In this document: piece by piece, positions 1 to 64,000 of the stretch
Position numbering within the stretch: position 1 is the stretch's first letter
Layout: each line of letters begins with the position of its first letter
DNA from: Paenibacillus curdlanolyticus YK9
Lineage (GTDB): Bacteria > Bacillota > Bacilli > Paenibacillales > Paenibacillaceae
NCBI RefSeq assembly: GCF_000179615.1
Contig: NZ_AEDD01000007.1
Span: 124,001-188,000 of the forward strand
DNA length: 64,000 nucleotides
Direction: 5' to 3'
The notes under the pieces: model-generated
Database searches by the model: none
Told to the model about the DNA's origin: nothing
Seen by the model: only the letters and a program-made list of their open reading frames with translations
Position numbers and translations under genes: made by a program

Positions 1-732
1 GAGCTTATCTCGCTCGGCATTGCCGCGCAGCGCATCATCGTAAGCGGCATTCCCATCAAACGGGGCTTTACCGGGCTCACTGCGGACCACGACTATAAAC
101 AAGCGGATCGAACCGCTCTTTATCGCCGCTACAATCTTCCATCAGAACGACCGATCGTCCTGCTCATGGCTGGCGCGCAAGGGGTAATGCCTGACATTGC
201 CGCAGTCTGCGACGCTTTGCTTCAAGAGCCTAATCTGACAATCGCGCTCATCTGCGGGCGCAATGCGCAGCTCGCGGAAGCGATGCGCACCCGCTATACA
301 GCAGGCACCTCCGACGTTCCAGATCCTGATCGCTCCCCTAATGACATCGTTACCCGCATTCATATATTCGATTATGTCGACACTATCCATGAGCTCATGC
401 TGCTCGCGGACTGCCTCGTCACCAAGCCAGGCGGCCTCACGCTTTCGGAGGGCCTTGCTGCTGGGCTGCCTATTCTGCTCTACCGCCCCGTTCCCGGACA
501 GGAGAAAAATAACGCGTTGTACTTGCAAAATAAAGGCGCAGCCACCATCGCGAGCAACCCTGACGAGCTCCGCCGCGCAGCAGCCGCGCTCCTTCATCAT
601 CCGCAGACTTTGCTGCAAAGCCGAGCCGCTTCCCGAGCTTTAGGACGATCCAATGCAGCGAATATGATCGCTTTGGATATTTTGGTACATTGTCCTATAA
701 TGGAAGAGGCATCCTCCATTTTGCAAATGTAA
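1..732 (+). CDS. UgtP/MurG-like glycosyltransferase, C-terminal part (5' partial)
   Basis: The reading frame is open from the first base, so the true start lies upstream of the window. The visible 243 residues form the C-terminal nucleotide-sugar-binding half of a GT-B fold enzyme. The run KPGGLTLSEGLAAGLP followed by P-GQE-NN is the donor-binding signature of the MurG / monogalactosyldiacylglycerol synthase / UgtP group, which transfers a sugar from a UDP-sugar to a lipid acceptor at the inner face of the membrane. The stop at 730-732 is followed directly by the ribosome binding site of an MFS carrier. The pairing resembles staphylococcal ugtP-ltaA (glycolipid synthase and flippase), so glycolipid synthesis is the likely role; the sugar and lipid are not readable from this fragment. 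Confidence 0.85.
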   Translation, partial: ELISLGIAAQRIIVSGIPIKRGFTGLTADHDYKQADRTALYRRYNLPSERPIVLLMAGAQGVMPDIAAVCDALLQEPNLTIALICGRNAQLAEAMRTRYTAGTSDVPDPDRSPNDIVTRIHIFDYVDTIHELMLLADCLVTKPGGLTLSEGLAAGLPILLYRPVPGQEKNNALYLQNKGAATIASNPDELRRAAAALLHHPQTLLQSRAASRALGRSNAANMIALDILVHCPIMEEASSILQM

Positions 733-747
733 GGAGCTAAAAATGCC

Positions 748-1977
748 GTGACCGGTACAGCCGCAGTCAATCGAAATCGATGGTTCGGCGCGGAGATGAT
801 TCTGTTCTCCGCCATCTTGTTTCTCGTTGAGTTCATTCGAGGGGCAGGCGTAATCAGCTTCTTGCCCGTATACGGCGAAAAGACGCTTGGCCTTTCCCTC
901 GACATTATTGGAGTTGCCGTTACCGCACATTACATAACGGATACGGTACTAAAACTCGTCATCGGCTATCTGCTTGACCGAATGTCCGCACGCTTCGTCG
1001 TGCAGGCCGGTCTGCTATTGACGACCCTCGGCATCGCATTGCTGCCGTATGCAACGACCGCGTGGCTGTTCATTACAGCCTCCGCATTGTTCGGCATCGG
1101 CATTTCGCCGATCTGGATCGTCTGCCTTACGCGAGTATCGGAGGACCGGCGGGCCACGCAGATGGGATACTTGTATACGATCTGGTTTGTCGGGCTTGGC
1201 GCCGGCCCAATCGCCGCCAACCTATTGCTGGATTACAGCCGCAAATGGACCTTTATGCTGCTGCTTGCGATGTCCGTCGCTGCCCTTGCCTTATCGCTGC
1301 TGATGCACGGAGGACGCGCGCATGGCGTATCCCAAATGCCGCTTGGCCAGCAGCTTGTTGTCCTGCGCGATAAGCTTCGCCAGATGAGGCTGCTGCTGCC
1401 GGGCATGATCCTCCAAACGACCGGCGCGAGCATGCTCGTCCCGATCCTGCCTAGCTTCGCTAGCGACAAGCTTGGCCTGACAGGCGCCCAATACTCGCTG
1501 CTCCTTGTCGTAGGGGGCGCTTGCACCGTTGGCGGCCTTATGCCGCTCGGGCGGCTATCGGACCGAATCGGCGGGAAAAAGTGGTTTCTCGTCATCGGCT
1601 TCGCCTGCTTTGCCTTGACGCTGTATTCGCTAGCATGGGCGCCGTCGTTCAGCAAATGCCTTCTTCTTGCCGGTGCGCTCGGCCTATCCTACGCCGCGGT
1701 GCTGCCAGCATGGAACGCGCTGCTCGCCTCTTACGTCCCGCCTAAGCAACAGGGGCTAGGCTGGGGGCTATTTTCGACCGTGGAAGGCATTGGCGTTATG
1801 ATTGGCCCGATCGTCGGCGGCGTCATCGCCTCCCGGATCGGCGTTCCGTCCGTCGTCTGGTACAGCGCCGTCTTATTCGGCCTGATCGGACTGTTCTATC
1901 TCTGGTTCCCTTTTCGCAGCTTTGCGGAGCATGCGGAACCTCCCCGCTCCGGGGGCAACTCCCATACGAAAGGCTAA
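748..1977 (+). CDS. MFS transporter, LtaA-like position (candidate glycolipid flippase)
   Basis: A 409-residue protein with about 12 hydrophobic helices in two halves. Loop motifs of the major facilitator superfamily are present, such as GRLSDRIGGK after the first helix pair of the second half. The start is GTG at 748, eleven bases after AAGGAG (731-736); the nearby ATG at 743 is out of frame and stops at once. It lies 15 bases after a UgtP-type glycosyltransferase and 15 bases before a TVP38/DedA-type protein, so the three are probably co-transcribed. In staphylococci the MFS protein next to UgtP (LtaA) flips the diglucosyl lipid. That role is inferred here from gene order only; a drug exporter is the alternative. 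Confidence 0.85.
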   Translation: MTGTAAVNRNRWFGAEMILFSAILFLVEFIRGAGVISFLPVYGEKTLGLSLDIIGVAVTAHYITDTVLKLVIGYLLDRMSARFVVQAGLLLTTLGIALLPYATTAWLFITASALFGIGISPIWIVCLTRVSEDRRATQMGYLYTIWFVGLGAGPIAANLLLDYSRKWTFMLLLAMSVAALALSLLMHGGRAHGVSQMPLGQQLVVLRDKLRQMRLLLPGMILQTTGASMLVPILPSFASDKLGLTGAQYSLLLVVGGACTVGGLMPLGRLSDRIGGKKWFLVIGFACFALTLYSLAWAPSFSKCLLLAGALGLSYAAVLPAWNALLASYVPPKQQGLGWGLFSTVEGIGVMIGPIVGGVIASRIGVPSVVWYSAVLFGLIGLFYLWFPFRSFAEHAEPPRSGGNSHTKG

Positions 1978-1992
1978 GGTGACCGTGCACGC

Positions 1993-2598
1993 ATGAGCCA
2001 GTGGCAGGATTGGATTCATCATCTCAAAACGCTCGATCTCCAGCATATCGAACGAACGCTTCAAAGCTATTCCGCATACGGGCCCTTGCCCGGGCTGCTT
2101 ATGCCGGTCTTGGAGGCGCTGGTTCCAGCGCTTCCTCTGGTCGTCATCGTCGCAGCAAATGCGAATATTTACGGCCTCTGGTACGGCTTCCTGCTTTCCT
2201 GGATCGGCGTAACTTTAGGCGCTTCCATCGTCTTCTGGCTCGCTCGCACGCTTGGCAGCCGCTTAGGCGCCTGGTTTCAACGGCGATTTCCGAAGACGCA
2301 AAAATTTTTCCACTGGATCGAGCGGAAAGGCTTCACGCCCTTATTTTTATTCGCATGCTTCCCGTTCACTCCATCGGCGCTCATCAACGTCGTGGCAGGC
2401 TTTAGCGCACTGCCCTTCCGAACCTTTCTTGTTGCGACGCTGCTCGGCAAAGCGGTCATGATCTTCAGCATTTCCCTTGTGAGCGCCGACATCTCTAACT
2501 TCACGCGAGAGCCTTGGCGTATCATCGTCCTCGTTTCCGTTCTCTTGGTCATGTGGTTCGGCGGCAAAAAGCTCGAAACGCGTTATCAAGTCAAATAA
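1993..2598 (+). CDS. TVP38/TMEM64 (DedA/VTT superfamily) membrane protein
   Basis: A 201-residue integral membrane protein. Residues about 40-160 carry the VTT-domain pattern: a re-entrant helix around PALPLVVIVAANANIYG, a helix with GASIVFWLARTLGSR, then the second re-entrant segment FACFPFTPSALINVVAGFS. Proteins of this superfamily include UptA/PopT-type undecaprenyl-phosphate carriers and eukaryotic lipid scramblases. ATG at 1993 follows AAGGTGA. With a glycosyltransferase and an MFS carrier upstream, a lipid-carrier or scramblase job is plausible but inferred. Helix pattern and length (about 200) fit the family. Confidence 0.85.
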   Translation: MSQWQDWIHHLKTLDLQHIERTLQSYSAYGPLPGLLMPVLEALVPALPLVVIVAANANIYGLWYGFLLSWIGVTLGASIVFWLARTLGSRLGAWFQRRFPKTQKFFHWIERKGFTPLFLFACFPFTPSALINVVAGFSALPFRTFLVATLLGKAVMIFSISLVSADISNFTREPWRIIVLVSVLLVMWFGGKKLETRYQVK

Positions 2599-2615
2599 CA
2601 GGAGGCCAAGGCGAC

Positions 2616-2948
2616 ATGATCATGAGCATCAATTGGTATTCCGCGGGCGCTACCGCCTTCGTCCTTTTTCTCGCTTTTGCGTTGCTGGGCGCGATGTTTC
2701 TGATCGTTAAGCTATCCACCGACGATTCGGACAAGTTTAAGGACCTTAAGGAAATGGTGGAAACGATCTTCGGCACGCCTGCCCATCTCCGCTCGGGCAA
2801 CGCGAACGCGCAGGAGGATGCCAGCAAGGACTCGGCCGCGCAATCAGCCGCTGCACTCGAGGCATTCTCCGAGCCTTGCCCTGCTTGCGGCGAGACCGTT
2901 ACCGAGCAGCATCGCGACTGTCCCTCCTGCGGCCTTCGTTTGCTGTAA
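2616..2948 (+). CDS. Small membrane-anchored zinc-ribbon protein, function unknown
   Basis: 110 residues. ATG at 2616 is chosen because AGGAGG stands at 2600-2605; the frame is open further upstream but without a site. Residues about 10-30 form one transmembrane helix, followed by a charged linker. The last 30 residues hold CPAC...CPSC, a two-knuckle zinc ribbon ending in a short tail. This anchor-linker-ribbon layout is common in uncharacterised Bacillales proteins. It may be the last gene of the lipid-related group upstream (18 bases after the VTT gene). No function can be assigned. The MscL homologue at 9.0 kb ends in a similar ribbon. Confidence 0.75.
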   Translation: MIMSINWYSAGATAFVLFLAFALLGAMFLIVKLSTDDSDKFKDLKEMVETIFGTPAHLRSGNANAQEDASKDSAAQSAAALEAFSEPCPACGETVTEQHRDCPSCGLRLL

Positions 2949-3071
2949 CTAAGCACGTTCCCTCTTCCCGTTCGTTCATAAGATCCCGCTTCCCGTGGCA
3001 CACTGTTAAGGCAGCTTATGTTAGAGCCGGAATGTCCCGGCTATGCCACGATGGAAGGAGGCTGTTGCACC

Positions 3072-3215
3072 ATGTCCGGCAAATTGCCATCCGATAAGCA
3101 GAAGGCGGCTAGCAAGAAGCAATCGCTTGCCGATCAAGGACAAGCAAGCAAATCGGCTGCTAGCCAGCTGCAGTCCGACGCCGACAGCTCGGCGGTAACG
3201 AAGCACGGCCTGTGA
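3072..3215 (+). CDS. Small hydrophilic Lys/Gln/Ser-rich protein, unknown
   Basis: 47 residues, starting at ATG 3072 after GGAAGGAGG (3054-3062). The frame is open upstream to 3018, but only this ATG has a good ribosome binding site. The protein is almost free of hydrophobic residues and rich in K, Q, S, A and D, the composition of small disordered stress or spore proteins. I do not see a named SASP motif. It lies between the zinc-ribbon gene and the DUF3905-like gene, both small and on the same strand. Confidence 0.5.
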   Translation: MSGKLPSDKQKAASKKQSLADQGQASKSAASQLQSDADSSAVTKHGL

Positions 3216-3297
3216 GCTACGCATGGAAGGTCATTCTTCGCCTGCTGACAAGGCTATACACGAGTGAATGACCGATGATAAGAGGAGGGAATTTCGC

Positions 3298-3600
3298 TTG
3301 TCCGTACACGATAACAACAACAGCCACAACAAAATGGATCCGATATCCGGCGAGCAAGTCGAGGTAGAGGGCGTATACAAAAACGAGTGGGGACGCGAGG
3401 AGAAGATGGAGCGTGGCCAGCTGTTCCCATCCGATCCGATGCTGGGAAACACCGAGTGGGAGCTTGTCGAGCTTGATTTTGACAATCATCACAAGGGCCA
3501 CACCGACCCTCGGTTAGTTCCTAAGGATGACGACGACAGTCCCGAAGCGCATATGCAGCATCCGCGTCGCCACCCGAAGGATACGCGTTCCGAAAAATAA
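3298..3600 (+). CDS. DUF3905-like small acidic/basic protein
   Basis: A 100-residue hydrophilic protein. TTG at 3298 is preferred because AGGAGGG stands at 3282-3288; an in-frame ATG at 3268 has no such site. The N-terminal run NKMDPISGEQVEVEGVYKNE and the middle GQLFPSDPMLGNTEWE recall from memory the Bacillales DUF3905 family, whose function is unknown. The C-terminal part is rich in D, H, P and R. A bidirectional terminator follows at 3638-3688. No signal peptide or membrane segment is seen. Confidence 0.7.
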   Translation: MSVHDNNNSHNKMDPISGEQVEVEGVYKNEWGREEKMERGQLFPSDPMLGNTEWELVELDFDNHHKGHTDPRLVPKDDDDSPEAHMQHPRRHPKDTRSEK

Positions 3601-3637
3601 ACGAATGGCTGGGCACTCGCCTCATTCGTCCTACGTA

Positions 3638-3688
3638 AAAAGCCGCACATGCCCTCGCCTCAAAAGGCAGGAGCATTGTGCGGCTTTT
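3638..3688. terminator. Bidirectional rho-independent terminator
   Basis: The arms AAAAGCCGCACA (3638-3649) and TGTGCGGCTTTT (3677-3688) pair perfectly over 12 bases and end in A/T runs on both sides. It sits between convergent genes ending at 3600 (+) and 3720 (-), so it can serve both. Confidence 0.85.
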
Positions 3689-3719
3689 ATCCATGCACGG
3701 CAAAATTGCGGCGCAGCAA

Positions 3720-4739
3720 CTAACTGTCGCGCTGCTGCACCTGATCGATCAGCTTCTCTAATCGGCGCAGATGATACGCATATTCGAACATCGCCGAGGC
3801 AACGAACACGAGCCGCTTGCGATCCTCATCCGCTTCGCCCAAATATACGGTAAGCTGCGCTGCAAGCTTGGCCTCCCGTTCCTCTTCCGGTTCGATATGC
3901 GCGTTTGCCTTCATCTTCCCTTCGGACTTCAGCAAAATATGCTCATGATACTTCGTCAGCTCTTCGATATGCCGATCGAACTGATGCGCCCATTCGCCCG
4001 CCCCCGGAGCCGCAAAATAATGCTCCTCCACGATTTCCAGCAAATCGCTGCCCTTCTGCAGCGCCTTGATCATTCCCTTGGAAACAAGCAGCTGGCGTGC
4101 TCTCGCTGCCTTGCTGACCGCCCGAATCGCCCGCTCCTCCTCAAACACGGAGAATCGCTCATCAAGCTTGCGCAGCGTGCCGTGCAGCCGTTCCTTCTCT
4201 GCATTAAACACCTGCTCCTTCATTTCGTTAGAGATGGCGGTTCGAAGCAAGAGGGACAGCTGGTCGAAGGCATGATGCACCTGCTCGGAAAATTGCTTGC
4301 GCGGACGCGGCGGAAAGATCACGACATTCACAAGGAATGCCGCCCCCATGCCGGTCAATACCATCAGGAATCGACTCAACGCGGCGTCATAGCCCGCATC
4401 ATGCGCCTCCATGATCGCCACGACGGTCACGAGCGTTAGCCCAATGGTGCTCTCCATCTTGAATCTGATGCTGATCAGAATAACCAGAATACAGACTAAG
4501 CCTACCGCAATCGGCGTATGGCCGAACAGCCGCAGCGCGGCAAGCGCCACGATCGCGCCAAGCACATTCGTCTGCAGCTGGTCGCTAATCTGCTGCCAAG
4601 AACGATAAATCGATGGCTGAATCGTAAAAATGGAAGCGACCGCCGCAATGAGCGGCGATGGAAACCCCAGCAGCCCGCTGATGTAAATCGCAAGCGCGAC
4701 CGCCATTCCGGTCTTTAGGACGCGAGCGCCAATCGTCAT
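3720..4739 (-). CDS. Aromatic acid exporter (ArAE/FUSC) family membrane protein
   Basis: 339 residues. The N-terminal 150 hold about five or six transmembrane helices beginning MTIGARVLKTGMAVALAIYI, with the PSIYRSWQQISDQLQTNVLG segment typical of the aromatic acid exporter family 1 (B. subtilis YqjA-like) group. The C-terminal 180 residues are a soluble helical region rich in E, K and R. The family is thought to export small organic acids, though members of this subgroup are mostly untested. Its ATG (4739-4737) overlaps the TGA of the upstream gene by four bases (ATGA), which points to translational coupling with the DNA alkylation repair gene. Confidence 0.85.
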   Translation of the reverse strand: MTIGARVLKTGMAVALAIYISGLLGFPSPLIAAVASIFTIQPSIYRSWQQISDQLQTNVLGAIVALAALRLFGHTPIAVGLVCILVILISIRFKMESTIGLTLVTVVAIMEAHDAGYDAALSRFLMVLTGMGAAFLVNVVIFPPRPRKQFSEQVHHAFDQLSLLLRTAISNEMKEQVFNAEKERLHGTLRKLDERFSVFEEERAIRAVSKAARARQLLVSKGMIKALQKGSDLLEIVEEHYFAAPGAGEWAHQFDRHIEELTKYHEHILLKSEGKMKANAHIEPEEEREAKLAAQLTVYLGEADEDRKRLVFVASAMFEYAYHLRRLEKLIDQVQQRDS

Positions 4740-5908
4740 TGCGGCTCCGCCTTCCCGTCAGCGTGCAGCATTATGCTCGTCGACAGCTGCTCCTTGCCGT
4801 TCACCCAGAGCGAAATCCGATGCTCGCCAGGCCACAGCTTGCGCGTCGACAGCTCCTGCCATACGATCCTTTTCTCGCCGGACAACCGCCTCGTCTCGCC
4901 CGTAATCGGCTTGTCCGCGATTAGAAACCGTTTATGCGACCGCTTGCCCTTCAGCCGGACGTAATCAACGCCATATTCCAGCCTTACACGCCCCATCGCC
5001 TCCGGCGACAGCTGCACGTCATAACGCAGCATCGACGCTTCGCCGATATGGACGTCCGTCTTGTCTACGCTGAGCGCCGCCGGCTCCTGCAGCAACGCAT
5101 AGCCCGCTGCGCCCGGCTCCGTGTCCTCCCCGGCAACCGCCGTCGGCAGCGCATCCGCTCCATAGCCGAATATCGCCAGAACCGCTGGCTCCGCCTGCTT
5201 GACCAGCGTTCTGCAGCCCTTCCGCACGATCCAGTCGGTAAGCGGGTGCTGGCCGTACCAGCGCTGCGAGAGCTCAACAACTACCGCAGGATTGTCCTTG
5301 CTTATATCATTCAAATGGTTCGCGACGCTCTTGCGCACATAAAGCGACTCGTCCGCCTTCAGCCGCTCCAATATCGGCAGCGCAGGCGACGGGTCCTTCT
5401 TCAGCATCGGAAGCGCTGGCGCCCAAGGCAGTCGAGGCCGGCATCCTTCACTCGCGAGCCTTCTTACATGCTCATCTTCGCTTTCCGCCCATTCCAGCAT
5501 TCGGGCAAGCGTACGCTCCGGGTTAGCCAGAATGAATGGGCGTATGGCAAACTCCGAGGACGACCGCTTCGTGAATCTCTCCAGCATGGCCATCGACAGC
5601 TCCCAATGCTCCTCTGCCCCGCCATAGATTTCAATGAACTCGGGGAAAATCAAATAAGGAAACCCGGTGCATTTCTCATCAATCAGGCACAGGATGCGAA
5701 CCGCTTCCTCATATTCCGGCGGGAGCAGCTCGCCTAGCGTGGTCGTTAAACGCCGCATCCGCCCCTTAAGCTCCAGTTCCTCCCAGCCGTCGCCTTCTAC
5801 CAACGCGACGAAGCGCTGCACGTCGAAGGGCGGCCATGCTGCCTGCACGAGCGAACCGAAGGTATGCGCGAAAGGCGCATTGTACATCAATTTTAATGGC
5901 TCCGCCAT
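4736..5908 (-). CDS. DNA alkylation repair protein (AlkC/AlkD-like HEAT-repeat glycosylase)
   Basis: 390 residues. ATG at 5908 is chosen because GGGGGA lies 9 bases upstream; the frame is open to 5941 without a site. Residues about 25-240 are helical repeats of the HEAT-like type, with ASEGCRPRLPWAPALP followed by RLKADESLYVRKSVANHLND, the segment that marks the AlkC/AlkD superfamily of N3/N7-alkylpurine DNA glycosylases. The C-terminal 120 residues are predicted beta strands, an extra domain also seen in some AlkC-like proteins. The gene is coupled to the downstream exporter-like gene. Substrate range cannot be read from the sequence. Confidence 0.85.
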   Translation of the reverse strand: MAEPLKLMYNAPFAHTFGSLVQAAWPPFDVQRFVALVEGDGWEELELKGRMRRLTTTLGELLPPEYEEAVRILCLIDEKCTGFPYLIFPEFIEIYGGAEEHWELSMAMLERFTKRSSSEFAIRPFILANPERTLARMLEWAESEDEHVRRLASEGCRPRLPWAPALPMLKKDPSPALPILERLKADESLYVRKSVANHLNDISKDNPAVVVELSQRWYGQHPLTDWIVRKGCRTLVKQAEPAVLAIFGYGADALPTAVAGEDTEPGAAGYALLQEPAALSVDKTDVHIGEASMLRYDVQLSPEAMGRVRLEYGVDYVRLKGKRSHKRFLIADKPITGETRRLSGEKRIVWQELSTRKLWPGEHRISLWVNGKEQLSTSIMLHADGKAEPQ

Positions 5909-6000
5909 CGGTAACGTTCCCCCTGTATCTGTCCCAATCATACGATGTGCTCTCGATTATACCGAACAATCGTTCTCTATGCAAAAAGAACATGCAGCAA

Positions 6001-6035
6001 AGCCCGAAGCCCGCCTTGCGGCGATGCTTCGGGCT
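6001..6035 (-). terminator. Terminator after spo0M
   Basis: AGCCCGAAGC (6001-6010) pairs with GCTTCGGGCT (6026-6035), a 10-bp stem. On the minus strand it follows the spo0M stop by 28 bases and is followed by a T-rich stretch. Confidence 0.65.
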
Positions 6036-6062
6036 CAAGTAATGCGTATGCTGCTTGTTCTC

Positions 6063-6830
6063 TTACACGTAACGGTGGATAATATCCGCCAGCTGATGGG
6101 CAATCGCATCCGGCCCTTGCGCAAGCTGGCTTTCTGTGAAGGTTACGCGAACGAACGTCTCATCCATGTCCATCGCCTCCGACAGCCAGCCGCCCAAGCC
6201 GCGCGCTTTGCGGTCAATCTGCAAGAGCAGCTCCAGCTCCTGCCCGCGGTTGAAGAACGTCACTTCCAGCTCATCGAGCTGGCCGCGGAATTGCGTCGTT
6301 GGCACGAACTCGAACTCCTGAACGAATGGCATCCGACCGCCCAGTCGAGCCGCATATTGGCATTCTGCCTCACGCAAGCGGAATCCGATGCGCGAGAGTG
6401 CTTCCAGCACGACATGCTGTCCTTGCGAAGGCTGAACTTCAATGCGGTCCGTGTCCCCCGGGTCAACCGCGCCGCGAACATCGAGCTCGGTCTTAATCCA
6501 TACCGGCGCGCGTCCGATCGTCAAGGGCGTTTCATAAGGCAAAAGGAAAGAGAATGGAACCTCTTGGCGCTCATTGGGTTGCAATGTGAACGGCTTCGTG
6601 ACATGAAAACGTGCGATTTCGGCGTGATGCCGATGCTTATGGTCATCCGTTTCACGGATATATTCCGTCATGACCGACAGCTGGACTGTCTCGATACGCT
6701 GATCGACCGAGCCCCCTTGCATACGGACCACGCCGCGAACCTCTTCGCCTGGCGCGTACCGCGACTTTTCCAATACCGTATCAATCTTCGCATTACCGAT
6801 TCCGATACTAGCTAAAAAACGATTAAACAT
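6063..6830 (-). CDS. spo0M: Sporulation-control protein Spo0M
   Basis: 255 residues. ATG at 6830 follows GGGAGGAG closely; the frame continues to 6902 without a site. The start MFNRFLASIGIGNAKIDTVL, the GEEVRG motif and the whole arrestin-like beta-sandwich match the Spo0M (SpoOM) family. In B. subtilis Spo0M affects early sporulation and cell morphology; it is a cytosolic protein without known enzyme activity. Length fits the family. It is a single gene transcribed away from a downstream terminator, with an MHYT kinase on the same strand upstream of it by gene order. Confidence 0.9.
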   Translation of the reverse strand: MFNRFLASIGIGNAKIDTVLEKSRYAPGEEVRGVVRMQGGSVDQRIETVQLSVMTEYIRETDDHKHRHHAEIARFHVTKPFTLQPNERQEVPFSFLLPYETPLTIGRAPVWIKTELDVRGAVDPGDTDRIEVQPSQGQHVVLEALSRIGFRLREAECQYAARLGGRMPFVQEFEFVPTTQFRGQLDELEVTFFNRGQELELLLQIDRKARGLGGWLSEAMDMDETFVRVTFTESQLAQGPDAIAHQLADIIHRYV

Positions 6831-6923
6831 CGATAATCTCCTCCCATAATCATGATTTAAGCCGCAAGGGCTTCGCTTGGGTATGCCATAGATACGATGC
6901 AAGGAAGAAGCGGTTTCGTAAAA

Positions 6924-8798
6924 TTACGGTTTTTGCAATTCGCGAATGCTCGCTTCATCGATCGAGCAATTCAATGACCTTAGGGTGGTTCCTGACCGCA
7001 GCGCCCCCGCTGCTTCCGGCGTCTGTCCGGATGGCTCGCCAGCTTGCGGCGGAGTCGTGTACGGGAACGAAATGACAAAGGTCGCACCCTCTCCCATTTC
7101 GCTGTGCGCTTGAATGCGTCCTTGATGATTATCGACAATTTTGAACGTCACCATGAGCCCAAGCCCCGTTCCTCTGTCCTTGGTCGTATAGAACGGCTGC
7201 CCCATCTTGGCCAGCTGCTCCTTCGGAATGCCTGGTCCTTGGTCGATAATCCGGGTAACGACGTTGCCATCCTCAAGCCTGCTCGTGATGACGATTTTGC
7301 CGCCGTCCTCCATTGCTTCAATCGCGTTTTTTATTACATTTATGAATACCTGTTTTATTTGATTCCCCACGCCGAACGTCCATAACGGGGCAGGGTCCGT
7401 CTCAACTACAATTTCGGTATTGTGCAGGGAGGCCTGCGCCTCCAGCAGCATGACCGTATCGTTGAGCACTTGGCGCATATCATGGTGGGTCAGCTCATAT
7501 ACCTGCGGCTTCGACAGCATGAGCAGCTCGCTCACGATCGACTCGATTCGATTCAGCTCCGACTTCATGATGTCAAAATAGTTCCGTCCATTGCTTCTGC
7601 CCGTCGAAATCAATTGCAAGAAGCCCTTAAGCGATGTCAGCGGATTGCGAATCTCATGGGCGATGCCGGCCGCCAGCTGCCCTGCAACGTACAGCTTCTC
7701 CGAGTTAATGAGCAGCTCTTCGTTCTTCTTGCGCTCCGAGATGTCGCGAACGATCAATTGGAAGGCTGGCCGGCCGCGCAGCGTCGTGGACGCAATTACA
7801 ACCTCGGTATACAGCTTTTTGCCGCAAACCGTAAACCATTCAAGCTCCTCCGGCGGGTACGTCTTCCCCGCTTCGAATATGCCAATGCGCCTTGCCGTTT
7901 CGGCATGATGCTTAGGGTGCAGGAATAAGTAAATGGACTTGCCTACCATTTCTTCCTTCTCCGAGGCGTTAAACAGTCGAAGGCCTGACCGGTTAATATA
8001 TTCCCAATGGTTGCCGTCGAGCACGGCGATCATGTCGATGGAATTCTCGACAAGCTGCTTGTAGCGCTGGTCTGCTTGACGATAACGACGATCAGACATC
8101 CTTGTCATCAGGCTGATGCCAAGAATCGCGAGTGTAGCGAGCCCCAGCATCACTGCGAGCACCATATAATACTCATTGAGCCGCTCGGTCGTCATGACCT
8201 CGCTATATGCGAAGGACAGCCCCCTCATCCCAAGCATATGCATCATCATGCATGAGCTGCCCAAGACGATGCTTGCCGGCCATGCGGTGGATTCCGGGTT
8301 CATCTCATGCAGCAGCAGCGCTATCGCTGCCCCTAATAGGATGAGGACAATCGACAACCCGAACATGACGGGATCAAAATGAAACGCCTCTACTGGACCG
8401 GACAATCGGTTTAAGTAGTGCAGAAGCAAGCTTCCTAAGCCCAGCAGCAGGGTAGCCAGCCCTAGCCGGACGAAGAAGGGCCCTATTCGCTCGCTCCCAA
8501 GCACGAGAAACGAGAAGTAAGCTAGCCCGGAGGAGACGAACAGCGTAAGCAGCATCGATATGTTAATAAATGAATAGTGGTTGGTCGACAGCAACGCGAG
8601 AAAATGCATCGACCACAGGCCAATGCCAAACACAGCCGATCCGCCAAGCAGCCATACATGGCGTCTTCGCGATTGTTCCCGTTTGAGATGAGTGATCAGC
8701 GTAAACATCGTAAAGGAGGAGAAGACGATAATGACAAACGCAAGGACCAAAAAAACCAACAGCTCCGTCCTCATATTCGTATCGATATATTCATTCAT
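6924..8798 (-). CDS. MHYT-PAS sensor histidine kinase
   Basis: 624 residues. The N-terminal 235 residues hold seven membrane helices of the MHYT type, with paired M-H motifs (WSMHFLAL near 60, SCMMMHMLGM further on) proposed for this domain to bind a metal ion and sense a diatomic gas or redox state. A PAS domain follows (about 245-360), then HisKA with GIAHEIRNPLTSLKG, and HATPase_c with N-box FINVIKNAIEAM, G1 DQGPGIP and G2 GTGLGL. All catalytic motifs are intact. The arrangement resembles sporulation kinases such as KinA/KinB, and no response regulator gene is adjacent, so feeding a phosphorelay is possible but inferred. The last 60 residues after the ATPase domain are unstructured. Confidence 0.9.
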   Translation of the reverse strand: MNEYIDTNMRTELLVFLVLAFVIIVFSSFTMFTLITHLKREQSRRRHVWLLGGSAVFGIGLWSMHFLALLSTNHYSFINISMLLTLFVSSGLAYFSFLVLGSERIGPFFVRLGLATLLLGLGSLLLHYLNRLSGPVEAFHFDPVMFGLSIVLILLGAAIALLLHEMNPESTAWPASIVLGSSCMMMHMLGMRGLSFAYSEVMTTERLNEYYMVLAVMLGLATLAILGISLMTRMSDRRYRQADQRYKQLVENSIDMIAVLDGNHWEYINRSGLRLFNASEKEEMVGKSIYLFLHPKHHAETARRIGIFEAGKTYPPEELEWFTVCGKKLYTEVVIASTTLRGRPAFQLIVRDISERKKNEELLINSEKLYVAGQLAAGIAHEIRNPLTSLKGFLQLISTGRSNGRNYFDIMKSELNRIESIVSELLMLSKPQVYELTHHDMRQVLNDTVMLLEAQASLHNTEIVVETDPAPLWTFGVGNQIKQVFINVIKNAIEAMEDGGKIVITSRLEDGNVVTRIIDQGPGIPKEQLAKMGQPFYTTKDRGTGLGLMVTFKIVDNHQGRIQAHSEMGEGATFVISFPYTTPPQAGEPSGQTPEAAGALRSGTTLRSLNCSIDEASIRELQKP

Positions 8799-8944
8799 GA
8801 TCGGACCAGACCCTCTTTGTTCGTATCGTTATCGTCGGTTTATTTTCGACAATTTTCCATAAAATCCTTTTTTATATACTTAGTTCTTTAGTCCTATTTG
8901 TCGTTAGATCCGCATTGCTATGCGCATTTTGCCTCATAGACCTG

Positions 8945-8972
8945 TTCGAAACCTATCTATTGCGGGTATAAT
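8945..8972 (+). promoter_or_regulatory. Candidate promoter of mscL
   Basis: A perfect -10 box TATAAT (8967-8972) lies 45 bases before the mscL start, with a weak -35 (TTCGAA, 8945-8950) at a 16-bp spacing. Confidence 0.45.
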
Positions 8973-9016
8973 GTACTGTAAATTAAGGGAGGATGTTCTT
9001 CCGAGGAGGCATATCA

Positions 9017-9523
9017 TTGGGTTCTTTACTGAAGGAATTTAAAACATTCGCTATGAAAGGCAATGTCATCGACCTCGCTGTCGGTGTCATTATCGGCGGC
9101 GCATTCGGCAAAATCGTCACATCGATCGTTAACGATATCATAATGCCGCCTATCGGCATGCTGCTCGGCGAAAAAGGCTTCAAAGATCTCTATATTAACT
9201 TGAAGGACCTGGACAAAAGCGGCGCGCTTGCCGATGGCACTCCGATGTCCTCGCTCTCGCTTGCTCAAGCCCAGCAGAGCGGCATTCCCGTCATCGCCTA
9301 CGGCCAATTCATTAACGTCGTGCTTGATTTCTTGATCGTCGCGCTCTGTATTTTCTTTATGATCAAAGGGATCAACAAACTGCAGCGCAAGCCCGTTGAA
9401 GAGAAGCCGGCTGCGCCAACAGAAAAGGAATGCCCGCACTGCTTGTCCCTCGTTCCGATTCGCGCAACGCGCTGCAAGCACTGCACCTCGCATCTGGAGC
9501 AAGCTCACTCTGCACAGGGCTAG
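9017..9523 (+). CDS. mscL: Large-conductance mechanosensitive channel with zinc-ribbon tail
   Basis: 168 residues from TTG at 9017, which follows GAGGAGG (9003-9009); the upstream ATG at 8993 gives MFFRGG, which has no counterpart in the family. TM1 is marked by [18 protein letters not shown] and the conserved [12 protein letters not shown] follows, the hallmarks of MscL, a homopentameric channel that releases solutes under hypo-osmotic shock. TM2 is near residues 90-115. Instead of ending in the usual short charged helix, the protein continues with CPHC...CKHC (last 35 residues), a zinc ribbon. The next gene starts 4 bases after the stop. Confidence 0.93.
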
Positions 9524-9526
9524 CCG

Positions 9527-10165
9527 ATGGCAGAAGAATGGTTCGATATCTATGACGAGGACATGCGGCCGCTCGGACAAGCCACCCGCGCCCAGACGCA
9601 TGCGCTTGGGCACTGGCATCAAACCTTCCACTGCTGGCTGACCCGCCGCCAGGGCGGCGACCGTTTCGTACGCTTCCAGCTGCGCCAGCTTACGAAGGAC
9701 ACGAATCCCGGCCATTACGACATTACGGCAGCCGGGCATCTAGCGGCGGGAGAGACGCTTGCACATGCTGTGCGCGAGCTCGAAGAAGAGCTCGGCATTG
9801 CCGTCCCCTTCGCCTCCCTTCATCCGCTGATGCAGTGGCGCGAGCAGGCGGAGGGCGAGGTGAATGGCCGTCCGTTCATCGACAGGGAGCTTAGCCACGT
9901 GTTCGGACTTGTATGCGACTTGCCGCTGACCTCGTTCAAGCTGCAGGCAGAGGAAGTATCCGGCATCTATGAGGCGAAGCTGGAGGCGATGATCGATTTA
10001 TTCGAGGGACGGCTGCCGGAGATCGCGGCGGCTGGCGCTGAGCTTGATGCAGAAGGCCAGCTTATGCCGACAGTTCGATCCGTTACGGCTGCGCAATTCG
10101 TACCGCGCGATCCGCGCTATTACATCGATATTTTCCGAATGCTTCAATCCCTCACTTCATCATGA
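9527..10165 (+). CDS. Nudix hydrolase (IDI/YfcD-like subgroup)
   Basis: 212 residues. The N-terminal DIYDEDMRPLGQATRAQTHA and GHWHQTFHCWL are typical of Nudix proteins related to isopentenyl-diphosphate isomerase type I but lacking that activity. The Nudix box begins at GHLAAGE and ends RELEEELG; it has six residues between the two glutamate blocks rather than seven, a variant I recall as usual in this subgroup. The enzyme would cleave a nucleoside diphosphate linked to another group; the substrate is unknown. The start lies 4 bases after the mscL stop, so the two are co-transcribed. Confidence 0.88.
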   Translation: MAEEWFDIYDEDMRPLGQATRAQTHALGHWHQTFHCWLTRRQGGDRFVRFQLRQLTKDTNPGHYDITAAGHLAAGETLAHAVRELEEELGIAVPFASLHPLMQWREQAEGEVNGRPFIDRELSHVFGLVCDLPLTSFKLQAEEVSGIYEAKLEAMIDLFEGRLPEIAAAGAELDAEGQLMPTVRSVTAAQFVPRDPRYYIDIFRMLQSLTSS

Positions 10166-10169
10166 CGCC

Positions 10170-10219
10170 CAATAAGCCAGGCAGGCGCTCCCTTGTGGAA
10201 GCACTTGTCTGGCTTATTG
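10170..10219. terminator. Bidirectional terminator
   Basis: CAATAAGCCAGGCA (10170-10183) pairs with TGTCTGGCTTATTG (10206-10219), with one G-T type mismatch near the loop. It lies between the convergent Nudix gene and the tyrosinase-like gene. Confidence 0.75.
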
Positions 10220-10227
10220 CTATTAGG

Positions 10228-10749
10228 TCATCTGGACCGTTCATCCTTCTTGAGAAAAGGACGCCGTCCCGCCCCGCGCTGTCCTGTCGCCGCCTCCCAG
10301 TTCGCATACCATTGGTCGATTAAGCCATGAATGCTGTAAAACACCGTATTCCGAGGCGCTAGGTCAAAATCATTGATGTCAGGCTCGCGATAAACTCTTG
10401 CCGCTGTCTCGTGGATACAGCCGTGAAGCTGGCTCGACTCCATAAACCGCCCCAGCTCATCCAGCGTCGCGAACGACTGCGGCTGCGATGCAATGCGGAA
10501 TTCGGCGGAGCGGTTATAGCAAGGCGCATTGCGAATCGCTTCCGGCACTTGCTCCCAAGGCGCAACAAACCGGTTATCATAGCCCTGCTGCCCATACCAA
10601 TTCAACGCCTTGCGAATGAACTGGCGATGAAACCGAAGAAACCGCTCCCCCCATCCGAAAGGAACGAAGTTGCTTTGCACATGATTCGTATGATGCCAGA
10701 TGCGATGCTCCTCCAGCAGCTGCGGCGGGAAATTCGGTATCGTTGGCAT
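10228..10749 (-). CDS. Tyrosinase-like di-copper fold mini-protein (unassigned)
   Basis: 173 residues with no signal peptide; ATG at 10749 follows AGGGGTGA. The middle segment FLRFHRQFI resembles the CuA signature of tyrosinases (F-L-x-W-H-R-x-Y), preceded by a His-rich stretch HRIWHHTNH. The second half has HGCIH (H-x3-H) and, 29 residues on, VFYSIHGLIDQWYANW, which fits the CuB pattern F-[aromatic]-x2-H-x3-D followed by W. The usual D-P before the F is N-T here. Tyrosinases oxidise phenols with two copper ions; at 173 residues this one is far shorter than typical bacterial ones (about 270-300), so it may be a reduced or non-enzymatic relative. No caddie protein gene is adjacent. Confidence 0.6.
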   Translation of the reverse strand: MPTIPNFPPQLLEEHRIWHHTNHVQSNFVPFGWGERFLRFHRQFIRKALNWYGQQGYDNRFVAPWEQVPEAIRNAPCYNRSAEFRIASQPQSFATLDELGRFMESSQLHGCIHETAARVYREPDINDFDLAPRNTVFYSIHGLIDQWYANWEAATGQRGAGRRPFLKKDERSR

Positions 10750-10826
10750 AAGTCACCCCTGCGTTGGCCTATAGTCGTTTGCGGTAGCATATGCAGCGGG
10801 TACCTCTGCTGTTCCGCGCCAAATGG

Positions 10827-10850
10827 AAAACGGCCCCCAGCGGGAGCCGT
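10827..10850 (-). terminator. Terminator after the Cys-rich gene
   Basis: On the minus strand ACGGCTCCC and GGGGGCCGT pair around a short loop and are followed by TTTTCC. It lies 34 bases after the stop at 10884. Confidence 0.55.
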
Positions 10851-10883
10851 CGATCCATGCCGATTAGGCCGAAGAATGAACGA

Positions 10884-11318
10884 TTAGCAGCGGTTTTTCA
10901 CTTTGCTGATACAAATATCGAACGTCACTTTTACTTCATTCCACTTGCCGAATTGACAGCATACGCGAACGCAATCCGAATCGTACGTACAGAAGAATGC
11001 AACCACTTTGCAGTCACAACCGCAATGCTTCAGTATGCGCTCTACCTGACGACCGTTGCGATCACGAATAGCCATTGCCAGCTCGTTAGCGACCCATCTG
11101 TTTTTCAGTTGACCAAAAATGCAGCTAATTTCGTCTCCAGCTTCTTGAATGGCATCGACGGCAGGGTCTTCTTTGTGGCCGCAGCTCCGGTTGCCGCTGC
11201 TGCTGCGATTGCCGCTTGAGTGATCACAGCCGCAAGAAGAAGAAGTGCGCGTATTGCGCTTGGCCACGCTCATCACCCGTACTCGATTGATGCGAATTCC
11301 AGCTGTTTTGAAAGTCAT
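10884..11318 (-). CDS. Cysteine-rich protein, possible spore-coat type
   Basis: 144 residues with 13 cysteines and no membrane segment or signal peptide. ATG at 11318 follows AGGGAGGA. The first 50 residues are basic and then Ser/Asn/Gly/Cys-rich (SSSCGCDHSSGNRSSSGN), followed by a region beginning CGHKEDPAVDAIQEAGDEI that recalls the opening of CotY/CotZ-type exosporium or crust proteins. The C-terminal part has clustered cysteines (HCGCDCK, VCCQFG) and predicted beta strands. I cannot place it firmly in a family; a disulfide-linked spore surface protein is an inference. It has its own terminator downstream. Confidence 0.6.
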   Translation of the reverse strand: MTFKTAGIRINRVRVMSVAKRNTRTSSSCGCDHSSGNRSSSGNRSCGHKEDPAVDAIQEAGDEISCIFGQLKNRWVANELAMAIRDRNGRQVERILKHCGCDCKVVAFFCTYDSDCVRVCCQFGKWNEVKVTFDICISKVKNRC

Positions 11319-11474
11319 TCATCATTCCTCCCTTCTGACATGCTCACCATAAGATATGACGGGGCAGCCAAAAGGTATGGACAAGAAGTAACCGTCATCC
11401 GTATATTCTCGGACATGCATCGCTAAAGGGCATACAAGCTCGCCATGTCAATTGCCGACGCGTACAAATGGCGA

Positions 11475-11509
11475 AAGGGACAACCAGCCCTAATGGCGGA
11501 TTGTCCCTT
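11475..11509 (-). terminator. Terminator after the DHA2 exporter
   Basis: AAGGGACAA (11475-11483) pairs with TTGTCCCTT (11501-11509). It lies about 60 bases beyond the stop at 11572 on the minus strand. Between stop and stem is a short run of GGTAGC-type triplets that repeats the TAG stop several times. Confidence 0.6.
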
Positions 11510-11571
11510 ATCGTTCTTTTCCATGCCAGGCTTAATGCTGATGCCTTCTTCTTCTACTGCTACTGCTACCG

Positions 11572-13131
11572 CTACCGCTTCTGTGAGCTGACCGACGCTT
11601 CCTGCTGCGCCTTGCCTGCTTGACCTCGGCTTGGAATGATCAGCCGGTCATTGCCCATGAAGAACACAGCAACCAACGAGAGTCCCGCCGGGATGATCGC
11701 CCAGAGGAACATCGTCGAGATCGACGAGGACAGCGCATCGACGATTTTGTCCATTACATCAGTCGGTATCTGTGCCCGGTTCTCGGGCGAAAGCAATTGG
11801 CGCACATCCCCGAACTGGTCAGTCCCTGCCCTCGGCGCCCCGCCGCCGCTGAATACGGAGCTGAGGTCATCCTTTAACAGATTACGCTGCAGAATGCCAA
11901 ACACCGTCAGGCCAACGGTCATCCCGAGCGAACGAAGGAACGCCATCGTCGAGTTGGCGGAGCCGCGCTGCCGCACATCAAAGTGGTGAATCGCCGACAT
12001 GCCGAGCACGGAGAACGAGAAGCCGACGCCAAGGCCTGCAATGATCAAGTAGATGGTAAGCAGGAAGCTCGGCGTGTCGGGCGTAATCGTCCCCAGCAGC
12101 AGCGTACCGATGATGAAGATAACCGCCGAGAAGAGCATCACGTTCCGGTAAGAGGTTCGGCCTACCGACATGCCGCCTAGCTGTGCCGCAACGACCGAGC
12201 CGAGCGTCATCGGCAGCAGGAAAAGCCCCGATTGCGTTGCGGTTCCACCCGTCACGCCTTGAATGTAGATCGGAATGTACATGGCGAACGTAATGAACCC
12301 CGCGCCATACAAGAGCCCGATAACCGTGCTTGCAGCGAACAGCCGCTTGCGGAACATATCGTACGAGATGATCGGCTCCTTGGCTTTCGTCTCCACGTAG
12401 AGGAAGACCGCCATCAATGCAGCCGAGATCGAGAATAAGCCAATGATGGCTGTCGAATCCCATGCGTATTCTTGCCCGCCCAGCTCCAGCGCGAACATGA
12501 GGCAGACGATCGATCCGACAAGCGTCGTCGCGCCCCACCAATCAATCTGCTGCTTGGAATGCTCCATTGACTCGCGATAGAACAGGTACACCAGCGCCAG
12601 TGCGATAAGGCCGAGCGGCAGGTTGATGTAGAAAATCCAGCGCCAGTGAATATGATCGGTCAAATAAGCGCCAAGCAGCGGTCCGAACAGGCTCGACGTG
12701 CCGAATACAGCGCCGAACAAGCCCCCCATTTTCCCCCGCTTCTCCGGCGGAAACACGTCGAATACGATCGTGAAGGCGATCGGCACGAGCGCACCGCCGC
12801 CAATGCCTTGAATCGCGCGATAAATGCTCAGCTCGACGATGCTGTGCGCAGTGCCGCATAAGATCGAGCCTAACAGGAACAAGCCGATTCCGAGCATGAA
12901 GAAGCGTTTGCGCCCATACATATCCGACAGCTTGCCGAAAATCGGCATCGCCGCCATCTCCGTTACTAAATACGCGGAGGTTACCCATACGAATTTCTCC
13001 ATACCGCCTAAATCCGATACGATTGTTGCCATCGCCGTAGCGACGATCGTATTGTCAATCGCCGCGACGAAAATGCCGAGCAGCAAGCCTGCTACGACAA
13101 ATCCGAGCCGATTGCTTTGCGTAGCTAACAT
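11572..13131 (-). CDS. DHA2-family (EmrB/QacA) MFS multidrug transporter
   Basis: 519 residues with 14 predicted helices. The start is ATG 13131, ten bases after GGGAGGG; an in-frame TTG at 13137 sits too close to that site. Motif A GKLSDMYGRKRFFMLGIG and the helix-five motif C segment GPLLGAYLTDHIHWRWIFYI, plus DNTIVATAMATIV in helix one (motif D1), are diagnostic of the drug:H+ antiporter DHA2 group. It expels hydrophobic cations or drugs using the proton gradient. No TetR or MarR regulator gene is next to it. The C-terminal 20 residues are polar. Confidence 0.92.
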   Translation of the reverse strand: MLATQSNRLGFVVAGLLLGIFVAAIDNTIVATAMATIVSDLGGMEKFVWVTSAYLVTEMAAMPIFGKLSDMYGRKRFFMLGIGLFLLGSILCGTAHSIVELSIYRAIQGIGGGALVPIAFTIVFDVFPPEKRGKMGGLFGAVFGTSSLFGPLLGAYLTDHIHWRWIFYINLPLGLIALALVYLFYRESMEHSKQQIDWWGATTLVGSIVCLMFALELGGQEYAWDSTAIIGLFSISAALMAVFLYVETKAKEPIISYDMFRKRLFAASTVIGLLYGAGFITFAMYIPIYIQGVTGGTATQSGLFLLPMTLGSVVAAQLGGMSVGRTSYRNVMLFSAVIFIIGTLLLGTITPDTPSFLLTIYLIIAGLGVGFSFSVLGMSAIHHFDVRQRGSANSTMAFLRSLGMTVGLTVFGILQRNLLKDDLSSVFSGGGAPRAGTDQFGDVRQLLSPENRAQIPTDVMDKIVDALSSSISTMFLWAIIPAGLSLVAVFFMGNDRLIIPSRGQAGKAQQEASVSSQKR

Positions 13132-13152
13132 TTGCAAAAATCCCTCCCTGAT

Positions 13153-13824
13153 CTACAACTGAATTTCTGAATGAACGACCGCTTGTCGAGCAACATGGAG
13201 CGACTGCGTATATTCGACGCGGCCGATCTGGCATCCTGCTCCTAGATGAATGCGATTGCCTCTTACGACGTCAGCACGGGTATGCTCCAAATAGATTTCA
13301 TCGCCTTCGATCGTCGATACGATTAATTCGGTATGCTTCTGCGGCGCAATCCACCCCTTGATCGTCGACCAACGGCTCCGCCTAATGTCAATGCGGCCGC
13401 CTCCGATCTCCTTCACGTAGCTGGGGCCATAAAGGCGCAGCTCTAGCCGTTCGGCATTCAGTAATCCTTTGAGCTCGACTGCCCCCTTCACTGAAATGGT
13501 CTCCGCCTCTACGCTCTGGCTTGCTGCCAGCTGCCCCATTAAGCTAATGGTTCGTCCGCGAATATGTCCGCCAACCGTCAATTGTCCCATTCCTTTGAGC
13601 TCGCCGCCGCTCCAATCGTCATTCACCGTCACTTCGCCTTGCAGCTTAAAATAACCCGCCCGAACCGGCCCCAAGACGATACAGGTGCCCATGCAGGTGA
13701 ACGTTTCGCAATCGAGCGCGCCCAGCACCTCGCACTCGCCGATTATTTTCACTTTGTTATACGCGCCGCTAGCAATCGATCCGCTTCCCGTAACGCTCAT
13801 ATTGCTTGGATAAGTATGCTCCAT
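13153..13824 (-). CDS. yhbF: Bactofilin family protein (YhbF-like)
   Basis: 223 residues of short repeating beta-strand units (GSIASGAYNKVKIIGECEVL and similar), the polymer-forming cytoskeletal (bactofilin, DUF583) fold in which each turn of a right-handed beta helix ends with Gly or Ala. It starts at ATG 13824 after AAGGGGGA. With yhbD and yhbE upstream it reproduces the B. subtilis yhbD-yhbE-yhbF order; the latter two bactofilins (BacE, BacF) are reported to be needed for flagellar assembly there. The C-terminal third (EGDEIYLEHTRADVVRG) is shared with the neighbouring paralogue. No membrane segment. Confidence 0.85.
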   Translation of the reverse strand: MEHTYPSNMSVTGSGSIASGAYNKVKIIGECEVLGALDCETFTCMGTCIVLGPVRAGYFKLQGEVTVNDDWSGGELKGMGQLTVGGHIRGRTISLMGQLAASQSVEAETISVKGAVELKGLLNAERLELRLYGPSYVKEIGGGRIDIRRSRWSTIKGWIAPQKHTELIVSTIEGDEIYLEHTRADVVRGNRIHLGAGCQIGRVEYTQSLHVARQAVVHSEIQL

Positions 13825-13843
13825 TCCCTTGATCCCCCTTCCA

Positions 13844-14536
13844 CTAAGCTTGTTTGCGTTCCTTCACGATAGCCGTCTCATGAACGGTTAACGTATTCGT
13901 ATATTCCACCCGATCGATGCGGCAGCCAGCGCCGATGGCAACATCGCGCCCGCGTACGACTTGCGCACGCACGTGTTCCAGCGTAAGCTCATCGCCTTCA
14001 ATCGTTTCCGCCACAAGCTCGGTCCGCAAAGCAGGGACGACCCAGCCGATCAGCCGCTTCCAACCGCCGTGCGCAGCCCGTACGCGAATGATCGAGCCGC
14101 CGATCTCCTTAGCCGCGCAGCGGGTCTGCATATCGAGTTCAACAGTATCGGCGTTGAGCATCCCTTCCATCGAAAACCCGCCATACATCGCAAACCGCTC
14201 GCCCACGCAATCGCCTGTCAGCTTCAGCAAGCCGTTAATCGCGAACGTTTCGCTTCTGAACATGCCATGGACGCTAAGCTTCCCTTCCGCCTCGACCTTG
14301 TGCGCCTTAATGCCGCTTTGGCTTCTGAACACGCCGTGGACCTCGAAGAAATTCGCCTGGATCCCTCCATTGACGCGACCAACCCCATCAAGCTTGAACT
14401 GCTCGCAGACCAGATTGCCGTTAATGGTCGAAATCCCTTCCATAGTGACACGGCGAAAGCGTCCGCCCCCGGACTTGCCTGTGCCTTGCAGGCTCAAATC
14501 TCTTAAGCCCGCTTCCACCGTTTCTACGCCGATCAT
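13844..14536 (-). CDS. yhbE: Bactofilin family protein (YhbE-like)
   Basis: 230 residues if it starts at ATG 14536, four bases after AGGGGAG; an in-frame ATG at 14560 adds eight residues but has no site. From GTGKSGGGRFRRVTMEG onward the protein is a regular beta helix with about 18-residue turns (GLLKLTGDCVGERFAMYG and others). The end ETIEGDELTLEHVRAQVVRG matches its downstream paralogue at 13153-13824, showing an old tandem duplication. Bactofilins assemble without nucleotide into filaments near membranes. It lies between yhbD and yhbF in one operon with gaps of about 20-30 bases. Confidence 0.85.
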   Translation of the reverse strand: MIGVETVEAGLRDLSLQGTGKSGGGRFRRVTMEGISTINGNLVCEQFKLDGVGRVNGGIQANFFEVHGVFRSQSGIKAHKVEAEGKLSVHGMFRSETFAINGLLKLTGDCVGERFAMYGGFSMEGMLNADTVELDMQTRCAAKEIGGSIIRVRAAHGGWKRLIGWVVPALRTELVAETIEGDELTLEHVRAQVVRGRDVAIGAGCRIDRVEYTNTLTVHETAIVKERKQA

Positions 14537-14566
14537 ATCGCTCCCCTGCCTTCCGTTCATCTTGAC

Positions 14567-15208
14567 TTACGCTTCAAAGCTATACAGCTTCATCTTGAAT
14601 GACTCCATCAATTCGCCAAGCGAAAGTCTGACTGAAACCGTTGCCTGCTCATCCGTATACAGCTCGCCAAAGCCGCACTGCAGCATAAACAGGCTCAGGC
14701 CTTGGGCGCCTAGCATAATCAGCTCGCTCTGCTTCCCCTCCACCTGCGGATAATGCTCCTGCAGAAGCCTAAGCAGCCTGCGTCCATCGGCATCCGACAG
14801 CGCGCTGGAGGTTGATGCGCCTAGCTGATCCAGCACATACAAATAAAACGCTAGATCGAAGGACAGCGCCCCCTCCTGAAGGAACGGTCCAGCGTAACGA
14901 GCCAAGAGATCAGCAGAAACGATGGACCGGCTCCGAAGCTCCTCTTCCCGGATCCGAATATCCGCCTGAAGCGGAGATAAGCGATCCGCCAACTGGTCCA
15001 GCGACAGATCCTCTTTGAACTGCACGATATGGTCGATGCGGCTGAGCACCAGCTGGCGCGGGAAAAACGTCTCCTGCCCTGTGAATGTAGCTTTGCGAAT
15101 AAACCATTCCTCGGGAATGAGCTGCTTTCGCTTCCACCTGTATAATTGACCATATGAGATTCCCGTGCGCTCAAGCAGCTCTTTTTTTGAAATCAGCTCC
15201 TGCTCCAT
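14567..15208 (-). CDS. yhbD: YhbD-like MerR-type DNA-binding protein
   Basis: 213 residues; ATG 15208 follows GAGGGTGA. The N-terminal 70 residues contain a MerR-like helix-turn-helix: SKKELLERTGISYGQLYRWK, then RKQLIPEEWFI, then a third helix. The remaining 140 residues are helical and end with a Cys-containing segment (LFMLQCGFGELYTDEQATV). It matches the YhbD family that heads the bactofilin operon in Bacillales and probably regulates it. A palindrome GTAACA-N6-TGTTAC lies 41 bases upstream, next to a -10-like TATACT, and is a candidate for its own operator. Confidence 0.82.
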   Translation of the reverse strand: MEQELISKKELLERTGISYGQLYRWKRKQLIPEEWFIRKATFTGQETFFPRQLVLSRIDHIVQFKEDLSLDQLADRLSPLQADIRIREEELRSRSIVSADLLARYAGPFLQEGALSFDLAFYLYVLDQLGASTSSALSDADGRRLLRLLQEHYPQVEGKQSELIMLGAQGLSLFMLQCGFGELYTDEQATVSVRLSLGELMESFKMKLYSFEA

Positions 15209-15249
15209 GAGTCACCCTCATTTCCTTGCCATGCACACAGCAAAGCGAT

Positions 15250-15267
15250 GTAACATAACACTGTTAC
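15250..15267 (-). promoter_or_regulatory. Candidate operator upstream of yhbD
   Basis: A perfect inverted repeat GTAACA-TAACAC-TGTTAC, 4 bases downstream of a -10-like TATACT (15272-15277, minus strand). Binding here would cover the probable transcription start. YhbD itself has a MerR-type helix-turn-helix, so autoregulation is possible. Confidence 0.4.
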
Positions 15268-15319
15268 GCTAAGTATACGCAAACCGAATAAGCCGCTACA
15301 GCGGCGGAGGAACGAAAGC

Positions 15320-15341
15320 GGCTCGGTCTGAAGACCGAGCC
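15320..15341. terminator. Strong hairpin, possible terminator
   Basis: GGCTCGGTCT and AGACCGAGCC form a perfect 10-bp stem around two bases. It is followed on the plus strand by CGACGTTTTG and on the minus strand by GCTTTCG, so termination is possible but the T tracts are poor. Confidence 0.45.
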
Positions 15342-15369
15342 GACGTTTTGTCCGAGACTGGGGGCAATC

Positions 15370-15570
15370 CTCGTTGCAATGTGTGCAATGAGGACCGTCC
15401 CATGCCTCGCAATTAGAGCTCCTCATTGCAAACCATACAATGGAAACCTGTAAGAACACGCATTTTCCTGCACAACTTTCTGCCGGCACTCCCTCCCGTT
15501 GTAAGAATTACAATGGGAGACGGCGCAGCCACCCCTCTCAAACTTTGTCATTGCACAGAATGCAACGACA
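15370..15570. repeat. Array of four TTGYA-N5-TRCAA palindromes
   Basis: Four inverted repeats with cores at 15374-15388, 15426-15440, 15499-15513 and 15551-15565. Core arms are TTGCA or TTGTA, then five variable bases, then TGCAA or TACAA; most have longer arms outside (CCTC/GAGG, CTCCC/GGGAG, TGTC/GACA) that differ between copies but stay complementary. Starts are 52, 73 and 52 bp apart. The minus strand through each core can read C-x-x-C-N or a relative, but in shifting frames. Two mini frames are present on the minus strand: 15538-15591 (17 residues, GTG start, AGGAGG at 15601-15606) and 15413-15463 (16 residues, ATG). No ordinary gene is seen in the 480 bases between yhbD and the tRNA. 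Confidence 0.75.
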
Positions 15571-15646
15571 CTGCTCGCATTCGTTCTCCACATAAACGGG
15601 CCTCCTACTAGCTGCCTGTTGCACGTTCAATTTAGTATGATAAATG

Positions 15647-15676
15647 CAAAAAACGCGGTTCCCAATGGGACCGCGT
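15647..15676 (-). terminator. Terminator after tRNA-Thr
   Basis: On the minus strand GACGCGGT and ACCGCGTT pair around a loop and are followed by a run of six T. It stands about 15 bases after the tRNA 3' end. Confidence 0.85.
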
Positions 15677-15690
15677 CTACGATTTAAAAG

Positions 15691-15766
<76 letters not shown>

Positions 15767-15860
15767 GTGCTTGTCGTTTCGACGAGTTTGTCTCATCGGC
15801 GACTTTTATAATATACCTCGCACGAATTTGAAAGTCAACAGGTTTTCGCAAAAAACCAAA

Positions 15861-17618
15861 TTAGCTTTCGCTCGATTCCGACGGCTCAGGCGGCTCGGAT
15901 TTGAGCGGCAGGCGCAGCGTAAAAATGCTTCCCTTGCCCTTCTCGCTACGCAGCGCCAATGATCCTCCAAGCAGCCTCGCCAGCTGCAGACTGATCGATA
16001 GGCCTAGCCCGGTTCCGCCATATTTGCGATTAATGGCACCGTCCTCCTGCTGGAACGCCTCGAAAATCAGCTGCTGCTTCTCATCATCGATGCCGATGCC
16101 TGTATCCTCGACCGCAAGCGTCAGCCATTGCTCCATGACAGCCTCCTGCTTGCGCGGCAGCCTTCTGGACAGCTCGCCCTGCTCAGCGGATAGCGCTTCG
16201 ATCGACTTCGTCGCCATTAGAACCCCTGCAGCTTCCATCGGCTGAGAGCCTGCCACCACGGGCAATGCAACCCCCGCATCTGGCGCATCCGTTCGCTTCT
16301 GCCCCGTGCGGGCAAGCCCGGTCGTCGGAAACGCCGCGAACACGGTTTTGCGAATACGGTTCGTCGTCGACTCGCCATTGCGGGCCGCTACCCCGCCTCC
16401 GGTCCCCGTACGCCCGCGGTAAAGCACGCTCGTCCAATCGCGAAGTCGCCGCTTTCCTGTCGTATTCTCGGGCGCCAGTTCAACGCCGACATGGAGGGTG
16501 ACAGAGCCGCTCTCCGTAAACTTGAATGCGTTGAACAGCAGGTTCCGCATAATCTGATTCACCCGCAGCGCATCGGTATAGAGCGTATCCGGCACGTCCT
16601 CCGCGTATTCCACCAAAAACTCGACGGACTTCTGGTCCGCCATCGGCTGGAACATCGCCTGCATCATTTGGACGAGATCCAGCGGCGAGATCGGCTCGAT
16701 GACGATGTCCATTTTGCCCGCCTCGACCTTCGAAAGGTCAAGAATATCGTTGATAAGCTGCAGCAAATCGTTGCCTGCCGAATGAATGATTTCGCCGTAG
16801 CGCACCTCATCCATGCCGTAGCGTTCATCGTCGTTATCCCGGATCAGCTGGGAGATGAGAAGGATGCTGTTCAGCGGCGTCTTCAGCTCATGCGACATGT
16901 TGGCCAGAAACTCGGACTTATACTTGGAGGCCAGCATCAGCTGACGCGCCTTCTCTTCCAAATCGCGCTTCGCTTCGCGAAGCTCCTTGGTCTGCCGCCG
17001 CAAAATAATATTCATGCCGCGCAGCTCGCCGATCCGCAGCTGCTCCTTGTGGAAGTCGCGAATCATAAAGACGAAAAACCCGCTCAGCAGCGTCGCTAAC
17101 GGCAGCGTAATCGGCGCAACCTCCAGCCAATACACGTCGAATGGAATGACGCCCATAATGGCGATATCAAGCGCATTAAGCACGTTGATCCCAACGACAG
17201 CCAAGCATGCTTTCCAGAAAAACCGCCATTCCACACGCTGCAGATACCAATTAATGAGCGCCGCGAACACGCCGAGCATCGCCATATTCATACAGCCTGC
17301 CCAAGACGCGTCGTTCACGCCATAAAATAATCGTCCGGCCCCTATGCCTGCGCCAATCAGGAGAAACGCGCCCGGCCGAGCGAAGACGAGAATCGCCATA
17401 ATGAGCGGTACGAACCGCAGATCGAACAGCTGCGTGTCGCCGACGCGCAAGCCGAACAGCATCGTCACCCAGCCCGCCAGGACGAACACGAGCATCGAGA
17501 TCGCATATTTGAGCCGCTCCGATACGTTCGGGAACAAATATTTGTAGCCGATATTGAACAGGTAAGCGATCGTAATAAGGACGCTCAGGTTAATGAAAAA
17601 CACTTTTGAAAATGCCAT
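15861..17618 (-). CDS. 5TM (LytS-type) sensor histidine kinase with a long insert in the ATPase domain
   Basis: 585 residues. The first 190 hold six hydrophobic helices with NxR-type motifs (FDLRFVPLIMAILVFARPGA, GAGIGAGRLFYG) of the 5TMR-LYT receptor domain. A coiled coil follows, then HisKA with FLANMSHELKTPLNS (phospho-acceptor His near 243) and HATPase_c with N-box QIMRNLLFNAFKF, G1 EDTGIGI (about 504) and G2 GGTGLGLS. Between N-box and G1 there is an extra segment of about 118 residues (381-498), rich in R, G, T and A and probably disordered. The frame is intact across it. The last 15 residues are P/E/S. No adjacent regulator gene, so an orphan kinase. ATG follows AGAGGGGGA. Confidence 0.9.
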   Translation of the reverse strand: MAFSKVFFINLSVLITIAYLFNIGYKYLFPNVSERLKYAISMLVFVLAGWVTMLFGLRVGDTQLFDLRFVPLIMAILVFARPGAFLLIGAGIGAGRLFYGVNDASWAGCMNMAMLGVFAALINWYLQRVEWRFFWKACLAVVGINVLNALDIAIMGVIPFDVYWLEVAPITLPLATLLSGFFVFMIRDFHKEQLRIGELRGMNIILRRQTKELREAKRDLEEKARQLMLASKYKSEFLANMSHELKTPLNSILLISQLIRDNDDERYGMDEVRYGEIIHSAGNDLLQLINDILDLSKVEAGKMDIVIEPISPLDLVQMMQAMFQPMADQKSVEFLVEYAEDVPDTLYTDALRVNQIMRNLLFNAFKFTESGSVTLHVGVELAPENTTGKRRLRDWTSVLYRGRTGTGGGVAARNGESTTNRIRKTVFAAFPTTGLARTGQKRTDAPDAGVALPVVAGSQPMEAAGVLMATKSIEALSAEQGELSRRLPRKQEAVMEQWLTLAVEDTGIGIDDEKQQLIFEAFQQEDGAINRKYGGTGLGLSISLQLARLLGGSLALRSEKGKGSIFTLRLPLKSEPPEPSESSES

Positions 17619-17724
17619 TCAAATCCCCCTCTAGTCCTTATTGTACACGATCAAGCGAATCGAATCACCGCCGGGCGATCGCCCGCATACGATAGGGCAA
17701 CAGCATACGGGGAGGAGATCGCCC

Positions 17725-18102
17725 ATGGAAAAGCTAGATAAGCACGATAAACATATGAAAATCGAGAAGGTCGAAAAAGTCGATAAATACGAGAAACTGG
17801 AAGCGCCCCATAAGCAAGTAGCCATTCACGATCACCAGAAGGTCATCTACAAGGCAGATGCGAACCACGCCAAGCACGTACGAGACATTCGGAGCAAACT
17901 CAATCCCGTCTGCGGCAGCTATATGCATCGTCACGTTTGCGTTGAGACGGTCGACGGCCACAAGTATACAGGCGTCATCGTACACGTCGACGAGCGCTGC
18001 CTTTATCTGCAATGCGCTTGGCAGGATCCGCGCGGATTCATGCCCTTCAATGCCGTGCTGCCGCTCGTTCTGTTCGAGCTGCTCGTTATCGCGCTGCTGT
18101 GA
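17725..18102 (+). CDS. Small protein with charged N-terminus and compact C-terminal domain, unknown
   Basis: 125 residues from ATG 17725 after GGGGAGGAG; the frame extends upstream to 17641 without a site. The first 40 residues repeat K-x-[ED]-K units (KLDKHDKHMKIEKVEKVDK), a highly charged, probably helical or disordered stretch. Residues about 60-105 (NPVCGSYMHRHVCVETVDGH, TGVIVHVDERCLYLQ) look like a small Sm-like beta domain seen in several uncharacterised, sporulation-linked Bacillales proteins. The last 20 residues are hydrophobic (VLPLVLFELLVIALL). Function unknown. Confidence 0.65.
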   Translation: MEKLDKHDKHMKIEKVEKVDKYEKLEAPHKQVAIHDHQKVIYKADANHAKHVRDIRSKLNPVCGSYMHRHVCVETVDGHKYTGVIVHVDERCLYLQCAWQDPRGFMPFNAVLPLVLFELLVIALL

Positions 18103-18130
18103 GCGAATGGCGGAATCCTTCATAAAGAAG

Positions 18131-18166
18131 AGGCTGAATCCGAAGAATCGGATTCGGCCTTTTTTA
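18131..18166 (+). terminator. Rho-independent terminator
   Basis: GGCTGAATCCG and CGGATTCGGCC pair around AAGAAT and are followed by TTTTTT. It ends the 17725-18102 gene. Confidence 0.85.
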
Positions 18167-18268
18167 TGTAATGCTGCACGCAACATGATGTCTTGACAGA
18201 CCCTTCTATTTCATCCAGTATCATTAATGACAAAATAGGTTTTAACACGAATTCATGGAGGGGTACCA

Positions 18269-18901
18269 ATGTCGCCAAAGACGGTAACATTCGAAGAATT
18301 GAAAGGCGAGCTTCAAACTGGAGATATCTTTTTTGCAAGCGGTATCGGGGCAGGCAGCCAGCGAATCGAGAAGCTGGAGCATTGCGAATGGTCCCATGTC
18401 GCCATGATCGTACGCACGCCGGACGATCAGCTGCTGCTGTGGGAATCCACGTCGCTCGACAATCTGGAGGATGTGCGCTTCCATGACCAAAAGCCCGGCC
18501 CGCAGCTGGTGCGCCTCGTTGATCGGCTCTCGACAGACGTCAGCTGCAAATACGATGGGAAGTTTGCGATCCGCCGCTTGAACGTCGATCGAACGCCTCA
18601 GATGCTGGAGAAGCTCAATTCGTTCATGGAACAGGTTTATGAAGCGACGTTCCCAAGCCATCTTCACATGTATCTCGAGGTGCTGGAAGGCAAGCTAGGC
18701 ATCCGCACATCGTTCCAAGATTTTTTCTGCAGCAAGCTGCTAGCCGAAACCTATATTCAGCTTGGCCTGCTGCCCGATCATCCGGTTGCGAACAGCTACG
18801 AGCCGGCCAGCTTCACATCAAGCCATCACCTCCCGCTTCTGCTGCATGCGACGCTGGATGATGAAGTGCTCATCGACATTGCTTCTATTCCGGTCTCATG
18901 A
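18269..18901 (+). CDS. YiiX-like permuted papain-fold (NlpC/P60 superfamily) protein
   Basis: 210 residues; ATG 18269 follows GGAGGGG. The start GDIFFASG and the motif CEWSHVAMIVR carry the catalytic His of the circularly permuted NlpC/P60 group, and FFCSKLLAETYIQLGLLP near residue 155 carries the catalytic Cys and following helix. Members cleave amide or acyl bonds; known cases act on cell wall peptides, lipids or protein modifications. No signal peptide, so it acts in the cytoplasm or at the inner membrane face. Its TGA overlaps the ATG of the giant kinase gene (ATGA), which ties it to that signalling operon. Confidence 0.8.
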   Translation: MSPKTVTFEELKGELQTGDIFFASGIGAGSQRIEKLEHCEWSHVAMIVRTPDDQLLLWESTSLDNLEDVRFHDQKPGPQLVRLVDRLSTDVSCKYDGKFAIRRLNVDRTPQMLEKLNSFMEQVYEATFPSHLHMYLEVLEGKLGIRTSFQDFFCSKLLAETYIQLGLLPDHPVANSYEPASFTSSHHLPLLLHATLDDEVLIDIASIPVS

Positions 18902-21900
18902 TCCGTATTGTCGTTTCCTTCTTTCTCCTGTTGACCCTGGGCGTAAGCAGCTTGTCGCTTGCGCCCGGCGATGCGACAGCTGCGCAGCCGAACGATGGCT
19001 CGCCAGCCATAATTGACGGCAGTATCGATTTAGCGGATTGGGACGCTTCTGAGGATGGGCCGATTAAGCTGGATGGCCGTTGGTCCTTCTACTGGCAGCA
19101 ATTGCTGACCCCATCGGACTGGAGTGGCGTCAATGTACCTTCAGGCGGCAGCTACATGCAGGTGCCAAGCTTTTGGACGAAAAGCTCGGCAAGCGCGCCC
19201 GGTCGCTCCGCCACCGGCTACGCCACTTATCGGCTGCACGTAACATCCATCCGCAATGAGGAGCTGCTTGCGATCAAATTGCGCAATATCTACTCCTCCT
19301 GCTCCGTATGGGTCAATGACAAACTCGTGTACACCGCCGGGAAGCCGGGCGTGAATGCAGCGTCAACAACCGCCCGGTACAGCCCCTCCGCCGTTATTCC
19401 GATCGATGTGAAAAACGGGACGCTTGATATTGTCATTCAAACCGCCAATTTCACTTATCCCCGAGGGGGCATCAACAATACGCTGCTGCTTGGCACCGCC
19501 GATCAGCTGATCGCATCGCGATCAAGCGAGCTCGTACAGGACTTTATCCAATTCGGAGCGCTTGGCATGATGGCGGTCTATCATCTGTTCCTGTTTGCCC
19601 TGCGGCGAAACGATCGGACGACGCTTAATTTCGCGATCTTCTGCTTATGCATGGCCGTACGCGCTTTACTGGTCAATTCGCGATATATTCTCGATGTATT
19701 CCCGGGCATGTCATTCGAGTTATTCGCGAAGCTGTCCTATCTGACCGTTTATGCCGGCTTCTATTTCTTGGTTGCCTACGTACACGAGCTGTTCCCAACC
19801 CTCTTCTCTTCGTTTGTGCGCAAAGGCTACGGGCTGTTCACGCTGCTGCTCATTGCCTCCGTGCTTGTTTTGAATGTCCAAGGCTATGACCACCTGCTGA
19901 TTCCATTCGAAATTCTGACAGCTGCCGCGGTGCTTTATTCGGCTTTCATCGCCGTCCGCGCCGCCAAGCAGCGGCAATCAGGTGCCCTCCTGCTGATCGG
20001 CGGCTTCATGGTCATTTTCGCCACCGGCGTAAGCGACGCATTCATGCGCAAAGCCGGGCATTTTCCTGCGCTACTGTCAACGGGCGTTCTGCTTTTCGCA
20101 TTTTTGCAATCCTTATTGCTATCGATGAAATTTTCCAAAGCATTCCGTCAGGTCGAACAGCTCTCCGAGCGGCTGCTCTCGCTGGACAAGCTGAAGGATG
20201 AGTTCCTTGCCCGCACCTCGCATGAGCTTCGCACTCCGCTGCACGGCATCATCGGGCTCACGGAATCGCTGCTGGACGGACCTGCCGGCAGTCGGCTTTC
20301 GGCTGAAGAAAACGGGCATCTCCAGCTAATACGATCCAGCGGGCAGCGGCTCGCCCATCTGGTGAACGATATTTTGGATTTCTCCAAGCTGCGGAATCGG
20401 GAAATTCAACTCCACCCCGTGACGATTAATGTCCATCAAATCGTAGAGCTCGTCCTGCACCTGCTCCGGCCACTGGCTGAAGGCAAGGGGCTTCTGCTCA
20501 TTAATGAGGTGCCGCCCGCTCTGCAGGTGCGCGCAGACGAGAATCGGCTCCATCAGATGCTGCATAATCTCGTCGGCAATGCAACCAAATTCACGCTGCA
20601 AGGGCATGTCGTCATTTCCGCCCGCAAGCAAGCGCGTCAAATCACGATCAACATCAAAGACACTGGAATCGGAATCGCTCAAGAAAGCCTTGGGGTCATC
20701 TTCGAGTCATTCGAGCAGCTCGATCCGACGACGAATAGCCGCTTCGGCGGGACAGGCATCGGCCTCTCTATCACGAAGAAGCTCGTTGAGCTGCACGGCG
20801 GCCGCATATGGGCTGAATCCACGCCGGGATTAGGCTCATCCTTCTCGTTCACCCTTCCTGAGGCAAGCGAGGAAACCGATGGATTCATGGCAAGCGTAGG
20901 CTATATCGCAAGAATAAGCGCCAATACGGAGACGGCTCCTCTGGCGTCTGGTTCCCTGCAATCGTCCTTTGCCCTTCAATCGGAGCACGAAAGCCCTGAT
21001 CACAACAACGACATGAAAACGGGATCCGTCGTCCCGATGGCGCAAGGCGGAGCGCTGCCGTTCGACTCGAAAAGGACGAGCGGCGAACGTCCTGCGGCGC
21101 TGATCGTGGACGACGATCCGGTCAACCTCTCCGTGCTTGCGCAATACCTTGGCAGCGGCTACGACATTCGCATGACGAGCAGCGGGCACGAGGCGATCGG
21201 CTGGATTCAAGCTGGCTTTAAGCCCGAAATCGCGCTGCTCGATGTCATGATGCCCGTCGTGTCCGGTTTCGAAATTTGCAATGAAATCCGGCAGCTGTAT
21301 AACTCAGGAGAAGTGCCTGTACTATTCCTGACTGCCGTCAACCAAACAAATGACTTGCTCACCGCGTACCGCCATGGCGCTAATGATTATATGATCAAAC
21401 CGATCGGCAAGCAGGAGCTGCTGGCAAGGCTTACGCTGCATCTGCAGATTGCGCGCTGGAACGCCTCACTAGAGCAGGAAATCGCAGTGAGAATGCTTGC
21501 GCTTGAGCAGACCATGGAGCAGCGTGCCCAAGTGATGTCGGATTTGTCTGTGCTGGAGGAGCGCAACCGAATAGCGCGCGACATTCACGACCACGTCGGG
21601 CATATGCTCACCGCCAGCATCGTCCAGCTGGAGGCTTCGATGACGCTATTCGATCATGAACCAACACTCGCAGCGGAACGATTAACGCTCGTTGCGGATC
21701 TGATGCGCCGCGGATTGCAGGAAATGCGCCGTTCTGTCCGCATGCTCACGGATGCGACGGAAGATACGGTTCGGCTGGAAGCCTCATTGGAGAAGTTTAT
21801 CGCCGAGGCGACCCGCTATGCAGGCATCACGATTGACCATCGGATCGAGCCGCTATCCGCGCGATTGCATCCCGAGCAGGAGAAGCTCGTATACCGCGTG

Positions 21901-22164
21901 CTGCAGGAGGGCATCACGAATGGGATTCGCCACGGCGATAGCCGGGACTTCCAATTCGAGCTGGTTGAACGAGAGCAAGGCTTAGTCGTCAAGCTGTTCA
22001 ACAGCGGGGCCCCCTATTCTTCTCCTATCCTCGGCTTTGGTTTGGCATCAATGAAGGAGGCCGCAGAGCGTTGGGGCGGACATTTTCACATTGGCGCAGT
22101 CGAAGGACAAGGCTGCCTGCTCGAAATCCTATTCCCCCTCCAAAGGAGTGATAAGCTTGCCTGA
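18898..22164 (+). CDS. 7TMR-DISM hybrid sensor with two histidine kinase modules and a receiver
   Basis: 1088 residues. A signal peptide (about 1-28) leads into an extracytoplasmic beta-sandwich of the 7TMR-DISMED2 type (about 40-195, YATYRLHV and IYSSCSVWVNDKLVYTAGK), then seven membrane helices (about 210-400). Next come HisKA (FLARTSHELRTPLHGIIG), HATPase_c (MLHNLVGNATKFT, DTGIGIA, FGGTGIGLS) and a receiver domain (IVDDDPVNLSVLAQYL, phospho-Asp in ALLDVMMP, Lys in YMIKPIG). After the receiver a second kinase of the NarL-sensor type follows: ERNRIARDIHDHVGHML as HisKA_3 and a short HATPase ending with FGLASMKEAAERWGG. Starts inside the upstream peptidase gene (ATGA) and overlaps the regulator gene by 8 bases. 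Confidence 0.9.
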   Translation: MIRIVVSFFLLLTLGVSSLSLAPGDATAAQPNDGSPAIIDGSIDLADWDASEDGPIKLDGRWSFYWQQLLTPSDWSGVNVPSGGSYMQVPSFWTKSSASAPGRSATGYATYRLHVTSIRNEELLAIKLRNIYSSCSVWVNDKLVYTAGKPGVNAASTTARYSPSAVIPIDVKNGTLDIVIQTANFTYPRGGINNTLLLGTADQLIASRSSELVQDFIQFGALGMMAVYHLFLFALRRNDRTTLNFAIFCLCMAVRALLVNSRYILDVFPGMSFELFAKLSYLTVYAGFYFLVAYVHELFPTLFSSFVRKGYGLFTLLLIASVLVLNVQGYDHLLIPFEILTAAAVLYSAFIAVRAAKQRQSGALLLIGGFMVIFATGVSDAFMRKAGHFPALLSTGVLLFAFLQSLLLSMKFSKAFRQVEQLSERLLSLDKLKDEFLARTSHELRTPLHGIIGLTESLLDGPAGSRLSAEENGHLQLIRSSGQRLAHLVNDILDFSKLRNREIQLHPVTINVHQIVELVLHLLRPLAEGKGLLLINEVPPALQVRADENRLHQMLHNLVGNATKFTLQGHVVISARKQARQITINIKDTGIGIAQESLGVIFESFEQLDPTTNSRFGGTGIGLSITKKLVELHGGRIWAESTPGLGSSFSFTLPEASEETDGFMASVGYIARISANTETAPLASGSLQSSFALQSEHESPDHNNDMKTGSVVPMAQGGALPFDSKRTSGERPAALIVDDDPVNLSVLAQYLGSGYDIRMTSSGHEAIGWIQAGFKPEIALLDVMMPVVSGFEICNEIRQLYNSGEVPVLFLTAVNQTNDLLTAYRHGANDYMIKPIGKQELLARLTLHLQIARWNASLEQEIAVRMLALEQTMEQRAQVMSDLSVLEERNRIARDIHDHVGHMLTASIVQLEASMTLFDHEPTLAAERLTLVADLMRRGLQEMRRSVRMLTDATEDTVRLEASLEKFIAEATRYAGITIDHRIEPLSARLHPEQEKLVYRVLQEGITNGIRHGDSRDFQFELVEREQGLVVKLFNSGAPYSSPILGFGLASMKEAAERWGGHFHIGAVEGQGCLLEILFPLQRSDKLA

Positions 22165-22810
22165 CCCTAACATCGCCATTGTGATCGTAGAGGATCAGAC
22201 CCTTGTGCGAGATGGAATCGAGATCATCGTCAATCTTCAGCCTGATATGCAGGTCGTCGGCACAGCGAACAATGGACAGGAAGGCTACGAGCTGGTCGGC
22301 CGCCTCCGGCCGCACATCGTCCTCATGGACATCGAAATGCCCATTATGAACGGCATCATTAGCACGCAGCGCATAAAGGCGGATTATCCCGATACTATCA
22401 TTTTGCTGCTGACAACCTTCTCTGATGAGCATTACGTTGTCGAAGGGCTCGCCGGGGGCGCAAGCGGCATTCTGCTCAAAGACTTCACAGCAAACAAGCT
22501 GACAGGGGCCCTTCGCGAGGCAATGCGGGGCGAACTCCTGCTCCCTGCATCCATTGCGGCAAAGCTTGCCATGCGACTTCGCTCGGTCACGAGCCCTACC
22601 TTCGCTGGCGCAGACTTTGCCCTGACGCCGCGAGAGATCGAAATCGCCACGCTGCTCATCGCCTACAAGAACAACCGTGAAATTGCCGAGGCGTTGTTCA
22701 TCACCGAAGGCACCGTCAAAAACTACATCAGCGTCATCTATGAAAAGGTCGGCATGAACGACCGCGCCAAAGTCATCGCTAGGCTTAAGGGTATGCTGGA
22801 GCATGGCTAG
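22157..22810 (+). CDS. NarL/LuxR-family response regulator
   Basis: 217 residues from TTG 22157, eight bases after AAAGGAG, inside the end of the kinase gene. The receiver domain has IVEDQTLVRDGIEIIV with the acidic pocket, phospho-Asp in VLMDIEMPIMNG, Thr in LLTTF and Lys in GILLKDF. The C-terminal LuxR helix-turn-helix begins LTPREIEIATLL and contains NREIAEALFITEGTVKNYIS. It is the expected partner of the HisKA_3 module at the end of the upstream hybrid kinase and likely binds promoters as a dimer. A terminator follows at 22918-22951. Confidence 0.93.
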   Translation: MPDPNIAIVIVEDQTLVRDGIEIIVNLQPDMQVVGTANNGQEGYELVGRLRPHIVLMDIEMPIMNGIISTQRIKADYPDTIILLLTTFSDEHYVVEGLAGGASGILLKDFTANKLTGALREAMRGELLLPASIAAKLAMRLRSVTSPTFAGADFALTPREIEIATLLIAYKNNREIAEALFITEGTVKNYISVIYEKVGMNDRAKVIARLKGMLEHG

Positions 22811-22845
22811 GTAGAAGCGGAGGGCTGGCTAGATTAGGCCGGCAT

Positions 22846-22880
22846 GGAGTCCTCTAGCCAGCCGCTGGCTAGAGGACTCC
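22846..22880. repeat. Perfect 16-bp inverted repeat
   Basis: GGAGTCCTCTAGCCAG (22846-22861) is followed by three bases and its exact reverse complement (22865-22880). It stands 35 bases after the regulator stop and before the terminator, so it will fold in the 3' end of that transcript. Confidence 0.8.
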
Positions 22881-22917
22881 GCTGCATAGACGCTGAGAGC
22901 CCGCCTATAAACCGCAG

Positions 22918-22951
22918 GCCACACAGGTTGCAACGCCTGTGTGGCTTTTTT
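22918..22951 (+). terminator. Terminator of the peptidase-kinase-regulator operon
   Basis: GCCACACAGG (22918-22927) and CCTGTGTGGC (22936-22945) form a 10-bp stem followed by six T. Confidence 0.9.
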
Positions 22952-22989
22952 GTGCGCCCATTGCCCTTATGGGGAAAGGCGGATATTTC

Positions 22990-23601
22990 TTCCCTATCCA
23001 CTCATCAGGCCCTCGTTTGCTATGATAGGGAAGATCGTTATTCCCTATTCACTCACCCAGCCCTCGTTTGCCCCAATAGGGAAGATCTTTGTTCCCTATT
23101 CACTCATCCGGCCATCGTTTGCTCCAATAGGGAAGATATTTATTCCCTATTCACTCACCCAGCCCTCGTTGGCTCCGATAGGGAATATCGTTATTCCCTA
23201 TTCACTCACCCAGCCCTCGTTGGCTCCAATAGGGAAGATCGTTATTCCCTATTCGCTCACCCAGCCCTCGTTGGCTCCGATAGGGAATATCGTTATTCCC
23301 TATTCACTCACCCAGCCCTCGTTGGCTCCGATAGGGAATATCGTTATTCCCTATTCACTCATCAGGCCCTCGTTTGCTCCGATAGGGAAGATTTTTGTTC
23401 CCTATTCGCTCACCGGGCACTCTTTTGCCCCGATAGGGAATATCGTTGTTCCCTATTCACTCACCCAGCACTCGTTGGCTCCAATAGGGCAGATATTTCT
23501 TCCCTATTCACTCACCCAGCCCTCGTTGGCTCCGATAGGGAATATCGTTATTCCCTATTCACTCATCCGGCCCTCGTTTGCTCCGATAGGGAAGATTTTT
23601 G
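22990..23601. repeat. Tandem array, 12 units of exactly 51 bp, each with nested palindromes
   Basis: TTCCCTAT begins at 22990 and then every 51 bases to 23551, twelve times without a single insertion or deletion. Each unit is TTCCCTAT, about 27 bases (around CACCCAGCCCTCGTTGG), ATAGGGAA, then 8 bases. So every ATAGGGAA can pair with the TTCCCTAT after it (8-base loop) or before it (27-base loop). Units fall into two sequence types: ...CAGCCCTCGTTGG... and ...C[CA]GGCCCTCGTTTG.... Two plus-strand frames stay open because 51 is a multiple of three, with a 17-residue periodic product (about IPYSLTQPSLAPIGNIV), but no ribosome binding site leads into them. It lies after a terminator and about 280 bases before a two-gene cassette. 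Confidence 0.9.
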
Positions 23602-23604
23602 CCT

Positions 23605-23662
23605 TTGTCCCCGGATTCAGACCGCTTAACGGTCTTACACAACCCGATGAATCCGGGGACAA
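23605..23662. repeat. Long inverted repeat with a nested hairpin, end of the array
   Basis: TTGTCCCCGGATTCA (23605-23619) pairs with TGAATCCGGGGACAA (23648-23662) over 15 bases. Inside, GACCG-CTTAA-CGGTC (23620-23634) forms a second small hairpin. It starts 3 bases after the last 51-bp unit. The following 23663-23875 stretch shows no gene or repeat. Confidence 0.75.
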
Positions 23663-23884
23663 CAGCGATCGGAAGGAACATTCGCCCTGCGCAGTGGTCG
23701 CCCAACAGTAGCATGCCAACCGCATCCCCCAACCGCCGCACCATTACCCCAGTCATCCCCTCGTCATATGACATACTGCTTACTCCAGTCACTTATCCGC
23801 TCCCGTATAGCCGCTTATGATTGTGATGTAGCAAACAAGCAGACGACAACCCAAATACAAACCGATTTCTGAGGAGGAATTACA

Positions 23885-25330
23885 ATGGCAAAGGTGCAAG
23901 CAACGACGGCAAATGACGGTTCCAGCGTATTCGACGTTAACACGAACGATCCCAATCAGTTGAAGTGGCAGGCAGACGCAATGATGTTCGTATCCGATCT
24001 GCAGGTGAACCAAACGCTTAAGCAGCAATGGACATCACTGCTGGCGAGCATGAAAGCGAAGCTCGACGACAGCCCTCCCCCGGCGGACGACAAAGACGCG
24101 ATATACAAAGAAAAGATCAAGATCATCAATAATTTCTTGGCGCAAAAAGGGTATCAAACCGCAGCCGTCTTCGTCCTCGAGCTGACCAAAACCGACTTCT
24201 ACAACGATCACCTCAAGGAAAGCGAGCCTAACGACGAGTCCGATCGTTTCGTTCAGGACATTTTGGCGAAGCCCGCCCTGCTGGCTGGCTGGCAGAAAGC
24301 GATGCAAACGGCGCATGATTCGGACTCGACTGCACCCGACCAATACTTGAAGAACAATGGCTACCGTTGCTCTGCCCAACAAGTTGCGGCTTCCTTCAAA
24401 TCAATGCGCAATGTTGATCTGAAGTTCTGGACCGGCGTTTACGGCAACACGGTCATCACGACGACGGACGGCAAATCCGAGACTGGCCCGACGGTGCTCA
24501 TCTACTCCAGCACGGACGGCATCTCGATCGGCAGCGATATGCTGGACAAAGAATTAAATAAAGTAACCTACGACAAGGGCGTGCTGAGCTGGACGAAGGA
24601 TGATTTCACCATTAGCCATTCCGGCCAGTTAACGTTCAGCCAAGTGACGCGTGCTGCCAAAGACGATAAAGACGGCTATGTGGGCAACGAGTTTTTCGGA
24701 ACGATTACGTATTATGAAAACGGAGCGGAGACGAAGAAAAATATTTTCGGCCGAATCGGCAAGCCTCCAGTAGACAACAGCGGCTCGGGCGGCGGTGATC
24801 GCAAGAAATGCCCTACGCCTCCGTCCGTGAAGCTTAGCGAAGTCGACAAAGCGATGAAATATATCGGCTACTTTATGGCGGCTGTCTTCATCGTGGACTT
24901 CATCGCCTCGGTGCCTAAACGGTTCAAAGCCATTTCCGAATTCGTTGAGAAAGTAAAATCAGCTGTCACCGACGACAAGAAATCCAATATGGAAGAGGAG
25001 CTGGATGATTCGTTCGAAATGATCGAGGTTTCCAGCGATGAGCAATCGCTCAATGAGAACGGATCATTCGATTCGAATGTCGATGGCGCGCAGCCTGAAA
25101 ACTATGACAATGCGCAGGGGCTGGATGGCATCAGCGACGAGCAGCTGCCGCGTGCCGAGGATGTGCAGGCGATGGAGCAAGGACTGGATAACATCAACGA
25201 GAATGGCGAGATCGAGCAAAACGAGGACAACGTCAATGAGCAGGATGATGCCGTTCAGGACGATGACGCATACAACGGCGAGAGCGAAGGCGAGTTCGAG
25301 GGCCTGTCCGATCTATTCAAAGAAATTTAA
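23885..25330 (+). CDS. Unknown protein with helical repeats, beta domain, one membrane helix and acidic tail
   Basis: 481 residues; ATG 23885 follows GAGGAGG. No signal peptide. Two helical segments near 20-105 and 120-175 each end in a short motif (FLAQKGYQTAAVFV; YLKNNGYRCSAQQVA) that recalls Nif11-type helical domains. Residues about 180-310 are predicted beta strands with Gly/Thr turns (a lipocalin-like or sandwich domain is possible). After a GSGGGDRKKCPTPP linker one hydrophobic helix is seen (YIGYFMAAVFIVDFIASV, about 328-346). The last 110 residues are very acidic and Asn/Gln-rich and likely disordered. Thirty bases separate it from the next gene. I do not recognise a family; the assignments are by pattern only. 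Confidence 0.75.
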   Translation: MAKVQATTANDGSSVFDVNTNDPNQLKWQADAMMFVSDLQVNQTLKQQWTSLLASMKAKLDDSPPPADDKDAIYKEKIKIINNFLAQKGYQTAAVFVLELTKTDFYNDHLKESEPNDESDRFVQDILAKPALLAGWQKAMQTAHDSDSTAPDQYLKNNGYRCSAQQVAASFKSMRNVDLKFWTGVYGNTVITTTDGKSETGPTVLIYSSTDGISIGSDMLDKELNKVTYDKGVLSWTKDDFTISHSGQLTFSQVTRAAKDDKDGYVGNEFFGTITYYENGAETKKNIFGRIGKPPVDNSGSGGGDRKKCPTPPSVKLSEVDKAMKYIGYFMAAVFIVDFIASVPKRFKAISEFVEKVKSAVTDDKKSNMEEELDDSFEMIEVSSDEQSLNENGSFDSNVDGAQPENYDNAQGLDGISDEQLPRAEDVQAMEQGLDNINENGEIEQNEDNVNEQDDAVQDDDAYNGESEGEFEGLSDLFKEI

Positions 25331-25359
25331 CCAACCAAACGATATAGGAGGCTACAACC

Positions 25360-26802
25360 ATGTCTAACAATGCAGTTACGCAAGACCAAGCCGCGTTCTG
25401 GCAATTATTCGTCACAACAATCGCAGGCCAGCTGCCCGGCACTGATCCGAAAAACTTCATCTCCGCAGCAGGGGCAATCAACTCCAACCTTGCTAACGAG
25501 AACGAAGCGATTGCCTTAACCGACGCTTATAATCTCGGCAATACGATCCCGGATTGGGGCTTAACGTGGAATGGCGCGTTTAATACCCGGTTGTTCGATA
25601 CGTACCAGCAATGGGTGCGCGACCTTGTGCCAGCGGGCGGCTCGGACAGCTCCTCCGGCAGCGGCACGACTGGCGGCGCTTCCGACGATCTCGATACGCA
25701 AATCGATGCGCTTCGCAGCAAAATCGCGACGCTCAGCAGCGATGTCTCCCTGATCTACCAAGGGTTTTACGAGGATTGGCTGAACGAGGTATGCGCTGAA
25801 TTCGACGACTCCGGCAAAACCTGCAAGCTTTTCATGTCCACGCCGCCAGACCCGACCTGGAGCTCGTACCGGCAGGACCAGTTGACGACGGACAATTATA
25901 AAGCAAAAGTTGAAGCGCTCGAAAGCACATTCGGCTCGCTGCTCGCTGGCTTAACGACCCAGCTCAACGCCCTGCTGCTGCAAAAGTTCGGACCCGACTA
26001 CCAAGAGCTTGCCGACGCATCCGAAGCGGTAGCGCTCGCTGATCCTTTCGAACCGCATACGACGGACGAACTTCAGCAAACATCGCAATTTCAGATGACG
26101 ATCAAAGAAAATGATACGACCGCTTCAGTGCCGCGGTTCAAAACGAGCGAGCTGCAGAACGTTCGCAATTGGCTGCGCAAGCAGCAGGATGCCGTTGCAG
26201 CTAACGGCTCCCCGCTGTTCGCCGATAAAGCGAAGGTGCAAATTACGCTCAACGATCAGCAAGCTACGGAGAAGGACAGCTCGTGGAAATTCAGTGCGAG
26301 CGTGGGCATCCCGATCGACTGGTTCTGGCTCGGCGGCAAAACAAGCGAATCCAGCAGCAGCCAATATCAAGAAAACTATTCGTACGACATGCTAATCACG
26401 TACCAAGATATCATTACCGTTAACGTTAATCCCGGCGACTGGTACTTTGAAGGCCTGCTGCGCACCTATAAGGACTTCAACAACTGGATGCCAGGCACCA
26501 GCTTCATCGGCAAGCAAATCTGGGGACCTAACGGGCTAATGAATGTGGTGGTCAAAGGGGTCGTGCTCGGCTATGCGCCTTACATGCGCTTTACCTCCAA
26601 GGACTGGAACAACACAACGACTATGACGCAGTGGTCCGCCAGCGCCAGCTTCGGAATCGGTCCCTTCAACTTTGAGTCGGCGTCCGCTTCCGGCTCCGAA
26701 TACAGCTCGTTCACGCAGCAGATCGAGAACGGCATCGAAATCCGCGACACGAGCGGCGTTCCGAAAGTTATCGGACTGATCGTAGATACGCCAAACTTCT
26801 AA
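25360..26802 (+). CDS. Unknown 480-residue protein, possible beta-pore-forming type
   Basis: 480 residues; ATG 25360 follows ATAGGAGG, a strong site. No signal peptide or membrane helix. Residues 1-95 are helical, a Gly/Ser linker with SSSGSGTTGG follows, then a long helical region (about 110-230) with coiled-coil character. The C-terminal half is beta-rich: WKFSASVGIPIDWFW, a Ser-rich run, and near the end WSASASFGIGPFNFESASAS with alternating polar and non-polar residues, as in amphipathic hairpins of beta-pore-forming toxins. It ends KVIGLIVDTPNF. I recall similar C-terminal Ser-alternating proteins of unknown function in bacteria and fungi but cannot name a family. Co-transcribed with 23885-25330. 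Confidence 0.75.
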   Translation: MSNNAVTQDQAAFWQLFVTTIAGQLPGTDPKNFISAAGAINSNLANENEAIALTDAYNLGNTIPDWGLTWNGAFNTRLFDTYQQWVRDLVPAGGSDSSSGSGTTGGASDDLDTQIDALRSKIATLSSDVSLIYQGFYEDWLNEVCAEFDDSGKTCKLFMSTPPDPTWSSYRQDQLTTDNYKAKVEALESTFGSLLAGLTTQLNALLLQKFGPDYQELADASEAVALADPFEPHTTDELQQTSQFQMTIKENDTTASVPRFKTSELQNVRNWLRKQQDAVAANGSPLFADKAKVQITLNDQQATEKDSSWKFSASVGIPIDWFWLGGKTSESSSSQYQENYSYDMLITYQDIITVNVNPGDWYFEGLLRTYKDFNNWMPGTSFIGKQIWGPNGLMNVVVKGVVLGYAPYMRFTSKDWNNTTTMTQWSASASFGIGPFNFESASASGSEYSSFTQQIENGIEIRDTSGVPKVIGLIVDTPNF

Positions 26803-26812
26803 AATATAAAAC

Positions 26813-26847
26813 GCCAAGCTCCTCCTCAGAGGCGCTTGGCTTCTTTT
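26813..26847 (+). terminator. Terminator of the two-gene cassette
   Basis: GCCAAGC (26813-26819) and GCTTGGC (26834-26840) pair, with an inner CTC/GAG, and are followed by TTCTTTTT. It shows the cassette is a two-gene transcription unit. Confidence 0.8.
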
Positions 26848-26882
26848 TATAACATGCCGTAGCTATGCGGTTAACAACGCTG

Positions 26883-27605
26883 TTAAAAAGGCAATTGTCC
26901 CGGTCTTCCCAGCCAATAGCCTTGTCCTAACGAAACGCCTAGACTTCTGGCCATCTCCCAATCCTGCTCGGTCTCTACTCCCTCAAGAATGAGCAAGGAA
27001 TCGTTGCGGCACAGCTCAGCCATTAGATTAACGACACGCTGCTTCTGGCCTGATTCAGTCAACCCCTGTGCGAAATAACGGTCAAGCTTGACGATATCCG
27101 GCGATAGCTCTACGAACTTCCGAAGGGATGAAGCGCCCTCTCCTGTATCGTCCAACGCTAGACGAATGCCGCTTGCTCGCAAAATACCGGTGCCTTCAGC
27201 AAAGCCCGGCGTACTCCATAAATTTGCTTCCTCGGTGGATTCGTTTAACTCAACGACGATCCGATCGAAGAAACGTACGTAATGTCCCTCCATTCGTGAC
27301 ATAAATGACGGGAACGAAGGATGTGCCAGCGTCGATGGGAGAAGGTTAACAAATAAAATCGTTCGGTCGTTCGGCGAGCGTTCCCCGCCAAAATAAAACG
27401 CGATAGCCATCTCAAACGATAACGTATCCAAACGATAAAGTTCCCCGCACTGTCTGGCGTTCTGGAAGAGTTCCCCTGGACCAATCCCTGCTCGGCTTCT
27501 AATCAGCGCTTCATACCCATAGACTACGTCGGACTGCCCGTCCACGATCGGCTGGTAATGGTGGAACAGATCCTCATATTCCAACGATCTCAAAGCTTTT
27601 GACAT
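26883..27605 (-). CDS. Stand-alone EAL-domain cyclic-di-GMP phosphodiesterase
   Basis: 240 residues, one EAL domain with no sensor or membrane part. The signature is YEALIR, with further metal and substrate residues in FVNLLP, VVELNE, VKLDRYF, LEGVET and the final GQGYWLGRP. The usual DDFG[ST]G loop is DDTGEG here: both Asp are kept but Phe and Ser/Thr are replaced by Thr and Glu. Activity (hydrolysis of c-di-GMP to pGpG) is therefore likely but could be altered. The start at 27605 gives the usual length for a single EAL domain. Confidence 0.88.
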   Translation of the reverse strand: MSKALRSLEYEDLFHHYQPIVDGQSDVVYGYEALIRSRAGIGPGELFQNARQCGELYRLDTLSFEMAIAFYFGGERSPNDRTILFVNLLPSTLAHPSFPSFMSRMEGHYVRFFDRIVVELNESTEEANLWSTPGFAEGTGILRASGIRLALDDTGEGASSLRKFVELSPDIVKLDRYFAQGLTESGQKQRVVNLMAELCRNDSLLILEGVETEQDWEMARSLGVSLGQGYWLGRPGQLPF

Positions 27606-27818
27606 AGCGAAAATTCCTTTCTGGCGGCTGCAAAGATTTAATTTCCGAAATACTGCAGTCTAACGAACTAGGTCGATAGGTGATGCGGACTAGGGTAACA
27701 AACAACACTTGCTGCCCTTTTCTTTTCGACATCAATCGACTAATTCCTACTTTATTCCTGATTTATTTTTATATTTTTCCTATACACAATGGATTTACCA
27801 CTTCGCTGGATAAAAAAA

Positions 27819-27882
27819 GCCGCAGCTATGGCATCAATCGTCTGTTCCTTCAGACTTACGATCGATGCAGCATCGCTGCGGC
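27819..27882 (-). terminator. Terminator after the VanY-like gene
   Basis: GCCGCAGC and GCTGCGGC (27819-27826, 27875-27882) close a long imperfect stem; on the minus strand it is followed by a run of seven T. It starts 14 bases after the stop at 27896. Confidence 0.7.
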
Positions 27883-27895
27883 GCTAACTGGATAT

Positions 27896-28849
27896 CTAGT
27901 TCGTTACATTTTCTTCCGTATACTCCTCCAGCGTCAGACCGCTCGTATGCATAGCGACAGCCATATCTACGCCCACGTACCGAAGATGCCAAGATTCATA
28001 CTTATAACCGGTCACTTTCTCCTTGTTCGCTGGATAACGAATAATAAAGCCATATTCAAATGAATGATCCGCCAACCACTTCGCCTCGTCCGTATCCGCA
28101 AAGCAATCCTCGGCTGCACATTTGCCGCCCGTTCCCGATACATCAATCGCTAATCCCGTCTGATGCTCGCTAAAGCCCGGACGCGCGCTGTACCTTGCTG
28201 CCGCCGCTTCGCCGTCGCGTTTCACATAGTTGTTAAACAGCGTCTTTTGACGCGCTTCCGACCGGTACCCCGACACGCCTGCAAGCGAGATGCCGTCCTT
28301 GGACGCGCCGTCGAACAGCTCCTTCAACGCCGCTGCCGCTTCCTTGCGCATTTTGCGTTTGTCAGCCTTTTCGCTAAAAATAAATGGTACATCCGGGTAC
28401 ACCAGATCGCGCGGCACATAGCCTGCTGGCAGCCGATGCGTCTTGTTCACCAACACGCCAACCGCCTCCGGCTTGGCAGCTGTTACAACGGAAGCCTTGC
28501 TGCCACTCGCCGGTTTGCCGCCAGATGGCTTGCCGCTTGTGTTCGTGCTGGCCGGCTTGCCGTCGGCTTGGCTATCCGATGGGCGATCTGTCTTGCCGCT
28601 CTGTCCGTCTGCCTCGCCATCCGCCTGATTCTCGCTTGAATCCGAAAGCTGGCCGGTTCCCTGCGACTCCTCGTCGGGCTTGTCCGTCTGTGCAGGAGCT
28701 GTCGGCTCCGTGCCTGTTTCAGACTGCTGGCCTTCTGCCGTCGGGGTCTGAGCTGTATGCGGTTCTGTATCTTTGCCGACTACCTTCGTGTACATGGTGC
28801 CCGCCAGAATAATAGCGAGAGCAAAAGTAATTGCAATCATTTTTTTCAT
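27896..28849 (-). CDS. D,D-carboxypeptidase-like M15B (VanY family) protein
   Basis: 317 residues. ATG 28849 starts a signal-anchor segment (MKKMIAITFALAIILAGTMY) and follows AGGGAT; longer in-frame starts upstream would destroy it. Residues about 30-135 are a low-complexity T/E/Q/S/G/K linker that spans the wall. The catalytic domain has SGYRSEARQKTLF, the zinc motif SEHQTGLAIDV and the catalytic ESWHLRYVG, so the D-Ala-D-Ala peptidase site is complete. It would trim peptidoglycan stem peptides outside the membrane. There is no VanS/VanR or ligase nearby, so a wall-maintenance role is more likely than glycopeptide resistance. Confidence 0.9.
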   Translation of the reverse strand: MKKMIAITFALAIILAGTMYTKVVGKDTEPHTAQTPTAEGQQSETGTEPTAPAQTDKPDEESQGTGQLSDSSENQADGEADGQSGKTDRPSDSQADGKPASTNTSGKPSGGKPASGSKASVVTAAKPEAVGVLVNKTHRLPAGYVPRDLVYPDVPFIFSEKADKRKMRKEAAAALKELFDGASKDGISLAGVSGYRSEARQKTLFNNYVKRDGEAAAARYSARPGFSEHQTGLAIDVSGTGGKCAAEDCFADTDEAKWLADHSFEYGFIIRYPANKEKVTGYKYESWHLRYVGVDMAVAMHTSGLTLEEYTEENVTN

Positions 28850-28976
28850 GTGGGATCCCTCGATTTCTAAGTTGTCTATGAACCTGCTGCTGTTTAATAG
28901 ACGACCTAGAAGAGAGGATTGTTTCATATCCGCACATGTTATTTCATTTGAACATAATGGAAGCTGTTTGCCTCCG

Positions 28977-30416
28977 CTATCCCTTGACGAGCTGCTTCTC
29001 CCTGTCGCTGCCCGATATTCGGCTGAAAAACTCCGCATCTTCTTGTGCCAGCAACAGCCAAGCATCCACGCATGCGGGATCAAAATGGATGCCTCGCTCC
29101 GCTTCAATAATCGCTAGCGCCTCCTGATGCGACATTGCCTTTCGATACGATCGCGACGAAGTTAACGCGTCATACACGTCCGCCACCGCCGTAATCCGTG
29201 CGAGCAGCGGAATTTTATCATGCTTCAGCCGATCCGGGTAACCGGTGCCGTCCCATCGCTCATGGTGAGAACGAATAACCGCCAGCTCCTCGGTCATGAA
29301 GCCGATTCGTTTGCATAAATTAAAGCCAGATGTGGGATGCTCTTCAATAATGCTGCGCTCGAGCGCCGTTAGCCGCCCTGGCTTATTAAGGATGGCATCC
29401 GGAACCTGCAGCTTGCCTACATCATGAACGATGCCGCCCAGCGCGATTGCCCGCAATTGCTCGGTATTCAGCTCCATACGCTCGCCTAGCCGAAGCGCAT
29501 ACAACGCAACGCGATAGTTATGGCCGGCCGTATAAGGATCGCGTGTCTCCGTTGTCATAATAAGCGCGCGAACGCTTGGCGATAAACAAGTCTGAATCCA
29601 CTCCCTTGGATTCGCCCGAAACAGATGAAGCAAGGATTCTCCGAACGTATCCCTCACCGCATACTGATAGCGAATGCCTACCAGCGTAAACACGACTGAA
29701 ATAAGCAGCGTAAGATGATAAATCCACCAGCTTAAATGCCACACCTCGCCTGTCACCATAATGAACTGCGACACGATAAGCAGCCCCGCGCTGTATACCA
29801 TCGCTATTTGCATTGGTGAGCACCATGCTTGATAGGACTGCCAATAACGCCGCATCGTCCATCCGGCAAACGCTACGGTATAAACGGTCGCGCTCCATTT
29901 GAACCCGCTGCTCGTTAGAAACTCCATATCCATCAAGTGATGACTTTGGAACAGCAGCAAGCATGCAATACCTAGAATCAGCGTCCATACCGGCAGAAGG
30001 TTTCGGTTGTAGCGAGAGAGCAGCCGAATAACCGGCTGATCGCTAGACAGCGATGACAGCCAGAGCCACGATACCGCAAGCACGATGCTGATTTGGGCAG
30101 CCAACGTCGGCAGCTTGGATGCGTGCATTAGAAACCCCGGAGTTGAGAGCCCATGCAGCAGGAAAACTTCAGCTAGCGATATGTACGCGAGCGCTGCGAA
30201 CGTCACTTTTACGTTTCGCAGGCGCACGCCTGCAATGCCGACCATAACCGCCATGGCCATTGCCAAGGCAGAGACGATGCTTACGACATAAAAATGGCCA
30301 GTCGGCGCGCTTAGCGTCCGATCGAGCGAACTGAAGCTTCTCAGTAACGCATACGCGAACAAAGGCAGCAACATAACGGCAGCGAGCATATAAAGTGAGC
30401 TAGCTTTTTTACGCAA
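28977..30416 (-). CDS. Membrane HD-GYP domain protein (c-di-GMP phosphodiesterase family)
   Basis: 479 residues from TTG 30416, seven bases after GGGAGGGG; an ATG at 30434 overlaps that site. About eight membrane helices fill residues 10-265 and form an uncharacterised sensor. The HD-GYP domain (about 290-470) has the full set: GHNYRVALYALRLGE, the metal pair in GGIVHDVGK, HHERWDGTGYPD, and ADVYDALTSSRSYRKA. Proteins with intact HD-GYP motifs hydrolyse c-di-GMP or related dinucleotides. It neighbours a VanY-type peptidase and lies 1.4 kb from a stand-alone EAL gene. Confidence 0.9.
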   Translation of the reverse strand: MRKKASSLYMLAAVMLLPLFAYALLRSFSSLDRTLSAPTGHFYVVSIVSALAMAMAVMVGIAGVRLRNVKVTFAALAYISLAEVFLLHGLSTPGFLMHASKLPTLAAQISIVLAVSWLWLSSLSSDQPVIRLLSRYNRNLLPVWTLILGIACLLLFQSHHLMDMEFLTSSGFKWSATVYTVAFAGWTMRRYWQSYQAWCSPMQIAMVYSAGLLIVSQFIMVTGEVWHLSWWIYHLTLLISVVFTLVGIRYQYAVRDTFGESLLHLFRANPREWIQTCLSPSVRALIMTTETRDPYTAGHNYRVALYALRLGERMELNTEQLRAIALGGIVHDVGKLQVPDAILNKPGRLTALERSIIEEHPTSGFNLCKRIGFMTEELAVIRSHHERWDGTGYPDRLKHDKIPLLARITAVADVYDALTSSRSYRKAMSHQEALAIIEAERGIHFDPACVDAWLLLAQEDAEFFSRISGSDREKQLVKG

Positions 30417-30708
30417 ACGCTGGTCCCCTCCCATCTGTACCTACAATTCCTATTAGATCTTCGTGAACATTCCGACAAGGACAAGCATTTCAGTTTGCTA
30501 TCTTGATTTATACCGGACATCCAGCACGGCGTAAAGAGTATTTTTCCAATATTCCCTCAAAACCTCCATTTGCCCGTCCGCTCATGTATCAATCGTCCTA
30601 TCAATCTCTCGAATAGGATGAAGAAAAGGACGAGTCGGCTGCGCCGTCACCTCTGGCAGCATGCTGACATGTATCGTCCGAACCATTACATTGAGAGGAG
30701 GCGAAAGG

Positions 30709-32076
30709 ATGGACATCCCTTTCGCTATAACCGTACTTGGAAGCTCGGGAGGCGTCGCCCGGGCCCTTCTCACATTGTTCGAGCACTCCCTTTTGGACGA
30801 GCATTCCCCTTTGCATGCCTGCCTGGCCAACAGCCGCATCCACGGCATCGACCGGGAGCAAAAACCGCGCAGCTACTATCGCAGCTTCGCGCCGGAGCTA
30901 TCCGCCCGTCTAAAACTTCATCAGCTTGACCTAACGGATGCCGAATCGTTAAAAGAGCACTGCGTCCGCACTAACACCCAGTTGGTCATCGACCTGTCTT
31001 GGGCTGACACGCGGAGCATGATTGCCTGCTGTGACGAGCTCGGCATTAGCTACGTCAACACTGCGCTGGAGGACGAGGAAGTCGACGAAGAACCCGAATT
31101 AGAGACGACGAGCCTGCTCGAACGAATCGATCGATTCGATGCGGCAGAGAGCACTTATAAGCGTGTAAAAGCGATCGTATGCTCCGGCATGAACCCTGGA
31201 GTTGTGCAGTGGATGGCCGTAGAGCTGATGAAAGAAAATCCGGACAAGAAGCCTCGTGCCATCTACGTTGTCGAGAAAGACGATACATTCTATGAGGACC
31301 CTTCGCTTGTAAAGCCTAATACCGTCTACGTCACGTGGTCGCCGGAATGCTTCCTTGAGGAAGCCGTGTCCAACTTCCCGGTCTATTCCATTGGCGAAAC
31401 CACTTATATGATTTATGGCAACGTCTATGATCGCGAATATGAAGTCCGAATGGGCGACATCACGTTCTCCGGCTGCATCATGGCTCATGAGGAAACCATC
31501 GCATTGGCCGAGGATTACGAGGTGGAGAGCGCTTTTATCTATCGCGTGAATGATTACACAACGGAGCAAATCTATGACAATCTGGATGACACCGACGAGC
31601 TCTGGAAGTATGACCAGAAGTTGCTGCATCCGGACGATGGCAAGCTCGTTGGCGGCGATCTCATCGGCGTTTTGATCGTCTATGACGACCATGAGCGCTA
31701 CATGTACAATCACGTAACGAATGAAGAGGCCTATGCTGAATTCAAGACCAACGCTACGTACCTGCAAGTCGCAAGCGGCGTATACGCGGCCGCATCCGTC
31801 CTTGTCCTCGATTCCGTCGAATCAGGCGTTCATTGGGTACATGACTTGGCCGAAGCAGCAGACAGCCGTTACGGCGACTATGTCATGTATTATTTGCGCG
31901 AATTCGTCACGGGCACGAACGACAGCACCGACGGCATGCTGCTGCAGCGCGTTGTCGAGGATGACGAGGACGAAGATGAAGATGATGAAAATGAAAGCGC
32001 GGATGCAGTATCCGAATCTCTGACGGACCTGTCCGCTCTAAACGGAGATGAACCGCCTCTCACGGAGTCGAAGTGA
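30709..32076 (+). CDS. Saccharopine-dehydrogenase-like NAD(P)-binding protein
   Basis: 455 residues; ATG 30709 follows AGGAGG by seven bases. The N-terminus ITVLGSSGGVARALLTLFEH is a glycine-rich dinucleotide-binding loop and VIDLSWADTRSMIACCDELG with YVNTALED follows, as in the homospermidine synthase / carboxynorspermidine dehydrogenase / saccharopine dehydrogenase fold. I recall this Bacillales family being annotated as related to S-adenosylmethionine decarboxylase or homospermidine synthase, without experimental proof. A polyamine role is thus only a suggestion. The final 50 residues are acidic (a run of D and E near 425-435), an unusual tail. Single gene with its own terminator. Confidence 0.7.
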   Translation: MDIPFAITVLGSSGGVARALLTLFEHSLLDEHSPLHACLANSRIHGIDREQKPRSYYRSFAPELSARLKLHQLDLTDAESLKEHCVRTNTQLVIDLSWADTRSMIACCDELGISYVNTALEDEEVDEEPELETTSLLERIDRFDAAESTYKRVKAIVCSGMNPGVVQWMAVELMKENPDKKPRAIYVVEKDDTFYEDPSLVKPNTVYVTWSPECFLEEAVSNFPVYSIGETTYMIYGNVYDREYEVRMGDITFSGCIMAHEETIALAEDYEVESAFIYRVNDYTTEQIYDNLDDTDELWKYDQKLLHPDDGKLVGGDLIGVLIVYDDHERYMYNHVTNEEAYAEFKTNATYLQVASGVYAAASVLVLDSVESGVHWVHDLAEAADSRYGDYVMYYLREFVTGTNDSTDGMLLQRVVEDDEDEDEDDENESADAVSESLTDLSALNGDEPPLTESK

Positions 32077-32108
32077 TTAGGCGCGAGGGCAAGCTCAGCC
32101 TGCTGCAC

Positions 32109-32167
32109 AAACAACCCGTATCGAATTGGAAGTCGTCCTGCGCGCTTCTGGTCGAATACGGGTTGTT
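32109..32167. terminator. Bidirectional terminator
   Basis: AAACAACCCGTAT (32109-32121) and ATACGGGTTGTTT (32155-32167) pair over 13 bases. It lies between convergent genes ending at 32076 and 32205. Confidence 0.8.
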
Positions 32168-32204
32168 TCGGTTGTTGATTATTTGTGCTAGCCGAGCGAA
32201 CGGC

Positions 32205-33254
32205 CTATTCCTGCTGCAGCGCTTCAAGTTCCAAAGCAACGGATTCGATCATCTGAACGAATGCCGACAGCTCTTGGGAGCTTGCTGCCTGCCCCTCTGC
32301 AAGTATAACGGTCTGATCGCTGCCCCGCTGTACGAGATTCAGTGCCGTGTAGATGCTGCCTAGCTTCTCTTGAATGAGCCCGAGCGATTGCTTGGAGTTG
32401 GCCGCCAGCTTGCGGATCTCGTTAGCAACGACAGCAAACCCGCGCCCTTCCTCTCCTGCTCGCGCCGCTTCGATCGACGCATTCAATCCGATCAGATGCG
32501 TCTGATCGGACACTTCCTTCATCGTTGTGCCCAGCGAGCCAATATCCTCGACCTGTCGGTGAAGCTCCTTCACCTGCTCGTTCGAGCTTCGTTGCAGCTC
32601 TGCCGTATTCTCGGCAGAATCGGCCATTTTGCGGCTGCTTGCGTTTAGCTCTGCAATCATGGACGTCAGCTCTTGCACTGCCGCATTGACGCGGAGGAGC
32701 AGATGCTGCTTCTCTTCGACCATCCGCTGGATTTTTTCCTTCTCGTCTTCCTCATAGGCTTCCAGCACAACCTGCGAATCGAGATTAAACAGCTTGCTCA
32801 AGGACATGACAACGACTGCCCATTGATCGGGCAGCGCGCGCTTCAACTGCTGCGTTGCGATTTGAAGATACAGCATATAGGTGCCCAAATACCAGTTTGT
32901 CGTCAGTCCGATTCTCGAGTGGATGCGGCCGATGTGAAGGCGGCGCTCGAAGAAGGCTTCATCGATCAAGCCGGCCGTCAACGACTGGAAATACCATCGC
33001 TGCGTCCCTTTCAATCGGTCAAGCGTACTGTGGCTATTAATGATGGCTGCGAGTTCAGGCTCCTGCAGCAGCCGCTCATACAGCTCGTCTACGACCAAAT
33101 CCGTAATGGTGCCGAACAGCGCTTCTTGCGCATGAAGTATCTTCAGATCTTCCTCTGTGATCCCCGTAAACGCTACTTGCTGTAGCCGTGCACCCGTTAA
33201 ATGAATGCCGAGGCGGTCAGACGCCGTTGTCCGACCCATCATGTGATTGTTCAT
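32205..33254 (-). CDS. hemAT: Globin-coupled aerotaxis transducer HemAT
   Basis: 349 residues; ATG 33254 lies after GGGGGGA, while the frame runs on to 33335 without a site. Residues about 25-175 form a sensor globin, with the proximal-His helix segment [19 protein letters not shown] helical linker leads to a short methyl-accepting signalling domain with the hairpin tip [20 protein letters not shown], which contacts CheA/CheW. No membrane helices. HemAT binds O2 at heme and directs aerotaxis. The signalling domain is shorter than in B. subtilis HemAT (432 residues in total there), ending soon after the hairpin, so several methylation-helix turns are absent. Confidence 0.88.
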
Positions 33255-33321
33255 AGTAAGGTCCCCCCAAAATGCAGCTATATAGGACTTTATATCGGTG
33301 ACATGGGACGTAAGGTTTAGA

Positions 33322-33351
33322 TTGACAACGGCCATTGTGGTATGCTATTCA
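33322..33351 (+). promoter_or_regulatory. Candidate promoter of the mutarotase-like gene
   Basis: TTGACA (33322-33327), an 18-bp spacer and TATTCA (33346-33351), 57 bases before the start at 33408. Confidence 0.5.
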
Positions 33352-33407
33352 AAAGTCACACCGTTTCGGCGTTGTTGCTAATTCGTCATAATTTGGAGGA
33401 AATCTAG

Positions 33408-34280
33408 ATGAGCGCACCTTATTCAGTCCGTACGTACAACGAGCATTACACGATGATTGAGCTTTCCGAGGCTTCGACCTCCTCCAGCGTAACCCTATGC
33501 CCCGAGCGCGGCGGCATTGCGATCAGCTGCAAGCTGAACGACCTGGAGCTTTTCTACTTGGACGAATCCACGTTCATTGACCCGAATGCGAACATTCGCG
33601 GCGGCAATCCGATCTTGTTCCCTATCTGCGGCCAATTGGACAATGCGGAATACGTCTGGAACGGAACCACCTATCCGATGCGCAATCATGGCGTAGCCCG
33701 CACTTCGGCTTGGGAGGTTGTCGGCCAGTCGACGGAAGGACTCGCCTCCGTGACGCTGCGCTTGACCAGCAATGCTGCCACGCTGGAATCGTACCCATTC
33801 GCATTCGAGCTGCTCTTCACGTACACGCTGCAAGACGGCAAGCTGCAGCTGGAGCAGCAGTACAAAAACCACGGCGCCGAGCCGATGCCCATGTACGCTG
33901 GCTTCCACCCTTATTTCAATACGGATACGAAAAACATCGCTTATGAGACCGACGCGACGGTTTACCTCGATTACAACGACATGGTCGAAAAGCCATTCGA
34001 GGGCTCCCTCGACCTGTCCGGCATGGTCGAGTCCGTTACGCTGCTCGATCCCGTGAAGCCGACGATCGCTTTCCCAGTGTCGGGCGGCCGTACCGTGCGC
34101 CTGTCCTACAGCGACAACTTCCGTTACATCGTGCTTTGGTCCGTCGATGGCAAGCCGTTCTTCTGCGTGGAGCCATGGATGGCCAAAACGACCGAGCTTA
34201 ACGTGCAGCAAGAGCTCGTGATGGTAGCGCCTAACGAGATAGTTCATGCTTCATTAACGATTGCGCTTGATCCTCAATAA
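33408..34280 (+). CDS. Aldose 1-epimerase (galactose mutarotase-like) family protein
   Basis: 290 residues; ATG 33408 follows TTGGAGGAA. The fold is a beta super-sandwich. Typical points are GGNPILFPICGQL near 65, MRNHGVARTSAW near 97, the catalytic-region YAGFHPYF near 168 and FFCVEPWMA near 250. Related enzymes convert alpha and beta anomers of aldoses or of sugar phosphates; this subgroup (like B. subtilis YihR/YeaD relatives) is not well characterised. It is a single gene divergent from HemAT. Confidence 0.87.
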   Translation: MSAPYSVRTYNEHYTMIELSEASTSSSVTLCPERGGIAISCKLNDLELFYLDESTFIDPNANIRGGNPILFPICGQLDNAEYVWNGTTYPMRNHGVARTSAWEVVGQSTEGLASVTLRLTSNAATLESYPFAFELLFTYTLQDGKLQLEQQYKNHGAEPMPMYAGFHPYFNTDTKNIAYETDATVYLDYNDMVEKPFEGSLDLSGMVESVTLLDPVKPTIAFPVSGGRTVRLSYSDNFRYIVLWSVDGKPFFCVEPWMAKTTELNVQQELVMVAPNEIVHASLTIALDPQ

Positions 34281-34431
34281 GCATAAGCGCTGATTCCCCC
34301 TTCGGGCGAGGAAGCCTCTCTTCGAAACTTGTGAATAGAAATACCCCCTTTATCCATAATAAGGACGGGTTAATGAAATTCGCTCGTTATCGCAAAACGT
34401 GCAATTCGCACGCAAGGAGGCTTCCTACACG

Positions 34432-35304
34432 ATGAGCCCGTCTCAACCACAGAAACATCAAGTACTGCCGCCGCAGCACCAGAATCGCCAGCCGGGTATC
34501 GAATCCGAGATGAACCCGCTTCCCGCATTCGAATCGCCCTCTTATAAAGCAGCCGGCAAGCTGCAAGGCAAAGTGGCGCTCATCACAGGCGGCGACAGCG
34601 GCATTGGTCGCGCAGCTTCTGTCGCATTCGCCAAGGAAGGCGCCGATGTCGCGATTGTTTATTTGGATGAGCATGGCGATGCGCAGGCGACCAAAGCGAT
34701 CATCGAGTCGCATGGCCGCCGCTGTTTGCTCATCGCCGGCGATATTGGCGATGAGGCGTTCTGCCAGCAAGCGGTTGACCAAACGAAGCAAACGCTTGGC
34801 GGCGTCGATGTGCTGGTCAACAACGCCGCAGAGCAGCATGTCGTCCAGCAGCTCGAGCAATTAACCGCACAGCAGCTGGAGCGGACCTTCCGCACGAACG
34901 TATTCGGCATGTTCTACTTGACGAAGGCTGCCCTTCCGCTCTTAAAAGCTGGAACGTCGATCATTAACACCGCGTCAATCACTGCGTACAAAGGCAACCC
35001 GCTGCTGGTCGACTACTCCGCGACCAAGGGCGCCGTCGTCGCCTTCACGCGCGCGCTCGCAGTGCAGCTCGCTGATCGCGGCATTCGCGTGAACGGCGTC
35101 GCGCCCGGCCCGATCTGGACGCCGCTCATTCCTGCGTCCTTTGACGCTCAGCTCGTGTCCGAGTTCGGCTCAGACACGCCGCTGAAACGGCCCGGCCAGC
35201 CGTACGAAATGGCGGCGGCGTATGTGTTCCTCGCCTGTGACGACTCCTCGTACATGACGGGGCAGATGATTCATCTGAACGGCGGCGAGGTCGTGAACGG
35301 TTAG
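34432..35304 (+). CDS. Short-chain dehydrogenase/reductase (YdaD/YhdF-like)
   Basis: 290 residues from ATG 34432 after AAGGAGG. A 35-residue N-terminal extension (QPQKHQVLPPQHQNRQPGIE) precedes the Rossmann fold, as in Bacillus general-stress SDR proteins. The cofactor loop is TGGDSGIGRA, the structural motif LVNNAAEQ, the active-site Ser in NTASITAY and the Tyr/Lys pair in YSATKGA. All catalytic residues are present. The substrate is unknown; stress-related alcohol or sugar oxidation is known for relatives. A very strong terminator follows. Confidence 0.9.
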   Translation: MSPSQPQKHQVLPPQHQNRQPGIESEMNPLPAFESPSYKAAGKLQGKVALITGGDSGIGRAASVAFAKEGADVAIVYLDEHGDAQATKAIIESHGRRCLLIAGDIGDEAFCQQAVDQTKQTLGGVDVLVNNAAEQHVVQQLEQLTAQQLERTFRTNVFGMFYLTKAALPLLKAGTSIINTASITAYKGNPLLVDYSATKGAVVAFTRALAVQLADRGIRVNGVAPGPIWTPLIPASFDAQLVSEFGSDTPLKRPGQPYEMAAAYVFLACDDSSYMTGQMIHLNGGEVVNG

Positions 35305-35316
35305 CGACTAGAATGC

Positions 35317-35366
35317 GGCAGTCCCCGCAATCATCATCGATGATGATTGCGGGGACTGCCTTTTTT
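35317..35366 (+). terminator. Strong terminator after the SDR gene
   Basis: A perfect 22-bp inverted repeat: GGCAGTCCCCGCAATCATCA at its left edge and the complementary arm ending at 35360, followed by six T. Confidence 0.92.
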
Positions 35367-35428
35367 CCGATACTTTGCTGCCAAGAACCCCCCGACAACG
35401 GGGAACTGCGTAAGCGTTACCGAAATTC

Positions 35429-35611
35429 TAACGGACTGCAGAGCCGCTATCCCCCTCCACACGCGCACGCTGCAAAAGTAACGGACCACTCTGCCGTTAT
35501 TTAGCCATTTCAGCGCCTCGCGGGGACGATATTGGCCAAATAACGGCTGCTCGGTCCGTTACAAAATAAATATGCCGGATTATGCTCAAATAAGGGCCGC
35601 TCAGTCCGTTA
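35429..35611. repeat. Array of four 22-bp imperfect palindromes (TAACGG...CCGTTA family)
   Basis: Copies at 35429-35450 and 35479-35500 read TAACGGAC...GCCG[TC]TAT on the plus strand. Copies at 35540-35561 and 35590-35611 are the same element inverted (ATAA[CG]GGC...GTCCGTTA). Starts are 50, 61 and 50 bp apart, so two direct pairs face each other. Each copy is a weak palindrome with arms TAACGG/CCGTTA. No gene is seen from 35367 to 35708. Confidence 0.8.
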
Positions 35612-35712
35612 CAAACAAACTTTACGCCATCGTCCTCCCCATCACTAGCGGCATTCGAATCCAAAGGTTGCGCATGCCGTCCTATTGCGTTATAGTTAAT
35701 GCACGAACAAAA

Positions 35713-35728
35713 GTTTAATCGATTTAAC
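35713..35728. promoter_or_regulatory. LacI-type operator 1
   Basis: GTTTAATCGATTTAAC, a near-perfect 16-bp palindrome with the central CG typical of LacI/GalR operators. It is 103 bases before the lacI-family start; a second copy follows 75 bp on. Confidence 0.75.
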
Positions 35729-35787
35729 TTTCATAACAACACATGTACCTTTGCAACAGCAAATATTTAGATTATTACGCCCTAAAA

Positions 35788-35803
35788 GTTTAACCGATTT
35801 AAC
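35788..35803. promoter_or_regulatory. LacI-type operator 2
   Basis: GTTTAACCGATTTAAC, one base different from operator 1, placed 75 bp (about seven helical turns) downstream. It lies 12 bases before the ribosome binding site of the LacI-family gene, so it would block transcription; looping between the two is possible. Confidence 0.75.
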
Positions 35804-35830
35804 TTTATGAATTTCGGAGGAGCACCACCT

Positions 35831-36832
35831 ATGAAAATCAACATCCACGATGTTGCCAAAAAATCCGGCCTATCCGTCGTAACGGTGTCCCGTGTGCTAA
35901 ACGGCTCTCCCTCCGTGCGCGAACACAATCGCCAGAAGGTGCTTGAGGCAGTAAAAGAGCTCGGCTATCGCCCCAATGCTGCTGCAAGGTCATTATCGAG
36001 CGGACGAACCGGCATCATCGGCGTCATTCTGACGACGCTGCAAGACTCGATGTTCGACACTGTCGTCCAGCGGCTCAATGAAGAGCTGGCCATGCAAGGC
36101 TACTTCCTTGCCGTAGCTGTTGTCGGCAACATGTCCGAGGATGACAGCCACTATTTGATTCAAGAGGATCGGGTAGACGGGCTCGTGCTCCTCTCTCCCC
36201 TTGAAGAGGATGCGTACATCGTGGAGATGAAGCGCCGCGGCATTCCCTACGTCCTTATCGATAACCAAAAGCCGGACAACGACGCATGGTCCATCACGAT
36301 CGACAACTATACCGGCGGACAAACGGCGGCACGCCATTTGCTTGAGCTAGGGCATACCTCTATCGCCCATCTGTGCGGCAGCGAACGGTTCCGAAGCACG
36401 CGGGAGCGGCGAAGCGGCTTCCTCGACGAGCTTCAACGTGCAGGCATCGAGCCATTCGAACTTGTGCTGGGCGATTATGATGTCGAGTTCGGCTATGAAA
36501 CGACCAAAGGCTGGATCGAAGCAAAATGCCTCCCCACTGCCGTGTTCGCGGGAGACGATCACATTGCGCTCGGCGTCATCAATGCGCTGACCGAAGCCGG
36601 CCTGCGCGTGCCCCATGACGTTTCCGTTATCGGCTATGACGATCAAACGCTCGCTTCCAAGCTTCGCCCGCATCTGACGACGATTCGCCAGCCAGCCGAC
36701 GGCATCGCTCATTCGGCCGCGCATATGCTGCTCTCGCGAATCGGCGGCGTGCATCGCAGCATGCAGCAGAAGCTGCAGCCTTCTCTAATTATTCGCAACA
36801 CGACGGCGCAGCCGCGAAAGGGGACTCCATAA
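35831..36832 (+). CDS. LacI-family transcriptional regulator
   Basis: 333 residues. ATG 35831 follows GGAGGAG and gives the family N-terminus MKINIHDVAKKSGLSVVTVS; an ATG at 35807 lies before this site. The helix-turn-helix is followed by the hinge helix RPNAAARSLSSGRTG and a periplasmic-binding-like sensor domain (DGLVLLSP, YVLIDNQ, VIGYDDQTLASKLRP). It heads an operon with a sugar kinase and a GH4 enzyme, and two matching operators lie upstream, so it most likely represses itself and both genes until a sugar or sugar phosphate binds. Confidence 0.93.
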   Translation: MKINIHDVAKKSGLSVVTVSRVLNGSPSVREHNRQKVLEAVKELGYRPNAAARSLSSGRTGIIGVILTTLQDSMFDTVVQRLNEELAMQGYFLAVAVVGNMSEDDSHYLIQEDRVDGLVLLSPLEEDAYIVEMKRRGIPYVLIDNQKPDNDAWSITIDNYTGGQTAARHLLELGHTSIAHLCGSERFRSTRERRSGFLDELQRAGIEPFELVLGDYDVEFGYETTKGWIEAKCLPTAVFAGDDHIALGVINALTEAGLRVPHDVSVIGYDDQTLASKLRPHLTTIRQPADGIAHSAAHMLLSRIGGVHRSMQQKLQPSLIIRNTTAQPRKGTP

Positions 36833-36834
36833 GC

Positions 36835-37824
36835 ATGACCGTATACTTAGGCATCGACAGCGGCGGGAGCAAAACGTACGCCCTACTGACAGATGTGCAT
36901 GGCAATATTCTCGGCAAAGGCAAAGGCGGACGAGGCAATCATCAGAATGGCCGGGACGAGGCCGAATCCAGTATCCGCGCTGCAACGGCGCAAGCGTTAG
37001 AGCAAGCTGGACTTAGCCGAGAGGATGTTACCCATGCCTGCTTCGGCCTGGCAGGAGCGGACCGCGAGACCGACTATCAAATCCTTCGTCCGCTCATCGC
37101 GTCGCTTGATTTCCCGAGATGGTCTATTGAATGCGATACGCTGATCGGGCTTCGTGCCGGAACGACGCGCCCCTATGGCATCGGCATTATTTGCGGCACG
37201 GGCACGAACTGCGTCGGCATCAACCCCGCCGGCACTTCGTTCCAATGCGGCGGCTTCAACTATATGTACGGCGATTTCGGCGGAGGCGGCGCGCTCAACA
37301 TCGAAGCCTTCCGCTCCGTCATCCGCGCTTGGGATGGCCGCGAGCAGCCAACCGTCCTCACGCCGCTGCTGCTTGACCTGCTTGGGTACCCCGACGTCGA
37401 GACGATGTACAACGACTACCTCGATCACGACAAAGCCGTGCCGCTGGACGCAGCGAGACTGCTGTTCCAAGCCGCGGCGCAGAACGACGCGGTCGCTATC
37501 GCAATCCTAAACCGCCAAGGCGCTGAGCTGGGCAAATCGGCAAGCGCAGTCGTTCGCAAGCTTGGCATGAACGGCGATACGTTCGATGTCGTGCTAGCGG
37601 GCAGCTTGGTCACGCGCGGGGATACCGGCGGTTGGATTCGCGGAGCGATCGAGCAGGCCACCTTAGCGGTCGCCCCTCACGCGCGAATCGTTACGTTAGC
37701 TACAGAGCCTGTCGTCGGCGCCGTCTGGCGCGCGATGGAGGCAGCCGGACAAACCGTAACTCCTGATATCCATCGCAAGATGAGCGCTTATAGCGAATTT
37801 AATCAACTACCAGAAGGGATCTGA
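36835..37824 (+). CDS. BadF/BcrA-family ATPase, N-acetylglucosamine-kinase-like
   Basis: 329 residues, starting 2 bases after the lacI stop. The ASKHA fold is shown by the first phosphate loop YLGIDSGGSKTYALLTD, the second GIGIICGTGTNCVGI, the GDFGGGGALNIEAFR segment and DVVLAGSLVTRG in the adenosine motif. It belongs to the BadF/BadG/BcrA/BcrD group that includes GlcNAc and glucosamine kinases. Placed between a LacI regulator and a 6-phospho-glycosidase, it may phosphorylate a mono- or disaccharide in the cytoplasm with ATP; the exact sugar is not visible. Confidence 0.87.
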   Translation: MTVYLGIDSGGSKTYALLTDVHGNILGKGKGGRGNHQNGRDEAESSIRAATAQALEQAGLSREDVTHACFGLAGADRETDYQILRPLIASLDFPRWSIECDTLIGLRAGTTRPYGIGIICGTGTNCVGINPAGTSFQCGGFNYMYGDFGGGGALNIEAFRSVIRAWDGREQPTVLTPLLLDLLGYPDVETMYNDYLDHDKAVPLDAARLLFQAAAQNDAVAIAILNRQGAELGKSASAVVRKLGMNGDTFDVVLAGSLVTRGDTGGWIRGAIEQATLAVAPHARIVTLATEPVVGAVWRAMEAAGQTVTPDIHRKMSAYSEFNQLPEGI

Positions 37825-37829
37825 CAAAC

Positions 37830-39131
37830 ATGGCAAACGGTCTAAAAATCGCGGTAATCGGCGGCGGCTCCTCTTATACGCCTGAGCTTGTAGAAGGTTT
37901 TATTCGCAATTATGAGCAGCTGCCTGTTCGCGAGCTGTGGCTCGTCGATATCGAAGAAGGGCTGCATAAGCTCAACATCGTCGGACAGCTCGCGCAGCGT
38001 ATGGTGGAGCAATCCGGGCTGCCCATGCAGGTGCATCTAACAACGGACCGCCGCCGGGCGATCGAAGGCGCCGACTTCGTCAGCACGCAGATGCGTGTCG
38101 GCATGCTGGCTGCGCGCGGCCGCGACGAGACGATCCCGCTAAGCTATAACGTAATCGGCCAAGAGACGACCGGACCAGGGGGCATGATGAAGGCGCTGCG
38201 GACAATTCCGGTGCTGCTCGACATTTGCCGTGACATCGAAGAGCTTGCGCCCAACGCTTGGCTGCTCAACTTTACCAATCCCGCGGGCATGGTAACTGAA
38301 GCCATTCTCCAGCATGCCAACGTGCGCAGCATCGGGCTTTGCAACGCTCCGATCGGCTTGCGGAAGTGGTTATCAGGCAAGTATGGCGTATCTGCCGATC
38401 GTATATACACGGAGTTCGTCGGCCTCAACCATCTGCACTGGGTATCGCGCGTCGAAGTCGACGGCGTGGATAAGCTGACGGAGCTGCTGAACAACCAAGA
38501 GGATTACAGCGCGAAAAACGTGCCGCAGCAAGGCTGGAATCCGACGTTCCTCCGCTCGCTCGGCGCATTGCCTTCGTATTACTTGAAGTACTTCTATATG
38601 ACGGACAAAATGCTAGCGGATCAGCAAAAAGCGCTGAAGCAGGACGGCATTCGGGCGGAAGTCGTCAAGCGCGTCGAGGACGAGCTGTTCAAGCTGTACG
38701 CCGATCCAGCACTATCCGAGAAGCCCAAACAGCTGGAGCAGCGCGGCGGCGCGTACTATTCCGAAGCAGCCGTCAACCTGATGCGCTCCCTCTACAACGG
38801 AACGAATGACATCCAGACGCTGAATGTCGCGAACCAAGGCGTGCTCGACTTCCTGCCAGCGGACGCATCCATTGAGGTGAATTGCATCGTGACCAAAAGC
38901 GGGCCGCTGCCTTTGCCCGTCACCAACGTGCCGCCGCAATCCAAGGGTCTCATCCATGCGGTCAAAACGTATGAGCAGCTCGCCATCCGCGCTGCTGTCA
39001 CTGGCGACCGCGGCTTAGCGCTGCAAGCGATGGCGCATCATCCGCTCGTTCCTTCCGTCGATACCGCCGTTGCGCTGCTCGACGAGATGCTGGAGGCGAA
39101 TCGAGCGTACTTGCCGCAATTTTTCGCTTAA
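37830..39131 (+). CDS. GH4 6-phospho-beta-glucosidase family enzyme
   Basis: 433 residues, 5 bases after the kinase stop. GH4 markers are the NAD-binding IAVIGGGSSYTPELVEG, LNFTNPAGMVTEAI, the metal-binding Cys in IGLCNAPIG and His in GLNHLHWVSRV. The family uses NAD+ and Mn2+ and a redox-assisted elimination mechanism to split 6-phospho-glycosides. The C-N-A-P-I-G form points to the 6-phospho-beta-glucosidase branch (LicH/BglT-like). No PTS genes are near, so the phosphorylated substrate may be made by the adjoining kinase. Confidence 0.92.
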   Translation: MANGLKIAVIGGGSSYTPELVEGFIRNYEQLPVRELWLVDIEEGLHKLNIVGQLAQRMVEQSGLPMQVHLTTDRRRAIEGADFVSTQMRVGMLAARGRDETIPLSYNVIGQETTGPGGMMKALRTIPVLLDICRDIEELAPNAWLLNFTNPAGMVTEAILQHANVRSIGLCNAPIGLRKWLSGKYGVSADRIYTEFVGLNHLHWVSRVEVDGVDKLTELLNNQEDYSAKNVPQQGWNPTFLRSLGALPSYYLKYFYMTDKMLADQQKALKQDGIRAEVVKRVEDELFKLYADPALSEKPKQLEQRGGAYYSEAAVNLMRSLYNGTNDIQTLNVANQGVLDFLPADASIEVNCIVTKSGPLPLPVTNVPPQSKGLIHAVKTYEQLAIRAAVTGDRGLALQAMAHHPLVPSVDTAVALLDEMLEANRAYLPQFFA

Positions 39132-39140
39132 ATAAACAAA

Positions 39141-39183
39141 AAGACGGATACCAAGGAGCCTCTGCTCCACAGGTATCCGTCTT
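39141..39183. terminator. Bidirectional terminator
   Basis: AAGACGGATACC (39141-39152) and GGTATCCGTCTT (39172-39183) pair over 12 bases between convergent genes ending at 39131 and 39193. Confidence 0.85.
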
Positions 39184-39192
39184 CCATTGTCG

Positions 39193-39798
39193 TCACCATC
39201 TCTTCCGGTCATCCGGCCGGATGTCGAGATTGCCCAAGTCCGACAATTGGTCATACGCATCTTTATAAATACGAATAATGGCCTGCACATTGCGGAACTC
39301 ATCATCTTCTGGCCCGTAGCCTTCCATAAACATCTTCTCGATAATGCGGCGGAAGAAAGCAATCCGTTTCTCCATCCGGCCCTGCTCCATGAGAATAATG
39401 TCTTCGAATGTATTCTCCTCGATAAACGTATCAAGCAGGTCTTGCCCATCCTCTTGATTATTGCGGCGCGAGCGGCTTCGCGAGCCGAAACGCTCCCGAT
39501 CCCCTCTCGTGTCCAAATCGTGCGCAGCTTCCTCTTGTGACTGAAGATCGATCGATGTCCGAAGCGCGGACAACGTAATATTTTCGCGGGCAAGCATGAC
39601 ATGGAAATCCTTATGCTGCAGCAGCTCAGCTACGACCAATCGGCACATTTCCCGATTTTGGAGCAGCATGCCATCGAACGGATGAAGCGTCCAATTATCC
39701 TGTTGGTAATACAGGTTGAAGGTAAACATCGCACTGCCGTAACGATACTGCATGTTGATCCGCGTCTCATCGATAATTTCGAACGAGAAATCCAGCAT
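39193..39798 (-). CDS. Unknown protein with N-terminal beta domain and charged helical C-terminus
   Basis: 201 residues; ATG 39798 follows GGGAGGAG, so the longer frame to 39837 is not used. Residues 1-70 look like beta strands (MLDFSFEIIDETRINMQYRY, MFTFNLYYQQ). Residues 90-125 are a basic, disordered-looking linker (RFGSRSRSRRNNQEDGQ). The remainder is helical with many acidic residues (TFIEENTFEDIILMEQGRM). No signal peptide or known motif. It is a single gene. Confidence 0.7.
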   Translation of the reverse strand: MLDFSFEIIDETRINMQYRYGSAMFTFNLYYQQDNWTLHPFDGMLLQNREMCRLVVAELLQHKDFHVMLARENITLSALRTSIDLQSQEEAAHDLDTRGDRERFGSRSRSRRNNQEDGQDLLDTFIEENTFEDIILMEQGRMEKRIAFFRRIIEKMFMEGYGPEDDEFRNVQAIIRIYKDAYDQLSDLGNLDIRPDDRKRW

Positions 39799-39946
39799 GT
39801 CTTTGCTCCTCCCGGAATGATCTTCTCTATAATTCATAAATTATACCACAATGGCGGCAGACTGGACTTTACGCCGATTAAAGAATTACGGTAAAGTAGA
39901 AAGCAGAGAATCTACTACCTAACGTCAATGAACGGAGTGTCGCTCC

Positions 39947-40045
39947 ATGAAATTTATTCGAGAAAATAAAATGAATGTATGGCTCGGCATTCTCCTCCTC
40001 ATCAACCTCGTCCTTCTCTTTGCTTTCTTCCGGCCCGGCCCCTAA
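39947..40045 (+). CDS. Candidate 32-residue single-helix membrane peptide
   Basis: ATG 39947 follows GGAGTG by 9 bases. The product begins MKFIRENKMNVW, continues with a 17-residue hydrophobic helix (LGILLLINLVLLFAFF) and ends RPGP. Positive residues before the helix would place the C-terminus outside. It is too short for statistical support by length; the ordered charge, helix and stop pattern and the ribosome binding site favour a real small protein. Function unknown. Confidence 0.45.
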   Translation: MKFIRENKMNVWLGILLLINLVLLFAFFRPGP

Positions 40046-40154
40046 TCAATACCCGCCTGCTTCGGTTTCCTAACGCTGCCTTAAACCCTGCTCCTGACCG
40101 CATGCCGGCAGCCAAAAAAGGCCGGCCCGCCAAGCGCCTCAAGCGCGTAACGGA

Positions 40155-40286
40155 TCAGCCCTTCTTGCTGTTGTTGCTCGAATCATAACCATGCTGCTCA
40201 TTCAATTCTGCGATGGCCTCGGCCCGCTCGCTGCTTGCGATTACAATCAAGACAACAATGACACAGCCCAGTATGACGGAAAGCAT
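40155..40286 (-). CDS. Candidate 43-residue membrane-anchored peptide
   Basis: ATG 40286 has GGGAGG twelve bases upstream, a rather long gap. The product starts with a hydrophobic helix (MLSVILGCVIVVLIVIASS) and continues with a polar tail that has E and A (ERAEAIAELNEQHG) and ends in N, S and K. The frame is closed by TGA at 40155-40157. It lies 83 bases after the end of telA by position on the same strand. Unknown function. Confidence 0.45.
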   Translation of the reverse strand: MLSVILGCVIVVLIVIASSERAEAIAELNEQHGYDSSNNSKKG

Positions 40287-40368
40287 CCGACCAACCAGCC
40301 TCCCTCCATGCGCAGACGGCTTTTCTGCCAATCTATGCAGGAGGACGCATCATTATGCCGAATGTTTG

Positions 40369-41475
40369 CTAGCTTAACAAGGAGCTGATCTCATTCTCTG
40401 CCGGAACGCCCGACTTCAATGCCGGAGCTGACGCCGCATCCGAACCATGGCCCAGACGGTTTGCAAGCTGCGCATTAATCGACGTCATTTTGCTCGTGTA
40501 GTCGTTGCAGCTATCGATGATGCGCCTGTTCGACTGCTCGGACATATCGATTGCCGCCATCAAATCGCCGATGGCCCGGTTGACCGCTTCCATCGACATC
40601 GACGGCTTCGCCAGCAATTCGTTCGTTTTCTCGGTCGTCTGGCGCAGCAAGCGCGCATTTTCCTGGAACTGATTTTCGATCGTCTTATTCGTTGCATCTA
40701 CCGCGCTAATGACTTTCTCTTGGTCGTTCAATGCAAGCGCGATCATCGCCGAAACGGTAATTAGATTAGACGTCTTGTCAATCGCATTGTTGACGGAGTC
40801 GATCAGCTTATCATTGTTGTCGTTAATGATATCCGTTGCCGCAATCGCCTGATTGTAGAGCATAATCATCTCGGTCATCGATTGAATGCGGGTAACTACT
40901 TTGCGCAAACCGCGCTCCAGCTGCGCCTTGCGGCCAGCATTGTCCGGATTCGCGATCTCCGTCTCGAACAGCTCCTTGAGCTTGTCCCCGAACGTAATTT
41001 TGGTCTGCAGCGAATAAATCTCTTCCAGCGAGCTACGCTTGAGCTGGCGCATGTTGACGATGCTCTCCTCAAGCGTATCCTTGCCGTCGCGCAAGCCGTT
41101 AATGATCGCATCGACGTTCGTTTTGACCGTCTGATACTTGTACACGTAGTTTTTCAACGGACTTTTGCGCAGCATTTTGCCCAGGAAGCCGACATTCTTG
41201 CTCTGCTGAAGCGTCTCGCACTCGCTGCGCAGCTTCAAGATCATGTTGGACACTTCTGAACGACTGCCATTCATCAGGTCGTTAACGGGACGGTCAAGCA
41301 GCTTCAGCGTCTGTCCTGCCTTTTCCTGCGTTTTGATACCGAGCTTCCCGATTTCGTCCATCAGCGTATCCAACTGAACCGAGTCCGTCTGCGCGACTTG
41401 TCCGATCAGTCGGGATGCTTCCTGCACAACCTTCTGTTCATCCTCTTGCTTCAACTGCACCAATTGCGTCGACAT
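40369..41475 (-). CDS. telA: TelA/KlaA-family toxic anion resistance protein (YaaN-like)
   Basis: 368 residues, mostly long helices. ATG 41475 follows AGGGAGG by 8 bases. The segment KSPLKNYVYKYQTVKTNVDA and the central EEIYSLQTKITFGDKLKELF are typical of the TelA/KlaA (YaaN) family, linked to resistance against tellurite, nisin and other membrane or oxidative stress through an unknown mechanism. It is cytosolic and likely oligomeric. It sits 19 bases after an XpaC-like gene, the same pair as B. subtilis xpaC-yaaN, and next to a Ter operon, with which TelA proteins are often associated. Confidence 0.92.
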   Translation of the reverse strand: MSTQLVQLKQEDEQKVVQEASRLIGQVAQTDSVQLDTLMDEIGKLGIKTQEKAGQTLKLLDRPVNDLMNGSRSEVSNMILKLRSECETLQQSKNVGFLGKMLRKSPLKNYVYKYQTVKTNVDAIINGLRDGKDTLEESIVNMRQLKRSSLEEIYSLQTKITFGDKLKELFETEIANPDNAGRKAQLERGLRKVVTRIQSMTEMIMLYNQAIAATDIINDNNDKLIDSVNNAIDKTSNLITVSAMIALALNDQEKVISAVDATNKTIENQFQENARLLRQTTEKTNELLAKPSMSMEAVNRAIGDLMAAIDMSEQSNRRIIDSCNDYTSKMTSINAQLANRLGHGSDAASAPALKSGVPAENEISSLLS

Positions 41476-41494
41476 CTAACAGGCCTCCCTATCG

Positions 41495-42208
41495 TTATAG
41501 CTCTGATTGATTATACCGCTGGTGAATCAGCTCTGCTTTGGTCTGCAATTCAAGCAGATCCTTATGTTCGATCGTGGATGCGATAGCGGAAATTTTGGAA
41601 TCAACATCTTTTAAGCCGTTAAGCAGCATTCGGCGGTTTTTGCTCTTCATCTCGCCGCTAAGGCGCAAAAACGGATTAATAACTCCGTTAAGATCCTTCA
41701 GAATCAGCCTGCGAATCGTATGGTTCGTATTGCTATCCCCAAGTTGCTCGAGCAATGGAATAATCCGTTGTACACGAGAGAACAAAGAAAGCGACTTCTC
41801 GACGATCTCGCTATCGAGGTTATGCTGCTGTCCCTCGGAAATGATCATATCTTCTAGCACCTGCAAATACTCGACAACCGGACCGAAGCCCTCCGGCAAA
41901 ATCGGCGCTGCTGCTGATTGCGATGCAGCAGGCGCTGGCGCAACCTGCGGCTGCCGTCCTCCCCCGCCATGAAGCTGCTGCGATTGCTGATGCTGCTGAG
42001 GCGGCTGCAGGCGATCCGGAAGCGGTCCTGCCGGTTGGCCGGACATATCCAAGCTTGGAGCCGGACCACGGTTTCGAGCCGGGAGCAAGCTGCCGAATAT
42101 AGCGCCAATCGCCGGAATGAACAGCGTTAGAATCTCAGGCAGCATAAAGCTTAATACAACTGCAGCAACATATCCGATTGCACCGCCGACCAGTACATTT
42201 TTCCTCAC
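41495..42208 (-). CDS. xpaC: XpaC-like (5-bromo-4-chloroindolyl phosphate hydrolysis) protein
   Basis: 237 residues from GTG 42208, eight bases after GGAGGG; ATG 42226 lies before this site. Two hydrophobic helices (GGAIGYVAAVVLSFML; EILTLFIPAIGAIFGSLL) form an N-terminal membrane anchor. A Pro/Gln-rich linker (about 65-110, PPQQHQQSQQLHGGGG) precedes a helical cytoplasmic domain (VVEYLQVLEDMIISEGQQHN onward). B. subtilis XpaC was named from a hydrolysis phenotype; its molecular role is unknown. Co-transcribed with telA from the promoter at 42249-42277. Confidence 0.85.
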   Translation of the reverse strand: MRKNVLVGGAIGYVAAVVLSFMLPEILTLFIPAIGAIFGSLLPARNRGPAPSLDMSGQPAGPLPDRLQPPQQHQQSQQLHGGGGRQPQVAPAPAASQSAAAPILPEGFGPVVEYLQVLEDMIISEGQQHNLDSEIVEKSLSLFSRVQRIIPLLEQLGDSNTNHTIRRLILKDLNGVINPFLRLSGEMKSKNRRMLLNGLKDVDSKISAIASTIEHKDLLELQTKAELIHQRYNQSEL

Positions 42209-42248
42209 AAGCAATTCCCTCCACATGGACACGTTAGTCTCTCTCACT

Positions 42249-42277
42249 ATTGTAGAAACCCTCGCTAACGCTGTCAA
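42249..42277 (-). promoter_or_regulatory. Sigma-A promoter of xpaC-telA
   Basis: On the minus strand TTGACA (42277-42272), a 17-bp spacer and TACAAT (42254-42249), a near-consensus promoter 41 bases before the xpaC start. Confidence 0.85.
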
Positions 42278-42295
42278 TGGAGCCGGGGGAGCAGC

Positions 42296-42319
42296 AAAAT
42301 CCCCGTCGCGAGTCGGGGG
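42296..42319 (-). terminator. Terminator between ATP-grasp gene and xpaC
   Basis: On the minus strand CCCCG and CGGGG pair around eight bases and are followed by ATTTTG. It is flanked by a direct repeat of CGGGGGAGCAGC (42284-42295, 42314-42325). A short stem, so only moderate support; it would separate the Ter biosynthetic operon from xpaC-telA. Confidence 0.5.
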
Positions 42320-42390
42320 AGCAGCCTATGCCATACGTTCAGCAAGCAGTGGCGACGCCTATAGTTCCGCAATTTGTCAGAACTGTCCGC

Positions 42391-43449
42391 CTAGCGCATC
42401 ATGCGCTTTAAGCTTCCTTCGAACGTCTGCATGCGCATCGACAGCTCGATGTGGCTCGTCGTAATGCCGAATTCCGGCTTCAACGGCTCAATCGGTTGTC
42501 CTAACGCGGCTTTGACGCCTAAATACGGGAAGTTGATGCCGGCTAAGCAGGTGGCATGCAGTCCGCCGGACATTCGCGGATTAATTTCCAGAAGCTTCGG
42601 CACGCCGCCATTGCAGCGCATTTGTATATTAAAGTTGTACGGAATGCGATACGTCTCTGCAACGCGATGAGCGATGGCGATAAGCTCGGCGTTATCCTCC
42701 AGCACGCGAAGGCGTCCGTCCGCTTTGCGACGCGGCACTGCCGCCAGCAGCTTGCCGTCCCGATTCGCGAGACAATCGATGCTGTACTCCGGACCATCCA
42801 GCAGCTCCATGACCATCATTTCAGGGAAACGCTCCGCCCGGGCCAAAATGCTGTATGCCTCGTCAAACGTCAACTCGTTGGTCACATAACCGAACAGATC
42901 CTTCAACGCATCGCGCTCGTCGTTTACGATTCGGAAGCCCAGCCCGCCCTCCGAATCGGTCGGCTTGAAGCAGACGCGATGTCCCGCTTCTCTTAACCGT
43001 GCATAGGCTTGCTTGAAGCCCTCGGCGTCACGGACAACCTCGTATGCCGGAACCTCCATGATGCCCGTCGCTCGAACCGCTTCATAGAACTTGTCCTTAA
43101 TCGTCAGCTTCTCTAGCAGCTCCACATCACGGCATACCGTCACTTGTGTCCCGATCTCGTCAAACAACGCGATGTGGCGAGCAATATCGAGCATATGCAG
43201 TCTTGGGATGAAGACGTCAATCTCATGCTCTCGGCAGAAATCAACGCAAAACTGTGCGTAATCCAGTCCATGAAGTACAGGCTCGACCGTCGCATAATCA
43301 GCAGCTTGCAGCGCCATATGCCCTGGGTCGGGGTGTGTGCCGTATAGCTTGAACGCAACGCCGTCCTCATTGTGGCGAATGCTGTTCATGTAATGATAGG
43401 CGACGGAAAACCACCGGTTAAAATATACGCGAAGCTCTTTTTTGCTCAT
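42391..43449 (-). CDS. ATP-grasp ligase of the Ter-associated biosynthetic module
   Basis: 352 residues; ATG 43449 follows AAGGGGAG. ATP-grasp features: KFYEAVRATGIMEVPAYEVV, the lysine/glycine-loop segment CFKPTDSEGGLGFRI, MVMELLDGPEYSIDCLA, and metal ligands in LLEINPRMSGG. This matches the ATP-grasp family found with Ter operons, predicted to join a carboxylate to an amine in the making of a nucleoside-like metabolite. It is the last gene of the run of five biosynthetic genes, 14 bases after the HAD gene. Confidence 0.9.
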   Translation of the reverse strand: MSKKELRVYFNRWFSVAYHYMNSIRHNEDGVAFKLYGTHPDPGHMALQAADYATVEPVLHGLDYAQFCVDFCREHEIDVFIPRLHMLDIARHIALFDEIGTQVTVCRDVELLEKLTIKDKFYEAVRATGIMEVPAYEVVRDAEGFKQAYARLREAGHRVCFKPTDSEGGLGFRIVNDERDALKDLFGYVTNELTFDEAYSILARAERFPEMMVMELLDGPEYSIDCLANRDGKLLAAVPRRKADGRLRVLEDNAELIAIAHRVAETYRIPYNFNIQMRCNGGVPKLLEINPRMSGGLHATCLAGINFPYLGVKAALGQPIEPLKPEFGITTSHIELSMRMQTFEGSLKRMMR

Positions 43450-43463
43450 GTCCAGCTCCCCTT

Positions 43464-44300
43464 CTATTCGACTGCCTTGCTTAACGTTGTTGCCGAGCCT
43501 TCCGCTTGCGACGCCACATAGGCGACGATCTCCTCCGACGCGAACAATCCGGAATGCTGCGTAAACCTCCAGCTTCCCTTTACGCCCGTCTCTTGGTAAA
43601 TGCGATGCAGCTCGCCGTGGGCCGGTGCGATGGCATAGTCTGCGGATTCCAGCAAGCTGCGGTCCAGCAGCGAATCGCCCGATGCAGCCAAGGGCAGCTC
43701 GGGATGTCGCTGGCGAATGTACGCGACGGCATCGCGCTTATTCACGACAGCAGGAACAATGTATACTTTGCGCCCTTGCACCGACAGTTCCCAGCCAAGC
43801 TCGGCAAGCGCCTTCGCCCGCTCCTGAACAGCCTCTGCCGGCATCCGGTCACGGTCCATCAGATAGACGTAGAACAGCTCGTCGCAGAGCCGGCTCTCCA
43901 GTATCCAATCGTCGCTGACGATCGGCGCGAACGTGCGGAACGCCTCCTCGGGGGAGCATGCTTCTCCTCTCATCCGCTCCTGTACGAGACGCTGCCACTG
44001 CGTATCCACTTCATCGCCATGCAAAATATTGCCGCCATTGCTCGTTATCGCATATGCCGGAATGATCATCTGTTGAAACACTTCGATTCGGCGGTATTGC
44101 GCCATCGTTCGCGTCGTTACCGGTACGAATATGATGCGCTGCGTTAAAGCCTTCAGCTCCGCCATCGCGGCATCGGACATGAAAGCTCCTGTCTTGCCGC
44201 CGTAGCGCTCCACTACGCTGATGCCTGGCGTATCCGGCGATACAAGCATCGCGCGATGCGAATAGATCAGCGTCATGTCCAAATCGCATGCATAAATCAT
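43464..44300 (-). CDS. HAD-superfamily phosphatase of the Ter-associated module
   Basis: 278 residues. The HAD motif I is YACDLDMTLIYS (nucleophile Asp first), motif II is FVPVTTRTMAQYRR, and motifs III/IV include KRDAVAYI and AASGDSLLDRSLLE with the metal-binding Asp. The cap region resembles sucrose-phosphate-phosphatase-like (Cof-type C2) enzymes. In the Ter module it likely removes a phosphate from an intermediate. The ATG overlaps the TGA of the preceding PRTase gene by four bases. Confidence 0.9.
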   Translation of the reverse strand: MIYACDLDMTLIYSHRAMLVSPDTPGISVVERYGGKTGAFMSDAAMAELKALTQRIIFVPVTTRTMAQYRRIEVFQQMIIPAYAITSNGGNILHGDEVDTQWQRLVQERMRGEACSPEEAFRTFAPIVSDDWILESRLCDELFYVYLMDRDRMPAEAVQERAKALAELGWELSVQGRKVYIVPAVVNKRDAVAYIRQRHPELPLAASGDSLLDRSLLESADYAIAPAHGELHRIYQETGVKGSWRFTQHSGLFASEEIVAYVASQAEGSATTLSKAVE

Positions 44301-45493
44301 GGCGTCCCTCCGTTCAGCGGTTTAATAATGCCGCAGCACGAGTAAGTAAGCCCGGGGAATACTTCAACCGGAACGCCGCGCTCCTCCGCAAGCAGCATGA
44401 TGTGCCCCAAATGCGGATTATCCAAGCGATCCACAAGAATTTTCCAAGGCACGCGGCGCAGCAGAACGCGGCTCGTCTCCCCAACGCCCGGCTTAACGAG
44501 ATTCATATCTGCGATGCCATATGCCGCCTGCACCTGCTTAATATCGGATAGTCCTCTCCACGTAACGGCCGGCGGAACGCGCCGCTGCTCCTCTGCGAAA
44601 GCCTTTGCCCGCTCAGCAACCTTTTCGTAATGCGCTTCGATCTTCTCTACAAACAAGATCGAGACATCAATCTCACGCCAGTGGTCATAATATTTGGAGC
44701 CGTGAAAATCATCCGGTCCTATCAACCCTTCCTTCAGCACAGTCCGGCTCATCAGGCCAGACACTGTTGCATTCAAGCAAGCGCTTGGAATGAGGAAGTC
44801 CTCTCGCGTCCCGAACGTTTGCGAGCAATGCCCGGGGTCCGCCAGCACAGCCAGATCGTCGCTAAGCGTTATCCCGTATTTGGCCTCAAATTGCTGGCAG
44901 GCTTGAATGAGCGTCCTGCGAATTGCCCCTTTGCCTGTCCAGCCATCCACGAATTGCAGCTTGGCATCCGCGCCATGCTGCTGCAGCATATACAGCAGCG
45001 CATTTTCGTCGATGCCTTTGCCGCGAATAATCGAAATGCTATAGTGCGGCAAAGAAACGCCATATCGCTGCGCAATGTACCGTTTGATCAGCACGCCAAT
45101 CGGCGTCCCCGCCCGCGCTAGCGAGACAAGCACGCAATCGAGGCCGCGTTTGCGCACAATTAGCTCGGCAACCGCTGCAACGCCTTCTGCCACCAGCTCC
45201 GCTGTCGCGCCAAGCGAATCGTGAAACAATTGCAAATACCGCTCCGAGGGCTCATATTCGGCAGGCAGCATTTCCGAGTAATGCACCCCCGACTGAATAG
45301 CTTCCTCCCGATCCTCGGTTGGCATCTCTAGTTCCGCGCCGCGCAAATCTTTGAGCAGAAACGTAACATCCGACGGATCGTAGCTTCCGAGCGGCACAGG
45401 CGGCGAGATCATGCGAGCGAACAGCCGATTCACATCGCCATTCACGTCACCTGTAACGCAGGATGCAGCTGCAGATCGATCTACGCTACTCAT
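44297..45493 (-). CDS. PRTase with PELOTA domain (annotated elsewhere as StiP) of the Ter module
   Basis: 398 residues if it starts at ATG 45493, inside the end of the upstream gene; ATG 45499 is the alternative and longer frames to 45532 are unlikely. The phosphoribosyltransferase core has LVSLARAGTPIGVLIKRY and the PRPP-loop-like FVDGWTGKGAI. The C-terminal 90 residues (NLVKPGVGETSRVLLRR, then HIMLLAEERGVPVEVF) match the PELOTA RNA-binding-type domain. Homologues were first called cysteine proteases (StiP), but the fold fits a PRTase. It would act on a base and PRPP or the reverse. Confidence 0.87.
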   Translation of the reverse strand: MSSVDRSAAASCVTGDVNGDVNRLFARMISPPVPLGSYDPSDVTFLLKDLRGAELEMPTEDREEAIQSGVHYSEMLPAEYEPSERYLQLFHDSLGATAELVAEGVAAVAELIVRKRGLDCVLVSLARAGTPIGVLIKRYIAQRYGVSLPHYSISIIRGKGIDENALLYMLQQHGADAKLQFVDGWTGKGAIRRTLIQACQQFEAKYGITLSDDLAVLADPGHCSQTFGTREDFLIPSACLNATVSGLMSRTVLKEGLIGPDDFHGSKYYDHWREIDVSILFVEKIEAHYEKVAERAKAFAEEQRRVPPAVTWRGLSDIKQVQAAYGIADMNLVKPGVGETSRVLLRRVPWKILVDRLDNPHLGHIMLLAEERGVPVEVFPGLTYSCCGIIKPLNGGTP

Positions 45494-47033
45494 GCGCATC
45501 CGCCCCCAGCTTGCTGTATGGCTGACTCGCACAGCTTATGAAATGAACGGCCTTGCATGGCATCGTTCGGAATGCACGGAGCATCGGCGCGAGCATCTCC
45601 TCCGTCGCCTCCCGCTCCAGCACGATGAAGACGTCATCATAAGCATGCGCATGCAGATTATAGATAAAATGCTTCACCTGCTCGTCGTCAGGCGAAGGGA
45701 ACGAGACGCCGTCACGTACCGCATAATCCGTATGCTGAAGCGGATGGATCGGGCTCCGCGTCGTCGACTGGTAATAAACGCCCTCGCCCAGCTCCGCTGC
45801 GATCCGCATCGGCACATACATGAATTCGCCGGTGCCAACGACAAGCGTTTTGCCAACTGCCGCTCCTGCGCCAGCCTCTGCCAAAGCAGCGCCATATCTA
45901 GAAACCGCTGCATTGATACGCTGCTGGCGAATGACGCGCAGCTGCGCCGCAGCCGCTTGAATCGCACGATCCGTCTTCGCACGGTCGCTGGCGCTAATGC
46001 CGAAACGCCCGGTTTCCCTAATATACGGCGTCTCGTTGCGGCGATTAGCGAGATCAGCCGATACGGCTTGGACTTCCTCGAAAATACCGTTCAGCCGGTG
46101 CAGCCTAACGAGAGGCCCAGCGAGCGCTTCGCTCGCAGCCGAGGCTCCCCCCGCCTGCTCCTCGCTGCTTCCGCCAAATGCTTGAACGAGCCCTTGCGGC
46201 GCACCATCCGGGAAAGCAGCGCCTTCCACCTCGATCGTGCCGCGATACAGACAGATCGTCTCGATGGCGATGCCGAACTCCTGCTCCATCGCCGCAAATG
46301 CAGCCTCATCCGCCGCGCTTCGCCAATCGAGCAGCGCAGCGACGATATACCGCTTGCGCGGATATTTGTCCTGCATATCCCGGATCAAATTAAGCGTCGT
46401 CTTGCCCGTCGTCATCTCGTCATCGACGAAAACAACGATCTCATCGTCGGCCAAAAAATCCGGCCGCTCCGCATAACAACGGTGCGCTACCGCGTGCGAG
46501 TGCTCCTCATCGAATTGGAGCACCGACTGCCGTTCCGGCAGCAGCTCTCGTGTCGTATGCAAGTAAGTCGCTTGCTCCGCTAATGCATCGAACATGGCAT
46601 GCCCTAATGCTGTTGCCGTCTCCGCAAAGCCCAGCAGCTTCACCGGCTCGGACAGCTTCAGCCGCTTAGCGATTAGCTGCCGATACACCTCCGCAGCCCG
46701 CGTCGGGTCCGTTAAGCCCTCCATCGTCAAATGCAGTACCGACGCCAGCTCATCCGCGCGTTCCGGCTGCAAATGCCGGCACAGCAGAGCAGCGAGCGCA
46801 TACCCGCCAAGCAGCGATGTATGCGGGTTAATCGGAATATGTTTGCCCAGCAGCTTGCTCACGAATAGAAACGATCGCTTCGGATTGTTGCGTGCTGCCA
46901 TGCTGAACAGCTGGGTTATAGGCAGGATGAACGGATTATCCGCTTCCGTAACCGTGACCTTCAGGCTGCCGGCAATGTTATAAACGTGCGTAGTCTTGTT
47001 CTCGGAGCAAATCCGAGTAGCGTTGTTGTTCAT
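45486..47033 (-). CDS. PRTase-TRSP two-domain protein of the Ter module
   Basis: 515 residues from ATG 47033, which lies inside the end of the CitE-like gene (56-base overlap). The N-terminal PRTase domain carries the PRPP signature VVFVDDEMTTGKTTL and a conserved opening NPKRSFLFVSKLLGKHIP. The C-terminal TRSP domain is named for the motif STTRSPIHPL seen here, with VGTGEFMYVPMRIA before it. Between them is an A/G/E-rich linker near residues 280-310. Overlaps at both ends show tight translational linkage. Predicted to transfer a phosphoribosyl group in the Ter metabolite pathway. Confidence 0.9.
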   Translation of the reverse strand: MNNNATRICSENKTTHVYNIAGSLKVTVTEADNPFILPITQLFSMAARNNPKRSFLFVSKLLGKHIPINPHTSLLGGYALAALLCRHLQPERADELASVLHLTMEGLTDPTRAAEVYRQLIAKRLKLSEPVKLLGFAETATALGHAMFDALAEQATYLHTTRELLPERQSVLQFDEEHSHAVAHRCYAERPDFLADDEIVVFVDDEMTTGKTTLNLIRDMQDKYPRKRYIVAALLDWRSAADEAAFAAMEQEFGIAIETICLYRGTIEVEGAAFPDGAPQGLVQAFGGSSEEQAGGASAASEALAGPLVRLHRLNGIFEEVQAVSADLANRRNETPYIRETGRFGISASDRAKTDRAIQAAAAQLRVIRQQRINAAVSRYGAALAEAGAGAAVGKTLVVGTGEFMYVPMRIAAELGEGVYYQSTTRSPIHPLQHTDYAVRDGVSFPSPDDEQVKHFIYNLHAHAYDDVFIVLEREATEEMLAPMLRAFRTMPCKAVHFISCASQPYSKLGADAHE

Positions 47034-48198
47034 GCAGCACCCCATATATGTTGGCTCGGGCCATGATTCGCCGTGCCCAGTTGTAATGCGGCTTCATTTC
47101 ATTCATTTTGTTCGAATACTCGCTCTTCATTACGCCAAGGCTGCCATCGCTGCCCGCAATAATGGCGAAAGCATCGGTATACTCCTCATGCGTGACCGCG
47201 TACATCGCTTGGACAGTACGAAGATGCGAAGGATGAATAATGGTTTTGCCGATAATCCCGTTCTCTTTGTCCAGCATAATCTCCCGTTCTAACTGGCCGT
47301 TACCGCTCGCCTCCCGCCGTCCCTGCAGCATGGCATGCGACAGCTCCAGCTCAGGCAGCAGCGCCTCTCGCAGTCTCGAATCTCGCAAGGATGCCAACGG
47401 AAGGCGATTAGGAGACGACGCGAAGTACTCCCAGACCGGGCCCGAGATCACGTAGCCGTCCTGAGCCCTTCCGAAAACATTAATAATATCTGCAATGCAG
47501 TCGCGAATCGGGGCAATATCGTACACCGTCGTCTCCGGACTTCTGCGCAAGCCGAATAGGCTGGAGAAATCAGTTGCGCCGATCCGGACATTCAGCACAT
47601 GCGGACGATAATAATCGAGCAATCGCTTAATCCCAATCAGAGACTCCAACCGCGACTCCTTATAAATAATCGATGCGCTCTCGAGCACTGGCATGCCGTA
47701 TAACAGCGGCTCGTCCGCTGCTCTGGTTCGGTTATACCGCTCCAGCAACCGGAAATAACGTTCTCCATTAGCCGTCGTAAACTTAGGGAAAACAAACCCC
47801 GTGAGCACATGCGCCGAATGACCGAGCTCCTCTAGCAATCTCTCTAGCTGCTCAGCCGTACGTACGCGAACAAAAAGAAGAGGAAGCCGCTCCAATGACA
47901 TGACGCCGCTTTCGATCGCTAGCGCGATCCGGCTAAGCTGCTGAATCGCTGAGCGCTCCGCTTCCTCCACCTCGTTGTCACCGACCGCATCCTCCAGATC
48001 AATAACAGCCGTCACTAAGCTTTCGAGCTTGCCTGTCACAATATCGCTTGCAATGGTCGTTCGTGTAGCAGGCATATAAAGCGCGGCGCCTATTGCATAG
48101 GCCAATAGTTCCTGCGGGGACCGGTTCGTGAATGAACCGGGGGGCGAATAGAATAGTGCCGGCAGCTCGTCCTCGGACAATTCATTAAAATAGCGCAT
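46978..48198 (-). CDS. CitE-like C-C bond lyase of the Ter-associated module
   Basis: 406 residues; ATG 48198 follows AAAGGAG. A TIM-barrel of the HpcH/HpaI aldolase and citrate-lyase beta-subunit type: VTAVIDLEDAVGDNEVEEAE with the metal-linked acidic pair, LPLLFVRVRT, GFVFPKFTTANGERYFRL, VRIGATDFSS and GIIGKTIIHPSHLRTVQAMY near the end. It fits the Ter-linked C-C bond lyase family and probably splits or forms a carbon-carbon bond in the pathway. It follows terC after a strong hairpin (48233-48260) and overlaps the next gene. Confidence 0.9.
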   Translation of the reverse strand: MRYFNELSEDELPALFYSPPGSFTNRSPQELLAYAIGAALYMPATRTTIASDIVTGKLESLVTAVIDLEDAVGDNEVEEAERSAIQQLSRIALAIESGVMSLERLPLLFVRVRTAEQLERLLEELGHSAHVLTGFVFPKFTTANGERYFRLLERYNRTRAADEPLLYGMPVLESASIIYKESRLESLIGIKRLLDYYRPHVLNVRIGATDFSSLFGLRRSPETTVYDIAPIRDCIADIINVFGRAQDGYVISGPVWEYFASSPNRLPLASLRDSRLREALLPELELSHAMLQGRREASGNGQLEREIMLDKENGIIGKTIIHPSHLRTVQAMYAVTHEEYTDAFAIIAGSDGSLGVMKSEYSNKMNEMKPHYNWARRIMARANIYGVLHEQQRYSDLLREQDYARL

Positions 48199-48232
48199 AG
48201 CGATATTCGCTCCTTTCTTCGCCTAATACCAA

Positions 48233-48260
48233 CGAATCCCTCCGAGATGGGAGGGATTCG
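48233..48260 (-). other. Intercistronic hairpin between terC and the lyase gene
   Basis: CGAATCCCTCC (48233-48243) and GGAGGGATTCG (48250-48260) form a perfect 11-bp stem. No T tract follows on the minus strand, so it is more likely an mRNA-stability or partial-termination element than a full terminator. Confidence 0.65.
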
Positions 48261-48287
48261 TGCCGCAGCTAATGCATAGTCGCAGTA

Positions 48288-49028
48288 TTATGCTTCTTTG
48301 TTTGCTCTCTTCTTGCTGCGCATCGCGCTGAGCACCATCGTGCCGCCGAATACGACGATCATCGCTGCAAAGAACAGGTAGTGAGATACATGGTAACCGA
48401 ATGCGCCCGCAAGCATTTTCACTGCGATAACCGCGATGAGAATGAATGCCGCTTGCTCCAGCTCCGGGAAACGATCGATCAGCTTCAGGAACACTTGCGC
48501 AACGCCGCGCATCATCAGTACGCCGAGAATACCGCCGACGAACAAGACCCATACTTGATCGCTTACGCCGAACGCCGCGATGACACTGTCGATACTGAAC
48601 GCGATATCCATGAGTTCAACCATCAGGACGGTTTTCCAGAAGCCATAGTTCTTATTACTCGTCTCGCCTTCATCTGAACCTTTGAACAACCCTTTATACG
48701 CAATAAATAACAGATACGCTGCGCCTAGCACCTTCACCAAGGTAATCTTGACGAGATATGTACCTAAACCGATCGCAAGGAAACGGAACACATACGCGCC
48801 GAGCAAACCGTAGAACAATGCGCGCTTCTGCTGCTCCTTCGGCAAGTGGCGAACCATGACAGCGAGAACGAGCGCGTTATCCGCCGACAGCAAGCCTTCA
48901 AGAAGAATCAAGCTTGCGATAATGCCCCAGCTAACAGGATCGGAGAACGTAGCCGCAACGTCACTCCAGGAGAAGAAATGCCCGTAGCTTTCTCCCACTT
49001 TGTCAATAAAATCTGAAAACCAACCCAT
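48288..49028 (-). CDS. terC: TerC-family integral membrane protein
   Basis: 246 residues with about seven helices. ATG 49028 follows GGAGGC. The family motifs are LLEGLLSADNALVLAVMVRH near residue 45, with the buried Asp-Asn pair, and ELMDIAFSIDSVIAAFGV near 140, with the second acidic set. TerC proteins are linked to metal (Mn2+) export and to resistance against tellurite and other stress; B. subtilis relatives load Mn into secreted proteins. It stands between the TerD genes and the biosynthetic module. Confidence 0.95.
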   Translation of the reverse strand: MGWFSDFIDKVGESYGHFFSWSDVAATFSDPVSWGIIASLILLEGLLSADNALVLAVMVRHLPKEQQKRALFYGLLGAYVFRFLAIGLGTYLVKITLVKVLGAAYLLFIAYKGLFKGSDEGETSNKNYGFWKTVLMVELMDIAFSIDSVIAAFGVSDQVWVLFVGGILGVLMMRGVAQVFLKLIDRFPELEQAAFILIAVIAVKMLAGAFGYHVSHYLFFAAMIVVFGGTMVLSAMRSKKRANKEA

Positions 49029-49058
49029 CTAAACTGCCTCCATTGTGCTCAATTAGTG

Positions 49059-50312
49059 TTATTTCTTGCCTGCTACCCAGCGCATGCCCCAATCGTAGGC
49101 GCGGTCCAGCTCGGAATGCCCATTATAAAACTGGACGAGCCGCTCGATGCTGAACGTCTCATTGCCGACATTATGAATCATCGCAATGGCGCACATGCCC
49201 TTTTGGTTATCATGCTCATTCATATGGACAATAATGTCTGGCCCGCCTTGCTGCTCGATCGTAACGACCCCGTCCGCATCCTTCCAGTTCGCCGCGCCCT
49301 GATAGATAAACGTGAAGATAAGGATACGCTTGATCTCGCTAACACGGGCTCCATTAATGCGAATGTTCTCGCCCGTCGCTACCGTTCCCGTCCGGTCATC
49401 CCCGTCAAGCGCGACGTATGGCGCCCGATCCAGCGATCCGAACGAATTGCCAAGCGCTTGAACGACGCCTTTTCGCCCATCATTCAGCTCGTACAAGCAG
49501 GCCAAATCGAGATCGACCGAACGGCTTTTGCTGAAAAATCCACCCTTGCCCTGCTGCCTGTTCCAGTTCAAATTAATCCGGATCTCGCCGAGATCGCCTT
49601 TCGGACCCTTCGTCAGATTAATTTTATCGCCCTTCTTCTTGAGCTCAATCTTCTTCAGATTAAGATGGACAGGTGCGCCTGCGGAAGAAGGCGAGGACGG
49701 CGGCGGCACGGAAGCCGCCGGCGCCGGAGATGGCGTCGGCGCCGACGATGGCACAGGAGGCTTCGCCGGCTCATCCTGTTGAACGGCTATGCCATAGTTT
49801 GCGCAAAGCGCCTTTAATCCGCCGGAGAAACCGGATCCGATCGCATTAAATTTCCACTCTCCGTTATATCGATAAAACTCTCCGACGACAACTGCGGTCT
49901 CGACAGAGAAGTTGTTTCCAAGGTCATACCGGACCGCTTCTTGGCCGGTGGCTCCGTTCATGAACCGGATATAGGCATCCTTCACTTGTTTGAACCCTTG
50001 CTGCTCATCGTATAACGTTAGGCTGAATGCAACCCGGTGAATGTTCGCCGGCACACGCTGCAGATCAATTACAAATTGCTTCTGATCAGGTGCTTGTCCA
50101 TTCTCATAACGGATAAAGCCGTTGGAAGGCTGATTATAAAAAATTAAATCCTCGTCGCCCGACGTCATGCCATTCTCGCCAAGCAGAAACGCAGAGGTAT
50201 CAACTTCGACAGCCGAGGACGACTGCCACCCGATCGCCACCTTCAACTGCGTGAGTCCGGGATTGGTCTTCGTAATGTCAACCTTCTGTCCTTTGACTAC
50301 TGCTACCGCCAT
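49059..50312 (-). CDS. TerD-TerA fusion-like tellurium resistance protein
   Basis: 417 residues; ATG 50312 follows AGAGGGTGA. Residues 1-190 form a TerD domain ([40 protein letters not shown]) that lacks the DLD calcium motif, reading VEVDTSAFLL there. A Pro/Ala/Ser linker (about 195-225) leads to a second, TerA-like domain with VDLDLACLYEL, ALGNSFGSLDRAPYVALDGD and DIIVHMNEHDNQKGMCAIA. So one domain probably binds Ca2+ through the usual acidic residues and the other may not. The second-largest Ter protein in the operon; placed fourth of the TerD-family genes. Confidence 0.9.
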   Translation of the reverse strand: MAVAVVKGQKVDITKTNPGLTQLKVAIGWQSSSAVEVDTSAFLLGENGMTSGDEDLIFYNQPSNGFIRYENGQAPDQKQFVIDLQRVPANIHRVAFSLTLYDEQQGFKQVKDAYIRFMNGATGQEAVRYDLGNNFSVETAVVVGEFYRYNGEWKFNAIGSGFSGGLKALCANYGIAVQQDEPAKPPVPSSAPTPSPAPAASVPPPSSPSSAGAPVHLNLKKIELKKKGDKINLTKGPKGDLGEIRINLNWNRQQGKGGFFSKSRSVDLDLACLYELNDGRKGVVQALGNSFGSLDRAPYVALDGDDRTGTVATGENIRINGARVSEIKRILIFTFIYQGAANWKDADGVVTIEQQGGPDIIVHMNEHDNQKGMCAIAMIHNVGNETFSIERLVQFYNGHSELDRAYDWGMRWVAGKK

Positions 50313-50346
50313 ATGTGGTCACCCTCTAAGTAAAATAAGTGGAACG

Positions 50347-50371
50347 GGAAGACCCGCAGCGCGGGTCTTCC
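50347..50371 (-). other. Intercistronic hairpin between two TerD-family genes
   Basis: GGAAGACCCGC and GCGGGTCTTCC form a perfect 11-bp stem with a three-base loop, 12 bases after the stop at 50383. No T tract. Confidence 0.65.
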
Positions 50372-50382
50372 GGTCTTGCTTG

Positions 50383-50964
50383 TTACTTAGCATCCAATCC
50401 GTAGTTCTGGCAGAGTGCCGTCAAGCCGCCCGAGAAGCCGCTTCCGATCGCCTGGAATTTCCACTCTTCGCCATGGCGATAGAACTCGCAGAACACGACT
50501 GCCGTTTCCGTCGAGAAATCTTCGCCCAGGTCATAACGCATCAGCTCGCGGTTCGTTGCTGCGTCCACAACGCGCACGAAAGCGTTGGAAACTTGTCCGA
50601 AGTTTTGTCCGCGCGACTCATAGTCATAGATCGTAACCGTAATGCCGATGCGGCTAATGTTAGCAGGCACTTTACTAAGGTCGACATCGATTTGCTCATC
50701 GTCCCCATCGCCCTCGCCCGTACGGTTATCGCCCGTATGGACAACAGAACCGTTGCCGCCTGAAGTATTGTTATAGAAAATAAAGTCGTCTGCGCCTTTC
50801 GCTTTGCCATCTTCATGAAGCAGGAAAGCCGAAGCATCCAAGTCAAAATCGGCGCCGCCGTTATATTTGTTCGTATCCCAACCGAGTCCGACAACGACCT
50901 TCGTCAAACCAGGATTCGTCTTCGTCAGATCGATGCGTTGGCCTTTGGACAATGAAATACTCAT
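50383..50964 (-). CDS. terD: TerD-family protein
   Basis: 193 residues, one TerD domain. ATG 50964 follows AGAGGA. It begins [20 protein letters not shown] and has [13 protein letters not shown], the acidic Ca2+-binding strand, and [15 protein letters not shown], the second acidic loop, then [16 protein letters not shown] and [17 protein letters not shown]. TerD proteins are cytosolic Ca2+-binding stress proteins, perhaps gathered at the membrane with TerC. Flanked by hairpins on both sides, so its mRNA level may be set apart from its neighbours. Confidence 0.95.
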
Positions 50965-51001
50965 GCGTTCGTCATCCTCTCTTCCTCAATGTAAAGCCGC
51001 A

Positions 51002-51038
51002 TGCGGCAGGCGAATCGCCTTAGCGATCGCCTGCCGCA
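51002..51038 (-). other. Intercistronic hairpin between two terD genes
   Basis: TGCGGCAGGCGA (51002-51013) and TCGCCTGCCGCA (51027-51038) form a perfect 12-bp stem, 17 bases after the stop at 51056. No T tract follows on the minus strand. Confidence 0.65.
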
Positions 51039-51055
51039 CGGGCATTTCGTCATTC

Positions 51056-51631
51056 TTATTGCACGCCGTAGTCGCGCGTCAAGCCTGCAAGGCCGTCTTT
51101 GTAGCCGCTGCCGATTGCGCTGAATTTCCATTCGCCGCTGTGGCGATACAGTTCGCCGACAACTACGCCCGTTTCAACGGAGAAGTCTTCGCCAAGGTCG
51201 AAGCGGATCAGCTCTGCGTTGCTGCCTTCGTTCATGATCCGTACGTACGCGCGGGATACTTGACCGAAGTTCTGATTACGCTCGTTCGCTTCGTAGATCG
51301 TGATCGTGAACGCGATTTTCTCTACGTTCGCTGGCACGTTCGCCAAATCGATGTTGATTTGCTCGTCATCGCCTTCGCCTTCGCCCGTACGGTTATCGCC
51401 CGTATGTACAACGGAGCCGTTCTCGTTCTGACGGTTATTGAAGAAAATAAAATTGCGCTCCGTTTCAACTTTACCTGCCGCGTTCGTCAAGAACAGCGAA
51501 ACGTCCAGGTCGAAATCCTTGCCGCCGTCATACTTATTCGTGTCCCAGCCAAGACCGACCGTGATCTTGGAAAGGCCTGGATTCGTTTTCGTCAGATCGA
51601 CCTTCTGGCCTTTAGTCAAATTAATCGCCAT
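51056..51631 (-). CDS. terD: TerD-family protein
   Basis: 191 residues from ATG 51631; a TTG eight codons upstream (51655) lacks a site, while AGAGGT stands before the ATG. It has the most canonical set of the four: [73 protein letters not shown] and GVVVGELYRHSGEW. Calcium-binding TerD fold, cytosolic. Very similar to the neighbour at 50383-50964, showing tandem duplication. Confidence 0.95.
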   Translation of the reverse strand: MAINLTKGQKVDLTKTNPGLSKITVGLGWDTNKYDGGKDFDLDVSLFLTNAAGKVETERNFIFFNNRQNENGSVVHTGDNRTGEGEGDDEQINIDLANVPANVEKIAFTITIYEANERNQNFGQVSRAYVRIMNEGSNAELIRFDLGEDFSVETGVVVGELYRHSGEWKFSAIGSGYKDGLAGLTRDYGVQ

Positions 51632-51680
51632 GAATGTGTACCTCTCTTCTGCCAATCAGGCATGCGTGCTAGCCAAGCTC

Positions 51681-52271
51681 TTATTGATGAGCGGCTGCGA
51701 TTTGATTCACGTGCGTCGCGTGCGTGCCCTCGCCGATTGCAGCAAATTTCCACTCGCCATTATGACGGTAGAGCTCTCCGCAGATCAACGCGGTCTTGCC
51801 TGCGTAGCTCTCGGTAAGATTGAACCGCACCATCTCGTTGCTGCTTCCATCCATTACGCGGATGTAAGCCGATTTGATCATGCCGAAATCCTGTTTGCGG
51901 TTAACGCAGTCATAAATATTAACGACCGCGAGAATCTTATCCACGTTCGCTGGCACCTTCGACAAATCGATCATAATTTGCTCGTCGTCCCCATCGCCTT
52001 CACCTGTCAGATTGTCTCCGGAGTGAATAACGGATTGGCACGGGCTTTGTTTATTATAGAAACAAATGACATGATGCTCATTTGTAAGTTTCGATTGTTC
52101 ATTCAACATCAGTACGGAAGCGTCACAATCGATATTGGCCTGCTTCTTCTTCATTCCGAAAAACCCACGTGCCTCAACCGGATCCCAGCCCAAGCCGATG
52201 ACGACTTTGGTCAAACCGGATCTGCCTTTTGTCAGGTCGATTTTTTGACCTTTTACCAAACTGATTGACAT
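51681..52271 (-). CDS. Divergent TerD/TerZ-type protein, first gene of the Ter operon
   Basis: 196 residues from ATG 52271 after AAGGGAGGTGAG, a very strong site. The TerD fold is complete but diverged: MSISLVKGQKIDLTKGRSGL, an insertion EARGFFGMKKKQ, ANIDCDASVLML in place of the DFDLD strand (the second Asp kept), [17 protein letters not shown], and ALICGELYRHNGEW. Cys residues at several positions are unusual for the family. It leads the operon, 49 bases ahead of the next terD, with a 300-base upstream region before the GH3 terminator. Confidence 0.92.
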   Translation of the reverse strand: MSISLVKGQKIDLTKGRSGLTKVVIGLGWDPVEARGFFGMKKKQANIDCDASVLMLNEQSKLTNEHHVICFYNKQSPCQSVIHSGDNLTGEGDGDDEQIMIDLSKVPANVDKILAVVNIYDCVNRKQDFGMIKSAYIRVMDGSSNEMVRFNLTESYAGKTALICGELYRHNGEWKFAAIGEGTHATHVNQIAAAHQ

Positions 52272-52535
52272 TGCTTGCTCACCTCCCTTCAATCCCTATC
52301 CGATTCCTGCGCTTGATGAAATAAGAGGGGCAAAAGCCCTTAATTTCCAGTGTCTAGTTCCAACTATACTCTAGTAAGAATCAAAAATCTACTTGCTTAT
52401 ACAAACATTTAGGTTCGGCAAATCCCTTGCGAAATATACAATATTTTCAATATTAGACGATTGTTTTTCGTTCGCAACCGGTATTACGATGAACCGCCCA
52501 AAAGGATTCATTAATTTGTCGTTTTTATGTAAAAA

Positions 52536-52570
52536 AGCTTTTCCGATCTTATTCCATGATCGGAAAAGCT
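52536..52570 (-). terminator. Terminator of the GH3 gene
   Basis: AGCTTTTCCGATC (52536-52548) and GATCGGAAAAGCT (52558-52570) form a 13-bp stem, followed on the minus strand by a run of six T. The stretch 52300-52530 beyond it, upstream of the Ter operon, shows only a small hairpin (near 52335) and no gene. Confidence 0.9.
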
Positions 52571-52591
52571 CCAGTTTCATTCAGCTGCCGC

Positions 52592-55411
52592 TTACGCCAG
52601 CTGAATCCAGCTTAAGCGAATATCGCCCGTCAACACGATATACACGTCTTGACGGCCAGCTGCGCTTTGCAACGCTGCTGTCACTGTCGTCCAAGCTTGT
52701 GCGCCGCCAGTTGCTTGCACTTCTACCGTTCCGGCAACCGCGCCTTCTGCCGAGCCGAGACGCACTTCAATGCGCCCGCCGTCCGCTGCGACTGCCACTC
52801 GCGCCTGGAAGGAAGTTGCCCCGGTTCCCAGCTCCGCGTCGCGGAACGCAATCCAGCCGCTGCCGGCGGACAGCTCGACGCATGCATACCCTTCTTTGCT
52901 CTCCCCGAGGAACACCCCTTCGTAATCGTCATAGTTCTCTGCTTTTGTTTGCGCGCTCAGGCTGCGCGGAGGTATTGTCTCTCCATTCACCTGCACGGTC
53001 GCGCTCGTTCGTATATCCTCCGAGCTGCTGCCCAGAAGCAGCGTGTATTCGCCGGATTCCACCGCATATCGATCCCGTGTAACGTCCCAGATCGCAAGCT
53101 CTGTCGCCGGAACGGTGAAGGCAACCGTCTGAGCTTCTCCCGGCTGCAGCATGACGCGGCGGAAGCCATAAAGCTTCTTCACCGGGCGCTTCACGCGCGA
53201 CTTGCCTGCTTTCACATACAGCTGCACGACTTCTTCGCCCGCTACCGCGCTCGTGTTCTGTACGTGTACCGATACGGAAAGTTCATCCTCTGCGCTAATC
53301 GCCGCGGCTCCAAGCTGCGGGTCGCTATAAGCGAACGCGGCGTACGACAAGCCATGCCCGAATGGATATAGCGGCTTGTCCTCGAAATACAAATACGTCC
53401 GTTTGCCCTTCATAATGTCGTAGTCCATCAGATCAGGGAGCTGATCAGCCGAACGGTACCATGTCATATTCAACCGTCCAGCCGGATTATAGTCGCCGAA
53501 CAGCACATCAGCCAGTGCAGCGCCATGCTCTTGCCCGGAATGCGACGAATAAATGACGGCCGGAATATTCGCTTCGATCCAGTTCAACGTGAACGGGTAT
53601 CCCCCTGTGACGACGACAACCGTGTTCGGATTCGCTTCGAATACCGCCTTCACTAGGCGCTCCTGCGACGCTGCAAGCTCCAATCCCGGACGGTCATTCT
53701 CTTCCTTGCCGTTCACGAGCGGATTGTTACCTACAAAGACGATCGCAACCTCGGATTGCTTCGCCGCTTCAACGGCAGCTTGCAGTCCGTCATAGACGAC
53801 TTCTTTATCGTAGGTATCCCTATCGCCGAACGAATTCAGCTCCTCATCCACGACAAGCCACTGATCTGCCGAGGAGACGACGGCCTTGTTGTTCCACGTC
53901 TTCATGGCAACCGCGCCGTTTTCTTGCGGCTCCAATTGAAACACTTCCTTCACGAACCAGCCGAACGCTTCATCGGCAGATGCCGTTATATTCGTTTCAT
54001 CCGTCGTTACATATTTGCCGTTGCTCTCCGCTTGCAGCGTCAAGCTGCCCCAGCCCCAGTCGCCGACTTGGAACGTCTCCGCGCCGGCAGCATCCGCCGC
54101 GGCTGCCAGCTGTTTGCTCTCTCCGTCCGCAATCGCTAGGTACTGTCCATTTGCTCTGGAGCGAAGCTTGATCCGGTCGTTGCCGTCTGCGAACGCAACC
54201 GACTTGCCAGCCAGCTTCTGCTGGATCGCTTGCAGCGGCGTTATTTTATAAGGGAAAGTGCCGGAATACCAGTCCCGATAGACTGTATCGCCAAGCGGGC
54301 CGATAACGGCAATCTTGCTCAGCTTCTCCGCATCAAGCGGGAGAGCGCCGTCGTTTTTGAGCAGCACGATATTTTTCCGAGCCGCCTTCAGGGAAAGCGC
54401 TTGATGCTCCGGCTTCATGAGCGATGAGTCGTCGATAGCCGCATACGGCACCAGCTCCTGCGGATCGAACTCGCCGAGGCGCATCCGCACTCGGAACGTA
54501 TTCGAGAGCGCCTTGTCCAAATCCGCCTCGCCAAGCAGCCCTTGCTCCAGCGCATCCCGAATCGCATCGGTTACGGCCTTCGCTTCGTCCGTAATGCTGT
54601 CGATGCCAGCTTTAATAGATTCAGCTACCGCCTGCGCCAACGAATCATAATAATGATGATCGTTGACGATACCGATCATATCGCCTGCGTCGCTGACGAT
54701 AAAGCCATCCATCCACTGCTCCTTCACGACGCTGTCCACCGTCTCGTGAAGCAGCACCGGCGTCCCGTTTACGGAGTTGTATGCCGTCATCATCGACTGT
54801 GCGCCGCCTTTGACGAAGACTGGCTCGAATGCTTTGAAATAGTACTCTCGCATATTGCGCGGGTCGATGCTTACAGAGCAGCTGCCCCGGTTGATTTCAT
54901 TGTTGTTGCCAAGAAAATGCTTTAATGTGGCAACGGCTTTCAAATACTTCGGGTGGTCGCCTTGCATGCCTTGCGTCAGCGCAACCGCCAGCTCGCTTGT
55001 CAGGTGCGGGTCCTCGCCGTAGGCCTCCTCCGTCCGCCCCCATCGCGGGTCGCGCTCCATATCGACAGTCGGCGCCCAAAGGGTTAACCCGTTGATTTGG
55101 GGATTGCGCTTATAGAACACGCGGGCCTCCGTACCGATCACATCGCCAATTTCCTTCATCAGCTCCTGATCCCATGTGCAGCCCAGTCCGATTGGCTGCG
55201 GGAAAGACGTCGCCTCACCAAGCCAGGCGATGCCATGCGCGCCTTCCGTGCCATGCTTGTACGCCTGAATGCCGAGCCGTTCGATTGCAGACTGATATTG
55301 CGGCATATTGTGAATTTTCTCTTCCAGCGTAAGTCGGGATACGAGATCCGACACCCGCTCCTCGAGCGGCAAGGCTGGGTTACGAAACGGAAACACAGTG
55401 ATATCCTTCAT
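52592..55411 (-). CDS. GH3 glycosidase with inserted beta-trefoil and C-terminal CBM6
   Basis: 939 residues; ATG 55411 follows AAAGGAG. The GH3 barrel has GTEGAHGIAW, APTVDMERDPRWGRTEEAYG, KHFLGNNNE and the nucleophile Asp in FIVSDAGDM. The second GH3 domain (from about 340) is interrupted at about 405-525 by repeats like YLAIADGESKQLAAAA and VTTDETNITASADEAFGWF, a fascin/ricin-type beta-trefoil, then resumes with VAIVFVGNNP and YSSHSGQEHGAALADVLFG. A fibronectin-III-like domain (about 690-790) and a CBM6-type domain (about 815-939) follow. No signal peptide, so cytoplasmic. Beta-glucosidase or beta-xylosidase activity is likely; the exact substrate is open. Confidence 0.92.
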   Translation of the reverse strand: MKDITVFPFRNPALPLEERVSDLVSRLTLEEKIHNMPQYQSAIERLGIQAYKHGTEGAHGIAWLGEATSFPQPIGLGCTWDQELMKEIGDVIGTEARVFYKRNPQINGLTLWAPTVDMERDPRWGRTEEAYGEDPHLTSELAVALTQGMQGDHPKYLKAVATLKHFLGNNNEINRGSCSVSIDPRNMREYYFKAFEPVFVKGGAQSMMTAYNSVNGTPVLLHETVDSVVKEQWMDGFIVSDAGDMIGIVNDHHYYDSLAQAVAESIKAGIDSITDEAKAVTDAIRDALEQGLLGEADLDKALSNTFRVRMRLGEFDPQELVPYAAIDDSSLMKPEHQALSLKAARKNIVLLKNDGALPLDAEKLSKIAVIGPLGDTVYRDWYSGTFPYKITPLQAIQQKLAGKSVAFADGNDRIKLRSRANGQYLAIADGESKQLAAAADAAGAETFQVGDWGWGSLTLQAESNGKYVTTDETNITASADEAFGWFVKEVFQLEPQENGAVAMKTWNNKAVVSSADQWLVVDEELNSFGDRDTYDKEVVYDGLQAAVEAAKQSEVAIVFVGNNPLVNGKEENDRPGLELAASQERLVKAVFEANPNTVVVVTGGYPFTLNWIEANIPAVIYSSHSGQEHGAALADVLFGDYNPAGRLNMTWYRSADQLPDLMDYDIMKGKRTYLYFEDKPLYPFGHGLSYAAFAYSDPQLGAAAISAEDELSVSVHVQNTSAVAGEEVVQLYVKAGKSRVKRPVKKLYGFRRVMLQPGEAQTVAFTVPATELAIWDVTRDRYAVESGEYTLLLGSSSEDIRTSATVQVNGETIPPRSLSAQTKAENYDDYEGVFLGESKEGYACVELSAGSGWIAFRDAELGTGATSFQARVAVAADGGRIEVRLGSAEGAVAGTVEVQATGGAQAWTTVTAALQSAAGRQDVYIVLTGDIRLSWIQLA

Positions 55412-55463
55412 GGGTCAATGCTCCTTTATTTATCATCATGGTTAGATTTCGGCTCGCCAACTT

Positions 55464-55480
55464 AGTTTATCCTTTAAACT
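55464..55480. promoter_or_regulatory. Candidate operator upstream of the GH3 gene
   Basis: AGTTTATCCTTTAAACT, an inverted repeat AGTTTA/TAAACT with a 5-base centre, just downstream of the promoter at 55490-55518. It would overlap the transcription start. Confidence 0.45.
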
Positions 55481-55489
55481 ATCCACCCC

Positions 55490-55518
55490 ATTATAGCGGC
55501 CTTTTTTAATGAAAACAA
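55490..55518 (-). promoter_or_regulatory. Candidate sigma-A promoter of the GH3 gene
   Basis: On the minus strand TTGTTT (55518-55513), a 17-bp spacer and TATAAT (55495-55490), 79 bases before the GH3 start. Confidence 0.65.
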
Positions 55519-55667
55519 GAACTAAAACGATTTCGGTAACGCTTACACAAGTCGTTTTGGTCAAGCTGCACAGGATTGGGCCTTATGATTATCTCCCTCT
55601 CGGCCTGGTCGCACATATAGTATTAAATAGCCTGCACGGCATAAGACTGACGAGAACGAGGGGAGCT

Positions 55668-56390
55668 ATGGCCAAATATTTGAATCTCAAAAAGGTTCTG
55701 GACACGATCGAGCGCGCGCTATACGAAGTCGCTCCCCTGTCTCTCGTGCGAATCGGCGATGGCGAGAACCTCGTGATGGCGCAGCAATCCGTATGGAGCA
55801 TAAGCAAGGTGCTGCGCGAGCCATGGGCGATCAAAGCCAATCAGGGCGAAAAAGGCGTAACGCTGCCGAATTTGGCGCTGCGAGACGAGATGGTTCGTTC
55901 CATCAAAGAAGCCACGATCGTCGGGCTGCTTCCCCTTGATGATGATCAAATCAAAGCGCCCGACTATTTGAAACGAAAGCTGACGAATGAAATCTTCAGC
56001 CATTACCAGCTGAATCCGACTATGCGCTGTCATGCATGCGTAAACCGCATGATGCCCGAGAGCGATAAATTTTGGCGGATGCTAAAGCATCAGCGCATTT
56101 TGCTTGTAACGAGAAACCCCGCGCCGCTTGAAGCCCTCTTGACAAGCGATCGATATAAGCTCAACGTCACGCACAAAATCGCTTTTTCCCATTATGACCA
56201 GATCAAAAGCACGATGAAAGAAGCCGTCGCTGTACGCAACCGCTTCGACATCGCCTTACTCTCTTGCGGGGTCAATGCCGTCGTGCTTGCTCCGCGAATC
56301 GCCAACGAAACAGGGAAGGTTGCCATCGACTTCGGAAAAGGGCCGGATCGCATCATCACCGCCGCAAAGCTTTTTCCCAAACGAAGATAG
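55668..56390 (+). CDS. GT-D fold glycosyltransferase
   Basis: 240 residues from ATG 55668 after GAGGGGAG, which is close (2-4 bases); the frame is open from 55509 but without a site, so the start is not certain. The opening LSLVRIGDGENLVMAQQSVW with the DGE acidic motif, and PLDDDQIKAPDYLKRKL and ILLVTRNPAPLEALL, match the GT-D glycosyltransferase fold (DUF1792-like) first seen in streptococcal glycan assembly and common in Paenibacillus near spore or surface polysaccharide genes. It neighbours a nucleotide-sugar dehydrogenase and a GT2 enzyme. Confidence 0.8.
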   Translation: MAKYLNLKKVLDTIERALYEVAPLSLVRIGDGENLVMAQQSVWSISKVLREPWAIKANQGEKGVTLPNLALRDEMVRSIKEATIVGLLPLDDDQIKAPDYLKRKLTNEIFSHYQLNPTMRCHACVNRMMPESDKFWRMLKHQRILLVTRNPAPLEALLTSDRYKLNVTHKIAFSHYDQIKSTMKEAVAVRNRFDIALLSCGVNAVVLAPRIANETGKVAIDFGKGPDRIITAAKLFPKRR

Positions 56391-56410
56391 ACAGCTCGAG
56401 AGACAGCACC

Positions 56411-57736
56411 CTACTGCCGGCTTCCATCGCCGAATCGCGCTAGCTTGCCCGGACCGCTCTTGCCGCGCGTTAGGTTACGCGTATCATAAATCGCTGCCGC
56501 ATGCGCCACGATACGATCAATCGGCAGCCCCGCATGGTCGGTATGAATGAGTATGCAGTCCGCTGCCGCAATCGCTTCATCCGTTAATGAAATGCTGCGC
56601 CATGACGCCTCTCCGATTCGAACGGTCGGAATGTAAGGGTCATAATAAGCAACCGTCGCTCCGGCGTTGCACAGGCGCTCCATTACTACCAAAGCGCTCG
56701 ATTCCCGCAGATCGGCGACGTCTCTTTTGTACGTAACCCCGCATATAAGAATGCTCGCTCCGTTCAATGTCCGCTCGGGCTGCAGAAGCCGCTCCAATCG
56801 GCTGACGATGTAGCTGGGAATGGACTCGTTCGTATCGCGTGAAAGCTCAATAAACCGGCTCTCCGTTCCGGCTTCACGGGCCTTCCACTGCATATATAAG
56901 GGATCAACGGGAATGCAATGGCCGCCAATGCCTGGCCCCGGCAGAAAGCTCATAAAGCCGTAAGGCTTCGTGCTTGCCGCGCGGATCACTTCCCATATAT
57001 CCAATCCGAGCTGGTCGCAAAGCTTCGCAAATTCATTAATAAACGAAATATTCACAAGACGAAAACTGTTTTCGAGCAGCTTGGCAGCCTCCGCCGTATC
57101 CGTCGACGATACCGGCACGACTTGATGAAAGACGGCGCTGTAGAGCGATACGATACGCGTTAAACACGGTGCGGTTAGCCCGCTCACGACCTTCGGCACG
57201 TCCTCCACGGGTGTCGCCGTGTTGCCCGGATCGATTCGTTCCGGCGAATAAGCCAAATGAAACGATTCCCCTGCCCGCAATCCGCCAAGCTCCAGCAACG
57301 GCTGAACGACTTCGCGCGTCGTTCCAGGGAACGTCGTGCTCTCAACGATGACCAACTGACCAAAGCTTAGATGCGGCTGCAACTGGCGGCATGCGGCGGT
57401 TAAGAAGCTCAAATCTGGCGCCTGATTGGCCGTAAGCGGCGTCGGCACGCAAATGACAATGCTAGAAGCGTCTGCTAAACGCGAAAAGCTAGAGGAAACG
57501 ACCAGCTTGCCCGCTGTCACAGCCTCTGCAAGCTCAGCGTCCTCAACATCGCGAATATAACTTTTTCCTCGCTGAAGCATCTCGAGCTTCCGCGCATCCA
57601 CATCAATCCCGATAACGGCAAACCCGCGGCGTACAAAGGCCATGGCAAACGGCAAGCCGACATAGCCAAGTCCAATCACACCGATGACGCCGATGTCGCT
57701 TGGCTCGTAGTCTCCCGCCTTAGCCTCGTCTAACAT
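56411..57736 (-). CDS. Nucleotide-sugar (UDP-HexNAc) 6-dehydrogenase
   Basis: 441 residues. The NAD loop is VIGLGYVGLPFAMAFVRRGF, the substrate region has CVPTPLTANQAPDL and VESTTFPGTTREVV, and the catalytic Cys is in GPGIGGHCIPVDPLY. The third domain has GVTYKRDVADLRESSAL and YYDPYIP. The spacing fits the WecC/UDP-N-acetyl-glucosamine or -mannosamine dehydrogenase group that makes uronic acids for surface polymers with 2 NAD+. Single gene convergent with the GT-D gene (20-base gap) and divergent from the GT2 gene. Confidence 0.92.
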   Translation of the reverse strand: MLDEAKAGDYEPSDIGVIGVIGLGYVGLPFAMAFVRRGFAVIGIDVDARKLEMLQRGKSYIRDVEDAELAEAVTAGKLVVSSSFSRLADASSIVICVPTPLTANQAPDLSFLTAACRQLQPHLSFGQLVIVESTTFPGTTREVVQPLLELGGLRAGESFHLAYSPERIDPGNTATPVEDVPKVVSGLTAPCLTRIVSLYSAVFHQVVPVSSTDTAEAAKLLENSFRLVNISFINEFAKLCDQLGLDIWEVIRAASTKPYGFMSFLPGPGIGGHCIPVDPLYMQWKAREAGTESRFIELSRDTNESIPSYIVSRLERLLQPERTLNGASILICGVTYKRDVADLRESSALVVMERLCNAGATVAYYDPYIPTVRIGEASWRSISLTDEAIAAADCILIHTDHAGLPIDRIVAHAAAIYDTRNLTRGKSGPGKLARFGDGSRQ

Positions 57737-57883
57737 AATGCCGCCCTCCTATCCTACTCTTCCTTTACGCTCTCTCAATAAGGTACGAAGTAGAAGGGTT
57801 CGCGCACACGTCCAATGACGGGGGATAATCGCCCCTTTTGCCAAAGCAGGCCATACATTCCTCAATAAAGGAGGGCTTTCCAG

Positions 57884-58651
57884 ATGACAGAGATGGAGAT
57901 GGGAATGGAGAGCTTCGCTCCAGCCGGGGTGACAGTCGTCAGCCCCACAATGCGGCCGCAGCTTATGAAGCAGCTGCTGGACAATTATGCACGCCAGCAA
58001 GGGGTGCGCAAAGAGCTTATTATCGTGCTGAATCGCAAAGGAATGAGCATGAAGCGCTACAAACGGGCCGCCAGCGCCTATGACAACGTACGCGTGCTGC
58101 GAATCGCCGGGCGCCGCCCTCTCGGCGATTGCTTGAATTATGCCGCCTCACGAGCGCGCTACCCTTACATTGCTAAGTTCGACGATGACGACTATTATGG
58201 CCCCTTATATCTGTCAGAGGCGGTAAACACCTTCCGCGTGACCAAGGCTGATCTTGTAGGCAAGAGCTCCTTCTTTTTTTATTTCCCCCATCGGCAAACG
58301 CTTCTGCTCCGAAGACAGCCGTTTCGCCCCTACTCCGGGGTGAAACGCATTGCAGGAGCGACGATCATGTTCCACCAACGCGTGTTCAAGCGCGTGAAGT
58401 TCGGCAAGAAGAGGCAAGGCTCCGATGTACAATTCATTCGTGCCTGCCTTCGCAAAGGCTTCCGTCTTCGCACATCGTCTCGATACCATTTTGCCGCAAT
58501 ACGCAGAGCGAACCGCATGTCCCATACGTGGAAGGTGCGAGAGCGTCAGCTATTCGCCGACCGGCGTGCCATGGTCATTCGCACTAAGCAATTCAAGCTT
58601 TACGTGAATCGGCAGCGCGCATTACGACGAGACGACGAGCTAGCAGACTAA
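57884..58651 (+). CDS. GT2 (GT-A) family glycosyltransferase
   Basis: 255 residues; ATG 57884 follows AAAGGAGGG. The nucleotide-binding strand is GVTVVSPTMRPQLMKQLLDN, the acceptor region RRPLGDCLNYAASRARYPY, and the metal-binding acidic run is YIAKFDDDDYYGP. RIAGATIMFHQRVFKRVKFG and GSDVQFIRACLRKGF complete the family-2 pattern. The C-terminal part is rich in Arg. Such enzymes transfer sugars to surface glycans or spore proteins; the sugar is unknown. Confidence 0.9.
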   Translation: MTEMEMGMESFAPAGVTVVSPTMRPQLMKQLLDNYARQQGVRKELIIVLNRKGMSMKRYKRAASAYDNVRVLRIAGRRPLGDCLNYAASRARYPYIAKFDDDDYYGPLYLSEAVNTFRVTKADLVGKSSFFFYFPHRQTLLLRRQPFRPYSGVKRIAGATIMFHQRVFKRVKFGKKRQGSDVQFIRACLRKGFRLRTSSRYHFAAIRRANRMSHTWKVRERQLFADRRAMVIRTKQFKLYVNRQRALRRDDELAD

Positions 58652-58811
58652 TGACATGCACGGCTGTGTTTATCCGGTTCGACGGACATGGATATATGCG
58701 GCTTTTACATAATGATGACTCGCAAGGGTGTCCGCTTGTACGGCATGGTATAATGAAAGCCAACAGCTTATGCATCAAACCGCATGGACAAGCAGAAAGG
58801 ACTAGTACCCA

Positions 58812-61130
58812 ATGCAGCAATACCGATACACCATTACAGGCGCTTCCCGAACCGTAGAACCTGCTTCCATGATAAGAAGGCATGCTAGCCAAGCCTCTTC
58901 ACATGTTCTGGCAAGCTCCTCTTCCCCCATGGACGCGGAGAACGCCTCTTCATATGATCCAAAGCGGGACGCCCGCTTCCTGCAAGCGCTTGACGAGCAA
59001 AACGTCATGCTCAACGACCAGCAGCTGCAAGCTGTCCGGCACGGCGAAGGACCGCTGCTCACGATCGCGGGCGCGGGCTCCGGCAAGACGACGACGCTCG
59101 CTTGCCGAGCAGCCTACCTCATCGCCGTTCGCCGCGTTCCGGCACGGCAGCTGCTCCTCGTGACGTTTTCTCGCAAAGCTGCCGACGAGATGAAGCTTCG
59201 CCTTGCCGGCTTGCCGGGCATATCGACAACGACCGCCAAATCGATCGAAGCGCGCACCTTCCACTCCTTCTGCCTGCAGCTGCTGCGTCGTCGCGGCAAT
59301 CAGTCGGCCGTACTCGGCGATCCCGGCCAGCAGCGCATGACCGTAAAGCGGCTGCTGCGTGAAGCCGGCACGACGCTCGACTATGAGCCGGAAACGCTGC
59401 TGGCGCTTCTCTCCTCCTACAAATGCCGGCTGTTAACCGCATCCGACATGCCGGAGAGCTCAACGGCCGAACGCGAGATGAAGCGCGTCCTGATCCGATA
59501 TGAGCAATGGAAGGCAGAGAGCCGCGCCATCGACTTCGATGATGTCCTGCTGCTCGCTCATCGTATGCTCAGTGAGGACGAACAGCTGCTCGCGACGCTG
59601 CAGGAGCGGTTCCGATACGTGATGGTCGATGAGTTTCAGGACACGAACACGGTGCAATACGAGATCGTGCGGCTCATCGCCGGGAAACAGCGCAATCTGA
59701 TGGTTGTCGGCGATGACGACCAGACGATCTATTCCTTTAATGGCGCAAGCGCCGATGCCATTCTGTCGTTCGACAAGCTGTACCCCGACGCGCGAGTCGT
59801 TACGCTCAGCGTGAACTACCGTTCGAGCGCCGCGATCGTCGGGCTTGGCAACGCCATTATTCGCGGCAACCGCAATCGGCGGCCGAAAACGCTGACGGTA
59901 CCCGCACCGCGCGAGGAAGCTGCAAGTCACAGCAGCGCAGACGGCGAGGTTGCGGCAGCAGCCGCGAGCGACTCCCCGCTATCGCATGCAGCTGCTCCAA
60001 GCGCAGCCCTTGCCGGCATTGGCGCTGAGATGCCAGCAGCATCCGATGACGCCAGCTTAGGCACCATCGGCAAACCGATGTTTGCCCGCCCTGCTACAAG
60101 CGAGGAAGAAGCCTCCCTCATTACAGCATCCGTCCGCAAGCTGGTTGAGTCCGGGCAATATCGCTATGGCGATATCGCTGTGCTCTACCGTTCAGCCGGC
60201 AGCGGCCGCGCAACGATCGAGAATCTGCTTCAAGCCGGCATTCCGGTCGAAGAGCATGGCGAAGGTTATTCCTTTTATGAATCCTCGCTTATTCGTCCAG
60301 TCATGGCGCACTTAAGAATATCGCTTCACCATCGGGACAAGCAGGCGATTGAAGAGATGCTCCCGACGCTGTACGTGAATCGCGACGCCGGCATGAAATG
60401 GATTAACGAACAGGAAAGCGAGCGCGCGAAAAAATGGCCGCTTATCCACTTAACCAATTTTCCGCGCTTGCAGCAATTTCAGAAGGATCAGGTACTGGAA
60501 CGGCTGCGGCTGATCAAAGCGATCGCATCCATTCGCCCTGCGACCGCCATTCGCCGGATTCGCGACGCTTTCTTCGATAAATTTGCAGAAACGAACCGTG
60601 GCGGCACGCCGCATAAAGAGCTTATGAAGGAGTTGTTGGACGAGCTGGAGACGTCTGCGGGAAGATTCGATACGGTGGAAGCGTTCCTTGCTTTCGCCGA
60701 CGAGATGGCGAAGCGGCAAGCGGATGCGCGGGACAAACAGAAGCAAGAGCGCTACACAGCAAGCGCAGCGCCGGAAACGGAGCCCGGAAGCGTGCAGATG
60801 ATGACCATTCACAAGTCGAAGGGGCTGGAGTTCCCGGTCGTATTCGTCGTCGGTGCAACGGAAAACATCATGCCTCACCGCTCGGCAACCCAACCGCAGC
60901 AACCCAAGCAGGCTACTACGCCAGAGAAAGCCGCACGCGAGAAGGAGGAAGCGATCGAAGAGGAGCGCCGTCTGCTCTACGTCGCCGTAACGCGCGCTCG
61001 CGAGCGGCTGTACGTCAGCTCCCCTGCCTTCTACCATGGCCAGAAGACCGATATTTCTCGTTTCTTGGCGGAGGCCGGCGGAGCCCCGCACCCTGCCAAC
61101 AGGTCAAAATCAGCCGCTGGAGGCAGATAA
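58812..61130 (+). CDS. UvrD/Rep-family superfamily 1 DNA helicase
   Basis: 772 residues; ATG 58812 follows AAAGGA. All helicase motifs are present: Q-type LNDQQLQAV, Walker A TIAGAGSGKTTTLACRAAYL, Ia LLVTFSRKAADEM, II (Walker B) VDEFQDTN, III VGDDDQTIYSFNGA, IV LSVNYRSS, V TIHKSKGLEFPVVFV and VI EERRLLYVAVTRARERL. Residues about 365-425, between IV and the next domain, are an Ala/Ser-rich insert not found in PcrA. The C-terminus ends shortly after motif VI, so the PcrA Tudor tail is missing. A 3'-5' helicase for repair; an extra paralogue rather than the essential PcrA. Confidence 0.93.
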   Translation: MQQYRYTITGASRTVEPASMIRRHASQASSHVLASSSSPMDAENASSYDPKRDARFLQALDEQNVMLNDQQLQAVRHGEGPLLTIAGAGSGKTTTLACRAAYLIAVRRVPARQLLLVTFSRKAADEMKLRLAGLPGISTTTAKSIEARTFHSFCLQLLRRRGNQSAVLGDPGQQRMTVKRLLREAGTTLDYEPETLLALLSSYKCRLLTASDMPESSTAEREMKRVLIRYEQWKAESRAIDFDDVLLLAHRMLSEDEQLLATLQERFRYVMVDEFQDTNTVQYEIVRLIAGKQRNLMVVGDDDQTIYSFNGASADAILSFDKLYPDARVVTLSVNYRSSAAIVGLGNAIIRGNRNRRPKTLTVPAPREEAASHSSADGEVAAAAASDSPLSHAAAPSAALAGIGAEMPAASDDASLGTIGKPMFARPATSEEEASLITASVRKLVESGQYRYGDIAVLYRSAGSGRATIENLLQAGIPVEEHGEGYSFYESSLIRPVMAHLRISLHHRDKQAIEEMLPTLYVNRDAGMKWINEQESERAKKWPLIHLTNFPRLQQFQKDQVLERLRLIKAIASIRPATAIRRIRDAFFDKFAETNRGGTPHKELMKELLDELETSAGRFDTVEAFLAFADEMAKRQADARDKQKQERYTASAAPETEPGSVQMMTIHKSKGLEFPVVFVVGATENIMPHRSATQPQQPKQATTPEKAAREKEEAIEEERRLLYVAVTRARERLYVSSPAFYHGQKTDISRFLAEAGGAPHPANRSKSAAGGR

Positions 61131-61135
61131 GCTAT

Positions 61136-61176
61136 AAAAAGGACGGACTGCATATGGCATGCAGCCCGTCCTTTTT
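61136..61176. terminator. Bidirectional terminator
   Basis: AAAAAGGACGG and CCGTCCTTTTT pair, continued by CTGCAT/ATGCAG after a one-base mismatch, between convergent genes ending at 61130 and 61179. Confidence 0.88.
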
Positions 61177-61178
61177 GG

Positions 61179-62696
61179 TTATTGGTCGCTATAAAGCCTG
61201 AGCCAACGAGAAGCGCCATCCATAGCGTTGTACATCGATAAGCTGAGCAGACGGGTTACTTCACCTGCTCGAAGCGGCGACAGCTTCGCGGTCCGGAACG
61301 ATACAGCCAGCGGCTTCGCGCTGCGATTGCCGAACGAATCAATTGCAACGACTTTGGCCACATAGGCCGTATCGGGCGTTAGCCCTTTCAGCTCGAACGA
61401 TAGGCTGGACGGCATCGGATATTTATAAAATTCAGAGAACGCATGCACCGTCAACGCGTGCTTCCCAGTGCTTGCCCGACTTACTTCGATATCGTACGAG
61501 TGAACGAACAGGTTATCCGAGGCTTGGTTGAATGAAACCGTCGCTTGGGTGCCACGAATGCTGCCCGGCATAATCACCGCCTTCGCAGCTGGCCCGAATT
61601 GCGGCTTCTCCTTATCGCGATCGTCCGTATAACGAAAAGCCGACTTGCGCGCAGGATAATCGACAATCCAATCCTCGCCTGTCCAGTCATCCCGATGGAA
61701 ATCGCGCCGCTTCACGATCACTTGCTTGTCCTTCACTTGAACGATATAGCCTTGGGCGATGTCATCCGACGGATGGCTGCCCTGCGCCATACCCGATTCA
61801 AGCTCCGGATATCGAACGGAAGCTGTTCCGAAGGACGTGAAGTCTCGTTGATGCGCGCTTCGCGGATCGTTCAGCATATAGTGCGAATGCCCGGAGAAGG
61901 TAATGACTTGCGGATAACGGGCCAAGATTGCGTACAGCTGCTTATGCTTTTGCGTATGTCCCCATTCGTCGCTGCCGTACACCGTATTGCTAATATGCTG
62001 ATGAAAAATGACGAAGATCGGCTTGTCCGCGCTGGCGTGATCCGCAAGCTTCGCGTTCAGCCATCCAAGCTGGCGATCGGAGAGCGTGCCATTCGTCGTC
62101 TTGCTCTCGCTGCCGATGACGATAAAGTGATAGCCATTAATCCACGCATCATAGTAAATACCCGGCATGCCCGTCTTGTCCATAAACAGCTTCTGCGCGC
62201 GCGAAGCGCTGGAGCTGCCGTAATAATCATGGTTGCCAATGGCCAGCAAATGGCGGGCAGACGCCTGCTTCTGGCTGTTATAGACCGCCATAAACGAGTC
62301 GTACTGCGCTGCCTCTCCTTTATCCGTCAAATCCCCTGCGCTCACCATCGCATCATAATGCGGCGCAATGCGATTAATTTGCTTCATGACGCTAGTGAAT
62401 TTCGTTACGGCTTTGTCTCCTGCCCCGATATGAATGTCGCTTATGACCGGGAATACGAGATTGAGCCCATCGCTCCGCTTCACCGTCGTATAGCGGTCGG
62501 TTGGCTCTACAACAGCTGCACTTGATCCAACTGCTGCCGTCCCCTCCGCCTTTGCGCCAATTAGGCCTGTCCCTATGCTCTGCGCGAGAAGCATCGCCGC
62601 TACGGCTGTCGCTGCGCGGCTTGCCAGCCGCCTTGTTTCCTTGATCACGTCTGATACACCCGTTTCTTCCAAATGGTTAACCAGCCAATGTTCCAC
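61179..62696 (-). CDS. Calcineurin-like metallophosphoesterase, exported, with beta-sandwich tail
   Basis: 505 residues. The start is unsure: GTG 62696 begins a 35-residue stretch before a hydrophobic segment (AATAVAAMLLAQSIGTGLIG) that can serve as a signal anchor; GTG 62648 is an alternative. The phosphoesterase core has VISDIHIGAG, VSAGDLTDKG, AIGNHDYYG, FVIFHQHIS and ITFSGHSHYML, all five metal-binding blocks. After about residue 370 a fibronectin-III-type domain follows (YDIEVSRASTG, LKGLTPDTAYVAKVVAID). It would hydrolyse a phosphoester outside the membrane. It follows the GGDEF-EAL gene by 9 bases and may be co-transcribed. Confidence 0.88.
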   Translation of the reverse strand: MEHWLVNHLEETGVSDVIKETRRLASRAATAVAAMLLAQSIGTGLIGAKAEGTAAVGSSAAVVEPTDRYTTVKRSDGLNLVFPVISDIHIGAGDKAVTKFTSVMKQINRIAPHYDAMVSAGDLTDKGEAAQYDSFMAVYNSQKQASARHLLAIGNHDYYGSSSASRAQKLFMDKTGMPGIYYDAWINGYHFIVIGSESKTTNGTLSDRQLGWLNAKLADHASADKPIFVIFHQHISNTVYGSDEWGHTQKHKQLYAILARYPQVITFSGHSHYMLNDPRSAHQRDFTSFGTASVRYPELESGMAQGSHPSDDIAQGYIVQVKDKQVIVKRRDFHRDDWTGEDWIVDYPARKSAFRYTDDRDKEKPQFGPAAKAVIMPGSIRGTQATVSFNQASDNLFVHSYDIEVSRASTGKHALTVHAFSEFYKYPMPSSLSFELKGLTPDTAYVAKVVAIDSFGNRSAKPLAVSFRTAKLSPLRAGEVTRLLSLSMYNAMDGASRWLRLYSDQ

Positions 62697-62705
62697 TAGT
62701 ATGCG

Positions 62706-64000
62706 TCACTTGCCATCGGCGCATGCAGCTTCCTTATACGCGAGATCATCCAGCCAGACGCGAACGCGAATATCATCCATCGGTTTGCCAAAATAATAGC
62801 CTTGAATGACCGGGCAGCCCGACTCGATAAGCAAGGCGACCTGCTGTTCTTCTTCAACGCCTTCGGCCACAACCTCCAAGCCAAGCTGCTGCGCCAGCAT
62901 AACGATCGTCCGAATAATCGCCTGCTTGGCCGGCAAATGGCTCTCGTTCACAAACATGCGATCAATCTTGACTGTATCAATCGGAATCCGATCAAGCGTG
63001 CCAAGCGAAGAGTAGCCTGAGCCAAAATCGTCCATTGATACTTTCACGCCTAGCGAGCGTATCTGATTCAATTGCGCAATGACATCGGTCATATCGTGGA
63101 TGACGATCGACTCGGTAATTTCAAGCTCCAGCCGCTCAGGCGGAAGCTTGCACTGCTCAAGCGATTCACGCACCGTATCGTACAAAAGATGGCTGTCAAA
63201 CAGCTTCACAGACGTATTCACAGCAATGGTCAATTCCCCGTATCCATCCCGCTCCCAGCGCAGGCAGTCCTGGCAGGCTTGCTGAAGGACAAACCGCGAC
63301 AGCCCCACGATGAGCCCCGTTTCCTCGGCGATCGGAATAAATTCAGAGGGCGGCACGAGCCCTAGCTCCGGGTGCTGCCACCGCACGAGCGCCTCGAAGC
63401 CTGAGGGCCCGCCGATGCGCGTATCCCATTTGGGCTGGTAATGCACGACGAACTCTCCGCCCCGCTTCATCGCCCTGCGCAAGTCCTTCTCTAATGCCAT
63501 CCGCCGAACGAGCCGCTGCTCCATCCCATGGTGAAACAGTTGAAATCGATTTTTCCCTTTGCTCTTCGCATCGTACATCGCCGTATCCGCCGTCTTCAGC
63601 AGCAGCGTCTGATCACGCCCGTGCTCCGGATATAAGCTGATGCCGATGCTGCACGTCACATAAAGCTCATGGCCATCCAGCTGGAACGGACGATGGATGC
63701 TTGCCAGCAGCCTACTAGCCATCTCCTCCGCTTCCGCTTGCCCGACATTCGAAATAATGAGCAAAAACTCGTCGCCGCCGATGCGAAACACCTGCAGCGA
63801 CTCCGATAGCTGCGCTAGTCGCTTGCTTGCATCGAGCACAAGCAGATCGCCAATTTCATGTCCAAGCGTATCGTTAATCGTCTTGAACTGGTCGATATCA
63901 ACGAACAGCACAGCCCCTTGATTCGCACGCTGCAAGAACCAATCAAACCTGTTGCTGAGCTCATATCGATTCGGCAGGCCCGTTAGGGGATCCGTGTATG
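62706..64000 (-). CDS. GGDEF-EAL bifunctional cyclic-di-GMP protein, C-terminal part (5' partial)
   Basis: 431 residues are visible and the frame runs out of the window, so any sensor domain lies beyond 64000. The GGDEF domain starts TDPLTGLPNRYELSNR, has the active-site FRIGGDEFLLI, and no RxxD inhibitory site five residues before it. The EAL domain has GFEALVRWQHP, VSMDDFGSGYSSLG, VKIDRMFV, AEGVEEEQQ and IQGYYFGKP, all intact. Both cyclase and phosphodiesterase signatures look functional; which dominates cannot be read. The TTG at 63935 is internal to the GGDEF domain, not a start. Confidence 0.93.
   Translation of the reverse strand, partial: YTDPLTGLPNRYELSNRFDWFLQRANQGAVLFVDIDQFKTINDTLGHEIGDLLVLDASKRLAQLSESLQVFRIGGDEFLLIISNVGQAEAEEMASRLLASIHRPFQLDGHELYVTCSIGISLYPEHGRDQTLLLKTADTAMYDAKSKGKNRFQLFHHGMEQRLVRRMALEKDLRRAMKRGGEFVVHYQPKWDTRIGGPSGFEALVRWQHPELGLVPPSEFIPIAEETGLIVGLSRFVLQQACQDCLRWERDGYGELTIAVNTSVKLFDSHLLYDTVRESLEQCKLPPERLELEITESIVIHDMTDVIAQLNQIRSLGVKVSMDDFGSGYSSLGTLDRIPIDTVKIDRMFVNESHLPAKQAIIRTIVMLAQQLGLEVVAEGVEEEQQVALLIESGCPVIQGYYFGKPMDDIRVRVWLDDLAYKEAACADGK

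Follow-up and report, generated by a model that had tools for sequence, protein, structure and literature searches.

The window analysed here is a 64-kb stretch of the Paenibacillus curdlanolyticus YK9 genome (G000; contig C33, positions 124001-188000). It carries a 51-bp tandem repeat flanked on one side by genes for a hybrid sensor histidine kinase and a LuxR-type response regulator and on the other by a two-gene cassette. Tandem Repeats Finder returned the repeat as its sole row at the default threshold in the 64 kb (22990-23596, period 51, 11.9 copies, 87% matches, 0% indels, score 864). The features of the locus, in window coordinates, are the following.

18898-22164, plus strand: hybrid sensor histidine kinase, context only (open reading frame and protein family scan)
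22133-22810, plus strand: LuxR-type response regulator, start uncertain, context only (open reading frame and protein family scan)
22916-22947, plus strand: intrinsic terminator belonging to the upstream response-regulator gene (terminator prediction)
22974-23601, plus strand: whole array, including a degenerate palindrome (22974) and a terminal left half (23586-23601) (repeat finder and sequence)
23025-23048, plus strand: first intact palindrome, ATAGGGAA-GATCGTTA-TTCCCTAT, recurring with a 51-bp period up to 23535-23558 (sequence)
23049-23075, plus strand: 27-bp interior, here TCACTCACCCAGCCCTCGTTTGCCCCA, with array-specific letters and fixed length (sequence and between-array comparison)
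23607-23660, no strand assigned: 13-bp inverted repeat GTCCCCGGATTCA / TGAATCCGGGGAC directly right of the array, outside the repeat family (direct reading)
23885-26802, plus strand: two-gene cassette encoding 481 and 480 aa, about 290 bp beyond the array, context only

Within the array, TTCCCTAT is repeated in exact 51-base steps from 22990 to 23551, and 11 intact 24-bp palindromes lie between 23025 and 23558. The palindrome arms are nearly invariant, the single exception being one ATAGGGAA arm that reads ATAGGGCA. The original prediction, made from the DNA letters, had described a twelve-fold 51-bp tandem without length change, almost invariant arms with one deviant unit and a terminator upstream, and the analysis bore it out on these points. 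Its claim that two unit types, GTTGG or GTTTG together with CAGCC or GGCC, vary in a linked manner held as a loose association: unit 2 combines CAGCC with GTTTG, and unit 9 matches neither type. By inspection these are not compensatory base-pair changes and look like unit haplotypes. An Rfam 15 scan of the window gave tRNA only, the array itself having no match at the gathering threshold. The inverted repeat to the right of the array is strong, with an inner GACCG/CGGTC hairpin within its 13-bp arms, and lies ahead of the cassette. The two cassette proteins match no Pfam family and have only marginal PADLOC matches (E 0.013 and 0.0052); the C-terminal tail of the first is very acidic.

Two open reading frames run through the window array, and 51 is divisible by three, as would be expected of a coding repeat of 17 codons. 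Such a repeat is scarcely credible: the related elements described below have periods of 50, 52, 62 and 63, which would break the frame, and the conserved positions are those of the palindrome arms.

The 51-bp repeat is one of many similar dispersed intergenic palindrome arrays in this bacterium and its relatives. A two-unit probe gave 36 matches in G000, on C33 and 11 other contigs; a pattern search that included interior letters gave no match. All arrays of the genome share, with scattered mismatches, the 24-bp palindrome ATAGGG(A/C)A-N8-T(T/G)CCCTAT, on which the array scan was seeded. The scan found 15 arrays in 854 kb (C39:1-400000, the whole of C34 and C33:84001-228000), contigs picked after the two-unit probe had already matched there. 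In total, 26 arrays were counted in the approximately 2.0 Mb read of the 5.45-Mb genome, including one more on C35. Three pairs of segments were merged in this count as one array each, namely C22 with C25 and C26 with C32, which have like interiors and are cut at contig ends, and two on C27 that are split by an insert. The C27 array (L113) is interrupted between 117002 and 118931 by about 1.4 kb of what looks like an insertion sequence. The arrays also explain assembly breaks, at least five contigs ending inside them (C19, C22, C25, C26 and C32). A phage origin was rejected, the pair pattern having 0 matches in viral contigs, as was a plasmid origin, the window array being without match in plasmids.

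Across 28 array segments, some of them from stretches retrieved around arrays already known, the centre spacing equals exactly 51 bp in 168 of 174 cases; the six others are 50 (twice), 42, 49, 52 and 53. Palindrome pairs with at most three mismatches numbered 334 in G000, 48 in its sister species Paenibacillus sp. MMS18-CY102 (G002) and 0 in four other genomes of the genus. The interiors are near-identical inside one array and unlike between arrays, with a mean between-array identity of 11.5 of 27 positions among 25 distinct arrays (shuffled 8.2, maximum 20). Interior position 1 is T in 23 of the 25 arrays, position 2 is C in 22 and position 6 is C in 23, so the interior is not wholly free. 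In the arms, 159 of 202 palindromes have a Watson-Crick pair at 7:18 versus 96 expected, with A-T and C-G both common; 30 of the 43 non-Watson-Crick cases pair C with T.

All array segments are intergenic with respect to open reading frames of at least 80 aa called after masking of the arrays, a procedure that by construction left out array-spanning frames such as those in the window. Among 22 arrays with both neighbouring genes seen, 12 lie between convergent, nine between co-oriented and one between divergent genes, the split C27 array being entered once, as convergent. The corresponding numbers for 279 array-free intergenic segments of 80-600 bp are 37, 180 and 62; these segments were defined by genes of at least 150 aa, not quite the gene set of the array count. 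REP/BIME elements are enriched at gene 3' ends. The 20 flanking proteins scanned on C39, C34 and C33 are spread over many unrelated families and include a Mutator-type transposase; regulation of neighbouring genes was rejected on this diversity. No Cas match was obtained among the 22 flanking proteins of G000 scanned with Pfam. Array density is 14 in 454 kb on C33 and C34 together, and one each in 547 kb of C38, 400 kb of C39 and 280 kb of C35; the higher density on C33 and C34 is only indicative because these contigs were chosen after matches there were known. C38, read whole, includes the GC-skew terminus near 360 kb and one two-palindrome element, and the single C35 array lies in the 280 kb around the skew origin (dnaA at C35:234312).

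Another possibility is that the array is transcribed and acts as a structured RNA or leader able to change between two folds, as the original prediction had proposed. Hairpins are possible in RNA; in the arms of related units, the T strand has 22 G-T cells to 10 A-C cells, which hints weakly at one strand being favoured; and both near pairing, across the 8-base loop, and far pairing, across the 27-base loop between units, exceeded shuffles on alignment A1. The idea of a long leader is nevertheless unsupported, with the arrays located mostly between convergent genes or in varied settings and next to diverse protein families. The window array has no Rfam match at the gathering threshold, and the polarity described below tracks replication, not transcription. 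When ten array loci were searched against Rfam at E up to 1, three matches appeared, all below gathering scores (best E 0.0083) and judged to be chance. No sigma-70-like promoter was found at 22700-24000, a weak result given 1.2 expected by chance. In six of seven segments polymorphic at arm position 7, two of them narrowly, the 8-base-loop pairing was favoured over the across-unit pairing, which exceeded the shuffled expectation in four of the seven. The two-fold switch was dropped on the former count, the far pairing being unproven rather than refuted. The interiors contribute little to folding, with mean z-scores of -0.6 (DNA) and -0.4 (RNA). We consider a structured RNA or leader very unlikely.

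The palindrome loop is asymmetric, typically GATTTTTA, and gives each array a polarity. With the lagging strand assigned as the strand of negative local GC skew, the T-rich loop strand is the lagging strand in 25 of 26 G000 arrays, the exception by loop letters being C34:176145. Three of these 25 arrays agree narrowly: in the window array, C22/C25 and the C38 pair, T exceeds A by only 1. At the C35 array the local skew amounts to only 0.022. Compositional skew was ruled out as the source of this polarity: background lagging-strand intergenic DNA (279 segments, 74 kb) has no A/T skew (A 0.264, T 0.268), and its runs of at least five are more often of A (179) than of T (119). Strand folding energy was likewise excluded as the cause, the T strand being the more stable in 11 of 28 cases as DNA and 12 of 28 as RNA. 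Since the strands are equal in predicted folding stability, hairpin stability alone cannot explain the polarity. The T strand is antisense in six and sense in three of the nine arrays between co-oriented genes, and all nine obey the replication rule; polarity therefore tracks replication rather than genes. Such near-perfect polarity offers a natural marker of replication direction.

The rule extends to other genomes. In G002, 11 of 14 loci agree. L068 runs against the rule, L062 is mixed with letter counts leaning slightly against it, and L063 is neutral. Three of these 14 loci consist of a single palindrome, skew was computed on 8-kb loci, and four sites are shared with G000 and hence not independent. 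The single-contig genome G200 has arms (AATCA..GGC) unrelated to those of G000. Here, 18 of 19 places agree among 100 of 322 matches listed, five of the places having a single listed palindrome. Among these listed matches, 11 places are on the minus strand (0.17-1.78 Mb) and seven on the plus strand (3.99-5.84 Mb), and the exception is at 6.21 Mb. Over 20 samples, G200 has positive skew at 0.1-3.65 Mb and negative skew at 4.0-6.6 Mb, albeit just -0.002 at 5.65 Mb. Five tandem blocks at three sites of G176 also agree by eye, one site being judged from neighbouring skew samples (local value -0.017). In G044, three of five places agree by T/A count and five of five by the G at the start of the loop, a criterion picked once the data had been seen.

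Comparison of the two sister species revealed arrays at the same place at four loci (L054, L059, L060 and L061), where the aligned flanks are 75-87% identical and the palindromes are kept. Interiors at these sites match at 11, 17, 6 and 15 of 27 positions, respectively, with an all-pairs mean of 10.7; the G000 partner is the best or tied-best interior match for L059 and L061 and not for L054 and L060. Two G002 loci, L064 and L068, have flanks aligned to G000 but no G000 array. G002 has a doublet at L064, and no target-site duplication was visible by eye at the empty site in G000. At L068, the distance between the aligned flanks is 24 bp in G000 and about 120 bp in G002, element included. This element (L068:3096; corresponding G000 site on C38 near 466340) is also the one clear case of reversed loop polarity in G002. 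Units of the G000 C32 array are matched at 81-88% by the G002 doublet L067, with palindromes making up 48 of the 75 bp, whereas nothing close to the flanks or proteins of this doublet turned up in the G000 DNA examined. This match points to doublet dispersal, while it may also be orthology with lost synteny. At L062:3023-3607 in G002, two interiors alternate to form a 102-bp higher-order repeat, which suggests two-unit expansion steps.

Beyond the sister species, exact G000 arms are rare (four of 147 genomes, G000 included). They occur in two of 295 genomes of the family with three mismatches allowed, and in two of six genomes of genus g25. A species-wide scan, which may omit the window's own genome, matched three named genomes, one of them with a different repeat. 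A covariance model (R1) at E ≤0.001 matched 24 of 392 genomes of the order, in 10 of 49 genera, many of the matches being weak and the E-values rough. Of 398 genomes of the class, 17 had matches to a second model: 12 belong to the same family as the window, and the five others, all outside the order and each with one or two weak matches, were set aside as probable chance. Among the 17 R1 loci viewed, six are 50-51-bp tandem arrays with wholly different arms, and most of the rest contain like palindromes arranged as doublets or quartets. A stem table of 21 palindromes, drawn from 18 genomes, has Watson-Crick pairs in nearly every cell and four pair types at seven of ten positions, a palindromicity partly ascertained in that R1 rewards pairing and spacing of about 51 bp and the stem table takes the best stem of each. 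Nothing in this selection favoured long arrays, the 62-bp and 72-bp spacings or the G200 polarity. The arms differ fully between related genera yet remain palindromic, which speaks for the fold, or a dyad-symmetric site with a co-evolving reader, as what matters. Two contigs of a metagenome-assembled genome (MAG) labelled Tannerella (L047 and L065) carry a different short tandem repeat with GGGAATTACCGATTCCCTAT-like palindromes.

Like palindromes are spaced 51-53, 62-63 or 72 bp apart, and 81 bp in one case; blind-scan spacings of 30-46, 56-60, 68 and 77-81 were judged by eye to separate unlike palindromes and were set aside. Genus g25, including the MAG Paenibacillus sp. RH52_bin.008, has a 191-bp quartet, and all 11 complete cases show 52-63-52 spacing; these include orthologous copies shared by G108 and G113, and five partial chains were set aside. 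Read by eye, this quartet consists of two inverted doublets. Among the matches listed, the distance from one pair to the next is 115 bp in 14 of 15 instances and 114 bp in the other. The spacing is 51-62-51 in G120 and 51.5-72-51 in G399. Values near five, six and seven DNA turns are suggestive of helical phasing, of which discrete spacings are a testable sign.

Such possible phasing brings in the main rival explanation, a double-stranded protein-binding array in which a dimeric chromosomal protein would occupy each palindrome with its neighbours on about the same helix face, for example to organise or load along the replication direction. The original prediction had listed a protein-binding array among its options, and the discrete spacings, the uniform g25 quartets among them, speak for it. 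Arms that are uniform per genome around differing interiors are also what one trans-acting protein would give. However, the 81-bp spacing and the G000 spacings of 42, 49, 50, 52 and 53 break phase, other blind-scan spacings exist, and the independent values are few, some quartets being orthologous copies. Copy number is also very unequal between close species, as the pair counts for G000 and G002 show, and no candidate protein was found. We regard this explanation as doubtful, if deserving of serious attention.

The reading that we prefer, although giving it slightly less than an even chance, is that the array belongs to a dispersed, non-autonomous REP/BIME-like hairpin repeat, one that would spread or lengthen in single-stranded DNA at the replication fork with the help of a trans-acting factor. 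Arms that are uniform genome-wide around unlike interiors argue for a trans-acting reader, and the replication polarity argues for a fork-linked process. The elementary unit would be a doublet of palindrome, 27-bp interior and palindrome. The palindrome would fold into a hairpin once one strand is single-stranded at the fork, and a putative trans-acting factor would recognise that hairpin. During lagging-strand synthesis, doublets may then insert and arrays may grow in steps of one or two units, presumably by single-strand mobility and slippage-type expansion. Fork-coupled insertion and expansion would fix orientation to the fork, keep palindrome and spacing constant, and homogenise interiors within each array while leaving them free between arrays. 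Of the three options in the original prediction, a mobile repeat fits best, although the family extends past one genus; overall, that interpretation is partly supported.

RAYT-driven REPs were ruled out in G000 by the lack of Y1_Tnp (TnpA-REP, PF01797), which had 0 matches there; among the 22 array-bearing genomes searched, a set that leaves three more R1-positive genomes outside it, this domain is absent from 14 and present in eight. If our preferred reading is right, the coupling of hairpin repeats, lagging-strand synthesis and repeat spread becomes testable without the RAYT transposase that is linked to REPs elsewhere. It is possible, though on balance improbable, that the repeats form an undescribed Paenibacillales class of helically phased, fork-oriented doublets and arrays, their arms rewritten per lineage together with a non-RAYT factor that moves them or organises the chromosome. 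No published description of the repeat was found in the open-access literature covered, as judged by titles, abstract openings and term counts.

A further reading is a largely neutral satellite: an old palindrome would have spread, slippage would change the arrays, and polarity and spacing would be by-products of orientation-dependent mutational stability. For other repeats that form hairpins, it is established that stability depends on orientation. Homogeneous units within arrays, haplotypes that change in unit steps and the 102-bp dimer repeat fit such an origin. We nevertheless think it rather unlikely: the interiors of different arrays agree on average at 11.5 of 27 positions (shuffled 8.2), yet their length of 27 and the arms are fixed, unlike the outcome of neutral drift, and both strands fold about equally well. 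The constant unit length and the single replication polarity of all but one G000 array likewise separate the repeat from an ordinary satellite or VNTR. The original prediction had named an ordinary satellite of variable unit length and random location as the outcome that would count against it; at the level of sequence, unit length proved constant, and orientation and gene context non-random.

CRISPR arrays also combine a palindromic repeat with a fixed-length spacer, but the Paenibacillus interiors are near-identical within an array and the repeat occupies about 26 dispersed loci. Integron attC sites are recognised as single-stranded hairpins, with dependence on the replication strand. Recognition of hairpins in single-stranded DNA, again with replication-strand dependence, is described for IS608 (PMC6006769). 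Unlike these IS200/IS605 and attC systems, the Paenibacillus unit is 51 bp of non-coding DNA with no linked transposase or integrase. REP/BIME elements of E. coli and other bacteria are described (PMC2817692) as short extragenic palindromes of high copy number that are clustered and regularly spaced. The Paenibacillus repeat is similarly extragenic (arrays masked before calling of open reading frames), with a 24-bp palindrome, many copies and regular spacing. It differs in that the spacing within its arrays is strictly 51-52 bp and the units share one polarity, and G000 lacks a Y1 transposase. By inspection, no GTAG or CGTC foot is present on the palindrome, the feet being mostly like GAATAG...CTATTC or AATCA...TGATT, and term counts in a GTAG/CGTC survey (PMC3733652) gave no occurrence of Paenibacillus or Firmicutes. 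With the usual REP enzyme missing from G000, we would keep the repeat family apart from REP, though a REP-like hairpin handled as single-stranded DNA is the most economical reading. The REPINs of Pseudomonas fluorescens SBW25 resemble the repeat in that a doublet of palindromes with a less conserved spacer is the proposed mobile unit in both. SBW25 doublets, however, are mostly inverted and RAYT-linked, whereas those of G000 and G002 are direct and inverted ones occur only in the g25 quartets. In SBW25 (PMC3116915), GI-GIII tandem arrays show a comparable split by orientation, with five forward near 2 Mb and six reverse near 4 Mb; in the Paenibacillus family, polarity covers nearly all arrays examined.
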